Below, piece by piece: positions 1 through 52,958 of a stretch of DNA of 52,958 nt. Each line of letters opens with the position of its first letter. Position 1 is the stretch's first letter. Below the pieces are notes generated by a model. It was not told the origin of the DNA. It did no database searches and saw nothing but the letters and a program-made list of their open reading frames with translations. The position numbers and the translations under genes are program-made. The DNA is from a virus: positions 1 to 52,958 of the IMG/VR virus record IMGVR_UViG_3300023199_000212; one strand, 5' to 3'.

Positions 1-1
1 C

Positions 2-94
2 CTTGCCCGATACTCCCTGCCCATCGGCGGCGCCCTTTTCGCCATGTACGCGATCGCGGCCGCGGCCGCGCACGTTTCGGCCATTCTCGGCTAA
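2..94 (+). CDS. C-terminal end of a small hydrophobic protein (start outside window)
   Basis: An open frame enters from the left edge and ends at TAA 92-94, giving 30 residues rich in Ala with hydrophobic stretches, so it may be the end of a membrane protein. It has the same G+C-rich, palindrome-rich codon style as the next four genes. No family can be named from so short a piece. The following gene starts 22 bases downstream behind a GCACCTAGG leader. Confidence 0.45.
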   Translation, partial: LARYSLPIGGALFAMYAIAAAAAHVSAILG

Positions 95-116
95 CCCAAC
101 GAAAGGCACCTAGGCA

Positions 117-344
117 ATGACGCACACTAGCGACAGCTTCGAAAACTGCGGCTACTCTCCCGCCGCGGCCGCCGACGAATTGGCGGAATCGTTCATCAAC
201 GGCAACCGGAAGTACGTTCGGGACGCGATTCTGTCCATGCGTCCCGCGCGCGCCGCGGCCGTTGCCGCGTATCTGCGGGACTACCTTGACGGAGATTCGT
301 ACGAAATCGGCTCTTTCCTGAGGATGCTCGCGGATGCGTGCTAG
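117..344 (+). CDS. Hypothetical protein, 75 aa
   Basis: A 75-residue, mostly helical, slightly acidic protein that I do not recognise. The start is ATG 117, preceded by GCACCTAGG (106-114), which is both the leader box seen at many starts in this window and a weak Shine-Dalgarno. It overlaps the next gene by 11 bases, which suggests an operon with the GP88-like gene. Function unknown. Confidence 0.6.
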   Translation: MTHTSDSFENCGYSPAAAADELAESFINGNRKYVRDAILSMRPARAAAVAAYLRDYLDGDSYEIGSFLRMLADAC

Positions 345-1323
345 CGTCCGCGCAATCCTCGCCCGCGCCGATGCGCTCGCCCGCGCGGCGCGCAACCTTC
401 CGACCGATACGGGCCCGCTCGCGGGCCCGTACGCGGGCGAATCGCTCGCGAATCTGCGGCGGATCGTTCGCGCGCGGTTCGGAGAGTACAAGCGGCGCGT
501 TGGCGCCGTACAGGCCCGTACGGGCGCGGAGCGTACGATCCTGCGGCCGCTCTACTTCGCGCGCCTTCCGAAGTACCCTGAGATTCTCGGCTCTAGCGTC
601 AAGGTTCAAGCGGGCGAGGGTTTGGGGGTGCTTACGTCTGTTGTCTACATGGCGCCCGCGAGCGAATCCGGCTTGAACCTTTGCCCGTTCGCTACGGCAG
701 GGTGCGCGGCCGCTTGTCTCGGGCACAATTCCGGCCGAGTGGTCTACACGGATTCGGCCAACGCGCGCCTTTGGAAAACTGCCCTGTACCTTGCGGATCG
801 CGCCCTTTGGCGCGCCCTTGTGATTGCGGAAACCGCCGCGTTGGTCCGCAAGGCGGCGCGCGCGGGAATGATTCCCGCCGTTCGCATCGACGGATCAACC
901 GACACGGGCGAGGGTGCGCGCATGGCGCCCGCGTTGGCGCGCGCGTTCCCTACCTTGCGGCTGTACGATTACACGAAAGACGCGGCGCGCGCGATCGCGG
1001 CCGCTCGCGGCGCGTACGGCGCCCGCTATCACGTTACGTTTTCTCGCTCGGGAGAAAACGACGCGGCATGCCGCGCCGTGCTAGACGCGGGCGGGAACGT
1101 CGCGGCCGTTTTCGACGTGCGCGCGCGGCGCCCGAAGGGCGCCCTTCCCGCGACGTACCGGGGCCGTGCGGTTGTCGATGGCGACGTTTCCGATGCGCGT
1201 TTCCTTGACGGCGCGCGCGGCGCGTACGTCGGTTTGCGGTTCAAGGCGGAGCGCGATCGCGCGGGCGCCCTTGCGGCCGCGGGCGCGTTCGTTGTTCGGC
1301 CGCGGCGGAAGGCGCGCGCATGA
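334..1323 (+). CDS. GP88-like phage protein with conserved Cys cluster
   Basis: A 329-residue protein. After an Arg/Ala-rich N-terminal 80 residues, it has the hallmark region of a phage family I recognise as Gene product 88-like: a GxGVLTxVxYMAPA segment (about residues 95-110), then Cys117-Pro-Phe, Cys124 and Cys128 (motif NLCPFATxGCxxxCL). A later region has an IDGSTDTGEG segment and a beta-strand-rich part. The biochemical role of the family is not established; the Cys cluster may bind metal. It overlaps its neighbours by 11 and 4 bases. Codon use (many GCG, CGC, GCC, with CTT and GTT) differs from the phage structural genes downstream. Confidence 0.65.
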   Translation: MRASVRAILARADALARAARNLPTDTGPLAGPYAGESLANLRRIVRARFGEYKRRVGAVQARTGAERTILRPLYFARLPKYPEILGSSVKVQAGEGLGVLTSVVYMAPASESGLNLCPFATAGCAAACLGHNSGRVVYTDSANARLWKTALYLADRALWRALVIAETAALVRKAARAGMIPAVRIDGSTDTGEGARMAPALARAFPTLRLYDYTKDAARAIAAARGAYGARYHVTFSRSGENDAACRAVLDAGGNVAAVFDVRARRPKGALPATYRGRAVVDGDVSDARFLDGARGAYVGLRFKAERDRAGALAAAGAFVVRPRRKARA

Positions 1324-1541
1324 AGTTCATTGCCCATGCGTCTTTGCGCATGCGCGCGAACGGGCCCGCGCACCCCGTGCTGATCTACCTAAACCCGGAC
1401 GGGCGCACCCTCACGATTCGGCGCGCGATCGATCGGCGCGGGAACGTGTCAGACAAGGGAGAGATTCTCGGCCATGCGTTCCTGGAGCATGGCGCGACGT
1501 TGACGTTGACGGCGCCCGATGGCGCCAGAAAGGAAACCTAG
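1320..1541 (+). CDS. Hypothetical protein, 73 aa
   Basis: A small basic beta-rich protein, overlapping the GP88-like gene by the ATGA-type junction at 1320. No motif recognised. It belongs by codon use and spacing to the 117-1763 group and probably shares its transcript. Confidence 0.55.
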   Translation: MKFIAHASLRMRANGPAHPVLIYLNPDGRTLTIRRAIDRRGNVSDKGEILGHAFLEHGATLTLTAPDGARKET

Positions 1542-1544
1542 AGC

Positions 1545-1763
1545 ATGCGATTCATCGACAAGGCGGATCCCGCCCACCTTGAGGGTTGCGCCCGGGCGGA
1601 ATGGGCGCGGTTCTCGGAAGACGAAAGGGCCGTTGTCCGCTTCGGCATGATCCCGGCCGATGCCGCGCGCCGTCTCGAAGCTGAGACGGGCGCCACGGCG
1701 CGGGAGATTGCCCTTGCGCTCTTCAAGGCGGCGCGCGACGCGGGCGCGCCGCTTGTCGTGTAG
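1545..1763 (+). CDS. Hypothetical protein, 72 aa
   Basis: A 72-residue helical protein starting at ATG 1545, three bases after the previous stop, with weak AGG/GAG bases upstream (gaaaccTAGAGC). No family recognised. It is the last gene before the long non-coding control region. The whole 117-1763 group is compositionally distinct from the rest of the phage. Confidence 0.5.
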   Translation: MRFIDKADPAHLEGCARAEWARFSEDERAVVRFGMIPADAARRLEAETGATAREIALALFKAARDAGAPLVV

Positions 1764-1860
1764 GGCGCCCGATCAAAGGCGCCCGCTAGGTGCGGCGCCC
1801 GTGCCCGGGAGGGTACGGGCGCCGCTTTCGTTTGTGCGGGCCCTACACGGCCGCAGGAAC

Positions 1861-2044
1861 GGCGCGGCCGCTCGCCCGGGCCCGCAGGGGTGCGCGCCCT
1901 AGGGCGCCCGTGGCGGGCCCGTACGCGCCCTGAGCGGGCGCCCTGTACAGGGGTGCGGTGCCTTGCGCCCTGCTACGGGCGCGTAGGGCGCCCTGAGCGG
2001 GGCGCCAGTATGGCGCGGCCGCTCGCCCGGGCCCGCAGGGGTGC
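1861..2044. repeat. 33-bp perfect direct repeat pair
   Basis: The 33 bases at 1861-1893 and at 2012-2044 are identical (both begin GGCGCGGCCGCTCGCCCGGG). Between them are further shorter repeats such as GCGCCCTGAGCGGG. The stretch is packed with GGCGCC, GGGCCC and GCGGCCGC palindromes. Confidence 0.85.
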
Positions 2045-2075
2045 CGCGCGGGCGCCGTGACGGTTCCATGACAAT

Positions 2076-2278
2076 GGGACGGATACGGGACGGATAAGCT
2101 GGCCGGGCTAAACCCTTGCGGAATAGCGGGTTACGGCGGATCGGGACGGATGGGACGGGTTCCGCCCTACTGTGGTATAACGTCTTGATACCACCCCCCT
2201 GTATAGGGTTCATTATTTAATCCTAGGGTGTATAGGTACTCTCCATATACCTTGCCTTTTATCCGTCCTATCCGTCCC
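2076..2278. repeat. GGGACGGAT iteron-like repeats
   Basis: Perfect GGGACGGAT copies lie at 2076, 2087 and 2143, with a one-mismatch copy at 2152. Inverted copies lie at 2261 (one mismatch) and 2270 (perfect). Paired copies are 11, 9 and 9 bp apart. Between the direct and inverted groups is an AT-rich patch with an inverted repeat GTGGTAT (2172-2178) / ATACCAC (2188-2194). Confidence 0.75.
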
Positions 2279-2433
2279 AATTGCTATAAGCCTAGGCTTG
2301 GCCTAGACTTAGGACGGCCGGGTTATCTGTCCCGAACCTGTCCCGAAGTGTCCCGCGGGCCCTATCGTCTCAGATTGAGAATCGACGTAACCCTAGGCGC
2401 TGCCGGGCTTTAGGCCGATCCCCCACCTGGCGC

Positions 2434-2450
2434 TGTACACAACGTGTACA
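2434..2450. promoter_or_regulatory. TGTACAC-N3-GTGTACA palindrome (operator-like)
   Basis: A perfect 7-bp inverted repeat with a 3-bp spacer. Related TGTACA half-sites occur in other regulatory gaps of this window (around 5761, 13910, 51981, 52415 and 52760), so it may be a binding site for a shared regulator. No regulator gene is identified. Confidence 0.5.
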
Positions 2451-2490
2451 CTTCGCGATTTTCTTAGTTTATTCCCGCTCGCTCGATCGA

Positions 2491-2648
2491 CGTAACCCCC
2501 TGTGGCAGCCGTGGTTACGGGCGCACAGTGAAATGAACGGAGTTGGAGCAACGTAACCCCTTGCTAGAGCGGTACTTAGGGCGGACGGAAGGGCGCGTTG
2601 CGCGGGCGGGGTGGGCGGTCGTAAGCCGTTGCGGCGCAAGGGGTTACG
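2491..2648. repeat. CGTAACC boxes in inverted pairs
   Basis: CGTAACC (2491-2497) pairs with GGTTACG (2513-2519). A 13-bp perfect inverted repeat pairs CGTAACCCCTTGC (2552-2564) with GCAAGGGGTTACG (2636-2648). A further direct copy is at 2383-2393. The arrangement is iteron-like. Confidence 0.7.
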
Positions 2649-2753
2649 GGGGTGCCCGTGCCTACGTGGCGCCTTGCACTAAGATCAGTGAGTGGGGTCG
2701 CGCAGCGCGAATTGAAAATTTCCCCGGGGCAGAAAAACCCGGGCGCAGGAAAT

Positions 2754-2813
2754 GCGCTCTGGGGACTTGTTTAATCGGACGAGGTCGGCCGCGGAAAAGC
2801 GCTCTGGGGACTT
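2754..2813. repeat. 15-bp direct repeat, 45 bp apart
   Basis: GCGCTCTGGGGACTT occurs at 2754-2768 and 2799-2813, each followed by a similar TTTA-A/T-TCG stretch. It marks the right edge of the control region, close to where phage-like composition begins. Confidence 0.75.
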
Positions 2814-2890
2814 CTTTATTCGACCAGATCGAGACCAGGGTGCGAGGAAAGACCGGCGGGGGCCAAGAGTTGGAGCCTCGTGACGAGGAG

Positions 2891-3085
2891 CTAGGCGCCC
2901 AGCATTCGGCGCGCGACTTCTTCGGCCTCTTGCTGTTCGTCCGGATCCAGATCCGGCACATCCTTGAACTCCGACTCATCTATCTCGCACTTGCCGTCAG
3001 TGTACAGCTCGATGATGATCCACCGGCGTTGCTCGCGAGATAGCTGGTTGAATTTCCGCATACAGTCGCTATCGACAGGCCCCAT
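2891..3085 (-). CDS. Hypothetical small acidic protein, 64 aa
   Basis: A minus-strand ORF with a natural-looking composition: a basic helical N-terminal half (QLSREQRRW) and an acidic C-terminal half rich in Asp/Glu. An internal Met at 3061 is an equally plausible start, and neither has a strong Shine-Dalgarno. It overlaps, in another frame, the degraded ORF beginning at 3318. Function unknown. Confidence 0.45.
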   Translation of the reverse strand: MGPVDSDCMRKFNQLSREQRRWIIIELYTDGKCEIDESEFKDVPDLDPDEQQEAEEVARRMLGA

Positions 3086-3139
3086 GCTGCTCTTGAGTTG
3101 AACTCGGAGGCGATACCGCCCGGCCGTTGAGGCGGGACC

Positions 3140-3318
3140 GCGAGGGAACAGCGCACCGAGGGCATGCGCGCAGCTCGCCGAGGAGGAACGACGGAATAGC
3201 TGTCGAGGTCGCTCCCGCGGATCCGGTGGCAGCAGTCGAGCGTGAGGCGAGCGACGCCCCCCTCGCGCTCGAAGTAGCCCGCGATCCAGCGGAGGTCCTC
3301 CCCAGTGGCCCTCTTCAC
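3140..3318 (-). pseudogene. Fragment resembling the start of a LAGLIDADG endonuclease
   Basis: From GTG 3318 the minus strand encodes a first 16 residues ending RWIAGYFEREGG, which fits the first LAGLIDADG helix pattern (hydrophobic, AG, then acidic-x-EG). After about 35 residues the frame loses protein-like character and no second motif follows. I read it as a remnant of a homing-type gene. It could also be chance similarity, since the motif is short. An intact LAGLIDADG gene is present at 36876. Confidence 0.3.
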
Positions 3319-3425
3319 GAGGGCCCTAGTCTACCAGCAAGGCCGCGGCCCGGCGCCCGGTCGCTGACCGCCCCTCCTAGCCAGCACATAGCCCCTAAAC
3401 GGCGAGGTTGGCAAGTCGGGCTAGA

Positions 3426-3445
3426 CTGGGTGTGGAGACACCCAG
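3426..3445 (+). promoter_or_regulatory. Hairpin with Shine-Dalgarno in the loop
   Basis: CTGGGTGT-GGAG-ACACCCAG forms a perfect 8-bp stem whose 4-base loop is the Shine-Dalgarno GGAG, one base before ATG 3447. The ribosome site would be displayed in a tight loop. A parallel structure precedes the portal gene at 13878-13893. Confidence 0.65.
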
Positions 3446-3446
3446 C

Positions 3447-3743
3447 ATGCGCATCAGCGAGTCGATCTACCCGAACGCCATCGCCGACGCGGCCCTCGTG
3501 AGCCCGGCGAGCGGGAAGCGCCTGACGATCTTCCGCATCATCGCCACGAACAAGGACGGCGCGGACATGCAGATCTACCGGAACGTGCGCGGCGTCAACA
3601 TCATCAACCTCGAGACCTCCAAGGGCGGCGTCTTCGAGTTCGGCGAGAGGGGCCTGCGGCTCGAGACCGACGAGGCGCTCACGTTCACCGGCGGCCTCGT
3701 GAGCGTCAACACGATCGTGACCGTCTACTACGGGGAGCGGTAG
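3447..3743 (+). CDS. Small beta-rich virion-type protein, paralogue of the next gene's N-terminal domain
   Basis: A 98-residue protein. The start is ATG 3447, set by the GGAG loop hairpin just upstream; an earlier TTG at 3408 lies before that hairpin and is less likely. The pattern (LVSPASGKRLTIFRI, then LETSKGGVFEFG, then FTGGLVSVNTIVTVYYGE) matches residues 16-100 of the following protein position by position, so this is a stand-alone copy of that domain. A role in the tail or capsid surface is inferred from context only. It is one base from the next start. Confidence 0.65.
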   Translation: MRISESIYPNAIADAALVSPASGKRLTIFRIIATNKDGADMQIYRNVRGVNIINLETSKGGVFEFGERGLRLETDEALTFTGGLVSVNTIVTVYYGER

Positions 3744-3744
3744 G

Positions 3745-4806
3745 GTGAAGCACTTCGAAGCCACCCTCTCCGGCGCTCTCACGGACGAGCTTCTTGTCGC
3801 GCCCGCGATGCCCGGCCGCCGCGTCAAGATCCACCGGATCTCCGTCGGCGCCGACGTTGCCGTGGACATCAAGGTCCACCTCGCCGCCGACGACCCGCAG
3901 GGCGGGCGCCTGCTCAACGTCGAGTCGAGCAACGGCGTCGAGCTGTACCTCGACGGCCAGGTCGACTTCGACGAGCCCGTCTACTTCTCGGGCGGCGCGG
4001 TCGGTGAGAACGTCACGATCGTCATCGACTACGAGCACACGGGCCGGAACGAGACCGGTTCGGACGGGAAGCTCGGGATCCTCGTCCCCTGGTACAACCA
4101 CCCGAACCACTACGACCCTCCCAACTACAAGTGGCCGAACATCGCGCAGGAGCGCGACGAGCACACGCCGATCACGGCGATCATCAACCCCTCGAGCGGC
4201 CCGGGCGTCGGCGGCCCGAACGCGGACTACGTCGTGGGGGCGGACCTCTTCCTGCAGAGCGGCGTCAAGATGCTGGGGTACGTCCTCACGAACTACGGCG
4301 GGCGCCTCCTCGCGGACGTGAAGGCCGACATCGACGAGTGGGCGGACAACTGGACGAAGTACGTGACGGGGATCTTCTTCTACGAGATCCCCGACTCCTC
4401 GATCTTCGACCTCGCGAAGATGAACTACTACCGCGAGGTGGTCGAGTACGCGCGCTCCAAGATCCCCGGGGGCGAGATCGTCATCAACCCCGGCACGGAC
4501 CTCGACGACCCGCTCGCGGGTCTCGGGGACATCGTCTCGTCGTTCGAGGACACCGAGGCCAGCTGGACGGTGAACAAGGCGATCGCGACGGCGCGGAAGA
4601 ACACGCACCTCGCTCTCATCCACACGGTCACGACCGAGACCGGCCGCGAGGGGATGCGAAACCTCGTGCAGCAGGCCTTCGACGAGGGCTACCGGTGGGT
4701 GTACTTCACGGATGACGCGCTGCCGAACCCGTGGGACGCCCTCCCGACGGACTGGAGTTCCCTCGCCGAGTGGGTGAGGGAGGCGAATCTCGGAGCGCGG
4801 TCGTGA
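3745..4806 (+). CDS. Spherulin-4 domain protein, probable virion-associated glycosidase or binding protein
   Basis: A 353-residue protein starting at GTG 3745 (GGGGAG upstream). Residues 1-100 are a beta-rich domain shared with the previous gene. Residues about 110-345 match the spherulin-4 family (GH135/Sph3-like TIM barrel): the opening LGILVPWYNHP, then TAIINPSSGPG, GVKMLGYVLTNYGG with LADVKADID, and GIFFYEIP, all in the family's order. Members cut or bind amino-sugar polysaccharides, so this may act on a capsule or exopolysaccharide during adsorption; that role is inference. It lies between the two other surface-protein genes. Confidence 0.75.
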   Translation: MKHFEATLSGALTDELLVAPAMPGRRVKIHRISVGADVAVDIKVHLAADDPQGGRLLNVESSNGVELYLDGQVDFDEPVYFSGGAVGENVTIVIDYEHTGRNETGSDGKLGILVPWYNHPNHYDPPNYKWPNIAQERDEHTPITAIINPSSGPGVGGPNADYVVGADLFLQSGVKMLGYVLTNYGGRLLADVKADIDEWADNWTKYVTGIFFYEIPDSSIFDLAKMNYYREVVEYARSKIPGGEIVINPGTDLDDPLAGLGDIVSSFEDTEASWTVNKAIATARKNTHLALIHTVTTETGREGMRNLVQQAFDEGYRWVYFTDDALPNPWDALPTDWSSLAEWVREANLGARS

Positions 4807-5702
4807 CTACCCGCCAGCAGGGGCGGCGTTCCAGGCTGATCAGGGACGAGCGGCTTGGAGGCGGCCTCTTCGTGCCGTTCGTGCCGGGAGGCGATGGCCT
4901 GCCCGCGCCGGACATGTGGTACGACCCGCAGTGGATCGTCGACACCTACGGCACGACGACGGCGCTCGACGGCGACGACCTCGCTGCAGCTGGCAAGATG
5001 TTCGCGGTCGGTCAGCGATGGAAGTCCCTGGGCTCGAAGGACAACTGGATCGACCTCCACATCACGGGCGGCGGCGCCACGACCATCCAGCACGCCGCGG
5101 GACCGAACGGCCTGCCGTACGTCTTCTTCGACGGCGTCACTAACCCCGGTGAGTGGATGCACCCGAACCGCGACGGCAACGAGCCTGCCGCGACGGAGGG
5201 CGACTTCCACCCCAGCGCGTTCACGTATTTCGTGCTCGCGGCTCGAGCGACCACTGAAACGACCGGATGGCGCTCTGTCATGGGCACGCGCGACATTCCG
5301 AACAACCGGGGCTTCTCGCTCTTCTTCCGCGAGAGCGGAGGTGCGCGCAACCTCCAATTCGTCTTCGGCGACGGATCTATCATCAGCGGAGCCACCGCGG
5401 GCACCTGGGCGGCGGGGGAGTGGATGATCCTCGCAATCATGCACGACGGCAGCGAGGGCAAGCTGTGGAAGAACACCCTCTTCGCCTCGCCAATCGGGAG
5501 CGCCGTCCACGGCTACGCGCCGCGGAACACCGGCTCGATCGACCACCAGGGGACGTTCCAGCTCGGGCAGGACGGGGGCGAGCAGACGCGCGCCGAGACG
5601 CTGGTGGCAGACCTGCGCATGTACAACCGCGTCCTGAGCGAGGCTGAGTTCGACTCGATCATGAGCGATCTCTCGGCTAAGTCGGGTATCGCCGTAACCT
5701 AG
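4803..5702 (+). CDS. LamG/concanavalin-like lectin domain protein
   Basis: A 299-residue protein. GTG 4803 is chosen because it overlaps the previous stop by 4 bases and has CGGAG seven bases upstream; an upstream GTG would extend it into the previous gene. Residues about 70-290 look like a laminin-G/concanavalin jelly roll: FTYFVLAAR, the GFSLFFRESGG and LQFVFGDG strands, LADLRMYNRVLSEAEF near the end. Such domains bind carbohydrate in phage fibre or appendage proteins. With its two neighbours it probably forms a receptor-recognition or adhesin unit, placed away from the main tail block. Confidence 0.7.
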   Translation: MTTRQQGRRSRLIRDERLGGGLFVPFVPGGDGLPAPDMWYDPQWIVDTYGTTTALDGDDLAAAGKMFAVGQRWKSLGSKDNWIDLHITGGGATTIQHAAGPNGLPYVFFDGVTNPGEWMHPNRDGNEPAATEGDFHPSAFTYFVLAARATTETTGWRSVMGTRDIPNNRGFSLFFRESGGARNLQFVFGDGSIISGATAGTWAAGEWMILAIMHDGSEGKLWKNTLFASPIGSAVHGYAPRNTGSIDHQGTFQLGQDGGEQTRAETLVADLRMYNRVLSEAEFDSIMSDLSAKSGIAVT

Positions 5703-5725
5703 ACAAAAAAGCTAATCAGCCCGAC

Positions 5726-5753
5726 TTGACCTGTCCCCCCTACGGGGTATAGT
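5726..5753 (+). promoter_or_regulatory. Sigma70-like promoter (TTGACC-16-TATAGT)
   Basis: TTGACC at 5726-5731 and TATAGT at 5748-5753 are 16 bp apart. The -10 lies inside a small inverted repeat GGGTA-TAG-TACCC. A GCACCTAG leader box follows at 5779. It probably drives the small-gene cluster from 5913. Confidence 0.65.
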
Positions 5754-5912
5754 ACCCATGTACACGACACCTTGACAAGCACCTAGAGAGCTAGCCGAAG
5801 CAGGGAGCACGGCCGCGCGGCGCACCGCACCCTGACCCGCACCGACCGCACAGACAGGCTCCGCTGGTCGGCTCCCTGCCGAGGCATCCTCTCGCCAAAC
5901 GCACCTTTTGGC
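5754..5912 (+). promoter_or_regulatory. 5' leader of the small-gene cluster with two GCACCT boxes and a long inverted repeat
   Basis: No gene is seen here. GCAGGGAGC (5800-5808) and GCTCCCTGC (5871-5879) form a perfect 9-bp inverted repeat around 62 bases. GCACCTAG occurs at 5779 and GCACCTTTTGG at 5901, the second ending at the ATG 5913. This could be a structured, regulated leader. Confidence 0.45.
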
Positions 5913-6119
5913 ATGGACTGGCACCTGGCAGCATTGACCCTACTCGGCATCCTTCTCGTAGCGCACCGGCGAATCTCCGGCTTCTTGGTGCAGGCGCTCG
6001 CCAGCATCGGCTGGCTGCTCTACGGGATCGACACCGACCAGAGCGGGATCGCCTCCCTCAACTGCGCCCTGCTGCTCGCCAACGTCTACGCCTTCATCAC
6101 CTGGAGGAGAGCAGCATGA
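5913..6119 (+). CDS. Small membrane protein with two TM segments
   Basis: A 68-residue protein with hydrophobic segments at about residues 5-16, 22-36 and 45-60 separated by Arg-rich or polar turns, ending WRRAA. The start ATG 5913 follows the GCACCTTTTGG leader box. It could be a holin-like or small transporter-like protein; the sequence does not decide. It overlaps the next gene by ATGA. Confidence 0.55.
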   Translation: MDWHLAALTLLGILLVAHRRISGFLVQALASIGWLLYGIDTDQSGIASLNCALLLANVYAFITWRRAA

Positions 6120-6337
6120 CGCGCACCCGGATCCCCGTCCTCTTCTACCCCAACCCCAAGGACTGCGTCGGCCTGCGCCGCGAGCGGCTCCCCTTCGAGA
6201 AGCTCTGCGAGAAGGAGCTGCGCATCCGGCGCGCGATGAGCCGCCGCGTCTCCACCAAGCCCAAGGCCATCCGCCGCGCGCTCCGCAACGACATCAAGCG
6301 AATGATCGAGAGGCGGAAGGAGGCCGCCAGTGCGTGA
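6116..6337 (+). CDS. Hypothetical basic protein, 73 aa
   Basis: A strongly basic, helical 73-residue protein (many Arg/Lys in the C-terminal half). ATG 6116 overlaps the previous stop and is preceded by GGAGAGCAGC. The charge suggests nucleic-acid contact, but there is no recognised family. It overlaps the next GTG start. Confidence 0.55.
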   Translation: MTRTRIPVLFYPNPKDCVGLRRERLPFEKLCEKELRIRRAMSRRVSTKPKAIRRALRNDIKRMIERRKEAASA

Positions 6338-6491
6338 GCGCAAGTGGAAGTACTGGCGGATCTCCAAGTCCGCGGTCGAGAGCCGCGAGACGGCCGTCCG
6401 AGCGGCGCCTCGAGGCTTCAAGTACCACACGAGCACGCTCGGGGAGCACGTCTTCCGCCGCCCGCTGATCCCCAACGGGGAGCGGCCGTGA
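6330..6491 (+). CDS. Hypothetical basic protein, 53 aa
   Basis: A short frame from GTG 6330 (inside the end of the previous gene, with GGAGG upstream) to TGA 6489-6491. It encodes a basic protein beginning MRERKWKYWR and ending LIPNGERP. Its place between two genes with overlapping starts and stops, at the same coupled spacing, supports it being real. Function unknown. Confidence 0.5.
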   Translation: MRERKWKYWRISKSAVESRETAVRAAPRGFKYHTSTLGEHVFRRPLIPNGERP

Positions 6492-6757
6492 TCGGGGACC
6501 GGCGCTCCGGCCGAGACCGCCGCGCCACAGTCAGCGAGGAGACCGACGCGCTCTACAACCGCGCGATCTACGCGGAGGCCGTCGCAGAGTTGTACAAGCG
6601 CCGCGCCCGCGACAACCGCCGCGGGATGATCGACGCGGTCACCACCGGCGCGACCGTCCTTCGCGACGTAGAGCGCGAAGCCCGGCTCTGGCGCACGGCG
6701 TTCCTTGGCGCGGTGCTCGTCTTCACGGCAGTCACCGCTGCGGGGATGCTGCTGTGA
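6488..6757 (+). CDS. Small tail-anchored membrane protein, 89 aa
   Basis: From GTG 6488, overlapping the previous TGA and with GGGGAG upstream. It encodes a charged, helical, probably cytoplasmic N-terminal 65 residues and one hydrophobic segment at the extreme C-terminus (AFLGAVLVFTAVTAAGMLL). A single C-terminal anchor is common in phage accessory lysis or inhibitor proteins, but the role is not shown. Confidence 0.55.
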   Translation: MIGDRRSGRDRRATVSEETDALYNRAIYAEAVAELYKRRARDNRRGMIDAVTTGATVLRDVEREARLWRTAFLGAVLVFTAVTAAGMLL

Positions 6758-6924
6758 TCGCCCGCAGCGGTCGCGGCACCCGCGGCTTCAACGCCTTCTG
6801 TCACGGTCGCTGCGGACGTGGCGGTTCGTGCGAAACGACCAAGCACCTGCTGGTCATCTTGGGGGGACGGCGATACCTGTACTGCACGACGTGCGGTAGG
6901 CGCAAGGAACTCCTTGACAGCTAA
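6754..6924 (+). CDS. Zinc-ribbon-like small protein, 56 aa
   Basis: From GTG 6754, overlapping the previous TGA, to TAA 6922-6924. It has clustered cysteines: FCHGRCGRGGSC in the first half and YCTTCGRRKE near the end, so two metal-binding knuckles that could form a zinc ribbon. Its 3' end contains the -35 box of the next promoter. Function unknown. Confidence 0.5.
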   Translation: MIARSGRGTRGFNAFCHGRCGRGGSCETTKHLLVILGGRRYLYCTTCGRRKELLDS

Positions 6925-6942
6925 GCTATACAGTGTTAATAT
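6914..6942 (+). promoter_or_regulatory. Strong sigma70-like promoter (TTGACA-17-TAATAT)
   Basis: TTGACA at 6914-6919 and TAATAT at 6937-6942 with 17-bp spacing, the closest match to consensus in the window. The transcript would start only a few bases before ATG 6952, leaving room for just GCAGGTGAA, a weak Shine-Dalgarno. It lies over the end of the preceding gene. Confidence 0.75.
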
Positions 6943-6951
6943 GCAGGTGAA

Positions 6952-7158
6952 ATGAGCGTGGTCGAGTACTGGAAGGCGATGCCGACGATCGAGCAGCACC
7001 AGCGACAAGGGCTGCGCCAGATCGACGACGCGCTTGTTCGGCTCGCCGCGAGATACAAGCGGTGCGACTGCCTCGAGTGCAGCATCGCAGACAGCACCTA
7101 CCGCTTCCTGCAGGGGATGGCCTGCGAGATCGAACGCCAACTGGAGAGGTACTCATGA
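6952..7158 (+). CDS. Hypothetical protein, 68 aa
   Basis: A helical 68-residue protein with a CDCLEC cysteine pair near residue 42. It starts at ATG 6952 directly behind the TTGACA/TAATAT promoter and ends in an ATGA overlap with the next gene. No family recognised. Confidence 0.6.
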   Translation: MSVVEYWKAMPTIEQHQRQGLRQIDDALVRLAARYKRCDCLECSIADSTYRFLQGMACEIERQLERYS

Positions 7159-7667
7159 ACATAGACTTCAAGGTTCGCGGCCGCGAGGACGGCAGCTACG
7201 CACTGCTCGCCGCCAAGCCTCCCGAGAACGGTCGGTCGCGCCGGAAGTGGGAGGAGGTCGGGTACGTCCAGCGCGGCGAGGGAGAGAGCGCCGATTCCGG
7301 CCGCAGCCGCAAGGGCTGGAGCTACTACTTCCTCGGCGACGTGAGCCTCGTCTACAAGAGCAAGCGCGATGCGCTCGAGGCGCTCCAGAAGGTCGTCCTC
7401 GAGATGCTCTCCAGCGAGCCCGAGGGGGAGCCCGAGCAGGGCGGTCCCGAGCGGCCAGAGGACGAGCCGTGGGAGGGGGAGACCAGGGAGGCCGGTCCCT
7501 TCCCGTTCGACATCAACCGGCCGGTGTCCCACAAGCTGGGCTACCACGACGGCGAGATCACGAGCGTCGAGCGCATGGAGGGGGACTGGCGCATCAGCGC
7601 CAGGTTCCCGCGGCACAAGTGCTCGCTACGCGGTGGCGTCGAGGACTTCGCGCAGGAGGCGGCGTGA
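7155..7667 (+). CDS. Hypothetical protein with acidic linker, 170 aa
   Basis: A 170-residue protein starting at ATG 7155 (GGAGAGG upstream). Residues 1-75 are a mixed beta/alpha domain with a WSYYFLGDVS segment, followed by a Glu/Pro-rich disordered linker (about 80-120) and a small C-terminal domain with KLGYHDGEI and FPRHKCSLRGG. I do not recognise it. It is coupled to both neighbours by overlapping starts. Confidence 0.55.
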   Translation: MNIDFKVRGREDGSYALLAAKPPENGRSRRKWEEVGYVQRGEGESADSGRSRKGWSYYFLGDVSLVYKSKRDALEALQKVVLEMLSSEPEGEPEQGGPERPEDEPWEGETREAGPFPFDINRPVSHKLGYHDGEITSVERMEGDWRISARFPRHKCSLRGGVEDFAQEAA

Positions 7668-7885
7668 GCCGATTCTGCTGCCCCATGCGGGCCCGGTTCA
7701 TCGTCGGGCCCGTGGGCATCCGCCTCGACCAGCCGGAGCCTGTCGATGTGGCCGACTTCATCCTCGACTGGCGGGCGGACACGCCCGGCGCCAAGCCGGT
7801 GATCGCCATTCGGTTCTGCCCGTTCTGCGGCAGGGAGATCCACCACAAGGAGCGCAGGGACATCGTCGAGCCGGGAGCGCCATGA
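7664..7885 (+). CDS. Small zinc-finger-like protein, 73 aa
   Basis: From GTG 7664 overlapping the previous TGA. It carries FCCP near the N-terminus and FCPFCGREI near the C-terminus, a layout typical of a single zinc knuckle. It probably mediates nucleic-acid or protein contacts. No family named. It overlaps the next ATG. Confidence 0.5.
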   Translation: MSRFCCPMRARFIVGPVGIRLDQPEPVDVADFILDWRADTPGAKPVIAIRFCPFCGREIHHKERRDIVEPGAP

Positions 7886-8067
7886 CGAGCCCGTACCTCC
7901 ATCTGGCCTTGGAGCATTGGCAGCTCGCCGAGGAGCTGACCAGTCCCCACCTACGGGACTTCCACTGCTACGTCTACCTCGCGCTCGCGGCAGAGGGCGA
8001 GGATGAGGTCGCTCTGTGGCACGACTGCTGGACGAACGGGTGGGTTTGTTCGGTCTTGCCTCGCTAG
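7882..8067 (+). CDS. Hypothetical protein, 61 aa
   Basis: A helical 61-residue protein starting at ATG 7882 with GGGAG upstream. Its stop (8065-8067) lies in the inverted repeat CTCGCTA-GTCG-TAGCGAG (8060-8077) and overlaps the stop of the KTSC remnant on the other strand. The C-terminal residues may have been altered when the restriction-modification cassette arrived; that is inference. Confidence 0.5.
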   Translation: MTSPYLHLALEHWQLAEELTSPHLRDFHCYVYLALAAEGEDEVALWHDCWTNGWVCSVLPR

Positions 8068-8205
8068 TCGTAGCGAGTCTCATACTCGAACGTGCGTGCA
8101 ATCTCCTGATTGAAGTAGCGCCCCTTCGACTCTGCCAGCTTCATGCGGTAGTAGACAGCAGGCGGCACGGCTCGATAGACGTAGGTCGCGGTGCGCGTCC
8201 TCTCC
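8064..8205 (-). pseudogene. C-terminal half of a KTSC-domain gene (remnant)
   Basis: The minus strand carries an open frame ending at TAG 8066-8064 that reads YVYRAVPPAVYYRMKLAESK then GRYFNQEIARTFEYETRYD. This matches the C-terminal half of the KTSC domain (VPxxVYxxL-x-A-x-SKGRYFNxxI). Upstream, the same DNA in another frame is vsr, so the N-terminal half of the KTSC domain is missing. It appears to be a native gene cut by the insertion or deletion that placed the truncated vsr here. Confidence 0.6.
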
Positions 8206-8419
8206 GGCAGGAGTGCCCGTGCCAAAAGCAACCTCGCACCTGGACGGCGACCGGCCGAAGAACGATGTCGGGCGTCCCTGGTAGATCTGAACGGTGAGTG
8301 TCGAACAGGAGCCCGCGTGAGAGGAGCGCAGCCTGAAGCGCCAACTCGGGTGATGTGTCTCGAGTGCGTACGGCGCGCATCACCTCAGATCGCTTCGCTC
8401 TGCTGAATACATCCCCCAT
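8141..8419 (-). pseudogene. vsr: Vsr-type very-short-patch-repair endonuclease, truncated at the C-terminus
   Basis: 92 residues, of which about the first 75 follow Vsr: VFSRAKRSEVMRAVRTRDTS, DLPGTPDIVL with Asp51, and CFWHGHSCRRGR with His67 and His69, the catalytic region. Vsr proteins are normally about 140-150 residues. Here the frame switches to unrelated residues and stops, and another frame continues into a KTSC gene end. Vsr nicks at T:G mismatches created by deamination of 5-methylcytosine, and usually accompanies a C5 methylase, as it does here. The start ATG 8419 overlaps the endonuclease stop (TGATG). Activity of the shortened protein is doubtful. Confidence 0.8.
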
Positions 8420-9315
8420 CAGTTCCGTCCTGGATAGTTCGCGTTCTTGTATGGGATAAACCTCTCATCGAGAAACACCACGTCCATCGCGTAGAAGGCG
8501 TCCGATCTGAAGACCGCTGTCTTTCCGGAATCGCCTGGGGTGTTGCTGATGGAAAAGTCGTCGGGGCCGACATTCCCCACTCGGATCTCCCAGATCCAGA
8601 TCGTGTCGCCCCGTTTCTCTCGATCGAACTGTCCAGCGCGGTCCCCGAGCACGTACCGTACGGTCAGATGGGGGCCAGGCTTGGGCAGGTGCCCCTTCGG
8701 CTTATTCTTCGCAAGAGCGACCTTGATCTCCAGCTCACACGCCGGATTCTTCAGCGGGACAAGATCCGGGTACTTGTGTGGCCCGTTCCTTTGATACAGA
8801 CCATCAGAGGCCTCCGCGATCGCGCCACCGAAGATGTTCCCGAGCATTGCCGATAGATTCGCCAGTTCGACGGTCTCTGCCAGCGGCGAACTCTCCGCCG
8901 CCAGCAACTGTGCGTCGATCAAGTCCAGCGTCCCATAGGTCTTCTCGATCGCCGCGCCCAGCATTTCGAGGGTGAGCGCAGTGGCCTCTTGTAGACGGTC
9001 CCCCTTCCGCAGCATGCCATCAGCGGGACGGCGTTCTACCCAGTCCGGAGGGACGAGAAGCGGGGCGGCCTTCCCCTCCGGGGTGGATCCCCCTACCTCG
9101 GCCAAGAGCGACCCCAAGGGCATGTCCAGGGCCCATGCGATACTCAGGGCGACTTCAAGAGAGGGGTGCCGTGAGCCCTTCTCCAGGAGGCCCACATGGC
9201 TCCGATCGATGCCCGCTCGTACAGCCAGCTCTTCCTGCGTAAGCCCCTGGCGCATCCGCTCTTCCGTCAGCCGCCGGACGATGGCGGCGACGATACCGGC
9301 TGCCGGGGTGTCCAT
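8419..9315 (-). CDS. Type II restriction endonuclease with N-terminal XRE helix-turn-helix
   Basis: A 298-residue protein from ATG 9315. Residues 8-75 are an XRE-type HTH (LTQEELAVRAGIDRSHVGLLEKG), probably an autoregulator that also controls the cassette. Residues about 150-298 carry a PD-(D/E)XK nuclease signature: PD at 183-184, then E196-I-K198, followed by strands TIWIWEIRV. Linkage to a C5 methyltransferase (divergent, 60 bp away) and vsr identifies it as the restriction subunit. The recognition sequence cannot be read from the protein. The fused HTH replaces the separate controller protein of many systems. Confidence 0.8.
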   Translation of the reverse strand: MDTPAAGIVAAIVRRLTEERMRQGLTQEELAVRAGIDRSHVGLLEKGSRHPSLEVALSIAWALDMPLGSLLAEVGGSTPEGKAAPLLVPPDWVERRPADGMLRKGDRLQEATALTLEMLGAAIEKTYGTLDLIDAQLLAAESSPLAETVELANLSAMLGNIFGGAIAEASDGLYQRNGPHKYPDLVPLKNPACELEIKVALAKNKPKGHLPKPGPHLTVRYVLGDRAGQFDREKRGDTIWIWEIRVGNVGPDDFSISNTPGDSGKTAVFRSDAFYAMDVVFLDERFIPYKNANYPGRN

Positions 9316-9334
9316 AGGACGGCAGCCTAGGGGG

Positions 9335-9363
9335 TTGACGGCGGGTGTCGAGGAGACTATTGT
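9335..9363 (+). promoter_or_regulatory. Promoter for the methyltransferase (TTGACG-17-TATTGT)
   Basis: TTGACG at 9335-9340 and TATTGT at 9358-9363, 17 bp apart, in the 59-bp divergent gap between endonuclease and methylase. The transcript would begin within a few bases of ATG 9375, so it may be nearly leaderless. The endonuclease HTH is a candidate regulator of this gap. Confidence 0.55.
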
Positions 9364-9374
9364 CCCCACCGGAT

Positions 9375-10535
9375 ATGCGCGAGACGAAGATCCTGGATCT
9401 GTTCTGCGGCACTGGCGGCTTCTCGAAGGGCTTCGAGGACTCAACCGAGCACGGCTACCAGGTAGTACTCGGCGTCGATGTCAGGCGCGACTGCCTCGAC
9501 ACCTTCGCAGCCAATCACTCCTCTGCACTCGCCTTGTGCCAGGATGTCCGATCACTCCCTTGGAGGAAGATGCGCGAGGACCTCGGGCTGCGACGCGGTG
9601 AGTTGGGTGTCGCAATTGGTGGTCCGCCGTGCCAAGGATTCTCGAGCATTCGTCCTCACCGCTCTACTAACAACAACGACCCCCGAAACCAGCTGTTCCG
9701 ATCGTTCGTAGCCTGCGTCGACGAGTTTCGCCCGCCTGTCTTCGTGATGGAGAACGTCGTCGGGTTGGCGACTCACGGTGGCGGTGCTGACATAGAGGGA
9801 ATCGCGCACTCGTTCGAGGCAATCGGATATGCCACTGACTGGAGAATCCTGAACGCCGCCCACTTTGGGGTACCTCAAAGGCGCGAGCGTCTCGTGATGA
9901 TTGGCGTTGAGGGTGGGGGTGAGATTCCGTGGCCGGAGCCGACGCACGAATCCGATCATCCAACGATCGGATTTCGGGAGAGGCATCGGCTCCTGCGCCC
10001 TGAGACACTGCCGCTCTTTTCGAACGGCTCCGAGCTAGAACCCGCCGTGACGGTCATGGACGCTATCGGCGATCTGCCGAACATTGAAGCAGGCCAGGAG
10101 ACCACTGTCTACGATCGCCCGCCGAGCACAAAGTACCAGCGGGCTCGTCGGCGCCGCTGCAAGGTCCTTACTTGGCATTCGTCTACTCGTCATACAGACA
10201 GGATGCTCCAGATCATTCGACACAGCGGTCGGAACATCAACAGCATTCCCGAGCATCTCATCACCAGCGGATTCAGCTCGTGCTACTCTCGGCTGGATGG
10301 TGATGAGCCGTCCGTGACCATCACCGTCAACTTCGTGCATCCAGCCTCGAATCGGTGCATCCACCCGATTGCTGACCGAGCCTTGACTCCTCGCGAGGGA
10401 GCGAGACTTCAGTCCTTCAACGACAGTTTCCGGTTCGTCGGTACTAGGACGCAGATCGTGAAACAGATCGGCAATGCGGTACCACCGCTACTTGGTACTG
10501 CAGTAGCGAGAGCAGTGGCACGCGTCCTCGCATGA
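9375..10535 (+). CDS. dcm: DNA (cytosine-5-)-methyltransferase of a type II R-M system
   Basis: A 386-residue protein from ATG 9375. All main C5 methylase motifs are present in order: motif I ILDLFCGTGGF (6-16), motif IV GGPPCQGFS with catalytic Cys86, motif VI ENV (126-128), motif VIII QRRERLVMIG, the target-recognition region about 220-310, motif IX LTPREGARLQSF and motif X QIGNAVPP. It transfers a methyl group from S-adenosylmethionine to cytosine in the cassette's recognition site, protecting DNA from the divergent endonuclease. Codon use is less G+C-extreme than in phage neighbours, consistent with transfer. The gene symbol denotes the family only. Confidence 0.93.
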   Translation: MRETKILDLFCGTGGFSKGFEDSTEHGYQVVLGVDVRRDCLDTFAANHSSALALCQDVRSLPWRKMREDLGLRRGELGVAIGGPPCQGFSSIRPHRSTNNNDPRNQLFRSFVACVDEFRPPVFVMENVVGLATHGGGADIEGIAHSFEAIGYATDWRILNAAHFGVPQRRERLVMIGVEGGGEIPWPEPTHESDHPTIGFRERHRLLRPETLPLFSNGSELEPAVTVMDAIGDLPNIEAGQETTVYDRPPSTKYQRARRRRCKVLTWHSSTRHTDRMLQIIRHSGRNINSIPEHLITSGFSSCYSRLDGDEPSVTITVNFVHPASNRCIHPIADRALTPREGARLQSFNDSFRFVGTRTQIVKQIGNAVPPLLGTAVARAVARVLA

Positions 10536-10548
10536 TGCTCACCCCATC

Positions 10549-10745
10549 GAGCTGATCAGGTCGCAGACCAGCTCGCGGAAGCGGCCGAGCGTGACTCGGG
10601 CGTTGCGGCCGACACCTCGATCGAAGTGCTTCCTAGACGGGGCGCTCTTGCCCTGTCCAGCTCCGTCCTGTTCCTTCCCGCCCTGTCCAGCTCCGTCCCG
10701 CTCTGTCCAGCCGACAACGTCAAGATCGGCTAACTCGCCGATCTG
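10549..10745 (-). pseudogene. 3' remnant of an unknown gene, with tandem repeat
   Basis: On the minus strand a frame without any start codon runs to TGA 10551-10549. It encodes two copies of a DGAGQG-K/G unit and then a natural-looking end: KHFDRGVGRNARVTLGRF followed by RELVCDLISSMG. At DNA level the repeat is CTGTCCAGCTCCGTCC, seen twice in full and once in part (10650-10710). It sits just beyond the methylase stop, so it looks like a phage gene whose 5' part was lost when the cassette inserted. Nothing else is seen in this gap. Confidence 0.4.
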
Positions 10746-10759
10746 TATAACCCGCGGCC

Positions 10760-11002
10760 ATGGGCGAAGAGAAGACGAAAACGTGTCGCCGCTGCGGAGA
10801 GAAAAGGGCGACCCGCGAGTTCCGCGCGTTCAGCGTCCGCAGCGGCTGGGAGTACCTCGGACCGGGCAAGTACAGGCCGAAGTACATGGGCCCCTACCTG
10901 CGCTCGTGGTGCAGGGACTGCGAGCGTGAGTACTCGAAGTCGTGGCGAGAGAGGCACCCCGGCTACCACGCGCAGAAGGCTCGAGAGTACCGGGCGATGT
11001 AG
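10760..11002 (+). CDS. Zinc-finger (HNH/endonuclease VII-like) small protein
   Basis: An 80-residue protein with CRRCGEKRATREF at residues 9-21 and WCRDCEREYSKSWRERHP in the second half: two CxxC knuckles followed by an Arg-rich helix. This is the zinc-binding half commonly found in phage HNH and recombination endonuclease VII proteins, but the catalytic His/Asn part is not visible, so it may be only the DNA-binding unit. The start ATG 10760 has no strong Shine-Dalgarno. Confidence 0.6.
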   Translation: MGEEKTKTCRRCGEKRATREFRAFSVRSGWEYLGPGKYRPKYMGPYLRSWCRDCEREYSKSWRERHPGYHAQKAREYRAM

Positions 11003-11014
11003 CGCCCCAGCACC

Positions 11015-11593
11015 TCAACCGGCCCGGCGTTGGCGTCGCCTGCGCAGTTCGGCCGCACGGCGCCGGGCCCTCTGCTGGATGTCACGCCGCGCCTGGGCGG
11101 CCTGGCCGCGGTGCTGCGTAGCCCACCACGCCATCCCGACGGCGTCCATCAGGTGCGCCTTCATGCGCTGCGAGTTGATCATCGAGCAGTCGAGGTCCTC
11201 GCGCAGCTGCCGGTGGTGCGCCGCCTTGCTCCGGTTTCCCTTCCACTCGTGCGCGGTGGGGCACATGAACCGGGCGTGGGGGAACGCGCGCATGAGCGCG
11301 CCGAGCGCTACGCCGCCGGTGACGCTGACTCGGTTGAGGCCGGTGAGGCCCTCGCACCCGAGCGGCGTCTGGGGGTAGACCTTCATGGCCTCGACGACGA
11401 CGATCGCCGGTTCGTCGAGTTTCTGCAACGCCGGCGCGAGGCTCACGGCCACCTGGCGGGCCGTCTCGATCACCGCGGCGTCATCGACGAGTTGCCTGCT
11501 CACCGTCGCCTGCCACGCGAACACGACCTCACCGCCCCGCTGAGCGGCCACGGCGAGCGTGTGCGTGTCGGGATCGCATCCAACGGTGAGCAC
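11015..11593 (-). CDS. RuvC-like Holliday-junction resolvase (RNase H fold)
   Basis: 192 residues from GTG 11593 (GCAGG five bases upstream); ATG 11608 is an alternative. The N-terminal strand VLTVGCDPDTHTLAV carries the first acidic residue Asp7, IVVVEAMKVY carries Glu68, and HLMDAVGMAWW carries Asp150, matching the spacing of RuvC-type catalytic acids. A very Arg-rich C-terminal tail may bind DNA. It would resolve branched DNA before packaging. It converges with nothing on its strand but is followed by the zinc-finger gene on the other strand. Confidence 0.7.
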   Translation of the reverse strand: MLTVGCDPDTHTLAVAAQRGGEVVFAWQATVSRQLVDDAAVIETARQVAVSLAPALQKLDEPAIVVVEAMKVYPQTPLGCEGLTGLNRVSVTGGVALGALMRAFPHARFMCPTAHEWKGNRSKAAHHRQLREDLDCSMINSQRMKAHLMDAVGMAWWATQHRGQAAQARRDIQQRARRRAAELRRRRQRRAG

Positions 11594-11624
11594 TCTACCT
11601 GCTATCATATCGTGTAGAGGCGGC

Positions 11625-11891
11625 ATGTCCACCACCGAGATCTACAACCGCATGAACGAGATCGAGAAGAAGGTCGAGCGCCTCGTGCTGCTGAACGAGC
11701 AGGCGCTCGCTCACCTAGAGCGCCACGAGCAGCATCTCAGCGGCGACCCCGCGAGCGGACAGCCGGGTATCGTGGTGAAGCTCGATCGCGTGGAGCAGTG
11801 GAAGGCGCGCCACACCAAGCTCATGTGGATCCTCCTCGGCGCGGTGTGCGGTGGCCTGGTCGAGCGCGTCTGGACGCTGATGCTGGGCTAG
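11625..11891 (+). CDS. Coiled-coil protein with C-terminal TM anchor (XhlA-like)
   Basis: 88 residues from ATG 11625 (AGAGG upstream, TATCAT at about 11604 as a possible -10). Residues 1-65 form a charged heptad-like helix (IYNRMNEIEKKVERLVLL...), then KLMWILLGAVCGGLVERVW is a membrane segment. This layout is typical of XhlA-like haemolysin or holin accessory proteins found near lysis genes, but no holin or endolysin is adjacent. Its stop overlaps the end of the convergent gene. Confidence 0.5.
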   Translation: MSTTEIYNRMNEIEKKVERLVLLNEQALAHLERHEQHLSGDPASGQPGIVVKLDRVEQWKARHTKLMWILLGAVCGGLVERVWTLMLG

Positions 11892-12418
11892 ACGAAGAAC
11901 CCCCCGCGCACGGTGCGGCGCTCGAAGGCCTCGGGCACCTCCTGCCTCACCACGCGCCGGAACGTCTTCTGGGCCTCCGGTGTTGAGCGCCGGAAGAACC
12001 CGTGAAGCCCGCGGTCGAAGAAGTGCTTCCCGCGCACGCTGCCGCCCGAGCGTGGCGACATGCGCGCGATGACCGCCTTGCCGTCCTCCACGTCCTGCAG
12101 GAGCTGCTCCCACGGGATGTTGAGGCGGCGGATCTGGACGGCGCGCACGGGGTAGTTCCCGTGGTGCCGGGGGTCGTCGCGCGGATCCCAGTACCAGATG
12201 AGGAACAGGTTCGGTCGAGCGAGGGAGGGCCCGCGACCGTCGTGGTAGTAGACCGCCCAGTAGTGGGGGACGCCGAGCCACCAGCGGCCGTCCCGCTTCT
12301 GCAGGCGCAGAGCGGCGCGCAGCGTGCGGGACTCGATGAAGCCCTTGACGCGCTGCAGAGCCCTCTGACCGATCGCCTGGGCGATGCGGTCGTGCAGCTC
12401 GCTGCGCTTGATGGTCAT
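11888..12418 (-). CDS. Hypothetical head-tail region protein, 176 aa
   Basis: 176 residues, basic and aromatic-rich, with a WWLGVPHYWAVYYHDGRGP stretch near residue 50 and a basic C-terminus. It starts at ATG 12418, overlapping the portal stop by 4 bases, so it is translated with the portal. Proteins in this place are often neck or head-completion proteins and the HDGRGP turn is reminiscent of such families, but I cannot assign one. Confidence 0.55.
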   Translation of the reverse strand: MTIKRSELHDRIAQAIGQRALQRVKGFIESRTLRAALRLQKRDGRWWLGVPHYWAVYYHDGRGPSLARPNLFLIWYWDPRDDPRHHGNYPVRAVQIRRLNIPWEQLLQDVEDGKAVIARMSPRSGGSVRGKHFFDRGLHGFFRRSTPEAQKTFRRVVRQEVPEAFERRTVRGGFFV

Positions 12419-13875
12419 GCGGCCAGCAGAGCCTTGAACATCCGGTCGACCGTGCCCTCCATGAAGTCGCGGATGATCGTCTCGCGGCGATCTTCCGGCA
12501 GGGTCTCGGCGATCTTGGCGACGCGGTCCTCGAGGGAGGTCTTCTCCGCGAAGTACGTCTCCAGCTCCTCGTCGGACTTCTGCACGGCGCGGTTGGTCGG
12601 CCGCTGCGAGTTGATATCGCGGCGAGAGCCGGGCTCCTTGGGCGCCTCCTGCATCGAGCCGGGCGCCTCGATCTGCGCGACCGGCACCTCCTCGACGATC
12701 GTCTTCAGCTTGAAGGCGCCGTTGCCGTCGAGGCCCTTGACGCCGTCACCGGAGCCCAGCGTCTGCCCGAGCGTCTTCTGGATCGCGGTCTGCGCCGGAG
12801 CGATCACGAGCGACTGGAACATCCACATCGCGTTGATGAACTCGTTGTTCGCGCCGAGCTTGCCCGGGATCTGGATGCCCGCGAGCAGCGGCGGCACGCG
12901 ATGGGCGGACACGATGCGGTTGGCGATCGTGTCGAGCATGGACTGGAACCAGCCCTCGGCCATCTGCTCGCCGAGCTTGTGGACCTGCACCTCGACCTCG
13001 GGCTTGTTGATCTTGATCGCGAGGGTCTTGTGGTGGTTGCCCATGCCCGTGCCGCTCTGCACGGCGTCCTTGATCTCCTTCCAGTCCTCCTCGCTGACGC
13101 CGCCGCCGATGAGCGTGAGGATGAACTCCGGCACGCCCGAGTTCATGAAGAAGTCGAAGTTGTACTGCGTGATGGCGTGGGCCAGCTCGATCTGCGCGAC
13201 AGCCGAGAGCCAGTCGGGCATGCCGTACCAGCGGTGCAGCGACGTGGGGCGGCGCAGGTGGATCAGCTCCGAGACCTCTGTCTGCCTCGATCGCGCCTTG
13301 GGGAGCACCTCGCGCTTCACGCGGTCGGCATCGCCGAAGGCCGCGCAGATGAGGTCGGGGCCGGACTCCTGCCGGACGATGTAGTGGAAGTCGAGCGTGT
13401 CGTTCTTCTCGATCTTGAACTTCACGCACTCCGCTGCGACGTGGTAGAGGCCCTTGATCTCGCTGCCCTCGCGGACGACCTCGATCCAGCCGTTGCCGGT
13501 GTGCCAGTAGTCCTCGACGGCCGACGTGCTCACGTCTTGCCACGTCGTGGCGCAGAGCGGGTCGAGCGTCTCGTCGACCTTCTCGTTCTCGAAGCCCAGG
13601 CCGACCGTGCTCTCCCGCTTGGCCTCGATGCAGGCCGAGTGGTGGGGGTCGGCGTCCTTGAACCGCTTCGCAGCCCGGAAGTCGAAGGGGTGCTGGACCT
13701 CTCCGCGGTTCGCCCGCTGGCGCGAGCGCGCCTCCCGGGGGAGGAGGCCCTTGAGCAGATAGGACGACCAGCTCTCCTTCTTGGGCATCCCCTTGGGGCG
13801 GGCGAACAGGGGGGTGTGGGCCCGCTTCATGTGAATGACCATGTCGGGCTGTCGTGTCGAGGTATCATGGCTCAT
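12415..13875 (-). CDS. Phage portal protein (PBSX/Phage_portal family)
   Basis: 486 residues. The central region has the family's features: an early AVEDYWHTGNGWIEVVRE segment, HLRRPTSLHRWYGMPDWLSA, then a helix with YNFDFFMNSGVPEFILT, and RVPPLLAGI followed by the long helical crown-like region. The last 90 residues are charged and low complexity. It forms the dodecameric ring at the capsid vertex through which DNA is packaged. The start is ATG 13875, with the Shine-Dalgarno AGGAG in a hairpin loop upstream. Unusually, it lies on the minus strand, 20 kb from the terminase and divergent from the protease gene. Confidence 0.9.
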   Translation of the reverse strand: MSHDTSTRQPDMVIHMKRAHTPLFARPKGMPKKESWSSYLLKGLLPREARSRQRANRGEVQHPFDFRAAKRFKDADPHHSACIEAKRESTVGLGFENEKVDETLDPLCATTWQDVSTSAVEDYWHTGNGWIEVVREGSEIKGLYHVAAECVKFKIEKNDTLDFHYIVRQESGPDLICAAFGDADRVKREVLPKARSRQTEVSELIHLRRPTSLHRWYGMPDWLSAVAQIELAHAITQYNFDFFMNSGVPEFILTLIGGGVSEEDWKEIKDAVQSGTGMGNHHKTLAIKINKPEVEVQVHKLGEQMAEGWFQSMLDTIANRIVSAHRVPPLLAGIQIPGKLGANNEFINAMWMFQSLVIAPAQTAIQKTLGQTLGSGDGVKGLDGNGAFKLKTIVEEVPVAQIEAPGSMQEAPKEPGSRRDINSQRPTNRAVQKSDEELETYFAEKTSLEDRVAKIAETLPEDRRETIIRDFMEGTVDRMFKALLAA

Positions 13876-13877
13876 GT

Positions 13878-13893
13878 AAGGGCTCCTGCCCTT
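13878..13893 (-). promoter_or_regulatory. Hairpin displaying the portal Shine-Dalgarno
   Basis: Read on the minus strand, AAGGGC-AGGA-GCCCTT is a perfect 6-bp stem with loop AGGA, the core of the Shine-Dalgarno, ending two bases before ATG 13875. It mirrors the hairpin at 3426-3445. Confidence 0.6.
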
Positions 13894-13932
13894 ATTCTAA
13901 GTCAACCTGTACAACCGCTGTAGACTAGAAGC

Positions 13933-14967
13933 ATGCGACGCATCATCGACGCAGATATCCAGTTCATCAGCCTCTGTCCTCGAGGCGCCAACGGCTTCGT
14001 GAGCCTCTTCAAGAGCGATCAGACCGCCGAGTTCCGAGGGCTCACGCGGGCGCTGGAGAAGTTCGAGGAGCGCGGACAGCTGGTCGCCTGCGTCTACGCG
14101 CCGAACCACGTCGATCGGCAGGGCGACTGGGCCGACGCCGCCACAGTCGAGAAGATGGCGCACAGCTTCATCAAGAACGGCGCCTCCATCGACCTGATGC
14201 ACAACGGCAAGAAGGTCTCGCCGGACGAGGCCTACGTCGCCGAGTCGTTCATCATCCAGAAGGGCGACGCGCGCTTCGAGGGCATGAAGACCGTCGAGGG
14301 CGAGGCCGTGGACGTGACCGGCGGCTGGGGTGTGGTCTTCCAGATCGACAGCCCCGAGCTGCGCAAGGACTACCGCGAGGGCAAGTGGAACGGAGTGTCC
14401 ATGGCAGGCCCCGCGAAGGTCATCGACGAGGATCTCACCAAGATGACGCCGGATGCCGCTCTCGAGGCCATCCGCAAGCTCTTCCAGACCAACACCACCA
14501 ACGGAGACACCGACATGAAGCGTGAAGAGATCGAGGCGCTCGTCAAGAGCACCGTCGAGGAGACCGTCAAGGGCGTCGTCGAGGCGCTCAAGCCCGAGGC
14601 CCCGGAGACCCCGGAGGGCGGCAAGGTCGAAAAGAACGACGAGCCGACGCTCGACGTGACCGACCCGAAGGCCGTCCTCGAGCACGCACGCAAGGCCGCG
14701 CTGAAGAAGGCGCACGACGACGCGGACCTGACGACCGCCGAGGGCCGGACGGCCTACACCGAGGCCGTCGCCGCGATCGAGAAGGAGTTCGCGGGCGAGG
14801 GCGAGAGCAACGAGCCCGCGAAGGCGGCCAAGAAGAAGCCCGCCGCGAGCAACGTGGCGAAGGGCGAGGAGACCGACGAGGACAGCGAGTCCGAGGACGA
14901 CGAGCTGCTCAAGATGGGCGACGACCTCGCGAAGTACATCACCGACCGTCGGATGGTGCGCGCCTAA
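13933..14967 (+). CDS. Head maturation protease (XkdF/peptidase S78-2) with C-terminal scaffold region
   Basis: 344 residues. Residues 45-165 are the XkdF-type protease: LVACVYAPNHVDRQGDWADA, His90 in LMHNG, then GGWGVVFQIDSPELRKDY and Ser156 in WNGVSMAGP. Residues about 195-344 are highly charged, helical and Asp/Glu/Lys-rich, as expected for a scaffold. The protease would clear scaffold and trim capsid proteins during head maturation. The start ATG 13933 lies only 6 bases after TAGACT, a possible -10. An in-frame internal start at 14515 probably makes the scaffold alone. Confidence 0.85.
   Translation: MRRIIDADIQFISLCPRGANGFVSLFKSDQTAEFRGLTRALEKFEERGQLVACVYAPNHVDRQGDWADAATVEKMAHSFIKNGASIDLMHNGKKVSPDEAYVAESFIIQKGDARFEGMKTVEGEAVDVTGGWGVVFQIDSPELRKDYREGKWNGVSMAGPAKVIDEDLTKMTPDAALEAIRKLFQTNTTNGDTDMKREEIEALVKSTVEETVKGVVEALKPEAPETPEGGKVEKNDEPTLDVTDPKAVLEHARKAALKKAHDDADLTTAEGRTAYTEAVAAIEKEFAGEGESNEPAKAAKKKPAASNVAKGEETDEDSESEDDELLKMGDDLAKYITDRRMVRA
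14515..14967 (+). CDS. Probable nested scaffold protein from an internal start
   Basis: ATG 14515 is in frame inside the protease gene and is preceded at the right distance by GGAG (14503-14506, 8-base spacing). The product would be 150 residues starting MKREEIEALV and would contain only the charged helical scaffold part. The arrangement copies the lambda C/Nu3 nested-gene strategy. Both products would share a C-terminus. Support is the ribosome site and domain boundary only. Confidence 0.55.
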   Translation: MKREEIEALVKSTVEETVKGVVEALKPEAPETPEGGKVEKNDEPTLDVTDPKAVLEHARKAALKKAHDDADLTTAEGRTAYTEAVAAIEKEFAGEGESNEPAKAAKKKPAASNVAKGEETDEDSESEDDELLKMGDDLAKYITDRRMVRA

Positions 14968-15001
14968 GCGGACCTCCTCCACACAAGACGGAAACACCGG
15001 C

Positions 15002-15041
15002 TACAATCAAGTCAGACCTGAACACCTAGGAGATACAACCG
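15002..15041 (+). promoter_or_regulatory. -10 element and leader before the decoration-protein gene
   Basis: TACAAT (15002-15007) is a good -10; no strong -35 is seen upstream. It is followed by AACACCTAGGAG (15021-15032), a variant of the recurring GCACCT leader box that also supplies the Shine-Dalgarno AGGAG, then ATG 15042. It would give extra transcription of decoration and capsid genes. Confidence 0.5.
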
Positions 15042-15440
15042 ATGGCTCTGCAGAAGCGCGCGATGATTTCCGACCGCTCCGAGACGGGCCGGAACCGCAT
15101 CGTCCCCGAGATCACCGATTCGGTCGTGTTCGCGCAGGCGGGCGGCGACAAGGAGCTGCCCGTGGGCACCGTGCTCGCGTTCGACACGTCCGTCAACGGC
15201 TGGGTCGAGTGGGCGAACGGCGGCCTGAACGGCACCGACGAGGTCCGCGCGGTCGTCTTCCCCGACCCCATCACGATCCTCCTCGCGGGCGAGGTCACCG
15301 GCACGGTCATGCTGAAGGGCGAGGCCCACCGCGACGACCTCGTGTCGGACGGCGGCACGTCCACGCAGCTCGACGCGGAGCTGGCCGCGAACGCCCTGCG
15401 GCGCGGCATCCGGGTCAAGGAGCTGGCGGACGTTCGCTAG
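15042..15440 (+). CDS. Head decoration protein (lambda gpD-like)
   Basis: 132 residues. A disordered N-terminus is followed by VGTVLAFDTSVNGWVEW, DEVRAVVFPDPITILLAGEV and TGTVMLKGEAHRDDL, the order expected of the lambda gpD/HDPD fold. It binds capsid three-fold sites and stabilises the expanded head. It is placed directly before the major capsid gene, as in lambda, with its own TACAAT-type -10 and AGGAG Shine-Dalgarno. The length is close to the family's. Confidence 0.8.
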   Translation: MALQKRAMISDRSETGRNRIVPEITDSVVFAQAGGDKELPVGTVLAFDTSVNGWVEWANGGLNGTDEVRAVVFPDPITILLAGEVTGTVMLKGEAHRDDLVSDGGTSTQLDAELAANALRRGIRVKELADVR

Positions 15441-15488
15441 TCTCAACCACAAGACACCCAGGCAAGACACACCTTCGGAGAACACACG

Positions 15489-16553
15489 ATGCCCCAGCTG
15501 GTACAGGAACTCTCTTGGCAGAGCCTCACCCGCACGATCAACAAGATCAAGGCGCCGTCGACGTTCCTCACCGACCTTCTCTTCTCCGCGCGGAACACGA
15601 ACGACACGGAGCTGCTGGAGATCGGCAAGGTTCTCGGCGACCGGCGGATGGCTCCCTTCGTCCGCAAGGGCGCGCAGGCGTTCGCGCTGCCCGGCACCAC
15701 GACCGGCTTCCGCTCGATCGAGGCGCCGAACATCCGCGTCAAGCTCCCGCTGAAGCCCGACAAGCTGCTCTTCGGCCGCGATCCGGGCACGCCGGTCTAC
15801 ATCGACCGCGACGAGCACGTCAGCGCCGTGCAGCGCAAGATCGCGCGCGAGGTCGCCTACATGCGCTCCCAGGTCGACAACCGGGTCGAGTGGATGTGCG
15901 CCCAGGCCCTGACGAGCAAGATCTCCTACGTGGCCGCCGACGACCTCCACGCCGAGGCCTTCGAGTTCGACTACGTCCGCGACGCGGCCTTCACCGTGGC
16001 GCTGGGCGCGGGCGACCGCTGGAACGAGGCCACCGCCGACATCGCGGGCGACGTGCGCGCCGCCGCCGACGCCGTGATGGAGGAGACGGGCGTCAACATC
16101 ACGGACGCCATCTGCGGCAAGGACGCCGCCGAGGCCTTCCTCAACAACGACAAGGTGCAGGCGATCGTCGAGCGCCGTCGGCCGGAGGAGGGCTCGCCCC
16201 TCATGCTCTTCGGCCGCCCGGCCCCGAACGGCGCCCGCTGGCTGGGCACGATCCACGGCGTCAACTGGTGGGTCTACCCGCGCAAGATCAAGGACGCCGA
16301 CGGCACCGAGGTCACCCTCATCGACGACAAGAAGGTCTTCTTCGTGTCGCAGGAGGCCGGTGCGCAGTTCTCGCTCGAGTTCGGGGCGATCCCCGACATG
16401 ACCGCCTTCGAGGGCGGCTCGCTCGAGGCCGAGATCTTCACCAAGAGCTGGGTCGAGGAGGACCCGAGCGTCGTGCAGATGCTCGCGCACTCCCGCCCCT
16501 TCCCGCTCATGGGCCAGCCGGAGGCCGTCTACGAGCTGCAGGTGCTCGCGTAG
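15489..16553 (+). CDS. Major capsid protein (lambda gpE family)
   Basis: 354 residues, matching the Phage_cap_E family in length and order: an N-terminal arm with LTRTINKIKAPSTFLTDLLF, the E-loop region (FRSIEAPNIRVKLPLKPDKL), a central domain with LTSKISY and a C-terminal HGVNWWVYPRK ... SLEFGAIPDM region. It forms the HK97-fold icosahedral shell. A strong Shine-Dalgarno CGGAG precedes ATG 15489 and a terminator-like hairpin follows at 16580, as expected for a highly expressed gene. Confidence 0.92.
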   Translation: MPQLVQELSWQSLTRTINKIKAPSTFLTDLLFSARNTNDTELLEIGKVLGDRRMAPFVRKGAQAFALPGTTTGFRSIEAPNIRVKLPLKPDKLLFGRDPGTPVYIDRDEHVSAVQRKIAREVAYMRSQVDNRVEWMCAQALTSKISYVAADDLHAEAFEFDYVRDAAFTVALGAGDRWNEATADIAGDVRAAADAVMEETGVNITDAICGKDAAEAFLNNDKVQAIVERRRPEEGSPLMLFGRPAPNGARWLGTIHGVNWWVYPRKIKDADGTEVTLIDDKKVFFVSQEAGAQFSLEFGAIPDMTAFEGGSLEAEIFTKSWVEEDPSVVQMLAHSRPFPLMGQPEAVYELQVLA

Positions 16554-16579
16554 TCCTGCGCTCCCTGCCGACCGCTCAT

Positions 16580-16608
16580 AGCCCGGGCGGGAACCGCTCG
16601 CCCGGGCT
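16580..16608 (+). terminator. Hairpin after the major capsid gene
   Basis: AGCCCGGGCG (16580-16589) and CGCCCGGGCT (16599-16608) form a perfect 10-bp stem with a 9-base loop, followed by CTTTCG. The weak T run suggests an attenuator or mRNA-stabilising hairpin as much as a full terminator. It would raise capsid expression over downstream genes. Confidence 0.6.
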
Positions 16609-16636
16609 CTTTCGAACCACCAGGAGGACAACCACG

Positions 16637-17131
16637 ATGAGCGAGCCCCAGACCATCTACGTGCTGCAGCGCACGGTTCGCATGCGCCAGAAGAACGGCG
16701 CGTCCGTCACGCTGAAGCCGAACACTGTCCTGCGCCGGGGCGGCCCCTTCTCCGACGAGCAGATCGACGACTGCCTCCAGCAGGGCTGGATCACCGAGCA
16801 GCTCGTCGCTGCGCAGGGCCGCGCTCCGCAGCCCGACAAGGAGCAGGAGCCGGAGGAGCCCAAGGGCACCGTTCGGCGCACGAACGAGGGCCTCGATGCC
16901 GACGCTCTCGCCAGCCTCGAGACCGACACGCTCCTCGCCTACGTCGCCGAGCGCGCGGGCGAGGACTCCGACACCGTCGTCGAGTACCTGCGGGGCGCCG
17001 ACGACGTGAAGAAGTCGGCGATCGACTTCCTGTCCGCGGACATCGACGAGCGCGTGGAGTTCCTGCGCCTCGTGAGCGAGTTCGCCGCGGAGCAGGCGGC
17101 CGCCAAGGACGAGGCCGACGCCGAGAGCTAG
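16637..17131 (+). CDS. Hypothetical head-region protein, 164 aa
   Basis: 164 residues from ATG 16637 (AGGAGG upstream). The N-terminal 60 residues are beta-rich and basic, the middle is Glu/Pro-rich, and the C-terminal half is helical and acidic (ADALASLETDTLLAYV...). It lies between the capsid and connector genes and may be a head completion or lambda FI-like factor. That position-based guess is not supported by a motif I recognise. Confidence 0.55.
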   Translation: MSEPQTIYVLQRTVRMRQKNGASVTLKPNTVLRRGGPFSDEQIDDCLQQGWITEQLVAAQGRAPQPDKEQEPEEPKGTVRRTNEGLDADALASLETDTLLAYVAERAGEDSDTVVEYLRGADDVKKSAIDFLSADIDERVEFLRLVSEFAAEQAAAKDEADAES

Positions 17132-17134
17132 CCC

Positions 17135-17698
17135 GTGTCGATCGCGAACGTCCAGCCGATCTTCGACGACCTCGACGCCACCAAGGAGGCCCAGCGTCTC
17201 ACTGGGATCAAGGCCGGGGGCGACGTGGATGCGCAGGTGCAGCTCGCGATCATCGAGGCCCGCAACGAGTTCTTCATGCGCCTCGGCACCCAGCGTGTCG
17301 GGGCGCTCAACTCGCTCGCGGAGCCAGCGGACGAGCCCGACACGGACGACGAGCACCTGTTCCTCCTCGGCTACGCCACGGAGCAGAAGCTTATCCGCAG
17401 CTCCCTCCTGCGCTATCTGACCCGCATGGTCAAGGAGGGCCGGGCCCCGATCCAGGAGTGGAACGACGTGGCGGCGTTCCGCTCCATGTCCCAGCGGGAC
17501 ATGCGCAACGAGCTTGACCGCCTCGACGCGGAGATCGAGCGCGCGTTCGACGTGATCGCTGGCGTGGTGCTGCCGGGCGAGCGGCGCAGCGTCAGCGCCT
17601 CCTCGATCGGCTCCACGCTCGAGCCGCAGTACCGCAAGGTCGGCTTCTCGATCCACGCGGTGCCGCCGTACCTCTTCTACTTCCGGCTCGACGGGTAG
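17135..17698 (+). CDS. Probable head-tail connector protein, 187 aa
   Basis: 187 residues from GTG 17135, three bases after the previous stop. It is a helical, acidic protein with a C-terminal segment ending VPPYLFYFRLDG. Position between capsid and tail-tube genes and length fit an adaptor or connector protein that docks on the portal ring. There is no diagnostic motif, so the call rests on synteny. Confidence 0.5.
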   Translation: MSIANVQPIFDDLDATKEAQRLTGIKAGGDVDAQVQLAIIEARNEFFMRLGTQRVGALNSLAEPADEPDTDDEHLFLLGYATEQKLIRSSLLRYLTRMVKEGRAPIQEWNDVAAFRSMSQRDMRNELDRLDAEIERAFDVIAGVVLPGERRSVSASSIGSTLEPQYRKVGFSIHAVPPYLFYFRLDG

Positions 17699-17701
17699 CC
17701 C

Positions 17702-18136
17702 ATGACCCTCAAGGAGAAGATCCAGGACGAGATCCTCAAGGCCGTCGAGCTGGGCGCCTTCCATCCCGTGACCTACGAGGCGCCCACGGGCGGGCAGCTC
17801 TTCGACCGCATGACCGTCGACGAGCTGACCATCGTCAAGCCCTTCTCGGCCGAGGCGAACGAGATCGCCTATCACCCGGACGAGCCCAAGAGCAAGCTGG
17901 GCAGCTGGCGCCAGGAGCTTCGCCGGACGGACTGGGAGCTGCACATGGCCTTCGGCGAGCACGTCGCCGGGGAGAAGTTCATCTCGAGCTTCGCTCGGAT
18001 CGTGCCCGCGGAAGGCTCCCTCCCGGCCGTGAAGCTCTACATCGCCGAGGCCGAGGCCCTGCACCCCCCGCGGGAGGGCAGCGACAACGGCACCTACATC
18101 CGCTGCGTGATCCGAGCGGAGGCGCTCCCGACCTGA
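17702..18136 (+). CDS. Probable tail completion/terminator protein, 144 aa
   Basis: 144 residues starting at ATG 17702. A mixed alpha/beta protein with a long N-terminal helix and strands such as WELHMAFGEHV and VKLYIAEAEAL. It is immediately upstream of the tail-tube gene, where lambda gpU/Z-type tail terminators sit. Family membership is not certain. Confidence 0.5.
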   Translation: MTLKEKIQDEILKAVELGAFHPVTYEAPTGGQLFDRMTVDELTIVKPFSAEANEIAYHPDEPKSKLGSWRQELRRTDWELHMAFGEHVAGEKFISSFARIVPAEGSLPAVKLYIAEAEALHPPREGSDNGTYIRCVIRAEALPT

Positions 18137-18159
18137 TCCCACGCCCGGACACGACGGGG

Positions 18160-18208
18160 TACAATCGACATAAGCACCTAGACAAAACACCACGGAGATA
18201 CAAGCACC
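18160..18208 (+). promoter_or_regulatory. -10 element and GCACCT leader before the tail-tube gene
   Basis: TACAAT (18160-18165) is followed by AAGCACCTAGAC (18172-18183) and a good CGGAG Shine-Dalgarno before ATG 18209. A strong -35 is not apparent. The spacing from -10 to leader box is shorter than at 15002. It would boost the highly used tail-tube gene. Confidence 0.5.
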
Positions 18209-19060
18209 ATGGCGCGACTCGGAACCCCCGATCCCCGCGATTACCTCCTCGGTCGCGGCGAACTCTACTTCAGCGACGACCTCGACGCGAACGGGGCCCC
18301 CAAGGGCTTCCGCCACCTCGGCAACACCGAGGCGCTCACGGTCAACGTCGAGTCGGAGGAGCTGGAGCACTTCAGCACCCTCCTCGGCCTCAAGACGGTC
18401 GATCGCTCCGTCGTGATCTCGCAGTCGATGGGCGTCGGCTTCCAGCTGGCCGAGATCGACTCCGACAACCTCAAGCTCTTCCTCGCCGGTGAGCGCGCGA
18501 GCAACGCGGTGGTCGGCGCGAGCATCGCGACCGCGGCCGGTGACGACAACGTCGTCGTCGCGGGCCTCGACAAGTGGTACGACCTCTACGACGTGCAGAA
18601 CCCGTCGGCGTACCCGCCCGTGCCGGGCGACAACGCCGAGCGCGTCTACAAGATCTCGGCCGTGTCCGTCCTCGACACGACGAAGGTCACGACCTACGTC
18701 GAGGGCACCGACTACGAGGTCGACTACGACATGGGCCGCATCAAGCCCCTGTCCACCGGCTCGATCGGCGCCACGGACGCCCTGTGCGTCGACTTCACGT
18801 ACGCGTCGTACACGATCGAGGAGGTCCGCGGCCTCAAGACCGCGAAGCTCAACGGCGTGCTCAAGTTCGTGTCGATCAACGCGAACGACGACGACAAGAA
18901 GCGCGAGTACCAGTTCCACTCCGTCACGCTCCGCGCGGAGGGCGACTTCGGCCTGATCGGCGACGAGTTCGCCACGCTGAACGTCCAGGGCAAGGCGGGC
19001 CAGAACGCCACGGTCAGCCCGGACAGCCCGACGCTCACGGTGCGCGAGATCGTCGTCTAG
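18209..19060 (+). CDS. Major tail tube protein
   Basis: 283 residues. The N-terminal RGELYFSDDLDANGAPKGF with HLGNTEALTVNVES and EELEHFSTLLG is typical of siphophage tube proteins that describe a field of beta strands around the tube lumen. A central insertion (about 95-200) is beta-rich, and the end returns to the tube fold (HSVTLRAEGDFGLIGDEF). It polymerises on the tape measure into the tail tube. It has its own leader and a following hairpin, as expected of an abundant protein. Confidence 0.85.
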   Translation: MARLGTPDPRDYLLGRGELYFSDDLDANGAPKGFRHLGNTEALTVNVESEELEHFSTLLGLKTVDRSVVISQSMGVGFQLAEIDSDNLKLFLAGERASNAVVGASIATAAGDDNVVVAGLDKWYDLYDVQNPSAYPPVPGDNAERVYKISAVSVLDTTKVTTYVEGTDYEVDYDMGRIKPLSTGSIGATDALCVDFTYASYTIEEVRGLKTAKLNGVLKFVSINANDDDKKREYQFHSVTLRAEGDFGLIGDEFATLNVQGKAGQNATVSPDSPTLTVREIVV

Positions 19061-19083
19061 TCGCGCCCTCCCTGATGACCGAC

Positions 19084-19112
19084 GAGGGGGCTGTTTCCCT
19101 AACGGCCCCCTC
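19084..19112 (+). terminator. Hairpin after the tail-tube gene
   Basis: GAGGGGGC (19084-19091) pairs perfectly with GCCCCCTC (19105-19112) across a 13-base loop. No clear T tract follows, so it is probably an attenuator or stability hairpin that limits expression of the chaperone and tape-measure genes. Confidence 0.6.
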
Positions 19113-19149
19113 TCCCGTCCCGCAAACACCGCTGTAGGAGGCAACCTGA

Positions 19150-19740
19150 ATGGGACTCAAGAAGCTGATCCAGACCGTCGTCGCCGACGACACGCACACG
19201 ATCGAGGTCGACGGCGAGGAGCTGACCTTCCGCCGCTGCAGGCTCGATGCCGTCATCGCCGCCCGCCCCGTCCTGGAGGCCGTGGCGCTCGCCGTCAGCT
19301 CGTGGTTCGACCCGAGCCACGGCGACTACGTCAAGCGCACGTTCGTCCAGGAGGGCGACGAGACGACCACGATCGTCGAGGCGATCTCTCCCGTGTCCGC
19401 GGTCAAGCGGCAGGAGAAGCAGGACGCGGCGATCACGCGGGCGGCCGACGCGCTCCTCAGGCCGGAGAACATCGACTCCGTCCTCGGGCTAGTGATCGAC
19501 TCGCTGCGCGAGGACATGAGCGTCGAGGAGCTGCGGCAGCAGGCCGACCTCGGCACGATCGCCACCCTCGTGCGCGGCATGATGGAAGCCAACGCGAGGG
19601 TCTTCGGCCCTTTCGTGGAAAGGGTGGAGAAGGCGATGAAGGCGAGGCTCGAGGCGGCGCAGGCCGCGACCGCGACCGGGCCCGTCGGCGTCGTGTCGGA
19701 CGAGCCGGAGAGCGAGGAAGCGAGCGAGACCGCTGGCTAG
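19150..19740 (+). CDS. Tail assembly chaperone (gpG-like)
   Basis: 196 residues between the tail tube and tape measure genes, the invariant place for the lambda G/GT chaperones. It starts MGLKKLIQTVVADD (GGAGG upstream), has a beta-rich N-terminus with IEVDGEELTFRRC, and a helical middle with a long charged C-terminal tail. An open frame in -1 register (to 20015) overlaps it, as for gpGT. It holds the tape measure until the tube polymerises. Confidence 0.75.
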   Translation: MGLKKLIQTVVADDTHTIEVDGEELTFRRCRLDAVIAARPVLEAVALAVSSWFDPSHGDYVKRTFVQEGDETTTIVEAISPVSAVKRQEKQDAAITRAADALLRPENIDSVLGLVIDSLREDMSVEELRQQADLGTIATLVRGMMEANARVFGPFVERVEKAMKARLEAAQAATATGPVGVVSDEPESEEASETAG

Positions 19741-20015
19741 GCTTCCTCGAGCTGTGCTTCGAGCTGGTCGACTTCGGCTTCCACCCGGACGAGCTGCTAA
19801 CGCTGGATCTGGAGGAGTTCGACGTAGCGGTCGAGCTACTGCAAAGCTGTCACATGCGCAGGGCTCGTGAGGAGGTCGTGCGTATTGCCACAGGAGCGCA
19901 GGGAGACTCGAAGAGCATCAAGGAATACCTGCGGCAGTATACTAGAAGTGACCAGCCCACGCCCGGCATGGGCACCGAGGACGACTTCCTCGCCTTCGTC
20001 GGCAGCGGCCTCTGA
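19608..20015 (+). CDS. Frameshift (gpT-like) extension of the tail assembly chaperone
   Basis: The -1 frame stays open from 19302 to 20015 and its last part, WLGFLELCFELVDFGFHPDE then LLTLDLEEFDVAVELLQ, is clearly protein-like but has no ATG, GTG or TTG start. It must be made by -1 frameshifting, as in lambda gpGT. The only canonical slippery heptamer seen in register is CCCTTTC at 19608-19614 (GGC-CCT-TTC). It lies 127 bases before the zero-frame stop and gives an Arg/Gly-rich linker, so a weaker site nearer the stop remains possible. Confidence 0.65.
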   Translation, partial: PFRGKGGEGDEGEARGGAGRDRDRARRRRVGRAGERGSERDRWLGFLELCFELVDFGFHPDELLTLDLEEFDVAVELLQSCHMRRAREEVVRIATGAQGDSKSIKEYLRQYTRSDQPTPGMGTEDDFLAFVGSGL

Positions 20016-20035
20016 GCACCTTTTGAGAGAGCATC

Positions 20036-23000
20036 GTGGTAATCGACCGAGGAGGACTCCGCTACTCTATCGAGGTTGTTTCCAAGAACCTCGCAGAGCT
20101 GAAGCGATTTCGCTCTGAGCTGCGGAAGACCCTCACCGCTCAGAAGAACATCACTCGCGAGCACGTCACGGCCGCGAAGCGCGCGTCGCAGCTCGTCCGC
20201 GCCGAGGAGCAGATCAAGACCGCACGGGCGCGCACGCGCCGCGAGACCGCCCGGGCCGCGATCGAGGAGGCCAAGCTCAAGGCCGCCCTCGGTGCCTCGC
20301 GCCGTAGGGCGATCGAGGTCGCGATCGCGCAGAAGCGACTCGCCGAGGCGGGCGCCCGCGCGGCCAAGGCGCAGCTCGGGCTCGCCGGTGCCACGCGCAC
20401 GGGCACGCGCAGGCTGCGCAGCTTCAACCGAGAAGCGAAGAAGACCGAGGCGCGGGCGAACCGCATCGCGTTCACCTTCCGCCGCCTCATCGGCATCTTC
20501 GCTGCGTTCGCGGCCGTGCGGGCCGTCACGCGCGGGATCAAGGACGCCGTCGCCTCGGGCATCCAGTTCAACGCCTTCGTGGAAGAGGCGACGCTGGGCA
20601 TCCAGTCGCTGCTCGTGTCCGCGGGGCAGGTGTTCGGCCCCGACGGCCAGATGCTCACGGGCATGGAGGCGTTCGCCGCCGCGGGCGCCGAGGCGACGCG
20701 CCAGGTCGAGCTGCTCCGGCAGGAGGGCCTGCGCACCGCCGCCACGTTCAAGACCCTCCTCGACACCTTCCAGATCGCGCTGGGCCCCGGCCTCGCCGCG
20801 GGCCTCAACCCGGACCAGGTGCGCAAGCTCACCGTGCGCATCTCGCAGGCGGCCTCCGCGATCGGCCTCCCGCAGAACCAGCTGTCGGAGGAGATCCGGT
20901 CGATCCTGTCCGGCACGATCCAGCAGCGCACCACGCGCATCGCGGCGACCCTCGGCATCACGAACGAGGACATCCGCCGCGCGAAGGAGGCGGGCAAGCT
21001 GGTCGAGTTCCTCGATCAGAAGTTCGCGGCCTTCGCCGTCGCGGGCGAGCGCAGCCTGTCGAACCTGAACGTCATCCTCTCCAACCTGCGCGACTCGTTC
21101 GCGAAGCTCGTCGGCACGGGCACGCTGGGCTTCTTCGACGCGCTCAAGGAGCGGCTGAACGAGCTGAAGGCGAGCCTGCAGGGCGACGACGCGCAGCGGT
21201 TCGCCGAGTCCCTCGACGCCGGGCTGCAGAAGCTGCTCGACGCGTTCACGGAGGTCGCTAAGGACGTGGGTTTCGGCGGTCTCGCGGAGGCGTTCGAGGC
21301 GGCCGTCGACATCATGGCCTCGGGCCTCAAGCTCGTCGTCCCGCTGCTGAAGCAGGCGTTCGCGCTGCTGGACGACATCCTCGGCGTCGTCAGCATCGTC
21401 GCCAACGTCTTCTCGGCGATCAACCGCGTGCTGGGTGGCGCCCTCGGCTTCATCCTGCGCATGGTCTTCTTGTTCCGCATCGTCGGCGGGACGCTCAAGT
21501 CCGTCGTCGGGCTCACGCGCGCGGCCGCGCTGCAGCTCAACCTCATGGCGCGCGCGTCGCTGCGCCTGTCCCGTCGGCTCGCCTTCGCGGGAGTCGCCAG
21601 CAAGGGCCTGGCGACTTCGATCGGTCTCGGCGCGCGGCTGATGCGGCTGCTGGGGATCGGCACGCGCCTCCTGTCGCGCGGCCTCAAGGCGGCCCTCGGC
21701 CCGATCGGTCTCATCCTCATCGGCATCGAGCTGATCACGGACCTCTTCTCCAGCACGAAGGACGAGGTCGAGGAGGTCAAGGAAGAGGCCAATCTCACGA
21801 CGCTCGTCATGTCGGACATCCCCGTCGTGCTGCTGGGCACGCGGAAGGAGGCCGAGCGCGTCGCGAAGCAGATCGAGAAGCTCCGCAAGGAGAGCGAGAA
21901 GCTCCGCGACCAGCTCGAGATCACCGAAGCCACCTCGGGCCTCACCGGGCTCGCCCGCGCTGTCGCCACGGTCATCGAAGAGGCGCAAGACCGGCTTCGC
22001 CGCGAGGGAGAGAGCCTGCGCAACGAGAACGAGCGTAACACCTCGTCGCTCCTGCAGGCTCGCGCCACCCTCATCGAAATGACCGACGACGCCGTTCGCA
22101 AGCTTGGCGTCGAGAAGGACACGTTCGAGGAGATCGTGAGCCTCGTTCGAGAGGCCGGTGTCGAGCGCGGAAAGCTGCTGCAGATCGACCAGCGCATCGC
22201 CCTCGCGCGCTCGAAGCTCACGGTCGCCGAGGGCAGGGAGCGCGAGAAGATCCAGAGCCAGATCCAGCGTCTGGAGCGGCAGCGCCTCCGTCTCACCGAC
22301 CCGGGCGTGTTCGCAGTCGGCCGGGCGACCTCGCTCGAGCGCCTGGACGCGCAGCGCAAGGCCCTGCAGGACCAGGAGAAGGATGCGCAGGCGATCTTCG
22401 AGGCGGCGCGGGCGCGCGTGCGTCAGGAGAACCAGATCGAGGCCCTGCTCTCGCGCCAGCGGGACATCCTCACCGACATCTCGGTCCTCAGCGACATCAT
22501 CGACGAGCAGCTCGCCCTGCAGATCGCCAATGAGGCCGCCAAGGCGCTGCAGGCGGGCGAGGTCGCCCTCCAGCAGCTGCAACTCAACGTCGCCGCCCAG
22601 GAAGCCCTGGCTGCGGCCGTGGACGGCACGAAGCTCGATCAGGCCGAGGCCAGCGCGCGCAACGCGATCGCGAAGACGCGCGCGGAGCGCGACAAGGAGC
22701 TGCAGCATCTCGACCGGAACCTGGTTCTGCTCAACGCCTCGCTCGCCACGCTGGGCGAGGGCGTCGAGTTCGAGCAGGCGCGCGAGAGGCTCGCCGCGCG
22801 CATCGCGCAGCTCGCAGAGGAGAAGAACCTCAAGGAGCGCCAGTACATCGCGCTGCTCGCCCTCGAGGACGCGAAGCTCCGCAGCATCCTGCGCCAGCAG
22901 CGGGAGGCCGCGAACCGCCCCGGCGTGCTGGAGGCGGCGCTCGCGGGTCGTCGGCGCGACGGCGGCATCGTGCGCGGCGAGACGCAGGGCGAAGCACTGG

Positions 23001-24670
23001 AGCCCCTGCGGCGCCAGCTCGACGCCCTCGGCCGCCAGCGAGCGGTCTTCGAGGAGTTCGCCCGCGCCGGTGACGACGTGAACAAGATCGCCTCCGCGCT
23101 CGACCGCGCGAAGACCGAGGGCGGCGAGTTCCTCGACAAGCTCGCCGAGCGCACGAAGAAGCTGCGCCGCGAGCTGAGCAAGACGAGCGAGGACGCGCGC
23201 ATCCTGCGCCTCGGACTCGCCAGCTCGCAGGGCGAGGACGTTGCGCGGGCCTATGACCAGCTCATCAAGCTCACCGGAGACAAGCAGAAGGAGCTGTTCG
23301 ACGCGCTCGACCTGAGCGAGGACGCGAAGAAGGCCCTCGCCTCCTCGCTCGCCAAGGGCCTCGACCTGCGCGATCGCGAGAAGGTGCTCGTGCAGCAGCT
23401 CGTCGAGCTGGACAGGGCGCGAGGCGAAGCGCACGGCCTCCTCAACGACCTGCGCGGCCAGACGGTGCAGCAGCTCGTGCGCGAGCTGGCGCTTCAGAAG
23501 CAGCTCGCGGCCGAGCAGCTCCACGCTGCCAACGAGCTGCAGGCGGCGCAGCTTGCCGCGCGGCTGGGAGGCCGCACCGAGACCGAGGCGCAGATCCTCT
23601 TCCTGCGGGCGCAGCTGGCCGCATCGCAGAGCGAGAAGGACACGCTGCGCTCCGAGTCGGCCGAGCGCGTGCTCGCACTGCAGAGGCTGCAGCAGCGAGG
23701 GCTGATCGAGCAGGCCGATGCGCTGGGTCTCGTCGCTGCGGAGGAAGAGGCACGCAAGGCGCGCCTGCAGCAGATCAGCCTCAAGCAGATCGAGATCGGC
23801 GAGGAGCTGCGGCGCCTCGGCGACGGCTCCTTCACGGCGGGCCTGCGGGCGGGCTTCGAGGACCTGCTTCGGCAGACCGACGAGTACCGCATCGGCCTGC
23901 AGACCGCCGCGGAGTTCGCGGACGGGCTCGCGGACGCGCTCGTCGATGCTCTCAACCAGCCGCAGGAAGCCGGGCAGATCATGCTCGACTTCTTCCGGAA
24001 CCTCGTCAACCAGATCATCGCCGAGTTCCTGCGCCTGCAGATCGTCAAGGTGCTCGCTGACCTGTTCGGCAACAACGAGCAGTCCAAGGGGCCCGGCCGC
24101 CTCACCCAGGACGCCATCACAGCGGGCATCACCCTCACGACGGCGATCCAGCTCGCGGGCAAGGGGCTCATCGCCGACGCGACCGCAGCGGCCGCGATCC
24201 TCGCCTCCGCGAGCCTCGGCGTCGGAGCGTACGGCGGCGGACTCATGACGCCGTTCGGCGCGGCGCGCGGCTATTCCTCCGGCGGCCGTGTCGGCATGCC
24301 GCGCCCGCGCGGGCTGCACCCGAGCGACACCGTGCCCGCGTGGCTGGCGCCGGGCGAGTACGTCCACCCGACGCGCGCCGTGGCCGCGTACGGCGCCGAC
24401 TTCATGGAGGCGATCCGCTCCCTCGCCATCCCGCCCTCGCTCGTGCGCGGGCTCATGCGAGGCGTGCGGCTCCCCGCGCCGCGCGTCCCGCGCGGGCCCG
24501 GCTTCGCCGAGGGCGGCCGCGTGCCGTCGCGTGCGCCCGGGGGCCGGGGCGAGATCGTCATCCGCACCGAAGAGGTCGTGAACGACGGACTGAGCCGCGA
24601 CACGCTGCGAGCGGTGAGCCCGGGCATCAAGCGGCCGCGCAACGTGGCTGAGCAGAAGGGGTTCTTCTAA
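20036..24670 (+). CDS. Tail tape measure protein, 1544 aa
   Basis: The longest gene in the window, directly after the tail chaperones. GTG 20036 follows the leader GCACCTTTTGAGAGAG. Residues 1-130 are Arg/Lys-rich helix; several hydrophobic segments follow (about 140-160, 470-500, 540-580); residues 600-1330 are long coiled-coil-like helices rich in Gln, Arg and Glu; and the C-terminus has a SSGGRVGMP and APGEYVHP region typical of tape measures. It sets tail length and is ejected at infection. No lytic transglycosylase domain is recognised. Confidence 0.93.
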   Translation: MVIDRGGLRYSIEVVSKNLAELKRFRSELRKTLTAQKNITREHVTAAKRASQLVRAEEQIKTARARTRRETARAAIEEAKLKAALGASRRRAIEVAIAQKRLAEAGARAAKAQLGLAGATRTGTRRLRSFNREAKKTEARANRIAFTFRRLIGIFAAFAAVRAVTRGIKDAVASGIQFNAFVEEATLGIQSLLVSAGQVFGPDGQMLTGMEAFAAAGAEATRQVELLRQEGLRTAATFKTLLDTFQIALGPGLAAGLNPDQVRKLTVRISQAASAIGLPQNQLSEEIRSILSGTIQQRTTRIAATLGITNEDIRRAKEAGKLVEFLDQKFAAFAVAGERSLSNLNVILSNLRDSFAKLVGTGTLGFFDALKERLNELKASLQGDDAQRFAESLDAGLQKLLDAFTEVAKDVGFGGLAEAFEAAVDIMASGLKLVVPLLKQAFALLDDILGVVSIVANVFSAINRVLGGALGFILRMVFLFRIVGGTLKSVVGLTRAAALQLNLMARASLRLSRRLAFAGVASKGLATSIGLGARLMRLLGIGTRLLSRGLKAALGPIGLILIGIELITDLFSSTKDEVEEVKEEANLTTLVMSDIPVVLLGTRKEAERVAKQIEKLRKESEKLRDQLEITEATSGLTGLARAVATVIEEAQDRLRREGESLRNENERNTSSLLQARATLIEMTDDAVRKLGVEKDTFEEIVSLVREAGVERGKLLQIDQRIALARSKLTVAEGREREKIQSQIQRLERQRLRLTDPGVFAVGRATSLERLDAQRKALQDQEKDAQAIFEAARARVRQENQIEALLSRQRDILTDISVLSDIIDEQLALQIANEAAKALQAGEVALQQLQLNVAAQEALAAAVDGTKLDQAEASARNAIAKTRAERDKELQHLDRNLVLLNASLATLGEGVEFEQARERLAARIAQLAEEKNLKERQYIALLALEDAKLRSILRQQREAANRPGVLEAALAGRRRDGGIVRGETQGEALEPLRRQLDALGRQRAVFEEFARAGDDVNKIASALDRAKTEGGEFLDKLAERTKKLRRELSKTSEDARILRLGLASSQGEDVARAYDQLIKLTGDKQKELFDALDLSEDAKKALASSLAKGLDLRDREKVLVQQLVELDRARGEAHGLLNDLRGQTVQQLVRELALQKQLAAEQLHAANELQAAQLAARLGGRTETEAQILFLRAQLAASQSEKDTLRSESAERVLALQRLQQRGLIEQADALGLVAAEEEARKARLQQISLKQIEIGEELRRLGDGSFTAGLRAGFEDLLRQTDEYRIGLQTAAEFADGLADALVDALNQPQEAGQIMLDFFRNLVNQIIAEFLRLQIVKVLADLFGNNEQSKGPGRLTQDAITAGITLTTAIQLAGKGLIADATAAAAILASASLGVGAYGGGLMTPFGAARGYSSGGRVGMPRPRGLHPSDTVPAWLAPGEYVHPTRAVAAYGADFMEAIRSLAIPPSLVRGLMRGVRLPAPRVPRGPGFAEGGRVPSRAPGGRGEIVIRTEEVVNDGLSRDTLRAVSPGIKRPRNVAEQKGFF

Positions 24671-25308
24671 TGCCGAGCACCACGGACAAGTTCGCGTTCC
24701 ACCTCAAGGGCAAGCGCGGCGCCTTCGAGACCTACCGCCCCGCGCAGCGCCGCGTCAGCAGCGCGCGCAGCGGCAAGAAGTTCGTGCTCGTGCGAGGCGA
24801 CCGCCTGCAGTACGAGCTGGAGGCGAAGGTCGCCTTCCCGCAGCCGGGCAATAACGAGAGCGACCTGATCGACTTCATCAAGTTCGTCGACGACCACAAG
24901 GCGCTGGCGTTCCTCGTCATGCCCTACACGGGCGACAGCATGCGCCGGGAGACCACCGGTTACGTCGCCACGGCGGGCCAGACGGACTTCGTCTTCCACC
25001 ACAAGCACCTCGAGCCCTCGACGCTGGTCGTCACCAAGGACGGAGTGCCGCAGAGCGGGGCGACGCTGATCGACAACAACGACGCCCCGAAGGGGCGCAT
25101 CGCTGCTTGCACCGGCGGCGAGACCGTCGTCATCACGGCCCTCTTCTACGTGCCCTGCGTGTTCCTGGAGAACCCGCTCGAGGACGGCGAGGGCCTCGGC
25201 GACGACGCGCTGCTCCTGAACGCTCCGCGCGAGTACGACATCAAGATCATCGAGACGGGCCCCGGCGACCGCTTCGTCGACCCGAGCACCGCACCGACGG
25301 GGGTCTAG
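24670..25308 (+). CDS. Minor tail / distal tail protein, 212 aa
   Basis: 212 residues, overlapping the tape-measure stop by one base (TAATG). It is beta-rich, with an N-terminal region FAFHLKGKRGAFETYRP and a second half beginning TTGYVATAGQTDFVFHHK, suggesting two small beta domains. Its place between the tape measure and the gpL-like gene matches the distal-tail or gpM-like protein of lambda-type tails. Family assignment (possibly DUF2460-like) is inference. Confidence 0.6.
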   Translation: MPSTTDKFAFHLKGKRGAFETYRPAQRRVSSARSGKKFVLVRGDRLQYELEAKVAFPQPGNNESDLIDFIKFVDDHKALAFLVMPYTGDSMRRETTGYVATAGQTDFVFHHKHLEPSTLVVTKDGVPQSGATLIDNNDAPKGRIAACTGGETVVITALFYVPCVFLENPLEDGEGLGDDALLLNAPREYDIKIIETGPGDRFVDPSTAPTGV

Positions 25309-25310
25309 CC

Positions 25311-25949
25311 GTGCTTGATCTCGACACCACGTTCCTGCAGGCCCTTCGCCGCGACCAGATCGACGACCTCTTCGTGCTGGCCGAGCTGACGCCGCCGGAG
25401 ATCTCGAAGCTCCCGAAGCAGTACCTGAGCATGATCCACCGCTCGATCACCTGGGGCGGGCAGGTCTACACGATCACGGACGGCACGTTCTCGACGATCG
25501 GCTCCACGGTCGATCAGGAGCCGCCTCGCGCCAACATCACGTTCGCGAACCTCGACGGCTCGTGGTTCGAGGCGCTGAACAAGAACAAGGACACGCTCAA
25601 CGGCGGCGAGCTGATCATCCGCATGGTCTTCGCCAGCGTCGATCCGAGCGACCCCGACGTGCGCGCGAAGAGCCAGCTCACCGAGGGTCCGTACGTCCTG
25701 TCCGGCGCGAAGCTCGACGACGAGGCCGTGTCCATCGGCTTCGGGCTCTCGGCAGACGTGCTCAAGTTCAAGTTCCCCGCGCTGCTGGCGCGCGCTCGCA
25801 GGTGCCCCTTCATCTACAAGGGGCCGTACTGCAAGAGCACGAGCACGCTGCCCACTTGCGCAAAGACCATCTCGGACTGCGCCATCCGGCACAAGAACGT
25901 GCTCCGGTTCGGAGCGTGGCCGTTCACCGACGCGAGGCTCCTGGGCTGA
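25311..25949 (+). CDS. Minor tail protein L-like with C-terminal Cys cluster
   Basis: 212 residues from GTG 25311. The N-terminal beta domain (ISKLPKQYLSMIHRSITWGG...) leads to a C-terminal segment RRCPFIYKGPYCKSTSTLPT then CAKTISDCAIRHKN, closely following the lambda gpL pattern that binds a [4Fe-4S] cluster through four Cys. It ends NVLRFGAWPF, again like gpL. It joins the tail tip to the J-like hub. The stop overlaps the next ATG (TGATG). Confidence 0.8.
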   Translation: MLDLDTTFLQALRRDQIDDLFVLAELTPPEISKLPKQYLSMIHRSITWGGQVYTITDGTFSTIGSTVDQEPPRANITFANLDGSWFEALNKNKDTLNGGELIIRMVFASVDPSDPDVRAKSQLTEGPYVLSGAKLDDEAVSIGFGLSADVLKFKFPALLARARRCPFIYKGPYCKSTSTLPTCAKTISDCAIRHKNVLRFGAWPFTDARLLG

Positions 25950-28828
25950 TGCTGCTTGCACTCGAACCCTTCTCCATCATCGCGATCATCGCCTTCGCCG
26001 TCTCGATCGGCACGACGATCTACCTCGCCAACCAGAAGCAGCCCGGTCGCGGCGACGAGGGCTCGAGGTTCGGCCTCAGGGCGAACAAGGCCGACCCCGC
26101 CGACCCCGCGCCGTGGGTGGCCGGGCGCCCGCGCTGGGCGCCGCCGCTCCTGTCGCGCTGGCTGGAGCAGGAGAACCTCAACAGCTTCTCGGCCACCAAT
26201 GACAAGCCGTGGGTGAACCTGCTGCTCGACACGGGCGTCGGCCGCAACCACGGCGGCGACCTGAGCGTGTGGCTCGACAAGACCCCGATCTACGAGGAGG
26301 TCAACGAGGCCAGCAGCGTCGGCGAGCGCCGCCTGGTCGACGTGAAGGGCGATCGCAAGGAGTGGTTCTTCTCGCGGCTCAACGTGCAGGCCGACGGCAC
26401 GATCGTGCTTCTGGACGGCGTGCCGTACGGCGCGGCCCGGGGATCGACGCTCGACGAGACCGCCGTCGAGGGCGTCACGACGCGGGCCGTGACGCGCACC
26501 TACAAGCCCAAGCTCTTCCAGACGGGCAGCCTCTTCACGCAGACGGATCAGGTCAACGCGGGCTTCTACGTCCCCGACAACATCTTCTACGAGTTCGAGT
26601 CGATTCGCATCAGCGTAACGATCAAGCGCGTGAAGACTCTCTTCTGGTGGATCGACGACGACTACGAGCCGATCGAGCGCCAGCTTCTCCCCGACGAATG
26701 GGAGATGAAGACCGAGAAGTGGACGGGGCGCAAGTACATCGTCGTGAACGACAAGGTCGAGGAGCGCGTCCGTGCGGACGACGACCTCGGCAAGAACCGT
26801 CAGTACGAGGTCACCGAGTTCCGCTTCACCTTCGACCAGCACGAAGCTGGTGGGAAGCCGATCGCCCCGTTCACGCTGATCACCGACGACAACACGCTCA
26901 AGAGCCGTGCGGTCTTCGACGACGCGGTTCCCAGCGGAACGGTCACGGCTCACTTCCGCAGCCTCCCGTTCGGATTCGAGGTCGAGACCAACTTCTCCAC
27001 GGGCGCGATCGATCAGGATCCGCTCGACATCGGACAGGGCGTGCGCTCGTCTCGCGTCGTGGGGCTGCAGCTCTCCCAGGCCACGCTCCGGCGCTTCACG
27101 ACCAGCCGCGAGGTTGACGACATCCTCGTCGGGATCAGCTCAGGGCAGGGGGGCTTCTACAACCAGGGCAAGAAGGGCACTGGCGGCATCACGCGCAAGG
27201 TGCGCATCCGCCTGCGCGAGGTCGGCGCGCCGGACGTGCCCGCGAAAAAGGGCTTCCTCTCCGGCCTCTACGACCCGAGCACCGGCTGGGTCGACATGCT
27301 GTTCGACGGCAAGGAGCAGCTGCCGCTCTACGGACACAAGGTCGGCGGGCTCGCGCGCTGGGCGTTCAAGATCTCCACGGGCCTGCAGGGGCGCAACGCC
27401 AAGGCCAATCCGATCAGCCTCCTCGGCTCCGCGATCAGGAAGGTGCTGTTCGGCGAGACGCCCGCGCTGCCGCGCGCGAAGTACGAGGTCGAGGTCGTGC
27501 GCGTGTCTGAGGACTTCTCGTCCGGCACCAGCGGCGCCGACGAGCTGTTCTTCGAGAGCATCACGGAGATCGACCACCAGACGTTCTCGTTCCCGCGGCG
27601 CTCGATGCTGCACGTCCGGTTCCGCGAGGACTCCGGGCTCGAGTCGGAGCCCGAGGTCGAGGTCCAGTTCAAGGCGAAGAAGTGCCCCATCTACAAGGGC
27701 ACGTTCCACGTCACCCGCGAGGAGCAGTACGCGCGCTGGCTCGCCGAACGTACCGCGCCGACGGAGATCCTCCTGCCGGACGGCACGGTCCTCACGACCG
27801 GTGGGGGGCTCATCGACCCGTCGCAGTTCGTCTACGACCCGGACCTCAAGGAGGCGCGCTTCGACCGCAAGTGGACCCGGAATCCCGTCTGGATCGGCTG
27901 CGAGGCCATCCTCGACGACCTGGCGGGCGGCGGTGTGGTCGGCTTCTCGGCGCACAAGCACATCAACTGGGAGAGCGCGAAGGCCGCCGCGGACTTCTGC
28001 GACGAGCTGGTCTGGGCCTTCGGCATCCGAGACGTGCGCTCCGAGTGCGACATCGTATTCGTGAAGGAGGAGAGCCTCTACGGCGCGCTCACGAAGATCT
28101 TCGCGGGCAGCGAGGTTCTTCCCGTGCTCGACCGCGGCCAGTGGCACTTCCCGTTCGACACGGATGCGACCGACCCGGCGCCGGTCACCGACCCGCTCAC
28201 CGGGCAGGCCTTCACGATCACGGACGACGACATCGCGGACGAGGAAAACGGCAGGCCCGTCGACGGAATCACCTTCCAGGAGAAGGAGATCGACGACATC
28301 GCCACCGATTTCGTGATCATCTTCCCCGACGAGGAGGCCGGGTTCGACAAGAACGCGGACCCCGTGTACCTCCCGGCCAAGGGCGAGAACTTCACGCGCC
28401 GCTTCATCAAGCAGATCGAGTTCCCCGGCGTGCGACGCCGCTGGCAGGCCGAGCGCGTCGCGCTCAAGACGCAGGAGAACGAGCTGAACAACCAGAAGTT
28501 CGCCTCGATCCGCGTCAACAACCTCTATCCGGCCATCCTCCAGCCGGGCGACGTGATCGTGTGCGACTCGCCCAGCTCCGGCGTCGAGGGCCAGAAGGTC
28601 ATGGTGGTCGAGCGCCGCGGCGGCAGCAACCACCGGATGGAGCTGAAGGTGCTCATCCTCGGCGCCAGCAAGCCGCACCACGGCGGTTTTCAGGGCCCGA
28701 GCGGTGGCGTCGTCCCCGGCCTGCGCCCGCCGAGCGGCACGACGGTCGCCTTCTCGGGTGTGTCTACGTCCTCTGTCCAGACAGCAAGCGCGCCCAAGTC
28801 GTTTATAACGAGTGTAGAGGAGGCGTAG
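25949..28828 (+). CDS. Tail tip / central hub protein (gpJ-like)
   Basis: 959 residues from ATG 25949. A hydrophobic N-terminal segment (residues 8-27, FSIIAIIAFAVSIGTTIYLA) is followed by a large multidomain hub. The region around residues 760-860 (ITDDDIADEENGRPVDGITF, VIIFPDEEAGF) resembles the Phage-tail_3/J central domain, and an INHxGWESAK-type stretch precedes it. It would form the trimeric tail hub that contacts the receptor or carries fibres. Order TMP-M-L-J matches lambda, without recognisable K (NlpC) and I genes. Confidence 0.75.
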   Translation: MLLALEPFSIIAIIAFAVSIGTTIYLANQKQPGRGDEGSRFGLRANKADPADPAPWVAGRPRWAPPLLSRWLEQENLNSFSATNDKPWVNLLLDTGVGRNHGGDLSVWLDKTPIYEEVNEASSVGERRLVDVKGDRKEWFFSRLNVQADGTIVLLDGVPYGAARGSTLDETAVEGVTTRAVTRTYKPKLFQTGSLFTQTDQVNAGFYVPDNIFYEFESIRISVTIKRVKTLFWWIDDDYEPIERQLLPDEWEMKTEKWTGRKYIVVNDKVEERVRADDDLGKNRQYEVTEFRFTFDQHEAGGKPIAPFTLITDDNTLKSRAVFDDAVPSGTVTAHFRSLPFGFEVETNFSTGAIDQDPLDIGQGVRSSRVVGLQLSQATLRRFTTSREVDDILVGISSGQGGFYNQGKKGTGGITRKVRIRLREVGAPDVPAKKGFLSGLYDPSTGWVDMLFDGKEQLPLYGHKVGGLARWAFKISTGLQGRNAKANPISLLGSAIRKVLFGETPALPRAKYEVEVVRVSEDFSSGTSGADELFFESITEIDHQTFSFPRRSMLHVRFREDSGLESEPEVEVQFKAKKCPIYKGTFHVTREEQYARWLAERTAPTEILLPDGTVLTTGGGLIDPSQFVYDPDLKEARFDRKWTRNPVWIGCEAILDDLAGGGVVGFSAHKHINWESAKAAADFCDELVWAFGIRDVRSECDIVFVKEESLYGALTKIFAGSEVLPVLDRGQWHFPFDTDATDPAPVTDPLTGQAFTITDDDIADEENGRPVDGITFQEKEIDDIATDFVIIFPDEEAGFDKNADPVYLPAKGENFTRRFIKQIEFPGVRRRWQAERVALKTQENELNNQKFASIRVNNLYPAILQPGDVIVCDSPSSGVEGQKVMVVERRGGSNHRMELKVLILGASKPHHGGFQGPSGGVVPGLRPPSGTTVAFSGVSTSSVQTASAPKSFITSVEEA

Positions 28829-30502
28829 TTGCCGCGCGTTCGGATCCACTTCACCCCGCTCGACAGCGTCGCGCACCAGCGCGAGGTCGAGGTCGAGGTG
28901 CAAGGTGACCCCAGCACCCGAGAGCCGGTGGGGCGGATCTCGCGCGACAACCCGATCCTCGCGACGCTCCCCGACGACGGCAAGTCGCGCATCTTCACCG
29001 TGTGGGTGATCGGCGACAACGGCAACCGCATCGCAGGCAGCGCCACGCGCTACAGGTACATCCCGAGGATCACTCCGGCGCAGGAGACGAAGCTGCCGGA
29101 CGTGTCCGAGCTACCGGACCTGGCGCTGGAGCAGGACGGGCCTGCTGTGAATGTGCCGATCGACCCGCCCTCGCTCCCGGCCGCCGAGGAGCAGGAGATC
29201 GAGGTCGAGGTCCGCGTCGCGCCGGAGACCACGAGCGACCCCGCGGAGGCGCTCGAGGTCGGCTCGACGACCACCGCGCCGTCGATCTCCGTGCCGGTGC
29301 AGCCGGAGGCGGACGAGCAGGCGGTCTTCTACCGCTACCACAACGTCAACAGCGGCCAGAAGACGGACTGGAAGAAGCAGACCGTGCTCGTCTGCGACCC
29401 CGCGGAGTACGCGAAGGTCGAGGACTTCAAGGAGGGCTGGGGCAGCGTCGCGATCGAGAACATCCTCGGGCTGCCGAGCGCGGCGGTCACGGGCGGCGGC
29501 CTCAACCTCGAGCTGGCCGACGCGCCGTCTCCGTTCGCCAGCCCCGGCAACGGCGGCTTCCCCGACTCCCCGTTCGCGAGCGGCGGCCCCTCGCCGTTCT
29601 CGATCAAGGCGAAGATGCCCTACTCGCGCTTCGAGCTGCCCGAGGTCGATGCGGGCGCCTGCCACGAGTTCTTCCCGCAGACCTGGCCGGAGCTGGACGT
29701 GCAGGGCCACGCCCCGAACCGCAGCCCGTTCGCCAGCGGCGAGCCGAACCCGTTCGCGTCCGAGGGACGCGCGTGTGACATCAACCCGTTCGCCAGCCGG
29801 GACGACGCGTCGCCCCTGCGGGTGACCGAGGAGATCCAGGTCGCGAAGGACGACATCGAGCCCCTGCGGCCGTACCGCCCCGTGAAGCCCGGCCAGCGCG
29901 TCATCGCACAGCGCCACAAGTCGCGAATCACGGTCTGGGGCTGGCGCTACCGGGCGTGGCGCCTGCGCCGGTACTGGTGGTGGCGCCGCATCCTCAACAA
30001 GAAGTGGGAGTGGTACCTCGACTGGGACCCGCTGGGCGGTGCAGGAACCACGCAGCTCGTCACTCTTCCGGCCGAGATCGTCACCGTCGTCGCCGAGCCG
30101 ATCGTGGAGGTCTCCGTGGTCGATACCGCGGGGGCGATCGCGACCGTCTCGTACGACGTGCATACGGACTGGATCTCGGGCAGCCAGATCAACGTGGCGG
30201 TCGTGCAGAAGGAGCGCGCTGAGGTGGCGGCCGCTGGCGGGGCGTGGTCTCACATCTTCGCGAAGCCCTTCGGCAATCCGCCGCAGATGGCGTTCGGCCC
30301 GAGCGGAGTCAATCCCTCGTACGCGGGCTTCGAGACCGTCACGCCCAACGACGCTTCCGGCTACCTCATGTTCCCCGGCGGCCCCGGCAACGAAGGGCCG
30401 CAGCCCGACTCGGGCAACGTTCACCTGCACATCCACGGCGATCCCTTGCCGCAGTCCGCAGGCGGCACCCTGCGACTGCTCCTCCAGGCAATGGGCGCCT
30501 AG
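28829..30502 (+). CDS. Virion-associated protein with repeated PFAS motifs, 557 aa
   Basis: Starts at TTG 28829 one base after the J-like stop, with GAGGAGG upstream. Residues 1-75 form a beta domain (REVEVEVQGDP...RIFTVWVIGDN), then a Glu/Pro-rich linker. Between residues about 235 and 325, six (S/N)PFAS or SPFS motifs are separated by Gly-rich stretches. A Trp/Arg-rich segment (about 370-400) and a beta-rich C-terminal domain with HLHIHGDPLP follow. No family recognised. Being coupled to the J-like gene it is probably a tail-tip or fibre-attachment protein. Confidence 0.6.
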   Translation: MPRVRIHFTPLDSVAHQREVEVEVQGDPSTREPVGRISRDNPILATLPDDGKSRIFTVWVIGDNGNRIAGSATRYRYIPRITPAQETKLPDVSELPDLALEQDGPAVNVPIDPPSLPAAEEQEIEVEVRVAPETTSDPAEALEVGSTTTAPSISVPVQPEADEQAVFYRYHNVNSGQKTDWKKQTVLVCDPAEYAKVEDFKEGWGSVAIENILGLPSAAVTGGGLNLELADAPSPFASPGNGGFPDSPFASGGPSPFSIKAKMPYSRFELPEVDAGACHEFFPQTWPELDVQGHAPNRSPFASGEPNPFASEGRACDINPFASRDDASPLRVTEEIQVAKDDIEPLRPYRPVKPGQRVIAQRHKSRITVWGWRYRAWRLRRYWWWRRILNKKWEWYLDWDPLGGAGTTQLVTLPAEIVTVVAEPIVEVSVVDTAGAIATVSYDVHTDWISGSQINVAVVQKERAEVAAAGGAWSHIFAKPFGNPPQMAFGPSGVNPSYAGFETVTPNDASGYLMFPGGPGNEGPQPDSGNVHLHIHGDPLPQSAGGTLRLLLQAMGA

Positions 30503-30521
30503 CACCTTTTGGAGAGACACC

Positions 30522-31460
30522 ATGGCCGACTACCAGATCCCGACGATCGACACCACCGACAATCCGTCGTCCGGGCAGGAGATGCGCGACGCCCTCCTCA
30601 AGCTCATCAACGACATCGACATCCTCAAGCGCAGCGGCCTGGGCGACGTGATCACGACGCTCATCGCGGGCGGGCTGCAGGCCGAGGACGTGGGCGGCCG
30701 GATCCTGTTCAAGGTCGTGCGCTCCGACCAGTCCGAGCACCCGGCGCTCGCGGGCGAGTACCTCCTGCGCGACCAGCTCGACTTCGCCAAGTTCGCCGTG
30801 AAGCAGTTCCGCGTCGAGGACAAGGACACGGGCTCGCTGCTCCCGGTGGCGAACGGGAACGCGGGCCTGATCGAGCGCGACTCGAGCCTACTGCGCCTCG
30901 TGGTCGGCGCGGACGCGGGCCAGAAACGTCTGTACCTCGGCGGCATGGACGTGGACGGCGCGCACTACCGGCGCATGCCGGTGACCGTGCATTCCGCGCC
31001 CGGCGAGGTGGCGCTCCACGGGCTGTCCGAGCCTCTCTTCGACGACGGCGCGGACGAGGCCAAGTTCACGACGGCCTCGATCCCGCAGGAGTGGCTCTCG
31101 GGCATCGACCCGAAGCTGGAGGCGCTCGTGCGCCTCAACGAGGCCGCGGGCGAGAGCGACGGCGACTCCATCGACTTCCAGACGGACTACGTCGCGGCCG
31201 TCGTGGGCTCCGGGACGTTCAACGGCACGACCACCAACGCCACGGGCGTCGGCGTGATCGGGGCCTCCGGCACGGCGCAGGGCACCCTCCACCGCGTCCT
31301 GATCGACCTGCCGCGGGCGGACCTCCAGAACCCGCTGGGCGCCGGGCGCGTCATCCACGGCACCCTCAAGCGAAACGGGCTCACCAACGTCGGCGGCGTG
31401 CTCCTCCACGCTCTGCACCTGCTGGTGCCGTGCTACGGGGCCGTCGATCACGAGATCTAG
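30522..31460 (+). CDS. Putative virion structural protein, 312 aa
   Basis: 312 residues from ATG 30522, behind the leader AGCACCTTTTGGAGAG. It begins with a helical region (EMRDALLKLINDIDILK), then a beta-rich part with Gly-rich turns, and a C-terminal jelly-roll-like domain (VAAVVGSGTFNGTTTNATGV, GVLLHALHLLVPCYG). It is the last gene of the structural transcript, followed by a terminator hairpin. A fibre or appendage role is inferred from position. Confidence 0.55.
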   Translation: MADYQIPTIDTTDNPSSGQEMRDALLKLINDIDILKRSGLGDVITTLIAGGLQAEDVGGRILFKVVRSDQSEHPALAGEYLLRDQLDFAKFAVKQFRVEDKDTGSLLPVANGNAGLIERDSSLLRLVVGADAGQKRLYLGGMDVDGAHYRRMPVTVHSAPGEVALHGLSEPLFDDGADEAKFTTASIPQEWLSGIDPKLEALVRLNEAAGESDGDSIDFQTDYVAAVVGSGTFNGTTTNATGVGVIGASGTAQGTLHRVLIDLPRADLQNPLGAGRVIHGTLKRNGLTNVGGVLLHALHLLVPCYGAVDHEI

Positions 31461-31498
31461 CCGCTCCCCGCCTCATCGGGCGGTTGCCTCCTCCTCTC

Positions 31499-31522
31499 AG
31501 GGCGCCTCTTCGGGGGCGCCCT
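31499..31522 (+). terminator. Terminator hairpin at the end of the structural block
   Basis: AGGGCGCC (31499-31506) pairs with GGCGCCCT (31515-31522) around an 8-base loop, followed by CTTCTTGG. It ends the long plus-strand structural unit before the OLD gene. Confidence 0.65.
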
Positions 31523-31564
31523 CTTCTTGGGCGCGAGGACGGGGCCAGCGTGGCTCCCGTTGTC

Positions 31565-31578
31565 TATACTCACTGGAC
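31565..31578 (+). promoter_or_regulatory. -10 element directly before the OLD-family gene
   Basis: TATACT (31565-31570) followed by CACTGGAC and the ATG at 31579 gives an almost leaderless start; no good -35 is seen. The TATACT-x-TGGAC context resembles that before the gene at 38138. Confidence 0.4.
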
Positions 31579-33526
31579 ATGAGGCTCATAAAGGCCCACG
31601 TCACCGTCTTTAGGAGCATCCTCGACTCGAACGAGTTCGATCGGGGACATCACCTGCCTCGTTGGAAAGAACGAGGCGGGCAAGACAGCGCTCCTGCTCG
31701 CGATCCACCAATTGAACCCGGTGGAAGGGGAGGGCAAGTTCGACGTTACGGACGACTACCCTCGAGGCAGCGTCATCGACTACGAGAACGCCGTAGCTGC
31801 CGGTGAGCAGCCCGCGCGGGTTGTCAAGGTCACATACGCACTCGAGAAGGACGACATCGCCGCCGTCGAGCAGGTGTTCGGGCCGAAGTGCCTCAAGAAC
31901 AAGAAGCCGACCGTGGCCCATGTAATGAGGTACTCGAACAAGCGGTACTTCGAGGATCTGAACATCGACGAGGCCGCCTCCCTGAAACACCTCGTGGAGG
32001 CCGCAGGGCTGCCCAGTTCGCTGCAGACGGAACTCCTGGAGAAGAAGACGGCGAAGGAGATGGCAGACCACCTCGCGTCGGCCGAGAACACGGAGGCATC
32101 GCAGCGCCTCAAAGAGATCCTCGCACTGATCGTGAAGGAGAGTGTCGCGTGGTACGTTTTCAACAAGGTTCTCCATCCCCGCATTCCTAGGTTCCTGTAC
32201 TTCGACGAGTACTACCGGATGAGGGGGCAGGAGAATCTTGAGGCCCTCAAGCAGCGCTTCGACGAAGGAAAGCTCAAGGACTATGACCACCCTCTTCTCG
32301 GACTAGTCGAACTCGCCGGGCTTGATCTCGACACGCTCCTCACACAGAAGCGGACAGAGGCACTGCTCGCGAAGCTCGACGCGGCCGAGAGCAAGCTGAC
32401 CACGGAGGCTCTCCAATACTGGTCCCAGAACAAGCACATTCAACTGAAGTTCGAGATCCAGGGGGCGCGACCCCAGGATCCGGCGGGGATGCGAGAGGGA
32501 ACGAATCTCTGGGGCCGCGTGAGAGACACGAGGCACGGGGTGAGCACGCCGATCGGACGCAGGTCCCGCGGCTTCGTCTGGTTCTTCTCGTTTCTCGCCT
32601 GGTACTCGCAGCTCCGCAAAAAGGGCGAGAACCTCATCTTGCTCCTCGACGAGCCGGGGTTGTCCCTCCACGCCAAGGCCCAAGCGGATCTCCTGCGCTA
32701 TTTCGAGGAGAGGCTCAAGCCGGTCCACCAGGTCATCTACACGACGCACTCACCGTTCATGGTCGATCCTCAGCACTTCGACCGAGTCCGCATCGTCCAG
32801 GATCTCAGCATCGACACAGACAAGGAACTCCCGGAGGAGAAACAGGGCACGAAGGTCATCACCGAGGTCCTCGATGCGACTGCGGACAGCTTGTTCCCGC
32901 TGCAGGGCGCGCTCGGCTACGAGATCTACCAGACGCTCTTCATCGGCCCCAACAGTCTCGTAGTCGAAGGCGTGTCCGACCTCTTGTACATCGAGACGAT
33001 CTCGGCGCTGCTGCAAGCGAAGGGTGAGCCGGGATTGAGCAACGACTGGACGATTACGCCGGTCGGCGGCGCCGACAAGGTCCCGACTTTCGTGTCGCTG
33101 ATCGGTGCCCAGAAGAAGCTAAGGGTCGCCGTTCTGATCGACTACCAGAAGAGGCACAAGCAGGCGATCGAGAATCTGTACAAGAGGAAGCTCCTCAAGA
33201 AGAAGAACGTCATCACCTTCGCCGACTTCGTCACGGGCGAGGAGGCGGACATCGAGGACATGTTCGAGCCCGAGTTCTACCTCAAGCTCGTGAACGCTGA
33301 GTTCGGCTCGTCGATCACCGTTGGAGATCTCCCGTCGGGGACGCGAATCGTGGCGCGGCTGGAGAAGTACCTTGTGGACAACCCGCTGCCGACCGGCACC
33401 GTTTTCAGCCACTACCGACCGGCCCGCTACTTCACCGAGAACATCGGCACTCTGAAGAGCGAGTTGACGGAGCCGGAACTCGGGCGTTTCAACCAAGCCT
33501 TCGCGACCATCAACGAGCTGCTGTAG
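31579..33526 (+). pseudogene. OLD-family ATPase/Toprim nuclease, frameshifted near the N-terminus
   Basis: The first 16 or so codons from ATG 31579 (MRLIKAHVTVFRSILDSNEF) are OLD-like, but the Walker A (GDITCLVGKNEAGKTALL, about 31645-31700) is in the +1 frame, joined to the ORF running to 33526. Between GAGTTC and GGGGAC are 4 bases (GATC) where 3 or 6 are needed. Downstream: ABC-type LLLDEPGLSLHAKAQADLL, H-switch YTTHSPFMV, then a Toprim with VVEGVSDLLYIET and VLIDYQKRHK. OLD nucleases act in phage exclusion (P2 Old). The break could be mutation, sequencing error or recoding. It is flanked by its own -10 and the structural terminator. Confidence 0.75.
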
Positions 33527-33541
33527 GACGCTGCCCGCCCT

Positions 33542-34477
33542 CTACTCCGCGAGCTGGCTCTGGAGGATCGTCCGGCAGAGCTGGTGGTACGGAGGCAGTC
33601 CCACGCCCCGGAACAGGGTCTTGAAGCTGGCGGCCTCTCCACGGGCCTCTGTGCCGCTCAGGAGCGGCCACACGCTCTGGGCGCCCTCGGCGTCCCCCCG
33701 GTCGATGGCGTCGAAGTACAGGGCCGCCTGCTCCCTCAGGGCGGTTACGCCGACCCGGCGGCCGTGGACCCAGCGGCAGAAGGGGGTCGTCTTCTGGTCG
33801 GGCCCGTTCGGCGGGTTGTTCACGGCCACGAGGACGCGGGCCTCGCGGAGCGTGGCCTGCTCGTGCGCCTTGAGCACGCCCAGGTTGAACCACCGGTAGC
33901 CCCAGGTGTCGGCGGCCAGCAGGAAGCTCTGGCGCCGCTTCAGGACGATCTCTCGGGCCTGCTGCAGCCACGTCACCTGCGCGGTCAGCTTGCGCGCGCC
34001 TATCTCCGGGTTCTCGAGGAACCGCACGACGTGCTCGCGCAGCTCCTGGACGGACGCCTCGTTGTCGAGGAACGCGCGCCGGAACCAGAAGCCGAGGTCG
34101 TCGCCCGCGCGCTCCGCGAGCTTCCGCACGGCCGTCGTCTGCGTCAGGCGCAGGCTCTGGAAGTTGGCGCCGTCCTTCATGAGCTGCTTGCCCTGAGCGC
34201 GCAGCGCGGCCACCGTGCGCCGGGGTAGCTCCGTCATCGACCGCTGGGCCTCTCGCACGATCCGGGCGGCGTCGGCCGCGGTGGCTCCCTCCTCGACGGC
34301 GGCCAGCAGCAGGAGCAGCAGCGTCTCCAGCGTGCGGTCGGTGTTCTCCTCGTACTGCGCCTTGAGCGTCGCCTGCGCCTTTCGGATCTGCTCCTGCACG
34401 ACGGGGATGTCCGCCTTGTGGAGCTGGCAGGTGCATGCGTGGTGCAGTGCGCGCACGCGCTTGACGGTCTCTCTCAT
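33542..34477 (-). CDS. Minor head / head morphogenesis protein (MuF, SPP1 gp7-like)
   Basis: 311 residues; ATG 34477 is chosen because it overlaps the previous stop (ATGA-type) and has GGAGAAG upstream, while longer frames only shadow the next gene. It is helical throughout, and the C-terminal region has the Phage_Mu_F pattern: REARVLVAVNNPPNGPDQKT, then TPFCRWVHGRRVG with the conserved Cys. Such proteins are portal-associated and delivered or used in early head assembly. Placed after terminase, but the portal itself is 20 kb away. Confidence 0.75.
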   Translation of the reverse strand: MRETVKRVRALHHACTCQLHKADIPVVQEQIRKAQATLKAQYEENTDRTLETLLLLLLAAVEEGATAADAARIVREAQRSMTELPRRTVAALRAQGKQLMKDGANFQSLRLTQTTAVRKLAERAGDDLGFWFRRAFLDNEASVQELREHVVRFLENPEIGARKLTAQVTWLQQAREIVLKRRQSFLLAADTWGYRWFNLGVLKAHEQATLREARVLVAVNNPPNGPDQKTTPFCRWVHGRRVGVTALREQAALYFDAIDRGDAEGAQSVWPLLSGTEARGEAASFKTLFRGVGLPPYHQLCRTILQSQLAE

Positions 34478-34662
34478 CGGCTCTTCTCCAGGAGGCGCTT
34501 CAGCAGCGTGCGCGCTGTCACGTCCTCTTCGCTTGCGGTGATGGTGAACGCCTTCCGAGCGCCGCACCGGTCGCACTCGCGATCCTGCGTGGCGATGCCG
34601 CGGTCCGCGCAGGTTCGGACGACCCGGAGGCGACCGGGGCACCTCTTCTTGAAGCACTTCAT
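34474..34662 (-). CDS. Small zinc-finger protein between terminase and MuF-like gene
   Basis: 62 residues from ATG 34662, overlapping the terminase stop. Cysteines at residues 3, 8, 18, 29 and 32 (KCFKKRCPG, RTCAD, RECDRCGARK) form a probable Mu Com-like or zinc-ribbon fold. Its end overlaps the MuF-like start. Role unknown; small zinc fingers at this position are seen in several phages. Confidence 0.65.
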   Translation of the reverse strand: MKCFKKRCPGRLRVVRTCADRGIATQDRECDRCGARKAFTITASEEDVTARTLLKRLLEKSR

Positions 34663-36155
34663 CGTGCTGCTGCCTTTCGGTTGCTGGCGGTGCGACCGCG
34701 CGCCTGACGACGCGCGACCGCGGCCCGGCCGTAGGTGTAGGGGTAGAAGGCCATGGCGCAGGCGTCGCCCTTGTCCGGCGAGGCCTCGCCCGTGCGCTTG
34801 GTGAACTGCTCCTTGGACTCGAGCTTGAGGCGGCCACCGCCGAGCTTGCCGTCCGCCGTGGCGTACTGACGGGTCGACAGCTCGCGGATCAGGTCGGGAT
34901 CCTTCGGAATGTGGATCGCACGCGCCTTCACGAGGCGCGCCAGCTCGAACATCGCCTCGGTCATGGCGTCGTAGTAGGTGTCCGAGTGGTAGGCGCGGCC
35001 CGCGTTGTGGAACTCGTGGACGCGCTTGTTGCGGTTGTAGAAGATGTGCATGACGCCTTGGCCCATGCCGTCGGCGTCGCACACGAACGTGGTCTCGTCG
35101 TCCGACCAGCCCGCGCGCTTCTGCATCTCGAAGGCGCGGGCGACGAGGATGCTGGGTTCCGTGCGCGACATCGCCATGCCCTCGACGACCGCCAGCCCGG
35201 ATCGTCGGTAGAGGACGTTCTTGTCGCCGCCGTAGCGCGCGAAGTCGAGCCCGAACTGGCGCGCTTCCATGTCTGTCGGCATCATCGAGAGGATCCGGCG
35301 GTCGGCCACGCACTTGACCATGTCGTTCCGCGCGCAGGCCTCCAAGTCGTCGGAGTTCATGACGCAGCGCGGATCCTGGAGAGGGAACTCGCCCAGCACG
35401 CGGATGCGCCACACGTCGCTGTCCTCGCCGTACTGCTCGCGGATGCGGTCGATGTTGTCCGGATCGACGATGGGGGAGTCGAGCGCCGAGAACGTGTGCG
35501 TGTAGAAGCGCCCGCGCATCGACGTGAAGAACTTGAAGAACTCGCAGTCGCGCGAGTTCGGGTTCCCGCAGGCCAGGAAGAAGCGGTCACCGGCAGTGCC
35601 GTCCGAGCGCTTCTGCGTCAGCGTGCCGAAGATCGTCTCGAAGATGGCGGAGTCCACGCCCGATGCCTCGTCCACGACGAAACTCATGTTCGGGTGGTGG
35701 AGGCCCTGCGCGTTCTCCGCGCGCGTCGCCGCGAAGCCGACGACGCCCCAGTCCTTCATCCCGTTGATCACGATGCGCGTGGCCTGCACGTCGAACATGC
35801 TCGTGATCAGCGGGTCTCCCCGCTCCAGCATGCGCCGCGCCTCCTTGAGGAACACGTCCTTGACCTGGCGCATGGTGGGCGCGGTGACGTAGGTAGGGGC
35901 GCCGTACGATCGGAACGCGCGCCAGCAGGCGACGAGCGATTCGAGGTTGGTCTTGCCGACGCCCTGCCCCGACTTGACCGCTCCGAAGTACGGACGCCCC
36001 TGTGTGACGTTGATCTGGTCGAGCACCTCGCGCTGCTGCGCGGTCGGGTGGATGTCCTCACCGCCGTACCGCCCGAACCACCCGGCTGCGTAGCCGAACC
36101 TGTACACGTCGGAGCGCAGGAGACGGTAGAGCCGCTCGAACGTCGGGGCCGACAT
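34659..36155 (-). CDS. terL: Terminase large subunit
   Basis: 498 residues from ATG 36155, in a TGATG overlap with the small subunit. Walker A SGQGVGKT at 62-69, the Walker B FVVDEA at 159-164, coupling motif region GNPNSRDCEFF, and a C-terminal RNase H-like nuclease with Asp in FGLDFARYGGDK, VCDADGMGQG and EASPDKGDACAMAF. It is the ATP-driven motor and nuclease for packaging DNA into heads through the portal. The type is closest to PBSX-like terminases. Confidence 0.92.
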   Translation of the reverse strand: MSAPTFERLYRLLRSDVYRFGYAAGWFGRYGGEDIHPTAQQREVLDQINVTQGRPYFGAVKSGQGVGKTNLESLVACWRAFRSYGAPTYVTAPTMRQVKDVFLKEARRMLERGDPLITSMFDVQATRIVINGMKDWGVVGFAATRAENAQGLHHPNMSFVVDEASGVDSAIFETIFGTLTQKRSDGTAGDRFFLACGNPNSRDCEFFKFFTSMRGRFYTHTFSALDSPIVDPDNIDRIREQYGEDSDVWRIRVLGEFPLQDPRCVMNSDDLEACARNDMVKCVADRRILSMMPTDMEARQFGLDFARYGGDKNVLYRRSGLAVVEGMAMSRTEPSILVARAFEMQKRAGWSDDETTFVCDADGMGQGVMHIFYNRNKRVHEFHNAGRAYHSDTYYDAMTEAMFELARLVKARAIHIPKDPDLIRELSTRQYATADGKLGGGRLKLESKEQFTKRTGEASPDKGDACAMAFYPYTYGRAAVARRQARGRTASNRKAAAR

Positions 36156-36784
36156 CACGCATCCTCGGGCGTGTCCAGCCCCCGCAGCTCGTCGTCCGAG
36201 CGCGGCTCCCAGTTCTCCGGCGCGCCCCAGGTCTCGACCTCGGGCGGGTCGTCCGGCGTCGAGAACTCGGCGTCGATGACCTTGGTCGAGCCATCCGGGC
36301 CGTCGAGCGCGCTGACGCGGCGGATGAGCGCAGCGATGTCGCCCCCGCCCTCGTCCTGCTTGTAGAGGCCGTGGAGGCGCATCCACTCCTTGAGCACCTT
36401 GACCTCGGCGTCAAGGTCGCAGGCGTGCGCGGCCCGGCGCATGAGATCCTCGAGCCTGTCGCTGGCGATAGCGCGCAGCTCCGTGGTGGTCTCGCGCATT
36501 CGGTCGGCCAGCTCGCGCCGGGCCTCTTGAATGACGGCGCGGGCCACCTTCACCGTGAACTTGAAGACCTTGCGCAGGTGCTGCTCCGTCCACGACGTTC
36601 CCTTGGCCGTCACGAGCTGGGCGACCTCGGCGAGGAAGAGCGCCCTCCTGTCCCCGTCGTCGACGAACGCCACGGCCCCCGGCAGCGGTTGGGTGTCCTG
36701 CGCGTCGCGCAGAGCGAGGGCCCGCGCGTGCCGGTGCTCGCTGTACAGGCGTCCGATGACGGCGCGCGCCTTGGCAGTGCTCAT
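36155..36784 (-). CDS. Terminase small subunit (probable)
   Basis: 209 residues from ATG 36784; GTG 36802 could add 6 residues. The N-terminal part (KARAVIGRLYSEH, and VTAKGTSWTEQHLRKVFKF) is helical and basic, and the rest is charged with a Pro/Glu-rich tail. It is called from its place directly upstream of and overlapping terL. It would recognise the packaging site and hand DNA to TerL. No classical HTH is evident, so the assignment is mostly positional. Confidence 0.65.
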   Translation of the reverse strand: MSTAKARAVIGRLYSEHRHARALALRDAQDTQPLPGAVAFVDDGDRRALFLAEVAQLVTAKGTSWTEQHLRKVFKFTVKVARAVIQEARRELADRMRETTTELRAIASDRLEDLMRRAAHACDLDAEVKVLKEWMRLHGLYKQDEGGGDIAALIRRVSALDGPDGSTKVIDAEFSTPDDPPEVETWGAPENWEPRSDDELRGLDTPEDA

Positions 36785-36834
36785 GGGCCGTAGATCGTCC
36801 ACATGTCTAGCTTACCTGTAGATGCCTCGCGCGT

Positions 36835-36862
36835 GGCTATATATGGTAGTATGTATATAGCC
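36835..36862. promoter_or_regulatory. AT-rich inverted repeat in the divergent gap
   Basis: GGCTATATA (36835-36843) and TATATAGCC (36854-36862) form a perfect 9-bp inverted repeat in a distinctly AT-rich patch between terS (minus) and the homing endonuclease gene (plus). It could hold the -10 of the latter and its operator. Confidence 0.5.
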
Positions 36863-36875
36863 TACACAGCACGCC

Positions 36876-37289
36876 ATGACAGCTCTGGACACTGCCTACC
36901 TAGCGGGCCTGCTCGACGGAGAGGGTTTCATCGGTCTCTGCTCTAACGGCAGAGCAGTCCCACAACCCGTCGTACAGATCGGGATGACTCACCTTCAGAT
37001 TCTTGAGTGGGCCTCTACCAGCTTTGGGGGCAAGGTCTCTCTTCTAGGTCGCCCTAGAAAGCCCAAAGCCCACAAGCAATGTTACCTGTGGAGAACGAGA
37101 GACACTCAGGCGGTAGCCAACCTACTTGCTCGAGTCGTTCCGTTCCTGAAGATAAAGAAGAAGGCTGCCGTCCTAGTTCTGGACTACTGCAATCGTCGAC
37201 TGAACAACGAATACATGAGCAGCACCGCGGCAGAGGAGTTTCTTGCCCGCTCGAAAGACCTGAACAGAAAAGGACCGCGCGCGGCCTAG
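36876..37289 (+). CDS. LAGLIDADG homing endonuclease (free-standing, single motif)
   Basis: 137 residues with the diagnostic motif TAYLAGLLDGEGFIGL at residues 6-21, then the beta saddle (VVQIGMTHLQIL) and a second half ending KIKKKAAVLVLDYCNRR. With one motif it should act as a homodimer, cutting a site in uninfected DNA so that its own gene is copied. It lies beside terS, a common refuge. Less G+C-rich codons and an orientation opposite to all neighbours mark it as mobile. Confidence 0.9.
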   Translation: MTALDTAYLAGLLDGEGFIGLCSNGRAVPQPVVQIGMTHLQILEWASTSFGGKVSLLGRPRKPKAHKQCYLWRTRDTQAVANLLARVVPFLKIKKKAAVLVLDYCNRRLNNEYMSSTAAEEFLARSKDLNRKGPRAA

Positions 37290-37326
37290 GGAAAGCCCCT
37301 CTGCCTCGGTGATGTTCCACGAAACA

Positions 37327-37353
37327 GGCCCCGCCGCATTGCACGACGGGGCC
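37327..37353. terminator. Bidirectional terminator hairpin
   Basis: GGCCCCG (37327-37333) and CGGGGCC (37347-37353) form a 7-bp G+C stem with a 13-base loop in the gap between the convergent homing endonuclease and lipoprotein genes. T/A runs are weak on both sides. Confidence 0.5.
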
Positions 37354-37375
37354 CTACCACAAAGGGTTCGCCGGG

Positions 37376-37621
37376 CTACTCGCCTTCGCCCAGCTGCTTC
37401 TTGTTCAGATGGAGGGCGTACCAGCCCTCGGGGATGGTCATCGCGGACGGCTCCCACTCGCCGTTCACCTTCACCCACACCTTCGCCTTCACGGGCTCGC
37501 GGAGCCGGACGACATCGCCGTTCTGCACGTAGACCGTGCGGCGCTGGAACAGGCTAGTCCCGCAGCCGGTCGCGAGCAGCAGCAGCGAGACGATCGCGAA
37601 GGTCCGAAGTGTCTGACGCAT
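37376..37621 (-). CDS. Small phage lipoprotein (possible outer-membrane spanin)
   Basis: 81 residues. Residues 2-19 are a signal peptide with Lys/Arg start and hydrophobic core IVSLLLLATG followed by Cys20, a lipobox LATGC. The mature part has TVYVQNGDVVRLREPVKAKV and TIPEGWYAL, a pattern familiar from small phage lipoproteins. GCAGGAC is a plausible Shine-Dalgarno. It starts inside the 47-residue frame above (37697), a nested arrangement like Rz/Rz1. It indicates a host with an outer membrane. Function as o-spanin is inference. Confidence 0.65.
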   Translation of the reverse strand: MRQTLRTFAIVSLLLLATGCGTSLFQRRTVYVQNGDVVRLREPVKAKVWVKVNGEWEPSAMTIPEGWYALHLNKKQLGEGE

Positions 37622-37697
37622 CGGTCTGTCCTGCGGGTTTGAGGTTGAGGAAGAGAGGGAGGATCGCCTTGAGGAGAGCCAGGATCGCTGCCCACAC
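37554..37697 (-). CDS. Tiny membrane protein overlapping the lipoprotein (i-spanin-like?)
   Basis: From GTG 37697, four bases after the previous stop, with GAGGG upstream, to TAG 37556-37554. It encodes 47 residues: a hydrophobic helix (WAAILALLKAILPLFLNL) and then a charged C-terminal helix (SDLRDRLAAAARDRLRD). The lipoprotein gene starts inside it in another frame. The pattern of an inner-membrane anchored helix and nested lipoprotein recalls i-spanin/o-spanin pairs, but it is shorter than known i-spanins. Confidence 0.45.
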   Translation of the reverse strand: MWAAILALLKAILPLFLNLKPAGQTDASDTSDLRDRLAAAARDRLRD

Positions 37698-37700
37698 GGC

Positions 37701-38138
37701 CTAACCCTCGCCGAGGTGCAGGCCCAGCTCCACGTCGTCGATCTCGTCCACGTCGCCCTGCGCCTGCGCGGACTTCACATCGCCTTGCTGGACGGTGTAG
37801 CCCGCCGCCGCGAGGCCGCTGAGGGCGAAGCCCGCGATCTGCTGGACGGTCTCGCTGGCGCCCGCGTCGGCCAGCTCCGGCACGACGACGCCGCCGACGG
37901 CCGCCACGGCCGAGAGCCAGAACTCGGTGGTCTTGATGCCCGGACGGCCGGTGGCCTCGATCGCCGCGCGGACCTTCTTCTCGCCCGCCCGCGAGGCCGT
38001 GTAGCCCGCAGCACCGATCGCGGCCAGGGCCGCGCCCGCGATGGAGCCGACGGTGCCCGTGGCGCCCGCGAGGATCACGAGGCCCGCGATCGTCGCGAGG
38101 AGGGAGAGGAGAAACTCGGTTCGAAGGAATCGCTTCAT
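37701..38138 (-). CDS. Holin-like membrane protein, 145 aa
   Basis: 145 residues. Two hydrophobic segments near the N-terminus (about 6-26 and 28-46, FLLSLLATIAGLVILAGATG and VGSIAGAALAAIGAAGYTAS) and a third near 60-85; the C-terminus is acidic. Such architecture fits a holin or a superinfection-related membrane protein. The start ATG 38138 follows GGAGG within the leader GCACCTTTGGAGG and a TATACT -10 at 38166-38171. The next two genes form the putative lysis cluster. Confidence 0.55.
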   Translation of the reverse strand: MKRFLRTEFLLSLLATIAGLVILAGATGTVGSIAGAALAAIGAAGYTASRAGEKKVRAAIEATGRPGIKTTEFWLSAVAAVGGVVVPELADAGASETVQQIAGFALSGLAAAGYTVQQGDVKSAQAQGDVDEIDDVELGLHLGEG

Positions 38139-38152
38139 GGTGTTGCCTCCAA

Positions 38153-38171
38153 AGGTGCTGTGTCCAGTATA
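38153..38171 (-). promoter_or_regulatory. -10 element and GCACCT leader
   Basis: On the minus strand TATACT (38171-38166) is followed by GGACACAGCACCTTTGGAGG and ATG 38138. It is the clearest case of the -10 / GCACCT / GGAG order. No good -35 is visible. Confidence 0.55.
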
Positions 38172-38176
38172 GCTGA

Positions 38177-38824
38177 TCAGGTCAGCTGGAAGAATCTGTC
38201 TAGGAAAGCCCGTCGAGCCCTCCTGGGGCCCCACGGCGTGATGGGTGCGACGTTCGTGGGGCGGCGCTGGTCCCAGTACTCGATGTGCGTGCTGTCCTCG
38301 CCGCCGTGGGACATGAGGTCGATCATCTCGCGGCCGAGCATCAGCAGGTCGGCCGTCTTGATCCGGCGCTTCTGCAGCGACAGGTTCCTCGCGTACTGCG
38401 CGCCGATCTCGTCCGCGGACAGGTCGGCGAGCGGAACCGGCACGTCGAAGGCGTAGCGAATCACCACGTCCCAGCGCGACTCGAGCCCCTTCCACACGTC
38501 GCGCAGCTGGTCCTTGGACTTGAGCGGCGACACCAGGTCGCCCATGTAGGCCTCCGGCGCGTCGTGCATCAGGAAGGCCAGCGCGTCCTCCTCGGGGACG
38601 AGGAAGCTGCCAAGCACGCTGTGCTGGGCGACGGAGTAGAACGCGCGGACGTGGCCCCCGAATCGAACGCTCATGGAGAGCGCATGCGCGATGTCGAGGA
38701 TGTCGATCTGCTTCTCGAGGAGCGCGCGCTCGGGGTCGGCGATGTCGATCTTGCGGCCGGTGTACGTGCGGGCCCAGCCGTGCATGCGCGCGCCTTCGAT
38801 GTCAATCAGCCCTGCTGCGTCCAT
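38177..38824 (-). CDS. HD-domain phosphohydrolase (DatZ/YfbR-like)
   Basis: 215 residues. HD-domain residues are His57 in RFGGHVRAFYSV, His68 in VAQHSV, and His87-Asp88 in FLMHDAPEAYMGD, with a second Asp later, so the metal site is complete. Phage proteins of this type hydrolyse deoxynucleotides; the branch includes DatZ, a dATP triphosphohydrolase of Z-genome phages, and ordinary 5'-nucleotidase-like enzymes. The start ATG 38824 lies three bases after the SprT-like stop. Which nucleotide it acts on is not readable from sequence. Confidence 0.75.
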   Translation of the reverse strand: MDAAGLIDIEGARMHGWARTYTGRKIDIADPERALLEKQIDILDIAHALSMSVRFGGHVRAFYSVAQHSVLGSFLVPEEDALAFLMHDAPEAYMGDLVSPLKSKDQLRDVWKGLESRWDVVIRYAFDVPVPLADLSADEIGAQYARNLSLQKRRIKTADLLMLGREMIDLMSHGGEDSTHIEYWDQRRPTNVAPITPWGPRRARRAFLDRFFQLT

Positions 38825-38827
38825 CTG

Positions 38828-39142
38828 TCACTCCTCGGTGTAAATCGTGTAGCAGCGTGCGTAGGCGAGGCCCCACTCCGGGCCGTGGTCCTCGACATAC
38901 GGCCCTTCCTGCCACGCCAGAGCGTGCGCCCACTCGTGGAGGAGAGCATCTACTGTGCTCTCCCACGAGAGTCGTGGGTCGATCTGGATGTAGAAGTAGC
39001 CGTTCCTGAGTGCGCACTCGGCCTGTGCGTCCGCGACGAGCAGACGCCGGACCTGAACAGGCAGGAGCGGCGGCGCTTCCTCACGCAGTCGCCGGAGGAG
39101 GGCACGGAACTTCGTGAGACAGAAGCGAGTGGGTGCGCTCAC
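38828..39142 (-). CDS. SprT-like zinc metalloprotease
   Basis: 104 residues from GTG 39142, overlapping the metallophosphoesterase stop by 4 bases. The zinc motif is ALLHEWAHAL with HEWAH at 69-73, and the third ligand is probably His86 in EDHGPEWG. This fits a compact SprT/DUF45-like domain with the extended beta segment before it (NGYFYIQID). Possible role: cleavage of DNA-protein complexes or host proteins; the substrate is unknown. Confidence 0.65.
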   Translation of the reverse strand: MSAPTRFCLTKFRALLRRLREEAPPLLPVQVRRLLVADAQAECALRNGYFYIQIDPRLSWESTVDALLHEWAHALAWQEGPYVEDHGPEWGLAYARCYTIYTEE

Positions 39143-40368
39143 GCCGCCAGCAGCTCCTGGTCGGCCATCGCGATGAAGTTGCCCACGGGGCCCAGCTCGC
39201 GGTGGTAGACGTACGCCTCGGCGGCGCGCAGGCCGATGTAGCCCTTGTTGTAGTGCCACGCGTCCACGCCCGAGAGCGACGGGATGCGCCGGAGGACGAT
39301 GCCCTCCATGGTGTTCACGGCTTGCACCCGCGACTCCCGCTTCAAGTGCAGGTGTCCGGTGTGGATCTCGTAGTAGCTCGCCTTCGCCCAGTCCTGCTTC
39401 GCCTCCATGGGCATCAGGTTGACGAGGCGGCTGTCCGGGGTCTTGTCACCGTGCGTGTAGCAGATGAGCGTCTGGCCGTAGCGGTCGTACTTCCGCGTGT
39501 TGAACGCGATATCGACGGTGACGGCGTCGTGGCATCGGAACCACGCGCGCAGCTCGCGCGCGAGGTGGTACATGACCGTCGGGTCGTGGTTGCCCATGAC
39601 GAGGACCAGGCTCACGGGCGCGAGGGAGGCGCAGGCCTCGATCATGCGCACGAGGGACATGAACGCCGTCTCGACCAGCTTGGCGTAGCGACCCTCGGTG
39701 TCGGCGCCCTGCGGTGTGCCCGCCTGCGTCGTCAGCATGATGTTGTCGACGTGCATGAAGTCGTTGCCGAAGGGGATCGTGATGCGCTCCAGGTCGAAGC
39801 CGCCCGCGTACGCCATGAGCCGCTTCCATGCGCGCTCGAAGAACCCCTCTGCCAGCTCGAGGTCGTAGTTGTTGCCCGTCTCCTCGTGCCAGCAGAGCTT
39901 GCCGAAGTGCTGGTCGTAGAGCGACAGCACGAGATTGTGATCGCCGGTCGCGCTGTGGAAGTCGGTCGGGCCGTCGTAGCAGGGGCTGTGCTTCTCAGCG
40001 CGCTCGTGGATGGCCTCGAGGGCGTCGGTGAGCCCCTCCCGCGCCTTGCGCTTGAGCCAGACCTTCACCTGCCACAGGCCCTTCGCGGCGGCCTCGCCGT
40101 CGCCGTTCACGTAGCCCATGTCCCACTTGTTGATGACGCTTCGCTCGACCTCCCAGATCGCGGTGTCGATCTCTGCGTAGCTCAGCGCGTCCTCGACGGT
40201 GCGGATCTCGGAGACGACCTCGATCACGCGCTCCTTGCCGCCCTTGCGGGTCTCATCCGTGACGCCCGCGGCCTCGCGCTTGGGGGGCCGAAGCTCGCTC
40301 CCCTGTTCACGCGCCGCCATGATGGCGGCGTACTCCGTGGGCGACAGACGGATGCGCGGGGTGCCCAT
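39139..40368 (-). CDS. Metallophosphoesterase (calcineurin-like)
   Basis: 409 residues. An N-terminal 130-residue region rich in charged helices is followed by the metallophosphoesterase motifs in order: DQHFGK (about 153), GNDFMHVDN, GNHDPT, CYTHGDK and HTGHLH. All five metal-binding sets are present. Related phage proteins act as nucleases or phosphatases in DNA metabolism; it lies between the SprT-like and dTMP-kinase-like genes. Exact substrate not known. Confidence 0.8.
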   Translation of the reverse strand: MGTPRIRLSPTEYAAIMAAREQGSELRPPKREAAGVTDETRKGGKERVIEVVSEIRTVEDALSYAEIDTAIWEVERSVINKWDMGYVNGDGEAAAKGLWQVKVWLKRKAREGLTDALEAIHERAEKHSPCYDGPTDFHSATGDHNLVLSLYDQHFGKLCWHEETGNNYDLELAEGFFERAWKRLMAYAGGFDLERITIPFGNDFMHVDNIMLTTQAGTPQGADTEGRYAKLVETAFMSLVRMIEACASLAPVSLVLVMGNHDPTVMYHLARELRAWFRCHDAVTVDIAFNTRKYDRYGQTLICYTHGDKTPDSRLVNLMPMEAKQDWAKASYYEIHTGHLHLKRESRVQAVNTMEGIVLRRIPSLSGVDAWHYNKGYIGLRAAEAYVYHRELGPVGNFIAMADQELLAA

Positions 40369-41088
40369 CTAGAACACCCCTGCGTCCGTCATGCGCTGGT
40401 GGACCGCAAAGAACTGCGCCTGCGGGCCGAGCAGCGCATCCTCTCCTTCGATCCGAATGAACTTGCCGAAGTACTCCTCGGCATTGCGCAGTCGGGTGCG
40501 CGTGTCGCCGTCGAAGACCGCGACTACGCCCCCGTGCTCGACATCCGCGACGGCGTCGAGGTACTTGCGCCGAAGGGCCGCCATCTTGTCGACGTTGCCC
40601 TCGTAGAACTCCGGCTTCTTGCCCGCGTCCCGGACGGCCCGACGGCGGCAACTCTCCTGCGCCGTCACGTCGATGAAAACGGTAGCGGTGGGGCGCGGGA
40701 GGAAACGCTCGTAGTTGTCCGTGATCAGGGGCATGAGCGCGGACTGGTCACGCTGGTAGACGAGCGAGGACAGGATGTACCGGACGAGCACCACGTCCTC
40801 GCCTCGGTTGAGCCGCTCGTGCAGGCGACGGCCCGTGTCCAGGTTGTCGCACTGGTAGAGCTGCCCGATGAGCCGCTTGATGAACTCCGGCTCGTAGTGC
40901 TCGTAGTCCTGCAGCAGGCGGTCGATGTGCCTGCCGAAGCCCGCCTCGCGATCCGGCAGGTTCAGGCGGCGGACCGTACGGCCTTTCCGGCGCAGGTGCG
41001 CTGTGAGGTGGTCGGCCATGGTGTCCTTGCCGCTCGCGTCAATCCCCTCGAAGACGAAGAGGCGGCCCGGTGTCAAGGTGCGAGTCAT
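40369..41088 (-). CDS. Thymidylate kinase-like nucleoside monophosphate kinase
   Basis: 239 residues. The P-loop is FVFEGIDASGKDT at residues 11-23 (normal GxDGxGKS/T for dTMP kinases), then a lid-like region and LVRYILSSLVYQ, and a phosphate-binding ATVFIDVTAQESCRRR. It would phosphorylate dTMP or a related dNMP for phage DNA synthesis. The start ATG 41088 follows the GCACCTTAGGAG leader. The D/A change in the P-loop may affect specificity, which cannot be judged here. Confidence 0.8.
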   Translation of the reverse strand: MTRTLTPGRLFVFEGIDASGKDTMADHLTAHLRRKGRTVRRLNLPDREAGFGRHIDRLLQDYEHYEPEFIKRLIGQLYQCDNLDTGRRLHERLNRGEDVVLVRYILSSLVYQRDQSALMPLITDNYERFLPRPTATVFIDVTAQESCRRRAVRDAGKKPEFYEGNVDKMAALRRKYLDAVADVEHGGVVAVFDGDTRTRLRNAEEYFGKFIRIEGEDALLGPQAQFFAVHQRMTDAGVF

Positions 41089-41104
41089 AGGCGACGGTCT
41101 CCTA

Positions 41105-41131
41105 AGGTGCGTAGGTCCAGTTTATCTGGAC
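41105..41131 (-). promoter_or_regulatory. Leader with palindromic -10 region before the dTMP-kinase gene
   Basis: On the minus strand GTCCAG-ATAAA-CTGGAC (41131-41115) is a perfect 6-bp inverted repeat whose centre gives TAAACT, a weak -10. It is followed by CTACGCACCTTAGGAG. A short ATG-TCC-AGA-TAA reading also lies here. An operator over the -10 is plausible. Confidence 0.45.
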
Positions 41132-41185
41132 ATGCCAAGGGTGCGTGTAGAAGCTGGTCCGCTTAGCCAGACCGGCTGAGGCGTG

Positions 41186-41509
41186 CTAGGCCTCGTCGGT
41201 GCAGCAGTCGATCAGGAAGCGCATCGCCATGGCGGCGAGCTGGACGGCTTCCTTGCGCTTGCTGGTCTCACGAGCGACGATGCCGTCGCGGTCGAAGCGG
41301 AGGGGCTTGGACTTGATCACGTCCCACAGCTCCTCGAACTCTTCCTTGATGACGGCGTAGCCCTCGTGCTCGCTCGCCATGGGGCCGAACAGGTCCGTGG
41401 CGCGGCCCAGCTCGCAGCTGACGAGCGCAAGCGCAGTCGGTACGTCGATGCGGGGGAGGGAGAGGGTGGCGCCCTTGGGCGTACCCGTGGTGTCTAGGTG
41501 CTGTTCCAT
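41186..41509 (-). CDS. MazG-like nucleotide pyrophosphohydrolase, 107 aa
   Basis: 107 residues. The C-terminal half has the all-alpha NTP-PPase pattern: EHEGYAVIKEEFEELWDVIK (EExxE) and KRKEAVQLAAMAMRFLIDC, typical of small phage MazG-like proteins. They hydrolyse non-standard or particular dNTPs. Its coding start contains the AGCACCTAGACACC sequence, so the first codons may double as the leader element. Placed next to other nucleotide-metabolism genes; specificity is unknown. Confidence 0.65.
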   Translation of the reverse strand: MEQHLDTTGTPKGATLSLPRIDVPTALALVSCELGRATDLFGPMASEHEGYAVIKEEFEELWDVIKSKPLRFDRDGIVARETSKRKEAVQLAAMAMRFLIDCCTDEA

Positions 41510-41575
41510 GGTGCGTCGTCTTTCTTGGCCGGGTGCGGCGGCCGGGTGAAGGGGGCGGTGCTAGCGCCCTTGGTG

Positions 41576-41896
41576 CTACTCTCTAGATGCCCAGTAGCAC
41601 ACGATCGCGACTTGGTCCTCGATCGTCGTGCGTACCTCGAACCTCTTCTTCTCTGCGACCTCTTCCGGGATGTAGCGGTTGAGTGCCTGCCGGATGCTCA
41701 CGCGGAACTTCTCCAGCTCTCGGTCGGGCGGCACGTTCACGATGATGGTCTCCTTGTGCTTCATCGCGCATGCCGCCTCGACCAGATCGTCGTATTTCGA
41801 CGGCTGCTGACCCGCCTCTCGCTTGAAGGTGACCTCGTCGGCCTTCTTGCCCTTGCTGAACGTGATTCCCGCCTTGTCTTTGTCTCGCTTGCTCAT
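41576..41896 (-). CDS. Hypothetical protein, 106 aa
   Basis: 106 residues with a basic N-terminus (MSKRDKDKAGITFSKGKK) and a compact mixed domain (ETIIVNVPPDRELEKFRVSI, FEVRTTIEDQVAIVCYW). No family recognised. It lies between the MazG-like and DNA polymerase genes and probably belongs to the replication transcript. ATG 41896 has GGAGACA upstream. Confidence 0.55.
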   Translation of the reverse strand: MSKRDKDKAGITFSKGKKADEVTFKREAGQQPSKYDDLVEAACAMKHKETIIVNVPPDRELEKFRVSIRQALNRYIPEEVAEKKRFEVRTTIEDQVAIVCYWASRE

Positions 41897-41923
41897 AGGA
41901 GTGTCTCCATCCGTAGACTACCC

Positions 41924-44185
41924 CTACGCAGCGACCTTGTCTAGGTTGGACTTGTCCACGTAGGATCCACCCTTCTCCATGACGATTCGACCATCGACGA
42001 GATCGTACAGGACGGGTGTCCCGTCGATGGTCTCGGGCTCCGCACCCTTGAGCCAGCGCCGCATGTAAGCAGGCTGGGCAGACAGCCTTACGTCAGGCAT
42101 GATGATCGCCATTGCTTCGCACATGAGCTGACTAGCCCGGGCGCCCATGGCAAAGGCGCGCTCCTCGGGGAACATGAAGATCAGCTCGTCGTGGACGAAG
42201 GCGATGGGCATGCCGCCGTAGAGCGGGTCCTCCGCAGAGATCGGATCAACACAGCGCCGGGTCACGCTCCAGACGGCCAGCTTGGCCCCTTCCGCGCTGG
42301 GCGTCTGCAGGCCGTAGCCGTTCGCCGTCGCGCAGTAGTTGCTGTTGGCCCGGAACATGCCGAGGGGGGACGTGTAGCAGAGGCCTCCCCGCTCGTCTCC
42401 GGCGTTCTCGTGATCCTCTTGATGCGGCACCCACTCATTCAGGTATCGGTCGGCCTCCGGGTAGGTGCGGAGCCACAGAGCCTTGAGCTTCGTGGCGGTG
42501 TCAAGATCGACCTCGACTCCGTACGTCTGCCGTGCGTAGTCGATGAACGTCCGCGGGCCGAGGCCGCCGGGGAACCCGAGGCCGGTGGGCTTTGCGAACG
42601 TGCGATAGTGCTTGAACTTCTTCTCGAACTCCGCGATCCCACAGCCCTTGAGCGTGAGGAACTCGCGGTAGATCTCGTCGTCGGACGCTCCGTCGAGCGA
42701 CTCCCGGATGCCCGCGTCGAGCGAGTAGGCCAGCTGCGAGCCGAGGTAGGCGTGCAGGTCGTAGCCAAGGTTGATCTTGTCCCGGTGGACGGAGAAGCCG
42801 AAGAGGTCGTACGTCTGCTGCGCGAAGGAGCACAGCTCGAGCGCCGAGAAGTCGATCGCGCAGAAGACATGGCCGGGGTCCGGCACGAAGCAGGCGCGGA
42901 TCGCCAGGTTGCCCTCCTCGATGCGCGGGGCCTGCTGGATGTTCATGCTGGGGAAGAGCTTCTTCTTCCCGCCCGCATTGCGGGAGCTGGTGCGGCCCGT
43001 CGACACGAGGACGTTGAACCCCGGATAGACCCGATCGTGCTCCTCCAGCAGGACCGGGAGGAAGGCGTCGCGCAGCTTGATGTACTTGGCCCGCGTGTGG
43101 AGACGCTCCAGCAGGCCGCTCTCGTCGAGCGGAGCGATCTGCTGCAGCGCGTCCTTATCCATGCTCACGAGGCCCGTCTCGCTGCGTTTGGGCTCGAGCC
43201 CACGGCTCTCGCAGAACTCCTCGATGTAGCTGCGGATGGCCTTGTGGCTGGACTTCTCGGGCTGTGCCTTGACCACGATCGGCTGGCCTTCGAGCGGTCC
43301 CTTGCGGTGGCGCATGACCTGGCCCGCCTTGGTCTTCCGCATGCGCTCCGGCTGCGGCGGCGTGAGGAACCCGGCCTCGTACAGCGGCCGGTGCTGCTCT
43401 GGCGACAGCTTCTCCGTGAGCGCGGCGTGGAGGCGTTCGACCTGCTCGCGGTCCTTGAGCATGCCGCGGTTCGTCATGAGCTGCAGACAGATCGAGACCG
43501 CCGCCTGGAAGGCCTCGGTGCTGCAGCTCTCGTGGCCCTCGGGTTTCGCCCGCTTCATCTGCTCCTCGAAGACCAGGAGCGTGCCCCACGCGTCGGCGAT
43601 CGCGTAGTCGGCCGCCTCGCGGGGATAGTCCACCGGCGCCGTGCCGGAGAGCACGGAGTAGTTGACGCGCCAGTGGTCGCCTTCCTCGCTCTCCTTCTCG
43701 TCGCGGCGGTCGAAGCCGAGGTAGAAGCTCTCGAGCGACGCGAGGTCGTACTTGATCTCGGCGCCTTTCTCGCTGTTGGGGAGCGGCCGGGACTCGAGCG
43801 AGCCGATCGTCGAGAGGTTGAGGAGTTTCTCGATGATCAACACGTCGTGGATGCGCTGCGCGTCTGCCGCGGAGAAGACGGACGTGATCGCGCGCTCCGG
43901 GTCGTCGAACATGCCGACGCACGCATCGAACGCGGCGAAGTGGCAGACGATATGCACGTCGGGATCCGTGAGGAGCCGGTGGAACGTGTCCGCCATCGCC
44001 CCCTCCTCATCGTCACCGACGAGGGCGACCTGGACCCCCCTCCGGGTCTCCGTGACGACCGAGCTGGAGTCGGGCAGGTAGGGCCCAAGATCCGCTCTGG
44101 AGGCCAGCGAAAGGCAGACAGGCGCCGGAATCACTTGACCGGGGCCGATCGGGAAGGTCTCATAGTCGATGGCGACGTGCTTCAT
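41924..44185 (-). CDS. DNA polymerase, family A, with 3'-5' exonuclease domain
   Basis: 753 residues from ATG 44185, behind AGCACCTTTTGGC. Exonuclease motifs: Exo I AIDYETF (Asp7, Glu9), Exo II CHFAAFDACV, Exo III YAIADAWG. Polymerase: motif A IDFSALELC (normal DYSxIELR), motif B around RTFAKPTGLGFPGG with a conserved Lys, motif C AFVHDELIF with His-Asp-Glu. It would be the replicative enzyme. The exonuclease metal residues are intact, so proofreading is expected. The Arg to Cys change in motif A is unusual. It is one of the candidates for a DpoZ-like role. Confidence 0.92.
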   Translation of the reverse strand: MKHVAIDYETFPIGPGQVIPAPVCLSLASRADLGPYLPDSSSVVTETRRGVQVALVGDDEEGAMADTFHRLLTDPDVHIVCHFAAFDACVGMFDDPERAITSVFSAADAQRIHDVLIIEKLLNLSTIGSLESRPLPNSEKGAEIKYDLASLESFYLGFDRRDEKESEEGDHWRVNYSVLSGTAPVDYPREAADYAIADAWGTLLVFEEQMKRAKPEGHESCSTEAFQAAVSICLQLMTNRGMLKDREQVERLHAALTEKLSPEQHRPLYEAGFLTPPQPERMRKTKAGQVMRHRKGPLEGQPIVVKAQPEKSSHKAIRSYIEEFCESRGLEPKRSETGLVSMDKDALQQIAPLDESGLLERLHTRAKYIKLRDAFLPVLLEEHDRVYPGFNVLVSTGRTSSRNAGGKKKLFPSMNIQQAPRIEEGNLAIRACFVPDPGHVFCAIDFSALELCSFAQQTYDLFGFSVHRDKINLGYDLHAYLGSQLAYSLDAGIRESLDGASDDEIYREFLTLKGCGIAEFEKKFKHYRTFAKPTGLGFPGGLGPRTFIDYARQTYGVEVDLDTATKLKALWLRTYPEADRYLNEWVPHQEDHENAGDERGGLCYTSPLGMFRANSNYCATANGYGLQTPSAEGAKLAVWSVTRRCVDPISAEDPLYGGMPIAFVHDELIFMFPEERAFAMGARASQLMCEAMAIIMPDVRLSAQPAYMRRWLKGAEPETIDGTPVLYDLVDGRIVMEKGGSYVDKSNLDKVAA

Positions 44186-44208
44186 GGTGCGTCTTGCCAA
44201 AAGGTGCT

Positions 44209-44238
44209 GGGGCGTCGGAGTGCTAAGTCCGGCGCCCC
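44209..44238 (-). terminator. Hairpin between the ssDNA-binding and polymerase genes
   Basis: GGGGCGTCGGA (44209-44219) pairs with TCCGGCGCCCC (44228-44238), an 11-bp stem with one mismatch and an 8-base loop. It lies in the 71-base gap before the polymerase leader and may attenuate polymerase expression. Confidence 0.55.
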
Positions 44239-44256
44239 GCTTTCGTCCTCTGGCGC

Positions 44257-44820
44257 CTAGGCCGCCTGGGCCTCCTGCTCGTCCTCGGACAGCAGGTCGA
44301 ACTGCTCCTGCGTGATCAGGCCCTCGCGGAGCCTGTCCTCGTTCGTGACGACCGCCTCGTAGGCCACGCGGGTGAAGTCGAGGTCGGCGTTCGTGCGGAC
44401 GTGGTAGGCGCGCACGCGCACCATCATGCCCGCGAGCGGCTGGTCGTCGGAGACGATGCCCAGCATGACCTCCTCGTCGATGTCGTCGGCCTCGGCGTCG
44501 GGGATGAGCGTGAGGGAGAACGCCTTGATGTCGGCCAGCGACGATTCCTTGCCGTTGCCGTGCAGGGGAAGCAGGTGGGTAGCCTGCGAGCCGACCGCGT
44601 TGGACTTGAAAGGCTTGTCCCCCTTCTTCGTCTTCGCGATCCCCTCCTGGTAGTCGGTGACGTGCAGGACGGTCGTCTCGATGACGAAGTTGTGGTCCTC
44701 GCTGCGGTTCTCCTTCAGCCGGACGCTGTCGATCCGCAGGACGTAGCTGCCGGGCTGGATGTAGCTGTCCCGGCGGGACGGCTTCTGGTCCTTGAAGCCC
44801 TTGAACGGGTTCCGTGCCAT
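44257..44820 (-). CDS. Putative ssDNA-binding protein, 187 aa
   Basis: 187 residues from ATG 44820 (CAGGAGA upstream). Beta-rich core with IQPGSYVLRIDSVRLKE and VIETTVLHVTDYQEG, and an acidic C-terminal tail (EDEQEAQAA), typical of phage ssDNA-binding or DUF669-like proteins. A promoter TTGACC-16-TACAAT lies upstream. It would coat ssDNA during replication and interact with the helicase and polymerase encoded beside it. No single motif proves this. Confidence 0.55.
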   Translation of the reverse strand: MARNPFKGFKDQKPSRRDSYIQPGSYVLRIDSVRLKENRSEDHNFVIETTVLHVTDYQEGIAKTKKGDKPFKSNAVGSQATHLLPLHGNGKESSLADIKAFSLTLIPDAEADDIDEEVMLGIVSDDQPLAGMMVRVRAYHVRTNADLDFTRVAYEAVVTNEDRLREGLITQEQFDLLSEDEQEAQAA

Positions 44821-44850
44821 GGTTTCGTGTCTCCTGGGTTCTTGCTTGAA

Positions 44851-44915
44851 AGGTGCTTTGGCTGTAGACCCTCTGTCTACCGCTCGGATTGTATCTTGGT
44901 GTTTAGGTAGGTCAA
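44851..44915 (-). promoter_or_regulatory. Promoter TTGACC-16-TACAAT with hairpin and GCACCT leader
   Basis: On the minus strand TTGACC (44915-44910) and TACAAT (44893-44888) are 16 bp apart. Downstream GTAGAC (44869-44864 complement) and GTCTAC form a perfect 6-bp hairpin GTAGAC-AGAGG-GTCTAC, followed by AAAGCACCTTT. This is the best-supported early promoter and drives the ssb-polymerase operon. Confidence 0.75.
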
Positions 44916-44924
44916 GTCTTTTTC

Positions 44925-47144
44925 TCAGGGTCGCTGTCCAGCCCCGAAGTGCTTGCGCATGGCCGCCTCCATGGCCGAGCCTCCCTGCGGGTCGAGGCCG
45001 CGCTCCTCCATGACGCTGTGCGGGAAGAGCTTCGGCAGCGGGTTCCAGCCCGCCACGACGGCCTTCTGAGTGCCGCCGCCGCTCTGGTGGATGTAGAGCG
45101 AGTCTGTGAGGCTCGCGGCCAGCAGGACGTAGTCGAAGTCGCTGGCGTGGTTCGTGTGGCAGATCAGCTCGTCCGCCTGCTGGCCTCGCCGGTGTAGGCG
45201 CCCCAGCATCTGCTCCACGTCCTTGGCGCTCCTCGGCCACTGCACGACGAGCTGATTGCTGTGGAACTGGAGGTTCTTGCCGGTGTTGTGCGCGGCGATC
45301 GACGCGACGACGAGACGGCCCTCGGAGTCGAGGATGCGCTTGTTGCCAGCGTCGCCCGCGGGGCAGTACAGCGGCTCGAGTCCGGCCTCCTGCAGCGCCT
45401 CGCGGAGCCACTGTCCGATCGCGTTGTGCCAGAACCAGATGATGCCGGACTTGTGCTCGCGCGCCCACGCTACCGCGTGCTGGACCTTGTAGTCGCAGAC
45501 GCGGATAGGCGTGGCCTCACGCTCTGGGCGGCCGTCGAAGTCCAGCTTGTGCTGCTCCTCCCACAGCGCGACGAGCAGCGGATCGACCTGCAGGTCGAAG
45601 TCCTTGCCCGAGACCTCGGCGCGGAGGAACCTGCTGATGTGGCCGCCGACGAGGAAGGGCGTATCGAGCCCCTTGACGTGCCTCTTCTGCAGCCACTTGC
45701 GGAGAGTCCCCTGGTAGATCTTGTGCGCCTCGTGCCACTCGACGGCGCGAGCGACGATCTCCTCGGCCTCGGCCAAGCTGATCTGGCGCAGCTCCGCGAA
45801 CTTCTCCGGCTTCGGCCACGTCAGCTTGTGCCAGAAGCCCGCGGTCAGCTCGTGGAGCCACTTGAACTTGTGCAAGCCGTAGTCGATGGGGTCGCCGTTC
45901 GGAGTCTCCCAGTCGGTGACCACCTTGCGGATCAGCTCCTGCAGGTCCTCGTATCCGGGGCGGCCGCAGTCGGGGCCGGGGACGTACTGCTCGATCGTGA
46001 GTGACGTGCCGATCTCGGCGTTGGGCGACTGCACGACGCCCGGCGTCGTCGCCATACGGAAGTTGTACGCCGCGCGGAAACCGCGCAGGCTGGCGCCGAC
46101 CTCGTGGGGGCAGCCGTCCTGCTGGCGGGCCCATGAGATCAGGTTCATGATCGGGCCCGTGTCTGCGCTCTCGCCCTGCCACGTCGCACTCGTCTCCGAA
46201 TCGAGCACCTGCGCCCACTCATACGCCAGGTTGTAGGTCAGCGGAAGGGCGCTCCCTGCCCCAAGGCACCACAGCATCAGGTGGTGGTAGTCGAGCACGC
46301 TCTTGAGCGTCATCGTGCCGGAGAGCGCGACGAACTGCGGGTGGTGCTCCTCGACGTACGCCTTCACGCGCTTCGTGCGCGCGCTATCGACGTTCTTGAG
46401 CATGTGCGCTTCGTCCGCGATGATCAGACCGGGCTTGACAGCGTCGAGCATTTCGCTCGCATCGCGGCTCGAGAGCAACGAGTACGGGATGACGTAGCAG
46501 CCCTTCCTACCGCTGCTGCAGAGCATGCGCCTGCGCCTGATCGGCTCGCCGCCGATCCAGATGAACGGCAGGCCGAACAGCGCGAGCGTCTCGCGCGCCT
46601 GAGGCACGTCGCGCTCCATGAGCTGAGCGTAGACGTTGGGCGGCACGAAGAGGACGCTCTTCTTGACACCCTCGTTGTACGCCAGGGCCGCGCACATGAT
46701 CGTGATGAAGGTCTTGCCCTTGCCCACGCCGATCGGACCGAAAAGGCCCTTGTGCTCGTCGAACGTGAGCAGAGCCTCGATCTGCTCCTCGCCGAAGCGG
46801 AAGCCGTCGTCGTACGGGTGCGCTTGGATGAGGGCCTCCTGCAGCAGATCGCGGTCCTCATCGCAGTAGCGGACGTGCGTGGGGATCTGGACGATGCGGC
46901 CGACTTCCTTGTAGGCGGGGCGCACTTCGGCCGTGCGCCCGGCAAGAACCTGCTGAAGGAACGCCTGCGCCTTGTTCGTCCTCGACAGTTCGTCGAGGGT
47001 CTGATCCAGCTCCTCTCCATGTGCGATGACGCGATAGGCCTTCTCGCGCCGCTCTCGCTCCATAGCCTCGGCCAGGGTAGAGGGGAGGCGCCCGCGCGAA
47101 GCAGACGCCCCCTTCCTCTGCAGGAACTCCAGCGCCTTGTTCAC
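44925..47144 (-). CDS. SF2 helicase (SNF2-like)
   Basis: 739 residues from GTG 47144. A 110-residue helical N-terminus is followed by helicase motifs: Walker A GPIGVGKGKT (136-145), LFVPPN, motif II IIADEAHML, motif III ALSGT, and in the second lobe VVASIAAHNTG, then motif VI MLGRLHRRGQQ. The arrangement is that of SNF2/RapA-type translocases. It probably unwinds or remodels DNA at the fork. It overlaps the 68-residue gene by one base. Confidence 0.88.
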   Translation of the reverse strand: MNKALEFLQRKGASASRGRLPSTLAEAMERERREKAYRVIAHGEELDQTLDELSRTNKAQAFLQQVLAGRTAEVRPAYKEVGRIVQIPTHVRYCDEDRDLLQEALIQAHPYDDGFRFGEEQIEALLTFDEHKGLFGPIGVGKGKTFITIMCAALAYNEGVKKSVLFVPPNVYAQLMERDVPQARETLALFGLPFIWIGGEPIRRRRMLCSSGRKGCYVIPYSLLSSRDASEMLDAVKPGLIIADEAHMLKNVDSARTKRVKAYVEEHHPQFVALSGTMTLKSVLDYHHLMLWCLGAGSALPLTYNLAYEWAQVLDSETSATWQGESADTGPIMNLISWARQQDGCPHEVGASLRGFRAAYNFRMATTPGVVQSPNAEIGTSLTIEQYVPGPDCGRPGYEDLQELIRKVVTDWETPNGDPIDYGLHKFKWLHELTAGFWHKLTWPKPEKFAELRQISLAEAEEIVARAVEWHEAHKIYQGTLRKWLQKRHVKGLDTPFLVGGHISRFLRAEVSGKDFDLQVDPLLVALWEEQHKLDFDGRPEREATPIRVCDYKVQHAVAWAREHKSGIIWFWHNAIGQWLREALQEAGLEPLYCPAGDAGNKRILDSEGRLVVASIAAHNTGKNLQFHSNQLVVQWPRSAKDVEQMLGRLHRRGQQADELICHTNHASDFDYVLLAASLTDSLYIHQSGGGTQKAVVAGWNPLPKLFPHSVMEERGLDPQGGSAMEAAMRKHFGAGQRP

Positions 47145-47350
47145 TAGCTGTTGTCGAACGGCGTGCTCTGCTTGAAGATCGTGCGGGCCTTGACGACCTG
47201 CTCCTCGACCTCCACCCTCGCGCCGTCCTTCAGCTCTTCACACGCGCACGACATCGCCTCGGCGAGGTCGTCGAACTCGTCGCTGTAGGAACCCGCTCCG
47301 TTCGCGTAGTGAACGACGTACTTCGTGAACGACCCGCGCCGTCCTCCCAT
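47144..47350 (-). CDS. Hypothetical protein, 68 aa
   Basis: 68 residues from ATG 47350 (TGATG overlap with the exonuclease-fusion stop). Short acidic alpha/beta protein (FTKYVVHYANGAGSYSDEFD and a C-terminal helix region). No family recognised. It is coupled to the helicase start. Confidence 0.55.
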   Translation of the reverse strand: MGGRRGSFTKYVVHYANGAGSYSDEFDDLAEAMSCACEELKDGARVEVEEQVVKARTIFKQSTPFDNS

Positions 47351-48288
47351 CACTTCACCGCGTGGATGACCGTGGTGGCGAACTTGCTCAACGCGCCCGC
47401 GAGCGCGTTCTCGTCCGGCGAGAGGCCGGTCGTGAAGACGATGGCCTCTCCGGGGATGTGCTCGTCGATGATCGCCTCGATGCGGCGCGCGAGGTTGTCG
47501 CGGCGATCGAAGGCGCCCAGCGCGTAGTAGCTGTCCGCGCCGAGGGCCTCGGCCAGCTGCGCGCCGACGGTCGTGAGCAGGTCGCTCAGGTTGATGACCT
47601 CGTGTACGGCCGAGACCTTGGAGGGCGCCGCGCCGAACAGGAGGATGAACCTGTCCTTCGGCTTGGACTTCGAGCCCTTGGGGCGTCCGCGGCGGCGCTT
47701 CGGCTCCTCGGGCTGCTTCGCCTTGCCCTTGGCCTCGGCCATGAGCGGGGTCTCGGGCTCCTGCTTCTCCGGCTCGGTGGCGGGCTGCTCGGGCGACGTG
47801 TCGTCGTCGATGCCCGCCTTGCCGCCGTTGCGCTCGGCCTTCTTGCGGGCGATCAGCGCGGCCATCGGGCTGACGCCGTCGCCGTTCGGAGCGGGGGCAG
47901 AGCTTGCCGGGGCGGACTCGGATTCCTGGGCGGTCTCCTTTTCCTCGACCGTTCCCTTGTCGGGGCTGTCCGGGGAACCCCCGGCGTCGCTCTGCTCCTG
48001 CTCCTGGAGGGCCTTGTCCGCGACCCAGTCCCAGACCTTCTCGCCCTCGACGACCTTCACGCGCTTCATGTCGAAGCCCGTCTTCTTCTTGCAGATGCGA
48101 CAGCTGCAGCCCTTGGTGTTCCAGCCGCTGCCGCCGCACGCGGGGCAGTCCTCGTAGCGCCACGGGGGCGCGACCGGCGCGCTCCCCTCCTCGCCCTTCT
48201 CGGGCTCGGCGTTGGCGGGCTGCTGGGGCGACGCGGCGCGACCGCCTCCGTTGGTCTTGCGTTTCTTGAGATCGGCGAGCAGGCTCAT
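47350..48288 (-). CDS. Alternative short product: zinc-finger/AT-hook protein, 312 aa
   Basis: ATG 48288 lies inside the fusion frame with GACGGAG upstream, preceded by AGCACCTCAAGC (the recurring leader) and a TGGACA/TAGCTT promoter (48355-48327). This is the same context as true gene starts elsewhere, so the second part of the long ORF is probably also made alone. The zinc finger and AT-hook suggest DNA binding. Whether the read-through 649-residue form is genuine or a lost stop codon cannot be told. Confidence 0.55.
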   Translation of the reverse strand: MSLLADLKKRKTNGGGRAASPQQPANAEPEKGEEGSAPVAPPWRYEDCPACGGSGWNTKGCSCRICKKKTGFDMKRVKVVEGEKVWDWVADKALQEQEQSDAGGSPDSPDKGTVEEKETAQESESAPASSAPAPNGDGVSPMAALIARKKAERNGGKAGIDDDTSPEQPATEPEKQEPETPLMAEAKGKAKQPEEPKRRRGRPKGSKSKPKDRFILLFGAAPSKVSAVHEVINLSDLLTTVGAQLAEALGADSYYALGAFDRRDNLARRIEAIIDEHIPGEAIVFTTGLSPDENALAGALSKFATTVIHAVK

Positions 48289-49299
48289 AGGCGTCTTCTC
48301 CGTCTTGCTTGAGGTGCTGTGCTGTAAAGCTATCACGTCCGGGGGAAGCTGTCCAGCTATTTCCACTCTGGCGCGCTGAATACGGTCCTGTCGAGCCTTG
48401 TACTTCTCCGGCGTCTCCTGTCCGGAGCAGATGGTCGCGAAGGGGCAGCCGCCGTACATGCGCGCGCACTCCGTGCCCTTGCACGGGACGCGGTCCCAGC
48501 TCTCGGCCTCGACCTTCGACCACTTCACCATGTCGTGGCCGACGGCGACGAGGCTCTGCCACTGCTCCTCGACGTGCTCGACGGTGACGAAGATCGGCTG
48601 CCCCCGCGAGTTGAGCGAGACGCGCTCGCCCTTGGGGGTGCCGAGGTCTTTCAGGTAGTTGACGTGTCGGATCTCGACCTCCTTCGGCACGGGCAGGCCG
48701 TTCTCGCGGAGGAAGTCGAGCAGCAGCTTTGCGTAGAGCATCAGCTGCGGATCCATTCGCATCTTCGCCTCGCTGAGGCGGTACCGCTTGTTCTTCACCG
48801 ACTTGTGGTCGATGACCGCGGCTCGGCTCGGCACCATCCAGTCGACGAACCCCGTGAGGCGTACGCCGTCGACGAAGGGCTCGCCGGTGAACGACCACTC
48901 GATGCAACGATCGGCCTCACGCGAGAGCAGGCCCTTCTCGACCGCTTCCTCGACCAGCTCGCGGATGAGCTGACCCTCCTTCGCGGGCTCGAGCAGCCGG
49001 AAGTCCCACGGCTGATGCTCGCCGGTCGGGCGTCCGAACTCGGTGATCTCGAAGGACTCCGGGTACAGCTCGATGGGCGTGCCGTCCGCGTCGCGGCCGT
49101 TTGCCTCAGCGGAGAGCCACCGTTCCAGAACCTCGTGCAGGGTCGTGCCGAAGCCGAAGTAGCCCTTCCGCTGCTCGGGGAGCTTGAGGATCTTCGACAG
49201 GTACCAGTAGCGCGGGCCGCGAGCGATGAAGCTCTTGATCTGCGACGCGGAACAGAGCTTGAACCTGGACTTCTCGATGGTGGGGACTGCCACGGTCAT
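47350..49299 (-). CDS. Cas4/RecB-like PD-(D/E)XK exonuclease fused to zinc-finger/AT-hook region
   Basis: 649 residues from ATG 49299, overlapping the primase stop. Residues 1-335 are a PD-(D/E)XK nuclease: His55 in LHEVLER, Asp153 in GFVDW, Asp164-x-Lys166 in IDHKS, QLMLY (185-189), and a C-terminal Cys set (CKGTECARMYGGCPFATIC) like the Cas4 Fe-S cluster. No stop separates this from the next 312 residues, which begin MSLLADLKKRK and contain a CPACGGSGWNTKGC zinc finger, disordered acidic linkers, an RRRGRPKGSK AT-hook, and a C-terminal alpha/beta domain. The second part also has its own -10/leader and start (48288). It probably processes DNA ends for recombination. Confidence 0.8.
   Translation of the reverse strand: MTVAVPTIEKSRFKLCSASQIKSFIARGPRYWYLSKILKLPEQRKGYFGFGTTLHEVLERWLSAEANGRDADGTPIELYPESFEITEFGRPTGEHQPWDFRLLEPAKEGQLIRELVEEAVEKGLLSREADRCIEWSFTGEPFVDGVRLTGFVDWMVPSRAAVIDHKSVKNKRYRLSEAKMRMDPQLMLYAKLLLDFLRENGLPVPKEVEIRHVNYLKDLGTPKGERVSLNSRGQPIFVTVEHVEEQWQSLVAVGHDMVKWSKVEAESWDRVPCKGTECARMYGGCPFATICSGQETPEKYKARQDRIQRARVEIAGQLPPDVIALQHSTSSKTEKTPMSLLADLKKRKTNGGGRAASPQQPANAEPEKGEEGSAPVAPPWRYEDCPACGGSGWNTKGCSCRICKKKTGFDMKRVKVVEGEKVWDWVADKALQEQEQSDAGGSPDSPDKGTVEEKETAQESESAPASSAPAPNGDGVSPMAALIARKKAERNGGKAGIDDDTSPEQPATEPEKQEPETPLMAEAKGKAKQPEEPKRRRGRPKGSKSKPKDRFILLFGAAPSKVSAVHEVINLSDLLTTVGAQLAEALGADSYYALGAFDRRDNLARRIEAIIDEHIPGEAIVFTTGLSPDENALAGALSKFATTVIHAVK
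48312..48355 (-). promoter_or_regulatory. Internal promoter TGGACA-17-TAGCTT and leader
   Basis: On the minus strand TGGACA (48355-48350) and TAGCTT (48332-48327) are 17 bp apart inside the exonuclease coding frame, followed by CAGCACCTCAAGC and ATG 48288. Box matches are moderate. Confidence 0.45.
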
Positions 49300-51929
49300 G
49301 CTGCCTTCTCCAAGTGGGTGAGCAGCGCGTCGTGCGGGTAACCCGCGCTCTCGGCGGCGCGCTGCAGAAGTCTGAGATCGATGAGGTACCAGCGCGCTCG
49401 TCGAGGACGCCCCGTTGCGTCGTCCTTGATGCTGTATCGGCCGGTCTCCCACCCCGTGCGCGCGAGCGAGCGCAGCACGACGGCGACTGTGCGCACGTTG
49501 ATGGCGCCGCCCTTGCGCGCCTTGTGGTTGTCGGCGAGCTTCTTGTTCCAGAACTTGACGACCGCGTCGGGCGTCACGTACAGGCAGCCGGGCGTCTCCT
49601 GCGTCGCGATGCCGAGGAAGCCCTGATACCGCCCCTTCTCCTGGATCATCGCGACGAGAGTCTCGACGACCTCCGGCGCGATGCCGGATTCCAAGGTCAT
49701 GTCCTGGATGATGCCCTGCGACAGGTCGCCCTCGACGAGGAACCGCTTGCCGCGCGGCTGGTACTTGGCGGCCTCCCGTAGCCACATGAAGTGCTTGGCG
49801 ACGATCTCGTTGCCGCGCTTGCCTCCGTCTCCGTCGATCCACCCGTCCGTCCACTGGCGGCCGCCTTTCGCCTCCAACAGCGTCGCTGCGTTGTCGGGCT
49901 GGCGGATGTGCATGATGCGAATGCCGATCGCGTCGCGATCCTCGAGGGAGAGGTTGCGCCCCGCCGTCACGCTGCGGATCACGTCGTCGTTGTTCGCGGT
50001 TATCACGAGGCGCAGCGGGGAGCGCATGCGGATCGGCACCTCGAACTTGGGGTTGACGGTGATCGGGTCGCCGGAGGTCCAGCGCCGGAACGTGTCGGCG
50101 GGATCTCTGTTCAGGCTACGCTCGAAGCCTTCGTTGATATTGACGAAGGGCGTCTCCGCGATGTTCGCTTGGTAGTCACCGACCATGTCCTCACCGCCCG
50201 CGTACTTGCGGGTCGTGATGCACTCGGCGAGCCCCTGCATGAGGAGCTTCTTCCCGGCGCCGGGAGGGCCTACTAGGGACAGCGCGCAGATCGGCGTATC
50301 AAAGTCGAGCAGCGCCATACCGATCCAGTGGCAGCCCTTCCGGTAGTGCTCCTCGCGGCCGAAGAACATGCGCAGCCAGAAATCGATGTCGTCGTTCCAC
50401 ACCGGCTCAAGGTCGGGTCGGATGGAGAAGACCGGGATGCTCAGATGCGACTTGCCGGTCGCGTCCAGCTCGAGGACACCGCCCGGGATGTTGGCCCGGC
50501 CGTTGATCGATGCCACGGACGAGCCGTGCTCTTCGAGCAGCTTCGCCGCGGCGCGCGACTGGCGGCTCTCGCCGTCGTCTGTGTACACCCAGAAGTCCAG
50601 GTGCTCGTCCATGCCGATGCGGCGAATGTGCGCGGGGAGCATGTCCTTGCGGACGGGCTGCGGGTGGTAGTAGCCGTTCGGCCCCAGCACCCAGAAGCTG
50701 TTGCCCTTGTTGAGGATCATGCGCTCGGAGAGCCAGTCCCAGAGTCCGGCGTTGTCGCCGAGGATCTCCTCGTCGAGAAAGGGACGGGCCCACTCCCGGG
50801 CGCCCTCCGCGATGCGCTCCTGCTCGGTCATCTGGACCGCCGCCTCGCGCACCTTCTCTTTTTCGCGCTGTTCGACCTTGCCCTCTTCGCACCCCCACGC
50901 GTGCTTGATGTGGTGCCAGAGGGAGTCCCCCCAGCTCCGGCCGCCATCGTCGCCCTCCAGCTGCATGGCGGCGGGGAGGAGGAGCGCATAGCACTTCTCG
51001 ATCGTCGTGCCCTGCAGGTTGTAGAGCAGGGACACGAGCTGCCCGGCGTATCGCAGAAGCGTCGGGTTTCGTTCACCGCGCGGAGCCAGATCCTCGCCCT
51101 CGAAGATGCACGGGAAACACTCGCGGTTCTTGAGGCGCGTCTTCGCGCGGTTCCACCAGTCAGTGCGCTTGCGCTGTTTCCCGTCCCCGGAGGTAGTCCA
51201 GAGCGTGGCCTCGGCCGTCTCCGGGTCGGGCTTCTCCGCGTAGACCGCCTTGCGAGGTGCGATCTGGTCGGGAGCGGCCGCGGGCGGAACGTGCGCGAGG
51301 TTGACGGCCATGTCCGGCTGGATCTCCAGCGCGAAGAACTCCGCGTCCTCGGTGCGCTCTCCGTCCCGCTCGACCTTCGGCAGCCGGAAGAGGCGTGTCC
51401 AGTCCTTGCAGGCCTCGTCGACCAAGATCCCGAGGGAGCGGAACTTCTGCACGAGCGTCAGCAGGCGCTGCTCGGCCTCGTCCACGGGCACGGGGCGCTC
51501 GAGCCGGTAGATGAACCGCGCGCCGTGCTTCGTCGTGTAGAAGGCCGTGTAGCGGCTCAGGAGCCAGGCGTGCTGCCGGTCGCTGTTGCGCGCGTTCTCG
51601 AACTGGTGCCAGAAGTCCTCCAGCGTGTCCAGCGTCCACTCCGCGTGTCCGGGGTTGTCGTAGTCGAGGACGAGGTACTCGGTGAGGATGTCGAGGCCGT
51701 CTTTGCGCAGCTCGGCGAGGATGCTCTTGGTGAAGCGCGGGATCGCTGAGACGCCGTCCTCCTCTTCCTCGTCGGGAACGAAGTAGGTGACGAAGTGCGC
51801 GTCCGAGTCCCAGGTCCGCTCCAGCACGTCCACCAGCTGTGCCTGCTCCAGGATCTCGCAGTCGCCCAACTCGGCCAGCGACTTCAGCGCGGGGATGCGC
51901 TTGCTGCGCAGTACGGGGATCGGGATCAT
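49296..51929 (-). CDS. Primase-helicase (AEP-like N-terminus with SF3/D5-like helicase)
   Basis: 877 residues from ATG 51929 (CGGAGACC upstream), chosen over an upstream GTG-like start lacking a ribosome site. The N-terminal part has EYLVLDYDNPGHAEW and a TKHGARFIYRLERPV stretch, resembling archaeo-eukaryotic primases/PrimPol. A C-terminal D5/SF3 helicase has Walker A SLVGPPGAGKKLL, then NINEGFE and LVITANNDD. The usual Ser/Thr after the P-loop Lys is Lys here. It would make primers and open the duplex. It overlaps the exonuclease start by ATGA. Confidence 0.75.
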   Translation of the reverse strand: MIPIPVLRSKRIPALKSLAELGDCEILEQAQLVDVLERTWDSDAHFVTYFVPDEEEEDGVSAIPRFTKSILAELRKDGLDILTEYLVLDYDNPGHAEWTLDTLEDFWHQFENARNSDRQHAWLLSRYTAFYTTKHGARFIYRLERPVPVDEAEQRLLTLVQKFRSLGILVDEACKDWTRLFRLPKVERDGERTEDAEFFALEIQPDMAVNLAHVPPAAAPDQIAPRKAVYAEKPDPETAEATLWTTSGDGKQRKRTDWWNRAKTRLKNRECFPCIFEGEDLAPRGERNPTLLRYAGQLVSLLYNLQGTTIEKCYALLLPAAMQLEGDDGGRSWGDSLWHHIKHAWGCEEGKVEQREKEKVREAAVQMTEQERIAEGAREWARPFLDEEILGDNAGLWDWLSERMILNKGNSFWVLGPNGYYHPQPVRKDMLPAHIRRIGMDEHLDFWVYTDDGESRQSRAAAKLLEEHGSSVASINGRANIPGGVLELDATGKSHLSIPVFSIRPDLEPVWNDDIDFWLRMFFGREEHYRKGCHWIGMALLDFDTPICALSLVGPPGAGKKLLMQGLAECITTRKYAGGEDMVGDYQANIAETPFVNINEGFERSLNRDPADTFRRWTSGDPITVNPKFEVPIRMRSPLRLVITANNDDVIRSVTAGRNLSLEDRDAIGIRIMHIRQPDNAATLLEAKGGRQWTDGWIDGDGGKRGNEIVAKHFMWLREAAKYQPRGKRFLVEGDLSQGIIQDMTLESGIAPEVVETLVAMIQEKGRYQGFLGIATQETPGCLYVTPDAVVKFWNKKLADNHKARKGGAINVRTVAVVLRSLARTGWETGRYSIKDDATGRPRRARWYLIDLRLLQRAAESAGYPHDALLTHLEKAA

Positions 51930-51950
51930 GCGGTCTCCGAGAAAGCGTCG

Positions 51951-52037
51951 CGCCTCCGGGGGCAACCTGACCGGCGGGTGTACATGTACGCATGCGCCGC
52001 GTGCTCACCCGGAGGCGTCGCTATGGTGTCCAGTCTA
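51951..52037 (-). promoter_or_regulatory. Upstream region of primase-helicase: -10 and 10-bp inverted repeat
   Basis: CGCCTCCGGG (51951-51960) and CCCGGAGGCG (52008-52017) form a perfect 10-bp inverted repeat around 47 bases that contain GTACATGTAC. TAGACT (52037-52032, minus) followed by GGACACC is a possible -10. The leader could fold and hide the start region. Confidence 0.45.
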
Positions 52038-52385
52038 CGACCTCCTGCCATTCGTGCGTGCTCGCTGTCTAGCGGCTTTCCACACCTTGAACTCCCACTC
52101 GGGAGGCAGGTCGTCCCAGCGAGGATCGAACCAGTGGTCGCGGTGCTCGGTCGTCGCGAGGATCTGGTCGCGGACCCACTCGACCCACTCGATTCGCTCG
52201 ACGGTCTCGGCGTCGGGGGTCTCCCTCGGCTGCCTGCGCGGCCTCTTGCGGGGGAGGGCGTTGACCGGGCGGACTGTCGCGCGCTTCGGGATGAGGTCGC
52301 CGCCGGATAGCCTGAAGGGCGACTCGTCCTCGTAATACGAAGCGGGCCATTGCCCGCCGTCGAGGCCGGGTAGGTCATTGCTCAT
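52035..52385 (-). CDS. Hypothetical early protein, 116 aa
   Basis: 116 residues from ATG 52385. Basic middle (PRKRPRRQPRETPD), acidic N-terminus, and a WDDLPPEWEFKVWKAARQR stretch near the C-terminus. No family recognised. It has the clearest early promoter of the left-reading block, TTGACC-16-TACAGT, and a GCACCTTAG leader. Probably an early host-interaction or regulatory protein, inferred only from position. Confidence 0.55.
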   Translation of the reverse strand: MSNDLPGLDGGQWPASYYEDESPFRLSGGDLIPKRATVRPVNALPRKRPRRQPRETPDAETVERIEWVEWVRDQILATTEHRDHWFDPRWDDLPPEWEFKVWKAARQRARTNGRRS

Positions 52386-52394
52386 GATGCGTGT

Positions 52395-52439
52395 CTAAGG
52401 TGCTTAGCAGCACTGTACACGCTCCGCGCTCAGGGTCAA
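52395..52439 (-). promoter_or_regulatory. Promoter TTGACC-16-TACAGT with GCACCT leader hairpin
   Basis: On the minus strand TTGACC (52439-52434) and TACAGT (52417-52412) are 16 bp apart. Downstream, CTAAG-CAC-CTTAG is a 5-bp hairpin that contains the GCACCT box, 10 bases before ATG 52385. Confidence 0.7.
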
Positions 52440-52466
52440 GAGAATTCAGCAGGAGCAAGGCTTCAG

Positions 52467-52753
52467 TCAAGGCTTCGAATAGTGCGTCAGCCAGTCCGGG
52501 CGATACGGGCGGTCTCCGAGGATCCGACCCACGTTCTGGCCGGATGCCCAGTCCGAGCGCAGCTCCGCGCCGAGGGAATCCTGGCGATCGACGTAGGGGT
52601 TCCGCTCCGGCCCCAGCGCCCGCTGACACGCCCTCGGCGGCGGGGCTGGGGGCGGTTCTCCTTGCGGTACCGCCGGTCCTTGGGGGTGCTGAACGAGTGG
52701 GGGGCGCGGCTGGCGTTGCCGTGCGCCCGGGCGTAGCGGTCAACGTGCTTCAT
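52467..52753 (-). pseudogene. Early gene with an apparent -1 frameshift, about 95 aa if restored
   Basis: ATG 52753 opens a natural-looking basic N-terminus (MKHVDRYARAHGNASRAPHS ... KDRRYRKENRP). The C-terminal part only looks like protein in another frame (RNPYVDRQDSLGAELRSDW then ASGQNVGRIL, RPYRPDWLTHYSKP), ending at TGA 52469-52467. The switch occurs near 52640 around GGGCGTGTCAGCGG, where one base seems missing. It could be a sequencing error, mutation or recoding; no canonical slippery site is seen. Function unknown. The start codon lies in a long palindrome. Confidence 0.5.
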
Positions 52754-52788
52754 GGTGCCTGTACAGTACAAGCTGTACAGGCACCATG
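52751..52788. promoter_or_regulatory. 16-bp perfect palindrome over a start codon (operator or RNA hairpin)
   Basis: CATGGTGCCTGTACAG (52751-52766) and CTGTACAGGCACCATG (52773-52788) are exact reverse complements with a 6-bp spacer. The minus-strand start codon ATG 52753 is inside one arm, so an RNA hairpin would hide it. The CTGTACAG core links it to the TGTACA sites elsewhere. Confidence 0.75.
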
Positions 52789-52810
52789 CAAGCGAAATCA
52801 GGCGGGCTGT

Positions 52811-52918
52811 CTAGGTGCGAGGCTCACGCTCAGACGCCACGATGGGCGCCTCGTGCTTCCAGACGGGCTCCCCGCTGGCGTCGTAGAGCGTGAAGATGAC
52901 GATCTCTCCTCGGTGCAT
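52811..52918 (-). CDS. Tiny early protein, 35 aa
   Basis: ATG 52918 has a strong GGAGGAG Shine-Dalgarno nine bases upstream and the frame runs to TAG 52813-52811, encoding 35 residues with a beta-rich sequence (EIVIFTLYDASGEPVWKHE). The stop codon is part of a GCACCTAGAC box. Function unknown; the good ribosome site supports it. Confidence 0.55.
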   Translation of the reverse strand: MHRGEIVIFTLYDASGEPVWKHEAPIVASEREPRT

Positions 52919-52958
52919 GGGCGGCTCCTCCTTCGAGCTGGTAGTGGGAAAAGCCCCG

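Follow-up and report, generated by a model that had tools for sequence, protein, structure and literature searches.

Results

The window analyzed here is the whole of a virus record, a metagenomic contig of 52,958 bases, and it carries a complete, divergent Type II restriction-modification (R-M) pair at positions 8419-10535. The plus-strand gene (9375-10535) encodes a complete C5-cytosine DNA methyltransferase of 386 amino acids (PF00145 positions 2-322 of 324, E=1.4e-57), in which the motifs PPC, ENV, QRRER, PREGARLQ and QIGNAVPP are intact and the intervening region is highly conserved, as judged against 10 homologues. The minus-strand gene (8419-9315) encodes a 298-amino acid fusion of a helix-turn-helix (HTH) domain at residues ~10-80 (HTH_3, E=1.7e-11) with a PD-(D/E)XK nuclease at residues ~105-298. 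Alignment of 10 homologues shows invariant nuclease columns at NGPHK-PD (177-184), E196, K198 and a GDSGKT block, giving a catalytic site of the form PD184...E196-x-K198, that is, PD-x11-ExK. The frame is unbroken over its 298 codons and all of the family-invariant columns are retained. Both proteins had been recognized in the initial annotation, as an HTH-fused PD-(D/E)XK endonuclease and a complete C5 methylase, and both identifications hold. The two genes are also adjacent to one another in L006-L014 and L016, the related loci that we compared. With its catalytic motifs intact, this Type II R-M pair is probably functional.

No model for the endonuclease family was found when the nuclease part was compared with Pfam and NCBIfam, and fold searches with the whole protein and with the nuclease domain gave no match at E<=0.001. 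The best fold match to the predicted nuclease domain (mean pLDDT 85.9) is NaeI (E=1.4e-3, TM 0.51, 11% identity), followed by matches that include EcoRV, BglI, DpnI and SfiI, and 26 of the 26 top nuclease-domain fold matches are Type II restriction enzymes. Weak similarity (E about 9e-5) to a protein annotated as R.SnaBI was detected within one locus. We rejected SnaBI as a name for the family, because it rests on the annotation in that one record.

By sequence, the best PDB matches of the HTH are C.AhdI (E=8.5e-8), the Csp231I C protein and C.BclI, and PADLOC assigns it to Control_protein (5.6e-10). In addition, the top fold matches of the whole-protein model include C.BclI, C.Esp1396I and C.AhdI. 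The HTH is therefore best read as a controller (C) protein fused to the endonuclease. A fused controller with an operator of its own, which the initial annotation missed, would be the key to the timing of the system. In five homologous loci (L007, L008, L010, L012 and L014), C and endonuclease are separate genes that overlap or adjoin in the order C-R, the arrangement from which such a fusion arises, and the methylase is convergent, with an HTH of its own where tested. The window and L016 encode controller and endonuclease as a single protein, with a divergent methylase that, unlike that of the convergent relatives, has no N-terminal HTH. Separate, fused and methylase-linked control are thus all found within one endonuclease family. 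The endonuclease of L009 is fused and yet its methylase is convergent, and so the fusion may have arisen more than once. The endonuclease tree places the window, L016 and a degenerate Phycisphaerales copy (L011) in one clade (100/100), and the methylase tree likewise unites the window and L016 (100/100).

The locus most like that in the window is L016, on the Psychrobacter sp. plasmid pA15BP4 (NZ_MN657034.1; WP_181716916.1, WP_181716917.1), where a likewise fused endonuclease (51% identity) is divergent from a C5 methylase (57% identity). It differs in being plasmid-borne and without vsr, and is annotated merely as an HTH regulator and a methylase. The start codons of the two genes in the window are 59 bp apart, and a 37-bp block at 9335-9371 is common to this interval and the divergent promoter region of L016. 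The gapless local alignment of the block scores 42.5, compared with a best score of 28.5 among 4218 other pieces of the window, and none of 2000 shuffles equalled it. Contained within the block at 9352-9367 is a C-box-like operator, GGAGACTATTGTCCCC (GACnATAGTC), for which the same element in L016 is GGAGACTATAGTCTCG; the operator core reads GACAATAGTC on the minus strand of the window and GACTATAGTC in L016. A classic C-box, ATAGTCCGTrGACT, lies a few dozen bases upstream of the separate C genes in the five loci with a C-R order. Promoters of the C.PvuII type usually carry two C-boxes; the window has one clear C-box, and symmetry is only weak over the other half of the conserved block.

Candidate promoters can be placed on both sides of the operator. 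For the methylase, TTGACG-N17-TATTGT (9335-9363, plus strand) leaves the ATG ~11 nt past the -10, with a nearly absent leader. It is the only sigma-70-like site in a scan of 7800-11100, but shuffled sequence gives 0.7 such sites on average, so that this call is weak alone. For the C-endonuclease, TCGACA-N16-TAGGCT (9324-9351, minus strand), read by consensus and below the threshold of the scan, leaves the ATG ~8 nt past the -10. With start codons ~8-11 bases past the -10, both messages would be nearly leaderless. The C-box overlaps the candidate methylase -10 and sits upstream of the candidate endonuclease -35, a placement by which one bound dimer could switch one gene on and hold the other down. 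C-regulated systems typically have boxes of the form GACT-tat-AGTC and transcripts without leaders (PMC4824078), and the controller C.Esp1396I acts through a single operator to repress the methylase of its system as well (PMC4041747).

Downstream of the endonuclease lies a vsr fragment (8141-8419, minus strand) whose start shares one base with the stop of the endonuclease. It matches TIGR00632 over positions 1-81 of 119 with 74.1 bits, below the cut-off of 97.85, and residues 2-79 of 155 in PDB 1cw0, which confirms the earlier description of a truncated gene. A full-length match to Vsr in Pfam is misleading, as that model has only 74 positions. Vsr homology extends from 8419 to about 8197 and is followed by 14-18 unrelated codons, and two residues immediately ahead of the conserved GCFWHGHSC block are missing from the fragment as well. 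A start-less C-terminal half of a KTSC gene follows on the same strand at 8064-8192 (PF13619 positions 24-58 of 58 at 8088-8192, E=3e-10). These 35 of 58 positions are in a different frame from vsr, as had been noted initially, and the record has no other KTSC match. The N-terminal KTSC half was absent from the other side of the cassette and from the whole record, although at 23 residues a diverged copy of it is short enough to escape the model. The same position in L011, a few bases after the endonuclease, is taken by a full-length vsr (TIGR00632, 137 bits), which makes vsr an old member of the operon. The left junction, which the ends of the two homologies place at 8189-8200, is explained by a single deletion that took the 3' part of vsr together with the 5' part of a same-strand KTSC gene; vsr would have been cut by that one event and joined out of frame to the KTSC half. 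The frame that continues vsr ends in an ATGA (8141-8144) that overlaps a Met codon inside the KTSC frame. If translation reinitiated there, a ~26-residue peptide could result, although the overlap is probably a coincidence. The L011 copy is itself collapsed (L011:4753-5798), with the end of the methylase (81% identity) joined to the C-terminal part of the endonuclease, both starts deleted and vsr intact.

On the right flank, the initial annotation had placed a start-less remnant of a second broken gene ending at 10549. The open minus-strand frame covers 10769-10542 and its stop is in fact at 10541-10539, three bases beyond the methylase stop. In this GC-rich genome, 41% of random 76-codon minus-strand stretches are open, and the frame had no match in PHROG families or phage records. 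As its openness is no better than chance and it has no homologue, we do not count it as the scar of a gene. Thus, from what had been presented as a record of insertion and deletion, one deletion junction stands, between vsr and KTSC, and an insertion into KTSC with a second scar is not supported, the missing half of KTSC not having been found in the record. Short direct repeats (GCCCTGTCCAGCTCCGTCC and variants) occupy 10650-10709, in the interval that separates the methylase from the gene after it, and make up part of the open frame. A perfect inverted repeat, AGATCGGC-taactc-GCCGATCT, is present at 10723-10744, upstream of a small plus-strand gene at 10760, and is a possible operator. Genes at 10760-11635 show weak likeness to an endonuclease VII/HNH fragment (phrog_2340, 3.8e-6) and also to a Holliday junction resolvase (phrog_1770, 0.0036).

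The record is a real tailed-phage genome. It has a major capsid gene (Phage_cap_E, E=6.5e-56), a portal related at 43-64% to portals of other phages, a terminase in common with those portal relatives, and genes for DNA polymerase A and thymidylate kinase. Neither a tyrosine integrase nor a serine recombinase was detected in the record, which makes a lytic lifestyle likely, as judged only from the absent integrase and resolvase in a record that is possibly incomplete. Several 6-base palindromes are strongly avoided over the entire genome (1-52958), with GCCGGC seen once where 45 were expected, and GAGCTC, GACGTC and CACGTG not at all, against 34, 30 and 19 expected. AGCGCT, TCCGGA, GTGCAC and TGGCCA are avoided as well, and the non-palindromic 6-mers of the window did not show the same avoidance. 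This pattern points to hosts that carry several Type II systems. Reading the target site of the R-M pair from it was considered and rejected: several unrelated palindromes are avoided, so that the signal is that of host systems.

The vsr, endonuclease and methylase genes have a third-position GC of 0.63-0.75, compared with 0.84-0.96 for most phage genes that were measured, which indicates that the cassette is foreign. The single lower phage value in this comparison had been calculated in a wrong frame. The six most avoided palindromes are absent from the cassette, where 6.0-6.5 would be expected from its composition. Therefore, either the cassette has endured the same restriction pressure or its source host had it. 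Of the avoided sites left over in the genome, 3 of 21 fall in the cassette, none of them of the six strongest types. A very recent arrival was considered on such site counts and is unsupported, with 0 of the six strongest palindromes against ~6 expected.

The initial annotation had proposed looking for an empty site by comparing the flanks with related phages. Searches with the portal, the resolvase-like gene, the 7.1-7.7-kb gene and the KTSC tail, and megablast of the first 25 kb, found no phage with joined flanks, because no close phage relative turned up. In the two portal relatives (L017 and L018), the terminase region adjoins the portal block in place of the cassette region. No long direct repeats bracket the cassette, and no tRNA or other RNA marks of insertion were found. 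Pattern scans of 2.9 million viral contigs returned just one other contig with the endonuclease, L006 (IMGVR_UViG_3300045996_000340), in scans that need exact short peptides and that distant copies would escape. L006 is a T7-like phage contig that, as in the window, encodes the endonuclease (42% identity) and a C5 methylase (52% identity) together with vsr. It differs in that no HTH was found on the endonuclease, the methylase carries an HTH, the genes are convergent, and vsr is full-length and on the other strand, whereas that of the window is cut. L006 belongs to another clade and groups with other genomes in the trees, indicating a separate acquisition. Its positions 1339-8126 hold a T7-type RNA polymerase (E=1.3e-107), the endonuclease, the HTH-methylase and the full vsr.

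Discussion

Taken from the gene parts and the operator, the locus is likely to be a complete, probably functional, controller-regulated Type II R-M system acquired by a tailed phage, in which controller and endonuclease form one polypeptide that is divergent from a C5 methylase. We infer its activity, timing, targets and direction of regulation as follows. When the phage genome enters, the methylase would be made at once from its own promoter and would mark the genome, and the C-endonuclease would start low. The HTH of the fusion would bind the C-box between the genes and recruit RNA polymerase to its own promoter; on the same C-box it would also cover the methylase -10, so that less methylase is made. 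Cutting would rise late, once the phage DNA is protected, and its targets would be unmethylated DNA, namely that of competing phages and that of the host where the host lacks the mark. The vsr gene would once have been part of the same operon, until it was inactivated by the deletion, which left it joined to half of a KTSC gene in another frame.

Whether the phage gains from this arrangement is a separate matter. It seems to us doubtful, on present grounds, that a lytic phage runs the R-M system as an infection programme, with methylase first and the fused C-endonuclease turned late against host DNA and superinfecting phages. Chlorella viruses use R-M enzymes in a manner comparable to such a programme, and if it were true, the T7-like contig would provide another case, independent of the first. 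It is similarly unlikely that only the methylase matters, giving protection from host restriction, and that the endonuclease, silent or dead, is carried along and heading for loss, as has already befallen vsr. The broken vsr would agree with this, as would the strong restriction pressure evident from the palindrome counts given above and the fact that solitary methylases are far commoner in phages than complete systems (PMC4176335), but the endonuclease has kept an intact 298-codon frame with every family-invariant column, and its operator is conserved. That this one phage recently picked up a host R-M cassette by chance, unselected and near-neutral, would account for third-position GC below that of most of the phage, for the broken vsr/KTSC at the cassette edge and for the fact that no related phage was found with the cassette at the same place. 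Against it, the six most strongly avoided palindromes do not occur in the cassette, and a relative was gained separately by a T7-like phage contig, and we give this explanation too a low probability. Finally, it is very improbable that the cassette was inserted into the KTSC gene and also broke another gene near 10.55 kb, so that two scars remained, since half a KTSC domain does lie at the left edge but its N-terminal half is nowhere in the record, the right-hand frame is not above chance and has no homologue, and a single deletion explains the left junction.

Under the favored reading of a controller-regulated system acquired by a phage, the parts are of known kinds, the carrier is unusual, and the endonuclease family is a new one for the fusion. 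Complete R-M systems are described as nearly absent from phages outside prophages, with 9 in 831 phage genomes (PMC4176335). C-endonuclease fusions have already been published for one endonuclease family, the PvuII orthologues, and CR.NsoJS138I, studied by Liang and Blumenthal, works as both endonuclease and C protein (PMC3850674). Those fusions resemble the window in having an N-terminal controller HTH on a Type IIP endonuclease, a C-box upstream of the fusion and, in most, a divergent methylase. The window differs from them in its endonuclease family, with a fold nearest NaeI/EcoRV, its C5 methylase and its phage carrier. It would thus be the second endonuclease family with a C fusion, and one that puts an R-M system in two lytic-looking phages. 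This makes testable the question of whether a lytic phage gains from a timed endonuclease or from the methylase alone.

The Esp1396I and AhdI systems resemble the window in their C-protein HTH, operators of the GACT..AGTC type and near-leaderless genes, but their C is a separate small protein and their C/R promoter has two operators. Streptococcus phage phi-SsuHCJ31_comEC (MN270268.1) also carries an R-M region with a relative of the window endonuclease. That relative, however, is frameshifted and split over two frames, the intact endonuclease annotated as R.SnaBI is only distantly similar, and the methylase is of another group (21%). In this Streptococcus suis phage, the frameshifted relative adjoins the intact R.SnaBI-annotated gene (L015:3911-5281).
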